Of a stretch of DNA of 24,242 nucleotides, positions 1-24,242 are shown in pieces. Position 1 is the first letter of the stretch, and each line of letters opens with the position of its first letter. The stretch lies in the IMG/VR virus record IMGVR_UViG_3300038701_000839, positions 1-24,242 of that record; one strand, 5' to 3'. Source of the DNA: a virus. A program made the position numbers and the translations under genes. The notes beneath the pieces were generated by a model. The model was not told the origin of the DNA and did no database searches. It saw only the letters and a list, made by a program, of their open reading frames with translations.

Positions 1-130
1 ATCCCCGGCAAGTCTGCCGACAATCTCTGGATGATTTAGAAGCAAAGACCGGACAGACCGGACAGGATAGACAGGACGGTTGTTGAATTATCACTGGCAA
101 CCTGGATGATGGGGTAACTCATCACCGGGG
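1..130. other. Leader upstream of first complete gene; possible 3' end of an upstream gene
   Basis: No complete gene fits here. One + frame stays open from base 3 to a TGA at 84-86 and would encode a polar C-terminal tail rich in Q, G and D (SLDDLEAKTGQTGQDRQDG). It could be the end of a gene starting before the window. A second frame closes with TAG at 37-39, so the choice is uncertain. The remainder (87-130) contains GGGG tracts that may act as ribosome binding site for the gene at 131. No convincing promoter or tRNA is seen. Confidence 0.3.
47..77. repeat. Short 9-bp-period tandem repeat
   Basis: GACCGGACA occurs twice in tandem (47-55 and 56-64), followed by degenerate copies (GGATAGACAGGAC). 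It may simply encode the TGQTGQDRQDG tail of an upstream gene. No function can be assigned. Confidence 0.45.
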
Positions 131-1225
131 GTGCCTGTGGATTTTGAAACTTTCTACAAACAGATCGACGACGCGGCGGGCGATCGATTTTTAGATACGG
201 TCGAAACTGGGCTGGAGCAATACGGTCTCAGCTTGCCGTATTCGGTGGCTTGGCTCGTTTGGTCGATCGCCATGATTGTTTTCACCGAAGTCGAAAACGT
301 GTTGTACTACGTCGATCAGATCATGCCGGATTGGATGCCGTCTACGTGGTATCTGTTGGCGATGATGCCGATCTATTGGCTCGTTAATTTATGGGATCCG
401 ACCCATGCTCGATTGGCAAGACGCTCTGTTGCTTGTCAAGTTTTGTCAGTGGCTTATCGTGGGGCTCGGCGCGTTGCTTGCGTTGTTGCTTTGGCGTTTG
501 TGGCGTTAGCGGGAGCGGCGAGTGCCCAGATCACTTGCACGGACAAGCCGGTCAGGGTTTTGTCAGGCGTTGGTGAATCGGTGGTCACTGGTGACTATCT
601 GATCTTGCCGGATGGAGCACCCGGGAACATCCTCAAAGCAACACAGGTCAGTCTTGGCGGTTGCGATGGTTGGTTGGTGGCTGCGAAAGCCAGCGACAGC
701 AAACGTAACCCGGTGGCGGTCTCTGAGATCGCGCCGTGCAACTATTTGGTGATGTCGAATCAGCCGGTTTGGTTGTCAGTCACAGCAATTGATTTTGCTA
801 ATCAGGGGTTTGACACTGCGGAATTTCTGCTCAATCCGGATGCACCGGAGCCGGAACCAGACGATCCAGATGACCCTGACGTGCCGGATGATCCAGACGA
901 ACCCGACGTACCTAGCGATCAATTTGACAATCTTGGTCGGAGGATTGCTGCATTATCGGCGTCAGCACCAAAGCGACATGACGTAGGAATGGTTTATGTC
1001 GATGTCAGCAAGCGGTTGAGCAGTGGTCAGATCATTAGCATCAACGACGCGGCGGCCGAGGTGGTTCGCAGGGCAAGCAGCATGCTCGGCGAAACAGACA
1101 AGGATAGATGGAAACAAATCACTGAGGCCATCCAAACCGATCTAAACAGTCGCTGGCCAATGGGTCGAAAAACGTACTCGGAATGGCTGCTGGCAATCGC
1201 GGCGGGTTTGGGGGTGCAGCCGTGA
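131..1225 (+). CDS. Membrane protein with internal signal-like segment and Pro/Asp-rich linker
   Basis: Not recognised as a known family. A GTG start at 131 gives 364 residues; GTG at 137 is an alternative, and an in-frame TGA at 107-109 rules out an upstream start. Visible features: hydrophobic segments at about 36-56 and 72-88; a textbook Sec-like stretch at about 107-132 (Arg-rich start, VACVVALAFVALAGA core, A-S-A before Q133); a cysteine-containing globular part (about 133-235); an acidic linker of PD/DD/EP repeats (about 237-261); and a soluble helical C-terminus. The internal signal-like stretch suggests either a polytopic protein with a large periplasmic domain or a second translation product starting near GTG 449. 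It overlaps the next gene by GTGA. A role in the envelope or lysis is inferred only from neighbouring small membrane genes. Confidence 0.6.
   Translation: MPVDFETFYKQIDDAAGDRFLDTVETGLEQYGLSLPYSVAWLVWSIAMIVFTEVENVLYYVDQIMPDWMPSTWYLLAMMPIYWLVNLWDPTHARLARRSVACQVLSVAYRGARRVACVVALAFVALAGAASAQITCTDKPVRVLSGVGESVVTGDYLILPDGAPGNILKATQVSLGGCDGWLVAAKASDSKRNPVAVSEIAPCNYLVMSNQPVWLSVTAIDFANQGFDTAEFLLNPDAPEPEPDDPDDPDVPDDPDEPDVPSDQFDNLGRRIAALSASAPKRHDVGMVYVDVSKRLSSGQIISINDAAAEVVRRASSMLGETDKDRWKQITEAIQTDLNSRWPMGRKTYSEWLLAIAAGLGVQP
405..509 (+). CDS. Candidate nested 34-residue membrane microprotein
   Basis: ATG at 405 opens a different frame inside the preceding gene and ends with TAG at 507-509. The product starts MLDWQDALLLVKFCQW and continues as one strong hydrophobic helix (LIVGLGALLALLL) closing with WRLWR, a classic small-membrane-protein pattern. 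A GGGA at 393-396 lies 8 bases upstream as a possible ribosome binding site. Against it, the enclosing frame also encodes a believable signal-like segment here, and hydrophobicity can be shared between shifted frames. No family is recognised. Confidence 0.3.
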   Translation: MLDWQDALLLVKFCQWLIVGLGALLALLLWRLWR

Positions 1226-2259
1226 CGACTGCCTACCAAACCAATTCGCAAACAGGCGATCTAGTTGGGCCGATGGGCTGGGGTGTTGACACCATGCAGG
1301 ACGATGAGCGATTGCAAAAAGAGCAATCAATCATCAAGGCGAATCAAGACCATAGCCCCGTATTCTGGTCGCGCCGTCCATCGCGAATGATGCCGGCTGG
1401 ATTGCAGCAGCGTCTGGAGGACTCCCACCAAAAACGCAACATGAGCTATGCAGACGGCTCAATTGATTTGCGGCTCATCACAGAAATAGCCTTTGGCGAA
1501 CTCTGGCAGTGGATGGCGCAGATCATCGGTAGCTGTGTGGAGTCTGGGGGAAACCGCGCGTGGACACTCAGCCAACTCTGGCAGATTGTGGCGAGCGGAG
1601 ATCCAGAGGAGCCGCTTGGCAAAATGCGGTTGGGTGTTGATACCGTCAGCCACTATGGGCCGCTGTCTTACGGTCTTGGTCGCCGACGTGGTGGTTTGCG
1701 GCGTGGCGATGGGTCTTGGTGCGGTGTCCAAGTTGAAAGCTACATGCAAGACGGTGTGTTGGATTGCAACACACCGCAGCTGCATCGAATCACGGGGACC
1801 AGCCAGCAAGATTTTCCCGAACCGCAGAACGGCAGCCTTTATCGCGCATTTGGATCTTGGCAATACCTCGACGATTTGCTGCCCTATTGCGATTATCGGT
1901 TGCTGGAAGCGGTTGATGTCAATGACGCTCAACAGTCGGTTGAGTTGCTGCGTGCATTCAAGCCACACATGATTTGCAGCAACTGGGGATTTGGACCGAC
2001 CAGCCGCAAAATCAACGGGTACACGGTTTACCGACGACAGGGATCGTGGGCGCACAACATGACGATCGCCGGCGTGATCGTTGGCGAGGACGGCAACATC
2101 TACATCATCGTGCTCAATAGCTGGGGACCGAACGCTCACCGTGATGGTGAGATTTTTGTGATCCCAATTGAGCTTTACTCACAGTGGCTTCGTGACGCGT
2201 CATGTATCGCAATCGGCGACATTGACCTGCCAGACTCCACGCCAAACATGACCTTTTGA
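1222..2259 (+). CDS. Papain-like (C1-type) cysteine peptidase homologue
   Basis: The 345-residue product carries the three signatures of papain-fold peptidases in the right order: a G-S-C motif at 103-105 with a Gln five residues before it (Q100), a His in SWAHN (H278), and an Asn-Ser-Trp-Gly box (N299-G302) following a hydrophobic strand (IYIIVLNSWG). Family knowledge predicts Cys/His/Asn peptidase activity; the substrate is unknown. No signal peptide is obvious. An upstream ATG at 1183 exists, but GTG 1222 overlaps the previous stop as GTGA and follows GGGGG, so I prefer it. It sits between two membrane-protein genes, so a role in lysis, envelope attack or processing of neighbours is inferred. 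The Gln-Cys spacing is one residue shorter than in papain. Confidence 0.72.
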   Translation: MTTAYQTNSQTGDLVGPMGWGVDTMQDDERLQKEQSIIKANQDHSPVFWSRRPSRMMPAGLQQRLEDSHQKRNMSYADGSIDLRLITEIAFGELWQWMAQIIGSCVESGGNRAWTLSQLWQIVASGDPEEPLGKMRLGVDTVSHYGPLSYGLGRRRGGLRRGDGSWCGVQVESYMQDGVLDCNTPQLHRITGTSQQDFPEPQNGSLYRAFGSWQYLDDLLPYCDYRLLEAVDVNDAQQSVELLRAFKPHMICSNWGFGPTSRKINGYTVYRRQGSWAHNMTIAGVIVGEDGNIYIIVLNSWGPNAHRDGEIFVIPIELYSQWLRDASCIAIGDIDLPDSTPNMTF

Positions 2260-2273
2260 ATCGGGGTGATAGG

Positions 2274-3044
2274 ATGCAAAAAACATTAGCCGAACTTGTC
2301 AACGAGGCAAAAAAAGAACTCAGACCTCGGCATCGCTTGATGTTGGGTGCTCGGATGCTTTTCCCAGGCCCCAGGAGGGCGATCCTTGAAAATGTCCGTG
2401 CGGAACTGATGAACTCAGAACTTGCAATGTCAGTGTCGGCGTCGTCTGCGTTTGCGGTGATGGGGTCTGAGACATTTGATGCGGAGTCGTCCCCATTCAA
2501 TCTCGATGTCGAGATGCTTCGTCAGTTGCTCGATCTGATTATTGAGTACCTCCCGAAGATACTGGCGCTCTTCAATTTCACGATCGTTCCGCTGTTCTTC
2601 GCATTGTCGCTGGCTGGTTCCTCGGCGATGGCACAAGCTCCAAGCATGCGATTGGCATCGTCGGTGCAACATCCGGTGTTGATCATGCCATCAACCAAAA
2701 CGGTCGTGCGGAACCAAGTTTGCACTGGCCCCCAGTGCAAGGCCAACCAACCGGCAAACCGTCCTGTACTGCGAGCGGTGACGGCTCCGGTTCGGGTGGC
2801 CAAAAACATCGTCACTGCGGCAGTGCCTAAGACGCAGCGGATACACGCGGTGCAAGCGGTGCCGCAGTCGACGGTGATTTACTCACAGCCAATGAGCCCC
2901 GTCTCGGTGCGTACCGGCCCCCCGGTAACCTCAGTACGCACTGAGCGGGTTTCATCGGCTCCCGTTGTTCGTAGCTTCGGCTGGCGAGTCAGGGCGGTTC
3001 GCCAGCGGTTTGGCTCGCGTTTGTTTGGTTGCGGTTGCCGATGA
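2274..3044 (+). CDS. Membrane/exported protein with internal signal-like segment and basic Pro/Val-rich tail
   Basis: Unrecognised, 256 residues. ATG 2274 is preferred over TTG 2256 because GGGGTGATAGG precedes it at good spacing. The N-terminal ~80 residues are soluble and partly helical. Residues about 84-118 are hydrophobic and end in SSAMAQ, resembling an internal signal-peptide cleavage site. The rest (121-256) is low-complexity, rich in V, P, Q, R and T, with a repeated S-V-R-T element (211-214 and 220-223) and a very basic, Cys-containing C-terminus (GSRLFGCGCR). The architecture, a cytoplasmic head followed by a signal-like segment and an extended tail, mirrors the gene at 131. The stop overlaps the next start as ATGA, indicating translational coupling. 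It could be an envelope-spanning phage protein; function unknown. Confidence 0.6.
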   Translation: MQKTLAELVNEAKKELRPRHRLMLGARMLFPGPRRAILENVRAELMNSELAMSVSASSAFAVMGSETFDAESSPFNLDVEMLRQLLDLIIEYLPKILALFNFTIVPLFFALSLAGSSAMAQAPSMRLASSVQHPVLIMPSTKTVVRNQVCTGPQCKANQPANRPVLRAVTAPVRVAKNIVTAAVPKTQRIHAVQAVPQSTVIYSQPMSPVSVRTGPPVTSVRTERVSSAPVVRSFGWRVRAVRQRFGSRLFGCGCR

Positions 3045-3292
3045 GCGATATGCCGGTCACGATCCGCAAAGTACACCATGTAGTGACGGTGACGTTTATT
3101 GCGATGCTGGCGTGCATCTGTCTGACCGGCGTGCTCGTGCTGATCGTTTTCAATCGATCGGCAGCGGAGGCAGAATCGATCCGGCAAGATACGGATTTGA
3201 TCAAATCGCAAGCGAGCAGGATCGAGAAGAAGATCGATCAGATGAGGTTAAAGATTAACGCGGACGAGCAACGAGACAGCGGGGCAAGCTGA
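3041..3292 (+). CDS. Small one-helix membrane protein with coiled-coil tail
   Basis: 83 residues from ATG 3041, which overlaps the preceding TGA as ATGA. A single long hydrophobic segment (about 15-37, VTFIAMLACICLTGVLVLIV) follows a short basic N-terminus. The C-terminal half (about 43-75) is charged and helical with heptad-like spacing (IRQDTDLIKSQASRIEKKID). This N-in, helix-out topology resembles inner-membrane spanin or holin-accessory proteins, but no family is recognised. It forms a coupled pair with the next gene, which has the same architecture. Confidence 0.6.
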   Translation: MSDMPVTIRKVHHVVTVTFIAMLACICLTGVLVLIVFNRSAAEAESIRQDTDLIKSQASRIEKKIDQMRLKINADEQRDSGAS

Positions 3293-3522
3293 TGTCGATG
3301 ACGGAAGATTCCGGGATAGTAAAAATGTTTTTGACAACTTGCATCGCTGCTATTAGCACACTGGCGGGTGTGTTGGGCTGGATCGGTAGGTATTTGATGG
3401 CTCGCAATGAACAGCAAGAAATCGAAAACAATGAACTGATCAAGGAAAACGCAACCTACCGCGAGCGAATTGCCAAACTTGAATCGCAGCAAAATCGAAA
3501 AGATGAAAGCGATGCCGAATAA
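3292..3522 (+). CDS. Small membrane protein with coiled-coil tail (holin- or spanin-like)
   Basis: 76 residues. ATG 3292 overlaps the previous stop as TGATG. It has one hydrophobic segment at about residues 8-30 (IVKMFLTTCIAAISTLAGVLGWI) followed by a charged helix (about 36-72) rich in E, N, K and Q. Small size, one transmembrane helix and a charged tail are typical of phage holins and related lysis proteins, but such features are generic. The position beside another one-helix protein and a peptidase fits a lysis-type cassette by inference. The 3' end overlaps the next gene by about 20 bases. Confidence 0.55.
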   Translation: MSMTEDSGIVKMFLTTCIAAISTLAGVLGWIGRYLMARNEQQEIENNELIKENATYRERIAKLESQQNRKDESDAE

Positions 3523-3871
3523 CTTGATCACTATTTCGATCCGATCATGCCTGGTTGCGATTGCTTCTGCTGGTGTGCTTGGGGCATCGCTCATTTGGAT
3601 GACCCCGGTGCGGTCGGGACGTAATAGCGAGACGACGGAAGCAAAGGTGGGCAACATCATGCAAACGGTGACGCTGCCGCAGAGTGCCTCAGACAGCAGC
3701 AAAGTGCCTCAGACTGCCGCACGATTGCGTGGTGGTTACACGACCGCCGAATTCGCGTCTCTGGTTGGTTTGTCGGTGCGGGAGATACAGGATCGGTGCG
3801 CGAACGGCGAGATGTGTTGCATTCGCGCGGCCAATGGCCATTACCTCATACCGCTGGAGATCGTGCAATGA
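3503..3871 (+). CDS. Membrane-anchored MerR/excisionase-type HTH protein
   Basis: About 122 residues from ATG 3503 (ATG 3512 is also possible; a TTG at 3470 lies deep in the previous gene). The N-terminus is a hydrophobic anchor (about 10-33, LVAIASAGVLGASLIW) followed by a polar linker. The C-terminus (about 78-122) matches the pattern of HTH_17/excisionase-family winged helices: YTTAEFASLVGLSVREIQDR, then GE, then a YLIPLEIV ending. This family normally binds DNA in the cytoplasm, so the transmembrane anchor is unusual. The order (anchor first, HTH last) would leave the HTH cytoplasmic if the N-terminus faces out. The linker DNA holds a 12-bp direct repeat. The stop overlaps the next start as ATGA. 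Confidence 0.6.
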   Translation: MKAMPNNLITISIRSCLVAIASAGVLGASLIWMTPVRSGRNSETTEAKVGNIMQTVTLPQSASDSSKVPQTAARLRGGYTTAEFASLVGLSVREIQDRCANGEMCCIRAANGHYLIPLEIVQ

Positions 3872-3954
3872 AAACGATCGGCATATTTGTGTGGTGGCTG
3901 ATCTGTTTGGCCGCGCCGTTGAACGATGATCTTGTTGACTTGGGGGGTAATTGA
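3868..3954 (+). CDS. 28-residue hydrophobic microprotein
   Basis: ATG 3868 overlaps the previous stop as ATGA, and its own TGA (3952-3954) overlaps the next start as TGATG. The product has an N-terminal hydrophobic stretch (IGIFVWWLICLAAPL) and an acidic end (NDDLVDLGGN). Coupling at both ends, in a genome where nearly all neighbours are joined this way, is good support that it is translated. The TGGGGGGT at its end doubles as ribosome binding site for the tail-fibre gene. Function unknown; it may be a small membrane peptide or simply a coupling leader. Confidence 0.55.
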   Translation: MKTIGIFVWWLICLAAPLNDDLVDLGGN

Positions 3955-4769
3955 TGAGCGGCGTGACGTACACACCACCGAACCAAGTCACCGAGGCTGA
4001 CGTTACAGCACATCAAGAGGCGTTGTCTCTTGCTGCATCGCAGATCGTCAGCGGAACGATTGGCACAGCGAGGCTCGGCAGCGGCACAGCGAATTCGTCG
4101 ACGTTCTTGCGTGGCGATGGCACATGGAATACACCAACGGGCAGCGGCGACATGCTGGCCGCAAACAATCTCAGCGATTTGGTGAGTGCGTCAACTGCGC
4201 GAACAAACCTCGGGCTCGGCACGGCAGCGACAACAGCAGCGACCGCTTATGCAACGGCGGCACAGGGGGCACTCGCTGATTCGGCAGTGCAACCGAGCGA
4301 TAACGTCAGCGGACTGACAAACGACGCGGGATACATCACCACGTACACGGTGACCGAGGGTGACGTAACAGGTCACGAAGATGCGTTGACGCTCACCGAG
4401 CAGATGGTGGTTTTCATATCCGCACAAGGCGAGGATGCGACGGCGGCATTGGACGTTTTGGAATTTGTCGCTCCGGTCGCGATGTCGCTGACGGCGATTG
4501 AGTTTCGGTGCGACTCAGACAATCCACCAACGGGATCGGCGGCACAGTTAGACGTTTTGCTTGCGGGCACCACGCTGTTTTCAACAAACCCGACGATTGA
4601 CTCGGGCGAGTTTTCGTCAACCACAGCGGCGACGGCACCCGTGCTGTCGTCAAACCCTACGGCAATTTCCGCAGGGGCAAAACTGGAGTTTGATTTGGAT
4701 CAGGTTGGGGCGTCCAACGCTGGCCAGGGGTACTACGTGATTCTTTACTTTACTCGGGGTAACTCATAA
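3954..4769 (+). CDS. Tail-fibre/receptor-binding-like protein
   Basis: 271 residues from ATG 3954 (TGATG coupling, strong GGGGGG upstream). The N-terminal half has motifs common in phage tail fibres: SSTFLRGDGTWNTP (about 48-61) and a Leu/Asn/Ala repeat (NNLSDLVSASTARTNLGLGTAA, about 71-92). A sequence of the form VTE-x-DVT-x-H-xx-AL occurs twice (12-23 and 133-144), so the protein has an internal repeat. The C-terminal ~120 residues, beginning with the FISAQGED segment, look like a beta-sandwich domain frequent in phage appendages. It begins a block of four or five likely adhesion genes. Tail-fibre role is inferred from motifs; the receptor is unknown. Confidence 0.68.
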   Translation: MSGVTYTPPNQVTEADVTAHQEALSLAASQIVSGTIGTARLGSGTANSSTFLRGDGTWNTPTGSGDMLAANNLSDLVSASTARTNLGLGTAATTAATAYATAAQGALADSAVQPSDNVSGLTNDAGYITTYTVTEGDVTGHEDALTLTEQMVVFISAQGEDATAALDVLEFVAPVAMSLTAIEFRCDSDNPPTGSAAQLDVLLAGTTLFSTNPTIDSGEFSSTTAATAPVLSSNPTAISAGAKLEFDLDQVGASNAGQGYYVILYFTRGNS

Positions 4770-5209
4770 TGCCACTTTGGACACTTTGGGACAAAACGCA
4801 GCCGCCAGCATCGGCGGTTATCAAAGAGCACCAGGCAACCCCAGGGACGGCCAGCGGCGAATTGCCAACGTCATTGGACGAGTCGCTTGCGTGGCTTGTG
4901 GAATCGCACGATGCACAACCGACCTACGATCCAGCGGTGGCGAAGTTATCACGCAATAACGGCGTCGTGACGCTTGACCCGAACGACATCCGCACAGGCA
5001 CGCGGGTTTGGGGGTGGTCAGTCGTGCCGCTTACCGAAGCGGAGTTGCAGGACGCAGCGAGGCAAGCCGCTTTGCAATCGGAGCAGGTTGCGGTCGGCAC
5101 GATCGCGCAAGCATGGCTGGACGACGAGGAACCCATTTCCGCGACGGATGTGGCTCGTGTGGCACGGTTCATTGCCATCCGTGACGGTCTAGACGCACAG
5201 GGACTGTGA
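4769..5209 (+). CDS. Phage protein of unknown function (fibre-associated)
   Basis: 146 residues, ATG 4769 overlapping the previous stop as TAATG. Not recognised. The N-terminus is short and Trp-rich (PLWTLWDKT), the middle is polar, and the C-terminal half is Ala/Glu-rich and probably helical (LTEAELQDAARQAALQSEQVAVG). No signal peptide or membrane segment is seen. Its place directly after a fibre-like gene and coupling with it suggest a fibre accessory or assembly factor, but that is inference only. Confidence 0.55.
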   Translation: MPLWTLWDKTQPPASAVIKEHQATPGTASGELPTSLDESLAWLVESHDAQPTYDPAVAKLSRNNGVVTLDPNDIRTGTRVWGWSVVPLTEAELQDAARQAALQSEQVAVGTIAQAWLDDEEPISATDVARVARFIAIRDGLDAQGL

Positions 5210-5712
5210 TGCAAACCGCACTGATTCAAATCGATCCGCCAAAGATCCTCGCCATCCACCGAAAGCCCGTGAGGGTCAAAGGTGGCGATGTGGTTGGAGT
5301 TGTGCCGGGGACCGCTATCGTGCCGGTCGTGACGCTACCGCAACCTGAGCACGACCATCGAGTCTATCAGTGCGTGCGGCTTGATCCTGTGCCACATGCC
5401 GACCGGGTGGAGATTGGATGGCGGTTAGACAAACGATCGGATGAGGAGATCGTTCAGGCGATCAAGCAACGAGCCGGCGAAGTCATATTGACCCGATACA
5501 GCCAGACGACCCAGCTCAACATGCTGGCGGATTCTCAGTTGATCGCATCCACGGCGGTCAAGACTGCTGAGATGGTCGGTCGGCTGGACGCGTATCGTGC
5601 GGCCTATGATTGGATCAAGTCAGTGAGGGGCAAGAGCAATCAGTTGGAGGCGGCACTGTTGAGCGATGGCACGCTGCCAGACTTTGCCGAATTGGAGGTG
5701 CCTTTTGGTTAG
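5209..5712 (+). CDS. Phage protein of unknown function
   Basis: 167 residues, ATG 5209 with TGATG overlap to the preceding stop (the GTG three bases upstream is less likely). Unrecognised. The first ~75 residues look beta-rich (ILAIHRKPVRVKGGDVVGVV and onward). The remainder is helical and charged, with an Ile/Lys/Glu segment near residue 85-100 and a C-terminal helix ending in an acidic tail. No transmembrane helix or signal peptide. The GGAGG inside its last codons (5694-5698) probably serves as ribosome binding site for the next gene. Confidence 0.55.
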   Translation: MQTALIQIDPPKILAIHRKPVRVKGGDVVGVVPGTAIVPVVTLPQPEHDHRVYQCVRLDPVPHADRVEIGWRLDKRSDEEIVQAIKQRAGEVILTRYSQTTQLNMLADSQLIASTAVKTAEMVGRLDAYRAAYDWIKSVRGKSNQLEAALLSDGTLPDFAELEVPFG

Positions 5713-6532
5713 GGTCATCAATCCGTTCATCTTCGGTGGGGCAACATCAGGCTTTTTGTTGGACGACTACCCCGGTGCGGTAGCTGCCTACTCGATCGAT
5801 GCACTTTCGTCGTCGACCACAAACGTAGTGCGTTTGGTTCGTGGCGGAGACTTGGCCGAGCGGGATTTTACCGCAACCGAGTTGACAGACGGCACGCTGG
5901 CAACGTGGGCGGATGGAGAAGATGCGTCTATTAATACGTGGTACGACCAGAGCGGTAGCGGGAACCACCTGATGCAGACATCGACCCCGTTTCGTCCTCG
6001 TTTGGCAGTTGGAGGCGTGGCAGTCAGCGAGGGTGCGTTGTTTATCTCCAACGATTACATGTACGTTTCGACGGAGCTATTTAGCAGTTCTTTCTCAGTG
6101 TTTGGTGTTGGTCAAAATCAATCGTCAAACAGTGTTGCAGGGTTTTGGGAAAACGAGTACCCGGGCGACACAGGCAACAGGACAATCGCGTTCTTGGACA
6201 CACGATCATCACCGAAACGACATTCCGGTTATTTGCCCGACGGAACTGCAAGATTTGTCGATGTGCTTTCCGCAAATTCCGTTTCGACGCAATATCTGCA
6301 CACCACAATTGCTGACGGCAGCACAATGTACGGTTTCCGGAACGCGGTAAGCCAAGGAAGCGTTGGGATCGTTTCGTCATCAGGGGCAAACAAATTCACG
6401 ATTGGTCGACAATTGGCTGGCAGTTTATATCTGACCGGCAAGATAGCCGAAGTCATCGTCTATGCTGCCGACAAGACCAGTGATCGCGCTGGCATCGAAG
6501 CCAACATCAACACCCGACATTCGATCTACTGA
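5705..6532 (+). CDS. Arabinofuranosidase-B-like/concanavalin-type appendage protein
   Basis: 275 residues. I choose TTG 5705 because GGAGG ends 6 bases upstream and the protein similarity begins right after; the longer frame from 5666 would lie in the preceding gene. Characteristic elements of the arabinofuranosidase-B catalytic-like domain seen in many phage and Bacteroidetes proteins are present in order: LLDDYPGAVAAYS, a VVRLVRGGDLAERDF segment, and INTWYDQSGSGNHLMQ, then a lectin-like beta-rich part ending TGKIAEVIVY. In phages this fold is usually on tail fibres or capsid decorations and binds or cuts glycans. Enzyme activity cannot be judged here. Confidence 0.68.
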   Translation: MVRVINPFIFGGATSGFLLDDYPGAVAAYSIDALSSSTTNVVRLVRGGDLAERDFTATELTDGTLATWADGEDASINTWYDQSGSGNHLMQTSTPFRPRLAVGGVAVSEGALFISNDYMYVSTELFSSSFSVFGVGQNQSSNSVAGFWENEYPGDTGNRTIAFLDTRSSPKRHSGYLPDGTARFVDVLSANSVSTQYLHTTIADGSTMYGFRNAVSQGSVGIVSSSGANKFTIGRQLAGSLYLTGKIAEVIVYAADKTSDRAGIEANINTRHSIY

Positions 6533-6533
6533 C

Positions 6534-7481
6534 ATGGCAAACGTTGACATCACAATTTATTGCCAAGGCCCAACCGGCGAAACGACCGCAACGCATGGAG
6601 CGATTGAGGGCGGCACGGGTGCCTTTACGTCCTACACACTAACGGAAGATGTTTCTTTCAATGGGTTCTACGAATTCGTCGGCACCTATGACGATGCAGT
6701 CGATACGCGACCAGACGGGCCGTTTGCAATCGTGATCGGTGGTGGCCGGAACACGCTCTATATTAACGCGGCCGATAACATATACCGATTGGCAACGTGC
6801 CTCAGCTCCACACAAACGCAAGCAGCAGCCGACGCAGCGTTGCGTGCGTTGTGTCTCGAAAAATTCTTCATCGACGCCTACGATCCGGATGTTGTGTACG
6901 GTGATGAGGACGCGTTGGTTAATGCGATGCTTGAGGCAAACGGTGATTTGCCACGATTCACCGCACAGTCTCTATCAAGGGTGGGTGATGCACTGACCGC
7001 CCTAGCCGCCAAGTTCGCTGGCATGGCATCGTTGCCAAACTGGCTCGGTGCTCTGTTCGGCAAGTCATCCGACGCCAGCACGCTCACCGAGATCAACGCA
7101 ACCACGGGCGGGGCGACGTTTGATAATTCGACGGACTCGGCGGAGGCCATTCGAGATCGAGGGGATGCGGCTTGGACGGGTTCGGGTGGCGGCGGTGGTT
7201 CTGGTGACTACCAAATTACAATCACAGTCGAGGATGGCGATTCCAACGGCGTGCAAGGGGCCAAGGTGTCAATCCTTGGCGGCAACTATGGCGAGACGAG
7301 CAATGCCAATGGTGAGTTGACTTTGAATGTGGACGCGGGCTCGTACACGCTGATCACGACGCCACCGAGCGGGTATGCAACGCCGAGCAATCAGGCGTTG
7401 GATGATGTGAATGCTGATAGGACGGCGACGGTGACGCTGACGGAGACAGGCGAGTCATCGGAGGCAGGGTGGCTTGGCTAG
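6534..7481 (+). CDS. Virion-associated protein with C-terminal carboxypeptidase-regulatory-like domain
   Basis: 315 residues from ATG 6534, one base after the previous stop. The N-terminal ~90 residues are beta-like and resemble an appendage domain. A helical middle contains an Ala-rich segment. A recurrent phage-style motif, FDNSTDSAEAIRDRGDAAW, lies near residue 200-218, followed by a Gly/Ser linker (SGGGGGSG). The final ~85 residues look like a carboxypeptidase-regulatory/SpaA-type beta-sandwich (VQGAKVSILGGNYGETSNAN, then GELTLNVDAGSYTL), which typically decorates structural proteins. It is the last of the adhesion block before the packaging genes. Exact position on the particle is not known. 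Confidence 0.62.
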   Translation: MANVDITIYCQGPTGETTATHGAIEGGTGAFTSYTLTEDVSFNGFYEFVGTYDDAVDTRPDGPFAIVIGGGRNTLYINAADNIYRLATCLSSTQTQAAADAALRALCLEKFFIDAYDPDVVYGDEDALVNAMLEANGDLPRFTAQSLSRVGDALTALAAKFAGMASLPNWLGALFGKSSDASTLTEINATTGGATFDNSTDSAEAIRDRGDAAWTGSGGGGGSGDYQITITVEDGDSNGVQGAKVSILGGNYGETSNANGELTLNVDAGSYTLITTPPSGYATPSNQALDDVNADRTATVTLTETGESSEAGWLG

Positions 7482-7830
7482 GATTTGCAAATGCGGAGCG
7501 ATTACGCAGCGCGGCTTGTGCGACAAGTGCAAATCGCCAGCGAAGCCGCATCGGCAAACGACAAAACAAAGAGGCTATGGGCATGATTGGCGAAAACTGA
7601 GTGAGCTACAACGCGAGCAGCGTCCAATATGCGAGGTATGTGATGCAAGAGGCAAAGTGCGACCGGCAACAGAAATGCATCACATCGAAAAAATACGGGA
7701 TGCACCGGATAAGCGTTTGGACATCCAAAACACGATGGCGGTGTGCCACGGTTGCCACGAAGAAGTGGAGGGGATGAGTTGGGTAGAGCTGCAAAGTTTT
7801 CTATTACAGCTTGAAACGGAGAAGGATTGA
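7474..7830 (+). CDS. HNH endonuclease
   Basis: 118 residues from TTG 7474, with GGAGG-type sequence at about 7461-7465 and an 8-base overlap with the previous gene. The N-terminus has a Cys cluster (C5, C7, C16, C19) that could bind zinc. The HNH core is clear: C53-x2-C56, the EMHHIEK motif (H69/H70), N86 in QNTMAV, and C91-x2-C94-H95. Phage HNH proteins beside terminase genes assist DNA packaging by nicking or cutting DNA together with the terminase (known for HK97-type phages). Position immediately before the small terminase gene fits this role. Confidence 0.87.
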   Translation: MARICKCGAITQRGLCDKCKSPAKPHRQTTKQRGYGHDWRKLSELQREQRPICEVCDARGKVRPATEMHHIEKIRDAPDKRLDIQNTMAVCHGCHEEVEGMSWVELQSFLLQLETEKD

Positions 7831-8300
7831 TGGCAGGCAGAAAAGGACAGCGAAGTGGTGGACACAACGCAAAGACAACGGCAGAGCATATGCGAGACGG
7901 GACGTACAACGCGACCAGGCACGCGAACCGTGCGGATGCTACGCCAGCAGCAGGAATACCAATCAAGCCCGTGGGTTTGTCGGATGTTGCAGAGCGTGTT
8001 TGGTCCGAGATGGTCAGCCATTTGCCTCCGGCAGCTCTTGGTAGTGCTGATACTTTGGCACTGCGGGAATGTGCCAGGTGGTACGAATTGTACAGCCGCA
8101 CAATGGAGCAATTCGAAGCCGATCCGCTGGACAAGGATCTGCGTGGAGCAACAAAAGACGCTTGGGATAGGTTCTGGTCAATTGCCAAGGATTTTGGAGC
8201 AACACCAGTTGCCAGAGCACGGTTGCAGCTTCATGGCGATGACGGCAAACCAGATTCACCGATGGACAAGCTGCGGGAACTTATGGCGAGCCGAAACTGA
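7830..8300 (+). CDS. Terminase small subunit (P27-like)
   Basis: 156 residues; ATG 7830 overlaps the previous stop as TGATG. The basic N-terminus (MAGRKGQRSGGHNAKTTAEH) and the later pattern GLSDVAERVWSEMVSHLPPA, then a helical segment and an F-G-A-T-P-V-A-R-ARLQ motif followed by DKLREL, match the P27 family of small terminases. It recognises phage DNA and positions the large subunit for packaging. It sits four bases ahead of the large subunit gene, the standard order. Confidence 0.87.
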   Translation: MAGRKGQRSGGHNAKTTAEHMRDGTYNATRHANRADATPAAGIPIKPVGLSDVAERVWSEMVSHLPPAALGSADTLALRECARWYELYSRTMEQFEADPLDKDLRGATKDAWDRFWSIAKDFGATPVARARLQLHGDDGKPDSPMDKLRELMASRN

Positions 8301-8304
8301 CAGG

Positions 8305-10101
8305 ATGGACGATCCAATTGATCAGGTAAACCGATACATCAGCGGCGTCATGGATGGGTCCATTGTTGTCGGGGAGCTTGTTCGCAAATGCGTCAAGCGG
8401 CATTTGTACGATTTAGAGAACGCTGGCGAGCGTGGGCACTACTTCGATGCAAAAAAAGCAGCCGCAGCAGTTTCTTGGTTTCCGGTTTGTTTGCAACACG
8501 TAGAGGGAGAGTGGGCAGGTGAGCCGGTGACGTTGACCGACAACCAAGCGTTTATCGTTTGGAGCATTTTCGGATGGCGACGATCAGATGGAACGCGACG
8601 ATTCCGACACGCGTACATTTCGTGTGCTCGCAAATGGGGAAAGTCAACGATAGCGGCTGGTCTTGCGTTGCAATGTTTGACTGCTGACGATCCATTTGAA
8701 CCTGCGGCACAAGTCTACTGTGCAGCAACGAAAGAAGATCAAGCCAAGATTGTTCACCGATTAGCCCAAGTAATGGCGGAGAATTCTGAGGTGATGCAGG
8801 CACAGGTAAAGGTGCTCGCAAGGTCAATCACCACCCGATCTGATTCGTTCCAACCAAACAGTTATTTCAAACCGCTTGGTAGCGATTCCAGAACGGCGGA
8901 CGGGTTCAATCTGCATTGTGCGGTAATTGATGAGGTCCACGAATGGCGAGAGCATCATCAGGGGTTGTGGGACAAACTCAACACGGCATCGGGGTCTCGG
9001 CGGAATTGGTTGGTTGTCACAATCACGACAGCGGGAGACGACAAATCTGATCTGTGGATTTCGATCGAACAACTTTGTCAAGCTACTCTGGACAACTACA
9101 CGGACGATGACCCGCCAGGAGATAATCGATTCGTTTTTATTGCACGACTAGACGGTAAGCGTGCATGTGATTGCGAGGCGTTGCCCGATTGTCAATTGTG
9201 TGGCGGCACTGGGGAGATTCCAGAGGATGACATTTTTGACGAAGCGAACTGGCCGAAAGCAAACCCCAATTTCCCGATTACTCCCAAACTTGATTTTTTG
9301 AGAGAGCAAGCGAGTGACGCCAAGACGAACGCCAAGAGTCTGCACGCATTCAAACGGTATCACTGCAACATCAAAGTAAGCAGTTTGAGCAAGGCGATCG
9401 ATGATACGATCTGGGCACGAGCAAAAGGCGAGTTTGCAGACTGGCGAGACGCAGACGCAATCTGCGGAGCGTGGGACATGGGCGGGCAGGACGACATGGC
9501 TGCAATGGGTCTGTGCGCCAGATTTGACACGGGGCAAGTGGAGATCGACGAACGAACCGGGAGCCCAACTGGTCGGCCTGTCTATCGATACGAAGTGGAC
9601 GCCGTTGGTTTTATCAATCGGCAAGCCGAACGTGATTTGTCCAAAGAACCGTTTGCACAATGGGTGAACCAGGATTTGCTTCGCGTCAACACGATGGAAA
9701 TCAATGAAATGCGAATGGAGGTTATCCGCGAGTACCGTGACAACATGGTGCGGTCGTGGGCTTATGACCCTCACACAAGCAGGGACTTTGCTCAATCGCT
9801 GGAGCCAGAGGGGATTGAGTGTGTCAAGTTTTATCAAAACGCCAACACATGGACGGAACCGCTGACGGGTTTTTTGCGCGACCTGAAACGTGGCAGGATT
9901 CGGCACGACGGCAACGGACTGTTGACATGGGCGGTCAGTAATTTGATCACGGTGCAAATGTCTCGCAAGGCAAGCGTGCAACTGATGCCGGACAAGGGGG
10001 AAAGCGTTGACAAGATCGATCCGATTGTCGCTGTGATCATGGCCTATCGTTTGGTCAGTGTTGCTCCGGCCCGGTCACGTGGTCGGTTATTTATTTCGTA
10101 A
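8305..10101 (+). CDS. Terminase large subunit (ATPase and nuclease)
   Basis: 598 residues from ATG 8305, preceded by AGGA. The frame is open further upstream but that overlaps the small subunit. ATPase: a Walker A-like CARKWGKST (about 107-115) and Walker B LHCAVIDE (203-210). Nuclease: AWDMGGQDD (D391, D396/D397), D488 in AYDPH, and D572 in DPIVAVIMAY near the C-terminus, as in the Terminase_1 family. It drives DNA into the prohead and cuts the concatemer. An unusual Cys-rich insertion (C288, C290, C296, C299 followed by GGTGE) lies between the two domains and looks like a small zinc-binding knuckle. Confident assignment. Confidence 0.95.
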   Translation: MDDPIDQVNRYISGVMDGSIVVGELVRKCVKRHLYDLENAGERGHYFDAKKAAAAVSWFPVCLQHVEGEWAGEPVTLTDNQAFIVWSIFGWRRSDGTRRFRHAYISCARKWGKSTIAAGLALQCLTADDPFEPAAQVYCAATKEDQAKIVHRLAQVMAENSEVMQAQVKVLARSITTRSDSFQPNSYFKPLGSDSRTADGFNLHCAVIDEVHEWREHHQGLWDKLNTASGSRRNWLVVTITTAGDDKSDLWISIEQLCQATLDNYTDDDPPGDNRFVFIARLDGKRACDCEALPDCQLCGGTGEIPEDDIFDEANWPKANPNFPITPKLDFLREQASDAKTNAKSLHAFKRYHCNIKVSSLSKAIDDTIWARAKGEFADWRDADAICGAWDMGGQDDMAAMGLCARFDTGQVEIDERTGSPTGRPVYRYEVDAVGFINRQAERDLSKEPFAQWVNQDLLRVNTMEINEMRMEVIREYRDNMVRSWAYDPHTSRDFAQSLEPEGIECVKFYQNANTWTEPLTGFLRDLKRGRIRHDGNGLLTWAVSNLITVQMSRKASVQLMPDKGESVDKIDPIVAVIMAYRLVSVAPARSRGRLFIS

Positions 10102-10114
10102 GGTGGATGGATCG

Positions 10115-11752
10115 ATGAGTAGAATACAAAACATTTCCAGCGGTCTATCCAACCCCGTGCAATGGTTGGTCGATTGGTTCCGCGGCGGAGACGCTGACAG
10201 CGGAGTGAAGGTGACGCTGGAAACGGCACTGGGTGACGCATCGGTATGGGGAGCCGTGCAAAAAATATCCAGTCACATCGGACTGATGCCGTTGAATCTG
10301 CGGAAGTCAAAAGACCGAGGCAGCGAGATCGCAAGCAACAACACGCTGCACTCGTTGACGACACAGAACCCAAACGCGATTCAGACGCCGTTTGTATTCA
10401 AGCAAACGTTGATGCTGCACGCGTTGCTTGCCGGCAACGGTCGTGCGGCAATTATCCGGCGGAACGGGGTGCCGATTGAACTGATCCCGATGCTACCAAG
10501 CCAAACGCTGACATGCATGGTCGACGGTGCAAAGTGGCACGCAGTAATCCCAAACAAAGACGACCAACTGACAAGGCATTCCAGTGTTTACAACCGCGGG
10601 GAGTCGGGGGACATTTCCAGGATTCCTGATTCTGACGTGCTCCACATTCCGGGCTTGTCCTATTCTGGTTTTGTTGGGCTCAGCGTGGTCGATGTGTTGA
10701 AAGACGTGCTGGGAATTGGACTGGGAGCACAAAAAGCGGTTAGTGCATCGTTCAAAAACCCCAAGCCGGGCGTTTTGATTCATGCCCCCATCGGGATGTT
10801 TCGCGATGATGACGATGCTCAGAAATTCATGGACGATTTCAACAGCTATCACACAGGGGTCGACAATTCAAACCGGGCTGGATTGCTGAGAGACGGAATG
10901 ACGACCAGCGTTTTGCCGGTCAATGCATCGGATGCCCAATGGATCGAACAGCGTAAATTCCAACGCCAGGACATTGCCAACATATTTGGTTTGGAGGCAG
11001 TGCTGGGGGATGGTGAATCGGTTTCGTACAATTCCCTGGAACAACGCAATCTGGCCTACCTTGCCAACTGCCTGATGCCGTGGGCGGTCAAAATGGAGCA
11101 AGAGTTCTCGACAAAGTTGCTCGGCAGAAATCAGCGGAACCAGATGTTCTACCGATTCGATCAACAGGCTTTGCTCCGAATGGATATGCAGACGACGGTG
11201 ACATCGTATGGGGCAGCAATCGCATCTCGGATCATGTCGCCAAACGAAGCTCGGGAGCGATTGGACCTGAACCCATACGATGGCGGTGATGAGTTTGCTA
11301 ACCCTGCCATCACGCCAGGTCGTGGTAACGAACCAGACGCTGATGAATCCACCGATGTGGAACCTGATGGGTTGCTGGAACCGCAGGACAGGTCCACGGA
11401 AAAAGTGGTTGCCGCCAGGGTTCGGCATTTGATCGGCATTGAATGCCAGAGGGTTGCCAGAGCGGCCAGCGGGCGCAAGCAGCATTTGGACGGCAAGCGT
11501 AATTTCCTCGAATGGCAGGACTCCTTTTACGCACGCTGGGCGGAGACGTTCGCCAAGGCAATCACAGAGGTGGGCGGTGATCGAGACGTGGCGGAGGCAC
11601 ACTGTGCAGAGTCTCAGCGGCAACTGCTCCATCTGGCCGGAGAGATTACGGATCAAAAGACATGGGCGGCGGCTGTCGCTGACCTGACCGAAACGTGGGC
11701 GGCTCGTGGTGAGTCGATCACAAACGCAATCACGGAGCCAGTGGCATGTTGA
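10115..11752 (+). CDS. Portal protein (HK97 gp3-like)
   Basis: 545 residues from ATG 10115, preceded by AAGGTGG at good spacing. The profile is that of HK97-family portals: AVW/SVWGAVQKISSHIG near residue 45-60, LLAGNGRAAIIRRNG, LIPMLPSQT, a DVLHIPGLS motif, and the QWIEQRKFQRQDIANIFGL segment followed by SVSYNSLEQ. It forms the dodecameric ring through which DNA enters. The conserved core ends near residue 400. A helical, basic extension of about 135 residues follows, a known variation in some families. It overlaps the protease gene by 7 bases. Confidence 0.93.
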   Translation: MSRIQNISSGLSNPVQWLVDWFRGGDADSGVKVTLETALGDASVWGAVQKISSHIGLMPLNLRKSKDRGSEIASNNTLHSLTTQNPNAIQTPFVFKQTLMLHALLAGNGRAAIIRRNGVPIELIPMLPSQTLTCMVDGAKWHAVIPNKDDQLTRHSSVYNRGESGDISRIPDSDVLHIPGLSYSGFVGLSVVDVLKDVLGIGLGAQKAVSASFKNPKPGVLIHAPIGMFRDDDDAQKFMDDFNSYHTGVDNSNRAGLLRDGMTTSVLPVNASDAQWIEQRKFQRQDIANIFGLEAVLGDGESVSYNSLEQRNLAYLANCLMPWAVKMEQEFSTKLLGRNQRNQMFYRFDQQALLRMDMQTTVTSYGAAIASRIMSPNEARERLDLNPYDGGDEFANPAITPGRGNEPDADESTDVEPDGLLEPQDRSTEKVVAARVRHLIGIECQRVARAASGRKQHLDGKRNFLEWQDSFYARWAETFAKAITEVGGDRDVAEAHCAESQRQLLHLAGEITDQKTWAAAVADLTETWAARGESITNAITEPVAC

Positions 11753-12366
11753 AGGCAGACGCAAAGACGGGCAAGATTCGAATCGATGGGGAGATCGGTA
11801 GCTACTTCGAGAACGGCGTCGGCTCGTCTGAGTTTTCGGACATGCTGGACGCAATGGCTGGCAACCCGCTGGACATCACTATCAAAAGCGATGGTGGGGA
11901 CGTGTTCGAAGGGTTGAGCATCTACAACCAGCTCAAACAGTATCCAGGCAAGGTTTCCATGACGGTGGACGCGTTAGCTGCCTCGATTGCCTCTGTGATC
12001 GTGATGGCCGCGGATGACTTGGCGATCCATAAGGGATCGATGTTGATGATCCACAATCCGTGGACCGTTGCCGCAGGAGACGCTGCGGAGTTTCGCGGGG
12101 TTGCGGACGTGCTGGATTTGATTGGCGAGCAGATCGCCGGCATCTACGCAGGCAAGAGCGGAGGAAACGCTGCGGAGTTTTTGGAGATAATGACCAAAGA
12201 CACCTACATTGCGGCGGACGACGCCAAGCAGATGCGACTGGTAGACCGGATCATCGGTGAAGATGTGGAGCCAAAACCGAACCAGACTCCGATTGCTGCG
12301 GCGGCTGGTTTTGCCAATCGGGCCAATGCGGTAAAGAGGCTCAAAATTAAAACACTTGCAAACTGA
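11746..12366 (+). CDS. ClpP-like prohead protease (S14)
   Basis: 206 residues; ATG 11746 lies 7 bases inside the portal gene. ClpP features are clear: the SDGGDVFEGLSIYNQL strand-helix (48-63), catalytic Ser in DALAASIAS (S80), catalytic His in MLMIHNPW (H103), and Asp probably in MTKDTYIA (D152). In phages with this gene order the ClpP-like enzyme matures the prohead by cutting the scaffold part of the capsid protein. It lacks the C-terminal scaffold fusion found in some phages; instead the capsid protein itself carries a helical N-terminal part. The gene ends before the only long gap in the window. Confidence 0.92.
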   Translation: MLKADAKTGKIRIDGEIGSYFENGVGSSEFSDMLDAMAGNPLDITIKSDGGDVFEGLSIYNQLKQYPGKVSMTVDALAASIASVIVMAADDLAIHKGSMLMIHNPWTVAAGDAAEFRGVADVLDLIGEQIAGIYAGKSGGNAAEFLEIMTKDTYIAADDAKQMRLVDRIIGEDVEPKPNQTPIAAAAGFANRANAVKRLKIKTLAN

Positions 12367-12541
12367 CTGCATTTTCAGTACAGTTGCAATTGACATACCG
12401 ATTCCGTGATTTCACGTGTCTGCTCGTTAGCGGCGTGGCTCACTGCTCGGACGTTTTTGTTTGTATTCACGAACCAAGACGCCGAGTGGCAAGCCGTGCC
12501 GCTTTTTTTGTGCATCTTGCCACCGGCAGGAGACACAAGAA
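12367..12541 (+). promoter_or_regulatory. 175-base gap before capsid gene; candidate leader/promoter region
   Basis: This is by far the longest gap without a gene in an otherwise gapless block, immediately ahead of the most highly expressed structural gene. A perfect -35-like TTGACA occurs at 12390-12395, but no good -10 hexamer lies 16-18 bases downstream, so promoter function is only a possibility. T-rich stretches follow GC-rich DNA at about 12453-12461 and 12503-12509; the second is preceded by a hairpin. AGGAGA at 12528-12533 is a good capsid ribosome binding site, 8 bases from the start codon. Confidence 0.4.
12485..12509 (+). terminator. Terminator-like hairpin with T tract, upstream of capsid gene
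   Basis: AGTGGCA (12485-12491) pairs with TGCCGCT (12497-12503) through seven base pairs including one G-U, with a five-base loop AGCCG, and is followed at once by further T residues to 12509. This has the form of an intrinsic terminator or attenuator. Because the capsid gene starts only 33 bases later, it may partly stop read-through from the packaging genes, act as an attenuator, or mark a processed 5' end. Effect not testable from sequence alone. Confidence 0.55.
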
Positions 12542-13927
12542 ATGATCAAGTTGCTAAACAGCAAGGAAATCCGCGAGGAAATCGCCGAACGGCAAGCAGA
12601 AGCCGAGGCGATCGTGGCGGTCGCGGAAGCGGAAGAACGGGAAATGACCAAGGAAGAGCAAACGGCGTTTGACGCCATCGCTGGCCGCGGCAAAGAGGGT
12701 GACGCCAATTATCAGGCTGGCGAGATAGCTGACCTGCGGGTGAAGCTCCAGCGTGCCGAACGTCGCGAAGAAATTGCGGCGGAGGCTCGGCAGTCTCGCG
12801 AATTGCAAAACCGAATTGAAAATGGCGAGCTGGTCATTGGAAGCGACGAACCGCAGGCAAGCCGCAAGATTGTTGTGCCGGCAAAAGCGCGGGTACACGG
12901 CAAGCTGTACGCGTTTGACAATGAGGAAGACGCATACGTTGCCGGCAACGTGATTCTCGCCGGTATCTACGGCAACAAAGCCGCCACCGAGTTTTGCCAG
13001 AATCATGGGTTGTCGGTCAAAAACACGATGACCGAAGGGCAGGGAGCCAAGGGCGGTTTTCTGGTGCCGGACGAAATGCAGCGTTCGTTGGTCCGGTTGC
13101 GGGAAGAACGCGGTATTTTCCCGCGATACGCTCGCAACTACCCGATGGCATCGGACAATCTGTTCGTCCCTCGCGAGATCAATGACTGCACCGCCTACTG
13201 GGTTGGTGAGGGGTCGGAGATCACTGCGAGTGACGACGATTTGGGGGCCGCGGAGCTGACCGCAAAAAAGCTGGCTTGTCTGACGAAGGTGAGCACGGAA
13301 CTGGACGAGGACTCCGTTGTGTCGATCGGTGACATGATCACCCGCTCGATGGCTTACGCGATGGCAGACAAGATCGACCAAGCGGGTTTCAATGGCGACG
13401 GAACGAGCACCTACGGTGGCGTGACTGGGCTCAAGAATGCGTTGAACGCAAACGCAATCAACGATGCAGCGTCAGGCAATGTCTCGGCGGCGACACTGGA
13501 CCTGGCCGATTGGGAGGCTACCGCTGGTATGCTGCCCGAGTACGAAGGCACCACGAACGTCTGGTTCATGCACAAGAAGGTCTACTGGGCCTCCATCCGA
13601 GCGTTGCTCAACGCATCGGGCGGCACCACAGGAGACCAGATTGCCAACGGTTCGCCGCGAACATTGTTCGGTGATCCAGTTGTGTTTGTTCAGGTCATGC
13701 CATCCGCACCATCGACAAGCACCATCTGTGCTTACTACGGTGATCTGCGATTGGCCGCAACGCTTGGAAACCGTCGCAACGTTCAAACGCAAGTGAGCCT
13801 GGATCGTTATTTCGAAAACGATTTGATCGGCATCAAATGCACCGAGCGATTGGCGATCAACGTCCACGAGCGTGGTGACACGATCAAGACGCGTCCGATT
13901 GTCGCTTTGAAAACAGCCGCAAGCTGA
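12542..13927 (+). CDS. Major capsid protein (HK97 fold)
   Basis: 461 residues; ATG 12542 with AGGAGA 8 bases upstream (the frame is open from 12461 but that part lies in the leader). Residues 1-~110 are strongly helical and charged, like the delta/scaffold region removed by the prohead protease. The remainder shows HK97-fold capsid traits: GAKGGFLVPDEMQRSLV, VPREINDCTAYWVGEGSEI, a long KKLACLTKVSTELDEDS strand-helix, an AMADKIDQAGFNGDGTSTYG segment, and RTLFGDPVVFV with YYGDLRLAATLG near the end. It builds the icosahedral shell. Gene order protease-capsid supports the call. Confidence 0.93.
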   Translation: MIKLLNSKEIREEIAERQAEAEAIVAVAEAEEREMTKEEQTAFDAIAGRGKEGDANYQAGEIADLRVKLQRAERREEIAAEARQSRELQNRIENGELVIGSDEPQASRKIVVPAKARVHGKLYAFDNEEDAYVAGNVILAGIYGNKAATEFCQNHGLSVKNTMTEGQGAKGGFLVPDEMQRSLVRLREERGIFPRYARNYPMASDNLFVPREINDCTAYWVGEGSEITASDDDLGAAELTAKKLACLTKVSTELDEDSVVSIGDMITRSMAYAMADKIDQAGFNGDGTSTYGGVTGLKNALNANAINDAASGNVSAATLDLADWEATAGMLPEYEGTTNVWFMHKKVYWASIRALLNASGGTTGDQIANGSPRTLFGDPVVFVQVMPSAPSTSTICAYYGDLRLAATLGNRRNVQTQVSLDRYFENDLIGIKCTERLAINVHERGDTIKTRPIVALKTAAS

Positions 13928-13970
13928 TTTTGAGCAATCACCAACCAACAACATTTCGAGGATTTTTCAA

Positions 13971-14429
13971 ATGAGTAGTGAGTTGCAACGTGCGAAATTC
14001 GCACAGGTGATTGCACCAGTGGCAATCGTGGATGATGCGTCGTGGACTACAGCCGAAATCGATACGTTGGATTACGACTATCTGACCGTCATTTTCAATC
14101 TCGGTGCAACGGACATCGCGATGGCGGCTTTGAAGCTGCAATCGTCCGACACGACCGGATCCGGCTTCGCTGATGTGACCGGATTGGATTGCGACGGTGA
14201 CACCGACATTGATGGCAGTGCGGCAGCGTTGCCGAGTGCCACCGATGACGGAAGCGTCGTCGTGTTCCAAGTTGATCTGCGTGGTCAAAAGCGATTCTTT
14301 GACCTGGTGGCAACAGCCGGCGACGGTGCAGCTGGAACGTTTGCATCGGCGGTTGCGATTTTGACCAAGGGTGCAGTGGCTCCCGGTTCGACATCGGATC
14401 ACGGTGCCGAAACTGTGTTGCGGGTCTGA
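13971..14429 (+). CDS. Putative head-associated/decoration protein
   Basis: 152 residues from ATG 13971, with GAGGA a few bases before the start. Not matched to a specific family with certainty. The composition is typical of a secreted or virion beta protein: rich in A, D, T, G and V, few Lys or Arg, no membrane segment. The IFNLGATDIAMAALKLQSSD, then DTTGSGFADVTGL layout and a final AILTKGA segment resemble small proteins found next to phage capsid genes. Direct position after the capsid gene suggests a decoration or head stabilising protein; this is inference from position. Confidence 0.55.
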   Translation: MSSELQRAKFAQVIAPVAIVDDASWTTAEIDTLDYDYLTVIFNLGATDIAMAALKLQSSDTTGSGFADVTGLDCDGDTDIDGSAAALPSATDDGSVVVFQVDLRGQKRFFDLVATAGDGAAGTFASAVAILTKGAVAPGSTSDHGAETVLRV

Positions 14430-14647
14430 TGCTGGTGAAATTGGCAAGGGCGTGGCGGCAGTTTCCTGCTGGCCACGTCCTGGAGGTCCACGACGGAGTT
14501 GCGAACCTTTTGGTTGAGCGGATGCAAATAGCGAGCTATGGCAACAACAGCAATAAGCCCGAAGATTCGACTACTACGGACAGCCGGCCCGTCAAGCGAG
14601 CCGGTAACCGTCGCGGACGCAAAAAAGCAGCTCGAAATAGCATCTAG
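14429..14647 (+). CDS. Small basic phage protein overlapping the connector gene
   Basis: 72 residues; ATG 14429 overlaps the previous stop as TGATG. The first ~35 residues (VKLARAWRQFPAGHVLEVHD and following VANLLVERMQIA) match a pattern often seen in small proteins of phage head modules: a Trp-containing strand, a P-A-G-H turn and an L-V-x-R helix. The last ~37 residues are low-complexity and strongly basic (RPVKRAGNRRGRKKAAR). That tail is encoded entirely within the next gene in another frame, giving a 110-base overlap. The conserved-looking front part suggests a real gene; the tail may be tolerated by-product or functional. Confidence 0.6.
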   Translation: MLVKLARAWRQFPAGHVLEVHDGVANLLVERMQIASYGNNSNKPEDSTTTDSRPVKRAGNRRGRKKAARNSI

Positions 14648-15140
14648 CGACACGTCGCACGATGACCATTTGACCAACGCAATCAATGCAGCGAGGGAGC
14701 AATTCGAACAGGACACCGATTACGTTCCGATTTCTCAAACGTTTGAAGTGATCCTTGACGAATTCCCTCGCAATCGCTGCCCGATTGCGTTGCCAGTGCG
14801 TCCAGTAACGTCACTTACATCGGTGGCGTATATGGATGGTGCGTCGTCAGAAACGTTGGCCACATCGGTAGCTGATCTGGACCGACGCAAACGTAACTTG
14901 GTTTTGAAATACGACCAGGATTGGCCGAGCGTTGAACGGCAGAACGATTGCGTGGTGATCACATTGGTCGCGGGTTACTCCGCAGTGTCAACTGTTCCGC
15001 GATTGATCCGGCAGGCGATTTTGTTACAGGTCGCCAAGTGGTTTGAGGATCGCGACATGATGACGCCAGCAACACACGAGCAGTTTGACGTGGCTTATGA
15101 GCGAATCATCCGACGACTGATGCGGAGTTCGTACCCATGA
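14538..15140 (+). CDS. Head-tail connector protein (HK97 gp6-like)
   Basis: 200 residues from ATG 14538. The front matches the gp6/connector family: RLLRTAGPSSEPVTVADAKKQLEI (about 11-34), HDDHLTNAINAAREQFEQDTDY, then FEVILDEFPRN and LPVRPVTSLTSVAYMDG, with a late VPRLIRQAILLQVAKWFEDRD helix. These proteins form the ring below the portal. The start is well supported by the conserved EPVT region, although the ribosome binding site is weak, and the first 110 bases also encode the preceding small protein. The stop overlaps the next start as ATGA. Confidence 0.88.
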   Translation: MATTAISPKIRLLRTAGPSSEPVTVADAKKQLEIASSDTSHDDHLTNAINAAREQFEQDTDYVPISQTFEVILDEFPRNRCPIALPVRPVTSLTSVAYMDGASSETLATSVADLDRRKRNLVLKYDQDWPSVERQNDCVVITLVAGYSAVSTVPRLIRQAILLQVAKWFEDRDMMTPATHEQFDVAYERIIRRLMRSSYP

Positions 15141-15484
15141 CATGGAGACCCGGCAAAACGTTTCGCGTCGGCGCAATGCGTTACAGTATCGATGTGCAAG
15201 AGCACACTGACGCACGAGATGCTGCTGGGCAGGCTGTATCGACGTGGGCAAACCGATTGACCAGTGAACCGGCAAGGTTTTTCGACGTGGGCGGTGGGAC
15301 TGCCTATCGCGGGCAACAACTTGAAGAAACGGTGATTGCCGTGTTTGAGGTCCGGTTTCGTACCGGATATGACGCCACGCAGCGGATTGTATTTGACGGC
15401 GAGACCTACGGCATCACAAGGGTGAGCCGAGTCGACGGTGGACGCCGCTACCTGGCCCTGTTTTGCAAGGCGGTAGCAGCATGA
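15137..15484 (+). CDS. Head closure/head-tail adaptor protein
   Basis: 115 residues; ATG 15137 overlaps the connector stop as ATGA. The arrangement RYSIDVQEHTDARDAAGQAV, then WANRLTSEPARFFDVGGGTAYRGQQ, then FEVRFRTGYDATQRIVFDGETYGITRV is the usual pattern of head-tail adaptor proteins (SPP1 gp16 / PF05521-like): a short N-terminal R/V-rich strand, E-x-F/Y-G-x-Q loop and a closing I-x-x-V strand. It joins the connector to the tail. The next gene is coupled by ATGA. Confidence 0.87.
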   Translation: MTWRPGKTFRVGAMRYSIDVQEHTDARDAAGQAVSTWANRLTSEPARFFDVGGGTAYRGQQLEETVIAVFEVRFRTGYDATQRIVFDGETYGITRVSRVDGGRRYLALFCKAVAA

Positions 15485-15987
15485 TCAAAATGGAATTCCA
15501 ACTGCCTAAAAAAGAGGTCAATGATCTGTTGCGTCAGTTGCCGAACCTTGCACGATCGGCAGCTTACGACAAAGGCATCCCGGCCGCGGCCAGAGTGGTT
15601 CGCAATCGGCTAAAAGAAATCACACCACGTTCATCGTCGTCAGGGTCCACAAAGAAGTGGAGCAAGAAAACACAAGCAGAGCGTGCGGGCGAATTGCCGC
15701 TTTACAAGACCGTTGCAATCAAGATGCTGCGACCCAAACGCGGCAGGGTGACGGCATTGGTTGGATACGGATGGCCACGCGGAAACAAAGGGCATTATAC
15801 GATCCCGATGAAAAGCCAGTTTCGACGAGTGGTATTGTGGGGAAACGACACAGGACAGAAACGCCGCAAGGGTGACGACATCCTAAAACGAGCATTTGAC
15901 GAATCAAAACAGCAAGCCGCTGCTGCTTACGTTGCAGGGGTGAAGAAAGAAGTGGACAAGCATATTGCGAGGTTTGGCAATGGCTGA
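15481..15987 (+). CDS. HK97 gp10-like tail/head-tail joining protein
   Basis: 168 residues; ATG 15481 overlaps the previous stop as ATGA. Features of the gp10 family: an N-terminal helix with LPNLARSAAYDKGIPAAARV, a basic flexible segment (TPRSSSSGSTKKWSKKTQAE), beta strands around VTALVGYGWPRGNKGHY with a conserved His region, and a C-terminal helix (DILKRAFDESKQQAAAAYV). Such proteins act at the head-tail interface. It overlaps the tail completion gene by 8 bases. Confidence 0.84.
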   Translation: MIKMEFQLPKKEVNDLLRQLPNLARSAAYDKGIPAAARVVRNRLKEITPRSSSSGSTKKWSKKTQAERAGELPLYKTVAIKMLRPKRGRVTALVGYGWPRGNKGHYTIPMKSQFRRVVLWGNDTGQKRRKGDDILKRAFDESKQQAAAAYVAGVKKEVDKHIARFGNG

Positions 15988-16402
15988 TGTTGCCTCTGCG
16001 TTTCGCTTGGTGCTGCTGGATGATTCGGATGTTTCCAACGCGGTGGGGACGCGGATCATTCCTGACCAATTGGCACAGGGTGAAACGTTACCAGCGATCA
16101 CGTACCGGCGAATCAGCACGCGACACGAAAAGACAATTGAAGGAAGCAAAGCACGCATGGCAATCAGTCGCATAAGTTGCGAGTGCTTTGCGGCAACGAG
16201 AGCAGCAGCGGACGCACTGGCGGAACTGGTCAGGCTGTCCGGTGTATTGGATTGGAGAGGAGTTCAACACGGCGTTGACGCAAGGAACGTCGAGGTGGAC
16301 TCAGGGATCAGTCACCTGACTGAGCAGAACACGGAAGGATCGCACGAGTTGCGATACATCACAGAAATTGATTTCGAAATCACTTTTAGGGAGGCCGTTT
16401 AG
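15980..16402 (+). CDS. Tail completion/tail terminator protein (gp17-like, DUF3168)
   Basis: 140 residues from ATG 15980, with GCGAGG upstream. The pattern FRLVLLDDSDVSNAVGTRII, then PAITYRRISTRHEK, then ISCECFAATRAAADALAELV is typical of DUF3168 proteins, which cap the tail and connect it to the head. The closing segment RYITEIDFEITF is a typical final strand. The gene lies in the expected place between the gp10-like protein and the tail tube gene, whose ATG follows its stop immediately. Confidence 0.85.
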   Translation: MADVASAFRLVLLDDSDVSNAVGTRIIPDQLAQGETLPAITYRRISTRHEKTIEGSKARMAISRISCECFAATRAAADALAELVRLSGVLDWRGVQHGVDARNVEVDSGISHLTEQNTEGSHELRYITEIDFEITFREAV

Positions 16403-16810
16403 ATGGCACACAATACTGGTAACGGCGCAACGATCACTTTCACCGGAGTGTCAGGCTCAATTCGCTCAATCAATCCTGGTGCGTTCAAGCTCGCCGGCAT
16501 TGACGATTCCACGCTCGCAACGACTGACATTCAGGAGATGATCAAGTCAGATTTGCACACGTGCGATGAGGTTGAAATCGAATATCTGTTTGATACCGAT
16601 GACAGCTTGATCGACATCACCAACGCAGCGTCCACGTTGACGATCACTTGGCCGATGGACACCGGGCAAACGACCGCGGCAACGTTGGCAGGCACTGCGT
16701 TTGTGACGGAGGCAAGTTTCCCAACACTTGCCAATGACGAGTTGCAGGTTGCAACGGTCAAGTTCCAATTCGACGGCAAGACCGGCCCCGCATTCACCGC
16801 AGGCAGCTGA
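16403..16810 (+). CDS. Major tail (tube) protein
   Basis: 135 residues; ATG 16403 directly follows the previous TAG with no gap. The protein is small, beta-rich and acidic with few Cys, starting NTGNGATITFTG and including a DLHTCDEVEIEYLFD segment and TITWPMDTGQTTAATLAGTAF near the C-terminal half, typical of phage tail tube subunits of the short type. It polymerises into the tail tube. Assigned by pattern and by position between the tail completion gene and the tail chaperones; the family member cannot be named exactly. Confidence 0.82.
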   Translation: MAHNTGNGATITFTGVSGSIRSINPGAFKLAGIDDSTLATTDIQEMIKSDLHTCDEVEIEYLFDTDDSLIDITNAASTLTITWPMDTGQTTAATLAGTAFVTEASFPTLANDELQVATVKFQFDGKTGPAFTAGS

Positions 16811-16815
16811 TCCTC

Positions 16816-17142
16816 ATGAGCACCGAACCCACCATCACCGCGGTTGAGTTTCGCCCCCACATTGCCGGTTACAGGCTGCTGGAAGACGGAACACAACAAG
16901 ACGTTGAGTTTGACCAGTGGATTCTACTGGTCAATGACGGACCCGATGGGCAGATGGTGCAAGCCGGCTACGTGCAGAAAGCAGATGGCGGTGGTATCCC
17001 ACTGATCCGCCGATTTTCGCCTGAAAACCTCGGGCGGATTCAAGCACTGGTTGAAGCGGAAAAGGGAGCACGGAAACCAGTTAATCAACCCACCTTCTCC
17101 CAGGACGATGACGAAGATGACGAAGATGACGACGAAGAGTGA
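16816..17142 (+). CDS. Small acidic-tailed phage tail-module protein
   Basis: 108 residues from ATG 16816. Unrecognised. A compact N-terminal domain (VEFRPHIAGYRLLEDGTQQD and a WILLVND strand) with a later FSPENLGRIQALVEAEKG helix precedes a strikingly acidic end (about twelve Asp/Glu). The acidic stretch is encoded by three tandem GATGACGAA-type units (17107-17133) that also contain the start codons of the next gene in another frame. It lies between tail tube and chaperone genes, so a tail assembly role is likely but inferred. Confidence 0.55.
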   Translation: MSTEPTITAVEFRPHIAGYRLLEDGTQQDVEFDQWILLVNDGPDGQMVQAGYVQKADGGGIPLIRRFSPENLGRIQALVEAEKGARKPVNQPTFSQDDDEDDEDDDEE

Positions 17143-17506
17143 CCCCCGGCAGGCATTGAGAGACCGGTTGATCAATGTGGCAAAGCGGCGTTTCAAAACG
17201 TTGCTGGTTGATGGTGCCGAGTATGCCATCCAATCCCTGACCGAATTAGAACGCTCGAAAAATGAGTTGTTGCAGTTCAGCAAATCTGGGGATCTGGATT
17301 TGTCCAAGCTGCCTCACGCCAAGTTGGATTTGATCTGCCGGTGCTTGATCGATCCAGAAACCAAGGATCCGCTTTTCCAAGTTGGCGAGTGGGAACTATT
17401 GCAAAACCTGCCTGCCTACGTGACCGCAAAACTCTACTCAGCCTGCTTGGAAGTCAACGGAGTCGAGGATGTTGAGGTTTCGGAGTTGGTGGGAAACTCC
17501 GGATGA
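17108..17506 (+). CDS. Tail assembly chaperone, G-type
   Basis: 132 residues if ATG 17108 is used; ATG 17117 and 17126 are equal alternatives in a repetitive start region (MTKMTKMTT), and the ribosome binding site is weak (AGGA at 17102-17105). Soluble and helical: ALRDRLINVAKRRFKTLLVD, then YAIQSLTELERSKNELLQFS, then LDLICRCLIDPETKDPLF. It occupies the place of lambda G, ahead of a T-type gene and the tape measure, where such proteins hold the tape measure during tail assembly. Before the stop lies an in-phase slippery GGGAAAC (17491-17497), predicting a minor G-T fusion of about 254 residues ending at 17871. Confidence 0.8.
   Translation: MTKMTKMTTKSDPRQALRDRLINVAKRRFKTLLVDGAEYAIQSLTELERSKNELLQFSKSGDLDLSKLPHAKLDLICRCLIDPETKDPLFQVGEWELLQNLPAYVTAKLYSACLEVNGVEDVEVSELVGNSG
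17491..17497 (+). promoter_or_regulatory. Programmed -1 ribosomal frameshift site (GGGAAAC)
   Basis: In the reading frame of the G-type chaperone the sequence is gtG-GGA-AAC, exactly the X-XXY-YYZ form of a canonical -1 slip site, nine bases after which the G stop begins at 17504-17506. Slipping back one base reads CTC, CGG, ATG and continues into the T frame. Lambda uses the near-identical GGGAAAG at the same gene junction. A hairpin downstream (17511-17520 with 17529-17538) could stimulate pausing. Confidence 0.8.
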
Positions 17507-17871
17507 GCCAGCGGATGCGGTGGGCCTGCCGCATCTGTCTGGCACTTGGGATCGATGATCCTGAGCAATGGTTGCACGAATGCACGCCAAGAAAGCTGGC
17601 CATTTGGCAAGCGTTCTACCGTTTTGAACCGTGGGGAGCCGACATGGAGCAAGCCGCAAACATGCAGACGCAGATCAGCGGCCTGATTGCCATGTACGCA
17701 TCGGCACATGGTGCGGACGCTAAGCCGCAACCGATCACGGATTTTATGCCAGCGGATTGGGAAGGGGCACGCAAACCCAAACCAAAGAAACCAAAGCGGA
17801 AGGCAATACAGGCAGCAAAGGCAATCTGCCAATCGTTGTTTCCGTCTGCTGCGAAACGTAGGTACAACTGA
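17503..17871 (+). CDS. Tail assembly chaperone, T-type (probably made as G-T fusion)
   Basis: 122 codons from an ATG at 17503 that overlaps the G stop as ATGA, but likely expressed mainly by -1 frameshifting from the G frame. The region MRWACRICLALGIDDPEQWL, then CTPRKLAIWQAFYRFEPWG matches T-type tail assembly proteins (helix, W-x-x-F/Y-Y, then E-P). The C-terminal part is basic (ARKPKPKKPKRK). It sits directly before the tape measure gene, which overlaps its stop as TGATG. Whether free T is made from the internal ATG is unknown. Confidence 0.78.
   Translation: MSQRMRWACRICLALGIDDPEQWLHECTPRKLAIWQAFYRFEPWGADMEQAANMQTQISGLIAMYASAHGADAKPQPITDFMPADWEGARKPKPKKPKRKAIQAAKAICQSLFPSAAKRRYN
17511..17538 (+). 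promoter_or_regulatory. Hairpin downstream of the frameshift site
   Basis: GATGCGG (17514-17520) is perfectly complementary to CCGCATC (17529-17535), with an eight-base loop TGGGCCTG. Two G-U pairs and one C-G pair extend it to 10 bp (17511-17520 with 17529-17538). The stem starts 13-16 bases past the heptamer, somewhat farther than typical stimulators. It is inside the T coding sequence. Confidence 0.5.
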
Positions 17872-20246
17872 TGGCAACGAATCTAAACGCACTGGTTTTG
17901 AAAGTTGGCAGCGACACGTCTGGTCTGGCGGCTGGCGTCAAAGCGGTGCGTGGTGACATCACGCGTATCAACAACATCATGCGGACAGCAGCAGGCGACA
18001 CCGGCAAGCTGCAACGTGCAACCGCATCGCTGAAACGGATTTACGAAGCCGGTGGAATCGAGATCAAGGAGTATCAACGTGCCATTGGGATTGTAACCAA
18101 GCAATACAAGCAGAACAAAAAAGAGGGCAACGAGCACTCGGCAACGATCCAGAAAGGCAAGTCAATCGTTGCTCAGTATCGATCAGAAACCGATCGAGTG
18201 CGTGATTCGATCACAGCGGTGCGGGTAGCTCATCAGCAAGGAGCCATCACGTCCGATCAGCACACCAATGCAACATCCAAGCTGATGCAGAAACTCCGCG
18301 AACTGAAAGCGGAAGAGGATGGGACGGCGGCAGCAGCGAGGCGGGCGAAACAGCAACAGACCGAAGCGATGGCGATTGTGAAACGATCCACGCCAGAAGT
18401 AGCTAGGTTGTCCGCTCAAATGCAATTATTGAACCGAGCTTACAAAGCTGGGCAAATCAGTACGCAACAATTTCGCCAAGCCAATGCAATGTTGCGGGAA
18501 GATTTGCGTAAGCTGTCCACGCAATCGACTGAAACGACGAGCAAGATGGGGGCGATGGTCTCACAGGTCAAAGGGCTCGTGGCTGCTTATCTCGGGTTCA
18601 ATGCAATACGCACGATCGGCAACGCATCGATGCAGATTGAGCAGGCCGCGGTGTCGTTTGAGGTATTCACAGGATCAGCCGAAGAAGGTTTGCGGGTTGT
18701 CAATGAGCTGCGAGAGTACAGCCAAAACGCTCCGACGCTAGGCGAGACTCAGATTTTCAAAGCGGCCCAAACCATGATGGGTTTCGGCATGGAATCGCAA
18801 AAGGTGTTGCCGATTGTTCGGCAGCTTGGCGACATCAGCGGCGGCAATCAAGAACGGTTCAACTCGTTGGCGTTGGCAATGAGTCAAGCGTCCGCAGCGG
18901 GCAAACTGATGGGGCAGGATTTGCTTCAAATGATCAACGCAGGTTTCAACCCGCTGTTGCAGATTTCGGAGACAACTGGCAAATCCATCGGCGAGCTCAA
19001 AGACGAAATGGCAAAGGGGAACATCTCTTTTGCGATGGTCGAGCAAGCGATGCGTGACGTGACATCCGAAACAGGTCGGATGGGTGGGCTCATGGATAAG
19101 GTCGGAAAAACGTTTGGCGGGCAGTTGTCATCGCTTCGCAAGCAGGCAGTGGGCCTTGGTGTGGACTTCTTCGATACGGTCAAGCCTGCTCTGACTACGG
19201 TTGTGTCGGCGATGGCATCGATGATCAAGGCACTGCGTCAGTTGAAATCAAACCTCAATCAGAATCACGTTCAGATTGCTGCGGTAGTCGCTTCGTTTGG
19301 TGCTGCGGTGTTGATTGTCCCCAAGGTTGTCGCAGCGATCGGAACGGCAGTGGTGGCGGTCAAAAGCATCACGACGGCACTCGTGACCATGCAGGCATAT
19401 TCCGGTCCAGCAGGGTGGGCAACGTTAGCCGCGGGAGCCGGCGTGGCGGCTATTGCGTTGGGCGTAGTCGATGATGCATTTGCCGAAACGATCGACAAGC
19501 AAGGCAAGATGGCCAGCGAATCAGTTGCGACGGTCAAGCAAGCTAAAATGGAAATGGACCAGATCAACGCATCGACAGCGGTTGCCGCAAGTGGGCAGCT
19601 TAACACCGCACAGCAGATGATCACGGCTTACAAAGAGCAAAATGAAGAACTGCGATTGCAGGCACATATCCAAGAGCGTGGGCGATTTCATGTCGAATAC
19701 ATGCAGGCATACCACGCTGGAGCCACTGTGGCTGAGCTAAATCAGATCAAAGCGTTGAAGCAACAAAACGATATGCTGTCCAAGCAAGCAAAAGCAAGAG
19801 AGCAAGCAGCCGAAGCGCAAGAGCGGATTGCTAAAGCGAAAGACGCGATGGTGGCAGAACGAAAAGAACGTGCGGAGCAATTGACTGGAGCGGCAAACGC
19901 TAAGACCGAGCGTGAAACCGCGTTTGAGCGTCTGGCTGAAATCGCACAATTGCAACGCGATGGTTTGATCGATTCACGGGTCACACAGCACGCATTCCGT
20001 GAGGTGGTTCGTGATTTTGCGCAGGCAAACAAGCAACCGGAGAAAAAGAACGAAAACAAACCCATCCCGGTCATTACCAGAGGATCGCGAGAAGAATACC
20101 GACTGATCACGCAAATGCAAATGAACCGCAAGAACGACGACCGGAAGCGTCACGAGCAAGCCCAAGAGTTGCGCCGTGAACAGGTCAAAACACTGCGGGA
20201 AGCGGTTGCGGCGATTCAGAGTATAGAAGGGGCGGAGTCAGTCTGA
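17871..20246 (+). CDS. Tape measure protein
   Basis: 791 residues, the longest gene, coupled by TGATG to the T gene. Its length sets tail length in siphoviruses. The N-terminal ~240 residues are helical with three related units of the form G-x-I-x(3-5)-F/Y/H-x3-A (about 61-80, 124-142, 194-215). The tape measure domain follows: MQIEQAAVSFEVFTGSAEEG at about 254-273, a T-L-G-E-T-Q-I-F-K-A-A stretch, GNQERFNSLALAMSQASAAG, and GKLMGQDLLQMINAGFNPL (about 344-362). Hydrophobic segments near 467-500 and 505-533 could insert in the membrane at DNA injection. The C-terminal 200 residues are a charged coiled coil. Confidence 0.93.
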   Translation: MATNLNALVLKVGSDTSGLAAGVKAVRGDITRINNIMRTAAGDTGKLQRATASLKRIYEAGGIEIKEYQRAIGIVTKQYKQNKKEGNEHSATIQKGKSIVAQYRSETDRVRDSITAVRVAHQQGAITSDQHTNATSKLMQKLRELKAEEDGTAAAARRAKQQQTEAMAIVKRSTPEVARLSAQMQLLNRAYKAGQISTQQFRQANAMLREDLRKLSTQSTETTSKMGAMVSQVKGLVAAYLGFNAIRTIGNASMQIEQAAVSFEVFTGSAEEGLRVVNELREYSQNAPTLGETQIFKAAQTMMGFGMESQKVLPIVRQLGDISGGNQERFNSLALAMSQASAAGKLMGQDLLQMINAGFNPLLQISETTGKSIGELKDEMAKGNISFAMVEQAMRDVTSETGRMGGLMDKVGKTFGGQLSSLRKQAVGLGVDFFDTVKPALTTVVSAMASMIKALRQLKSNLNQNHVQIAAVVASFGAAVLIVPKVVAAIGTAVVAVKSITTALVTMQAYSGPAGWATLAAGAGVAAIALGVVDDAFAETIDKQGKMASESVATVKQAKMEMDQINASTAVAASGQLNTAQQMITAYKEQNEELRLQAHIQERGRFHVEYMQAYHAGATVAELNQIKALKQQNDMLSKQAKAREQAAEAQERIAKAKDAMVAERKERAEQLTGAANAKTERETAFERLAEIAQLQRDGLIDSRVTQHAFREVVRDFAQANKQPEKKNENKPIPVITRGSREEYRLITQMQMNRKNDDRKRHEQAQELRREQVKTLREAVAAIQSIEGAESV

Positions 20247-21169
20247 TGGCAATTACGTTTGCAGTACGCGAAAGACGCGAGGGACGCAAGTTCGGCCAGC
20301 GTGGTCGAGGCGATCAAATCGACATCACGTGGAACCGGGAGTTCTACGTGGATGTGACTGCAACGGGTGGTGATGCAGTCACAGACGCAAACGATTATGA
20401 AGTTGCAACGGCTACAGGCCTGCCGTTGGTCAACAAGTCAATATATGAGGTCGATGGCAAGATCATTCCGTTTGTCGTTTGTCGTGCGGTGACATTGGAC
20501 CGCGACGCCGGCAGGCTGGATCGTTGGATTGCCAAAGCATCCTACACGTCCCAGGTGCAGAGCGGCAATGCATTGGCCGACAATCAACCTATCACTCCAC
20601 CCGTTGCGGTGACGGACATCACACCAAGAGAAACGGGTTCATTTGGGGAAATCGAGCGGGTTTTATATACGGATTATTCCGCAGTGCCTAAGCCTGTTTT
20701 GACTCCGCTAAAACACTTTTACGCGGAGCCGTTGCTGGAACCTATCAGCACCTTGATCGTCAAGATCACTCAGCATGAAGCCACCACGAGCTACGCTACG
20801 CTGAGAGGGCGACGAAAACGCTGCAACGATGACACGTACCGCACAGATGCGGCATACACCTGGCTAATTCAAGAGGTTGAGTTTCAAGACGTAACAGTGA
20901 CGCTTTCCGGCGGGGCCACAGATTGTTCGCTCGTGACCTACACGCTCGAATACAACCCGATGACAAACGGATGGGAAGATGAGCGGGTGTTGATCGATAC
21001 GCACTACCTGGACGGCGGTGTGAGAAAAGCGTTTGCCGACGATGAATTGCGCACAGAAGATTACGGTTTCATTACATCGGCGGGAGCAAAGAAAGCAGGG
21101 TCCACGCCAGATTATGAGCAGTTTCGGCGGTTTCAAGACATCGACTTTGACTCATTCTTGAGGGTTTGA
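20246..21169 (+). CDS. Tail-tip region protein, unrecognised
   Basis: 307 residues; ATG 20246 overlaps the tape measure stop as TGATG. No known family is recognised. The N-terminus is basic (RERREGRKFGQRGRGDQIDI), the bulk is beta-rich and acidic, with several Tyr-rich strands, a basic TLRGRRKRCNDD loop near the middle, and an FQDIDFDSFLRV end. No signal peptide or membrane segment. Position just after the tape measure, where distal tail and baseplate genes usually lie, suggests a tail-tip structural protein; this is inference. Confidence 0.6.
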   Translation: MAITFAVRERREGRKFGQRGRGDQIDITWNREFYVDVTATGGDAVTDANDYEVATATGLPLVNKSIYEVDGKIIPFVVCRAVTLDRDAGRLDRWIAKASYTSQVQSGNALADNQPITPPVAVTDITPRETGSFGEIERVLYTDYSAVPKPVLTPLKHFYAEPLLEPISTLIVKITQHEATTSYATLRGRRKRCNDDTYRTDAAYTWLIQEVEFQDVTVTLSGGATDCSLVTYTLEYNPMTNGWEDERVLIDTHYLDGGVRKAFADDELRTEDYGFITSAGAKKAGSTPDYEQFRRFQDIDFDSFLRV

Positions 21170-21534
21170 TGGGCTTCAATTTCCGCGATCGTGAGGTTGC
21201 CGAAGGCTTGAAACGCCTGCTGAGCAACAAACCCTATTCCCCGGTGCCGAATCAAGGGTCCGAGAAAAGACAGCTACGATTGACTGAGGGGTGGATACTT
21301 GAAACTCCATCAGGCGGAATTGCTGCCAGAAGCGGAACGACGATCAGCAGCGCCGCTTGCACGGTCAAATGGGTCAACGATAGCGGCACGCTGGAAAACT
21401 ACACCAACAACGCCGGCAACGCGGTTACGCTCACCGTCTACAACGTGTTTACAGCAGACATTGCCGGGTCGACCATCATCACCGCAAAAACAGTGTTCGG
21501 TAAGCTCATCGCAGACGCGGAGGATTGCGGGTGA
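21169..21534 (+). CDS. Small tail-region protein, unrecognised
   Basis: 121 residues from ATG 21169 (TGATG coupling; the TTG just upstream is less likely). The N-terminal 45 residues are polar and basic (NFRDREVAEGLKRLLSNKPY), while the C-terminal part is a beta-like domain rich in T, A, N and V (SGGIAARSGTTISSAACTVK and later NNAGNAVTLTVYNVF). Unknown family. It is coupled to its neighbours on both sides, suggesting participation in the same tail-tip assembly. Its terminal codons contain GGAGG, the ribosome binding site for the next gene. Confidence 0.58.
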   Translation: MGFNFRDREVAEGLKRLLSNKPYSPVPNQGSEKRQLRLTEGWILETPSGGIAARSGTTISSAACTVKWVNDSGTLENYTNNAGNAVTLTVYNVFTADIAGSTIITAKTVFGKLIADAEDCG

Positions 21535-23006
21535 CGATCAAGCATTCCCCTGGGTGCGGTTGCTGCGGATGTGCCGAAATCATCTATGCCGATCTAGGCG
21601 ATGAGGTCGACCAGTTTGAGGCGGCGGATTCTGGCGATCCACCAAGCGAGTTCAGCGAGTACGAGAACACGCCGCAGAACATGACGGCGATCAAGCTGAC
21701 AGGGGTGATCGCACCAAAGCGAACGGTTAGGCGAGAAGCCTACCTGATCCAGTTCAAGCTCTATGGGAAAGTCACAGTCGAGGTCGAGGGCTACAAATGC
21801 ACCATCGACACGATAAACGGCACCGTGGACATGGATGATCCATCTGACGTTGCGGTGCTGAATCCAGGCAAGCCGCTCCCGACCACAACGCATTCCGATA
21901 CCGATACCGAGTTGGATTGCAACGTCAACATCTTTGTGTGCCCTACCCACATCTACGTCTATGGGGAATGCCTGTTTCGTGAGGGTGGAGACATCCCAGG
22001 CGGTGCTGGATTCGGTGTCGTCAACACGCCGTTTTATTGCTCAGCAATGATTGTTGCCGAACCTTCGTCTGGCGAGTTTGACCCTTCGGGAGATTGGACT
22101 ATTGAGGGGTTCAGCGATGCACTGATCAATGAGATCAAGGTCAACAGTTTCGAGGTAAAATTCGGTCCAGCGTCGGGGTCTTATTCTGGCGAGTACGGTT
22201 ATGGATACGATGACGCGCCAAGACTGGATTGCAGGCAAACACGAAACTACAATTGCGATTTCGAGTCACGGGTAGAGATCAAAACGTTTCGCTCGTTGTC
22301 GCTTCCGTCCTACATCGGGTCGGTCGACATGAGCTACACGGGAGAGGTGGGGCCGTATCCTAATGCAATCAGCACTGGCCAATATGTGCCGCTGGATGAC
22401 GCTGCAAAATACTGGGGTGATTCGGGGTTTGATCCGACCACAAAAGAATCGGTATTGAAAACCGCGATCAGTGATCCGTTTTACACAGAACAATTGGGCA
22501 CCATGTCTATCGGTACAGGTGCGTGCAACGTAGCAGGCGGGATCGGTGCGTGGGTTGAAGATCCGAGTGACTCAACAAAAGCACAATTTTTCGGTGCAGG
22601 AGCAAGCGTTACCGGGTCAATCACCTACGATTTCCCGGAACCCACAAGGTATGCACCATACCCATTGCCACGGTTCAAAATCACTGTCTCTGCAAACGGA
22701 ATCTTTAATTCAAGCAAGAATGGTCGCTATTCAGACGGCATGGGTGGTTACTACTTTTCATCCGTCTCACATGCCTACCAGAGCACATCTTTCGGCTATG
22801 GCTACACGACAATCAATGGACTTCGCAGCGGGTTTACCGTGAGTGCCAGCGGAACGACCGCAGACACTTACACTGTGACAGATCCCGATTCGTTGCTTAC
22901 TGATCCGACAACAGAGTGGGCAGTCGGCTTTTCTTATCCACCAGGTGAGCCACCACCCTACATCATGGCAAACGCAGCAGCAGCCGGAAGTTGGACACTG
23001 TTCTAA
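21531..23006 (+). CDS. Large Cys-rich-headed tail-tip or fibre protein, unrecognised
   Basis: 491 residues. GTG 21531 is preferred over TTG 21525: it overlaps the previous stop as GTGA and lies 7 bases after GGAGG (21519-21523). The N-terminus has a dense Cys cluster (SPGCGCCGCAEI, four Cys within residues 9-14), suggesting metal binding or disulfide linkage. The rest is Gly/Ser/Tyr/Thr-rich and beta-like, with a SGSYSGEYGYGYDD segment and a long aromatic tail. It resembles a host-contacting virion protein. No recognised enzymatic motif. It follows two tail-tip type genes and precedes the glycosyltransferase-like gene, overlapping it as TAATG. Confidence 0.62.
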   Translation: MTIKHSPGCGCCGCAEIIYADLGDEVDQFEAADSGDPPSEFSEYENTPQNMTAIKLTGVIAPKRTVRREAYLIQFKLYGKVTVEVEGYKCTIDTINGTVDMDDPSDVAVLNPGKPLPTTTHSDTDTELDCNVNIFVCPTHIYVYGECLFREGGDIPGGAGFGVVNTPFYCSAMIVAEPSSGEFDPSGDWTIEGFSDALINEIKVNSFEVKFGPASGSYSGEYGYGYDDAPRLDCRQTRNYNCDFESRVEIKTFRSLSLPSYIGSVDMSYTGEVGPYPNAISTGQYVPLDDAAKYWGDSGFDPTTKESVLKTAISDPFYTEQLGTMSIGTGACNVAGGIGAWVEDPSDSTKAQFFGAGASVTGSITYDFPEPTRYAPYPLPRFKITVSANGIFNSSKNGRYSDGMGGYYFSSVSHAYQSTSFGYGYTTINGLRSGFTVSASGTTADTYTVTDPDSLLTDPTTEWAVGFSYPPGEPPPYIMANAAAAGSWTLF

Positions 23007-24190
23007 TGCGATGTCTAAAATGCAACCGAATGCACGGTGGCACGTTTGCAGAAACCAGGACGTGCAAGTGTGGCCAGGTCATCGAATTTTCGACACCGGA
23101 AAAGACGCCAACGAGAGAGCTGCGATTGCATTTCCGAGACGCAATCGAGGACTGCCGAGCAAACGAATGCGGCAATTGGGGATACGATGAGCAAGGGCGG
23201 CTTGGATGCTTGCTACATCCTCGCAAACCATGTGACATCCACAATCATTTATTGGATGGCGGCGGTTGTTTTGCACATCAGTTCCCCCACATCGCAGATC
23301 ACAGCCGAGCCGAGCCGTTCGACCGGATTGACGAAGTGCGGATGGTCACAACGCATTTCAACCCCCTGCGAAATGAGAGGCAGCGTGCGACCTATTACGA
23401 ATGGCTCCCATCACTTGGCCCGCTTGCCGACCATCTTCACTGCATCGAGTTGGTTTTTGACGATGACGAGCCAGAAATTGCAGGATCGCAAGTCATCCGC
23501 GGCACACGTGCCAAAAACTGGATGTGGCAAAAGGAGGCACTGCTAAACGTGACGTTGAGGCAATGCCCGCCAGAGATCCAATACTTCGCCTGGCTCGACC
23601 ACGACATGGTGCTTACACGCAAGACATGGCTGGCCGATGCAATCGAGCAGATTGACGGAGGCAAGGTAGCGGTGCAATTGTTCGATGAGGTTCGTTATCT
23701 CAACATGGACAAGACGCAGACGCACAAGATGCCAGGTCGTGCGGCGACAGGCAAAGGCAACCCAGGCGGGATGTGGATCGCAGACCGCAACTACCTTGAC
23801 GCTATTGGTGGCTTCCACAGCGCCCACATCGTGGGAGGTGGCGATCAATGGAGCTACGCTGCAATGGTTGGCGACATCACCCAGTATTTAAGTGGCAAGA
23901 ACGTGCGTCTATCCTTGCCGCTCCGCAACTCAGTTCTGCGATACTACCAAGCGGCGATTGCGAAAGGTCATGGCGTGGGGTACATCGGAGCACCAGCGAT
24001 GCACCTCTACCACGGATCGCTCCAGAACAAGCAGTACGCCACACGTGATAAGATCTTACAACGACACGCCTTCGATCCCGAGCATGACGTGCAAGTCAAC
24101 GCACACGGCGTGCTGGAGTGGTCAAGTGCCAAACCACATCTACACACTGACGTGCGGCGATACTTTGAGGATCGGAGGGAGGACGGTTAG
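23006..24190 (+). CDS. Zinc-ribbon/GT-A glycosyltransferase-like protein
   Basis: 394 residues from ATG 23006 (TAATG coupling). The N-terminus has two Cys pairs (C3, C6, C20, C22) like a zinc ribbon, then a second Cys/His-rich segment (C50, C55, C68, C76, C88). From about residue 112 the GT-A pattern appears: TTHFNPLRNERQRATYYEWL, the DxD-type metal motif FAWLDHDMVL (D198-H-D200), and a late GNPGGMWIADRNYLDAIGGF followed by IVGGGDQWS (about 251-283), as in family-2-like glycosyltransferases. It would transfer a sugar from a nucleotide-sugar to a protein, surface glycan or modified base; the acceptor is unknown. Fusion with zinc-binding modules is unusual. Confidence 0.75.
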   Translation: MRCLKCNRMHGGTFAETRTCKCGQVIEFSTPEKTPTRELRLHFRDAIEDCRANECGNWGYDEQGRLGCLLHPRKPCDIHNHLLDGGGCFAHQFPHIADHSRAEPFDRIDEVRMVTTHFNPLRNERQRATYYEWLPSLGPLADHLHCIELVFDDDEPEIAGSQVIRGTRAKNWMWQKEALLNVTLRQCPPEIQYFAWLDHDMVLTRKTWLADAIEQIDGGKVAVQLFDEVRYLNMDKTQTHKMPGRAATGKGNPGGMWIADRNYLDAIGGFHSAHIVGGGDQWSYAAMVGDITQYLSGKNVRLSLPLRNSVLRYYQAAIAKGHGVGYIGAPAMHLYHGSLQNKQYATRDKILQRHAFDPEHDVQVNAHGVLEWSSAKPHLHTDVRRYFEDRREDG

Positions 24191-24210
24191 GGGGGGCAGT
24201 CTTTTTCTGA

Positions 24211-24225
24211 GTGCCAATATGGCAC
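24211..24225. repeat. Perfect inverted repeat (GTGCCA-ATA-TGGCAC)
   Basis: Six complementary bases flank a three-base centre in the short gap after the glycosyltransferase-like gene. It is not followed by a T tract on either strand, so it is not a convincing terminator. It could be a protein-binding operator or chance. Confidence 0.5.
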
Positions 24226-24242
24226 GACCTATCGTTGAATCC
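24219..24242 (+). CDS. Possible start of next gene (cut by window end)
   Basis: ATG 24219 opens a frame to the window edge reading MARPIVES. GTG 24211 starts another open frame. Neither has a clear ribosome binding site, and only a few codons are visible, so this is a weak suggestion. Confidence 0.2.

Follow-up and report, generated by a model that had tools for sequence, protein, structure and literature searches.

Predicted lambda-type programmed -1 frameshifting between tail assembly chaperone genes in a virus group linked to Planctomycetota

Whether two overlapping open reading frames that lie between the tube and tape measure genes of a tailed virus (the tube gene recognised by position and homologues) encode two separate proteins, or are joined by ribosomes that slip back one base, is the question raised by the 24,242-base virus record analysed here (the window). 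At the level of sequence, a programmed -1 ribosomal frameshift of the lambda G/GT type very probably links them, with a probability of roughly 0.94; the G-T fusion predicted by the first-pass annotation thereby draws support from the slippery heptamer, the phase of the two frames, a downstream stem, the covariation of that stem and the relatives. The window carries an HK97-type head and siphovirus-like tail module in the order terminase, portal, Clp protease, capsid, adaptor, neck, terminator, probable tube, G, T and tape measure (Table 1). The G-type and T-type identities proposed from the letters alone were borne out, G matching a tail assembly chaperone family (phrog_344) and T matching PF06223 with 26.3 bits, just over the curated cut-off of 25.9. 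The product encoded between the terminator and the chaperones is likely the tail tube, with which the T part would be expected to interact. A small open reading frame (16816-17142) follows this gene and runs into the start of G; its tail is rich in aspartate and glutamate, and Pfam and PHROG gave no match for it; comparable acidic-tailed frames sit between tube and G in loci L013, L019 and L104.

Table 1. Coordinates of the features at and around the G-T junction of the window
Feature	Coordinates	Strand	Basis and remarks
Likely tail tube protein gene	16403..16810	+	location between terminator and chaperone genes; just a weak PF18914 match; homologues likewise placed in relatives
G-type tail assembly chaperone gene	17108..17506	+	phrog_344, E 1.8e-7; zero-frame product about 132 aa
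Predicted GT fusion	17108..17871	+	17108-17497 joined to 17497-17868; some 254 aa; prediction based on heptamer, phase and relatives
SD-like GAGG	17474..17477	+	13 nt upstream of heptamer; possible stimulator
Second SD-like word, GGAG	17482..17485	+	sequence
Slippery heptamer G GGA AAC	17491..17497	+	sequence; also at the identical position in 22 clade I viral loci and the TBK1r prophage
Spacer, 9 nt	17498..17506	+	last 3 nt are the zero-frame TGA (17504-17506)
T-type region, ATG-to-stop frame	17503..17871	+	PF06223 Phage_tail_T; phrog_337
Putative stimulatory stem-loop	17507..17543	+	15 bp; arms 17507-17521 and 17528-17543; six-base loop 17522-17527; bulged U17538
Tape measure protein gene	17871..20246	+	PF20155 TMP_3, E 2.8e-23; expected client of G and GT

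The junction itself reads GTG GGA AAC TCC GGA TGA in the frame of G (which has alternative ATG codons at 17117 and 17126), so that GGGAAAC stands in register as first described. The T frame lies exactly in the -1 phase, again as first described, and is open from 17476, just after a TGA at 17473-17475, through the stop ending at 17871. The distance from heptamer to stop, given earlier as seven codons, is really two (TCC GGA). Codons after the slip would be CTC CGG ATG AGC (L R M S), and the predicted junction peptide of GT would be ...SELVGN|LRMSQR.... Heptamers of the form XXXYYYZ occur in frame 32 times in 7721 codon steps across the genes of the window (0.0041 per codon), giving a chance of 3.3% (P = 0.033) of at least one in the eight-codon G-T overlap; taken alone, this figure is only suggestive. 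Judged from the comparisons below, the site is under selection, conservation in relatives removing the doubt that remains.

In the proposed mechanism, the majority of ribosomes would translate G and terminate at its TGA, and a minority would stall at the stem, perhaps aided by the upstream GAGG. During the stall, tRNA-Gly on GGA and tRNA-Asn on AAC would each move a base backwards to pair with GGG and AAA, and reading would go on in the T frame to produce GT. By analogy with lambda, G would coat the tape measure protein and GT would recruit tail tube subunits. The slippage itself, its frequency and the roles of G and GT are all inferred.

Relatives provide the weightiest evidence. Scans of IMG/VR in which G or T was the lone query returned no matches, and tblastn against known phages left G unmatched and found for T only weak matches in Pasteurella phages. 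A capsid query of IMG/VR yielded 22 contigs, eight with a recognisable T, and an alignment of T then added 80. In about 120 relatives of T, drawn from IMG/VR and Planctomycetota genomes and including partly redundant contigs, T lies in the -1 phase of a G-length reading frame, and this holds for 88 of the 88 viral loci, a number that counts one contig twice (L013 is L097). The viral loci fall into three site types, the first two of them belonging to sister clades of the window. Clade I (22 loci) carries yTG GGA AAC immediately ahead of TAA or TGA; across 15 distinct sequences its GGA and AAC codons never change, while synonymous variation is seen at 20 of the 24 upstream codons that are conserved and degenerate. 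Clade II (56 loci) has no XXXYYYZ heptamer, which rules out such a heptamer as the form of every site in the family; its site is CTGGGGGAGTC, with TGGGGGAGTC (TG_GGG_GAG_TC) invariant in 56 of 56 loci, and is a probable non-canonical slip site built on five G residues. The GGG GAG of this clade is unchanged in 28 distinct sequences, yet full conservation of a degenerate amino acid is seen nowhere in the 42 codons that precede it (columns -45 to -4). The remaining viral loci have AAAAAAG, AAAAAAC or runs of A. Clade II comprises L013 and L044-L103 (for example L013 near 15688), with an SD-like GAGG 13 nt upstream, and L098 has a GGGAAAG ahead of its clade II motif. The suggested comparison of relatives thus came out in favour of the prediction, clade I keeping GGGAAAC and all viral relatives and confident genome hits keeping the -1 phase. 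The first-pass annotation had also named relatives without any slippery site as grounds for abandoning the idea; the 56 clade II loci do lack the canonical heptamer, but they retain both the -1 phase and the invariant 5-G site.

Downstream of the heptamer, the first-pass annotation had noted a GC-rich hairpin pairing 17514-17520 with 17529-17535. Those seven base pairs are real but incomplete, forming the inner half of a 15-bp stem that begins 9 nt past the heptamer. The 53 nt that follow the heptamer fold at -29.6 kcal/mol, below all 3456 sampled 53-nt windows of the 24-kb sequence and with a z of -3.5 against shuffles. In the clade I alignment, where the window aligns gap-free with 15 loci, the consensus stem keeps 95.5% of its pairing and five pairs are compensated on both sides; shifting the partner strand destroys the pairing, and 0 of 500 shuffles reach so high a value, a count that is not a probability because clade I sequences are closely related. 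The outer stem of the window pairs in a register slightly off the clade I consensus, in an identical layout. The stimulatory element that belongs to the G/GT class is thus present as a covarying stem, which speaks to its presence and not to its effect. A strong downstream stem as a universal feature is ruled out, since local fold energy ranks among the lowest 5% at just 19 of 52 non-redundant sites, and structure is weak at those clade II sites that were sampled. Upstream, the GAGG and GGAG words reported earlier are present, at coordinates now refined as tabulated. SD-like words occur 8-18 nt upstream in 25 of the 52 non-redundant sites against 4.5 expected, an excess confounded by the acidic codons with which the G gene ends.

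The alternative that survives best accepts the frameshift and changes its mechanics: a single P-site tRNA would move from GGA to GGG ahead of the decoding of AAC, and the product would read ...VGKLRM and not ...VGNLRM. The invariant GGG GAG of clade II seems to permit a P-site shift only, and most relatives have K-L after the slip in the T frame. For the window this is nevertheless unlikely, for a perfect heptamer takes in the A-site codon as well in clade I and in most of the Planctomycetota loci, suggesting that both tRNAs matter. Less likely again is a set of three products, in which the fusion would be accompanied by some free T from the ATG; the window does have this ATG and an SD-like GGGA alongside the frameshift site, but the ATG is not conserved, which means that the family can do without free T. 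Finally, the idea that T is an ordinary separate gene at an incidental heptamer, translated by coupling at the ATGA overlap (ATG at 17503, with GGGA 8 nt upstream as a possible SD sequence), can point to a start codon at about this position in 13 of 22 clade I loci but is highly improbable, given that 9 of the 22 clade I loci and 50 of the 56 in clade II show no ATG, GTG or TTG up to position +12 of the T core, whereas the heptamer or 5-G site and the phase are kept in all and the stem is kept in clade I. Since T in relatives usually lacks a start codon, the fusion would be the only ready route to T, and the ATG of the window is most likely dispensable. Against the frameshift reading counts the behaviour of heptamers with AAC as second codon, which slip poorly in comparison with AAG in E. 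coli reporters (PMC4066793, PMC5009743). The ATG that the window retains for T, which would allow independent translation, and the slightly shifted register of its outer stem also count against it.

Among named genomes, the T alignment hit nothing but two prophage copies in Planctomycetes bacterium TBK1r, which we take to be Stieleria magnilauensis, of the Pirellulales. Its prophage junction reads TTG GGA AAC TAA, and its G is 41% identical to that of the window; because site and G are shared in this way, a planctomycete host is inferred for the window phage. The two copies (L104 and L105; CP036432.1, at about 7.958 and 8.002 Mb) lie about 44.5 kb apart, are identical over the 1.3 kb compared and are possibly a tandem prophage. 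More widely, 37 non-redundant Planctomycetota loci have an in-register site, all 37 with T in the -1 phase: AAAAAAC in 18, GGGAAAC in 8, CCCAAAC in 1, AAAAAAA in 8 and GGGAAAA in 2. Three weak T hits without a site (L173, L175, L176) were treated as probably not T. In about 15 Planctomycetota loci (among L104-L122 and L151-L180) a stop codon directly follows the heptamer.

The second slippery codon in these 37 loci is AAC in 27, AAA in 10 and AAG in none. Among 12 proteobacterial phages, nine have sites that end in AAG, two Vibrio phages use AAA, and one Pasteurella phage has both CCCAAAG and AAAAAAC. Seven of the nine AAG sites read GGAAAAG, which is not a perfect heptamer but is the annotated slip site of N15, phi80 and LLS. 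Given how poorly AAC second codons perform in E. coli (PMC4066793), this contrast merits attention. One might therefore propose that planctomycete ribosomes and tRNAs follow a -1 slip rule unlike that of E. coli, favouring AAC, and that the G_GGG_GAG of one related clade is slipped by a single P-site tRNA. The codon counts support such a rule, as do the 7 among 12 Pirellulales IS3-type transposase pairs that carry an in-register GGGAAAC or CCCAAAC (OrfA/OrfB pairs L188, L192, L194, L195, L205, L206 and L208) and the presence of tRNA-Lys(CUU) genes in Pirellulales, which may blunt AAG. Opposed to it are AAAAAAG in 2 of the 12 pairs and in two related viral groups, and the AAC sites already predicted in Caulobacter and Burkholderia phages; further, the C at the final heptamer position could be imposed simply by conservation of K-L after the slip. 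On balance the proposal is doubtful. In view of the IS3-type pairs, AAC probably works in Pirellulales hosts yet is not the sole option. The presence of tgt in 93 of 98 genomes speaks against slippage of AAC through loss of queuosine in Pirellulales, and that idea was rejected. In one Pirellulales genome (G403), a 20-base search pattern has over 100 near-matches; most are the palindromic AGAGCGAGTCGCTCTTTACC, which is a dispersed repeat.

These observations extend the lambda-style chaperone frameshift, with evidence of stem covariation, to a large virus group linked to Planctomycetota. The GT product would escape automatic annotation. Further, the AAC and AAA second codons of Planctomycetota and the invariant 5-G site of clade II are natural test cases for slippage by bacterial ribosomes, the present rules of which derive mostly from E. 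coli.

Set beside lambda, whose G/GT site is GGGAAAG, the window agrees in the order tube-G-T-tape measure, as the first-pass annotation had recognised, in the -1 phase, in an X_XXY_YYZ site near the end of G and in a T belonging to PF06223 and phrog_337. It differs in its second codon (AAC against AAG), in the distance from heptamer to stop (two codons against five in lambda), in its long downstream stem and in the family of G, since G of the window and its relatives matches phrog_344 and not phrog_42, that of lambda G. The likeness, as far as sequence can tell, is functional and strong, with G itself outside the sequence family of lambda G. A further parallel is Burkholderia phage KL1, for whose gp18/gp19 a GGGAAAC just upstream of the chaperone's TGA stop was predicted (PMC3483164), as in the window, although phage and host differ and KL1 has an extra gene before its tape measure. 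Similarly, Caulobacter phages phiCbK and Colossus have a tape measure chaperone with a -1 extended form at AAAAAAC or GGGAAAC (PMC3556154), in a host of another phylum, and the haloarchaeal viruses HCTV-1, -2 and -5, whose hosts unlike that of the window are archaea, carry GGGAAAC or AAAAAAC sites in their tail chaperone genes (reviewed in PMC5009743). The mechanism is thus known from lambda G/GT, and X_XXA_AAC sites have already been reported for other tailed viruses, of which the window is a new example.
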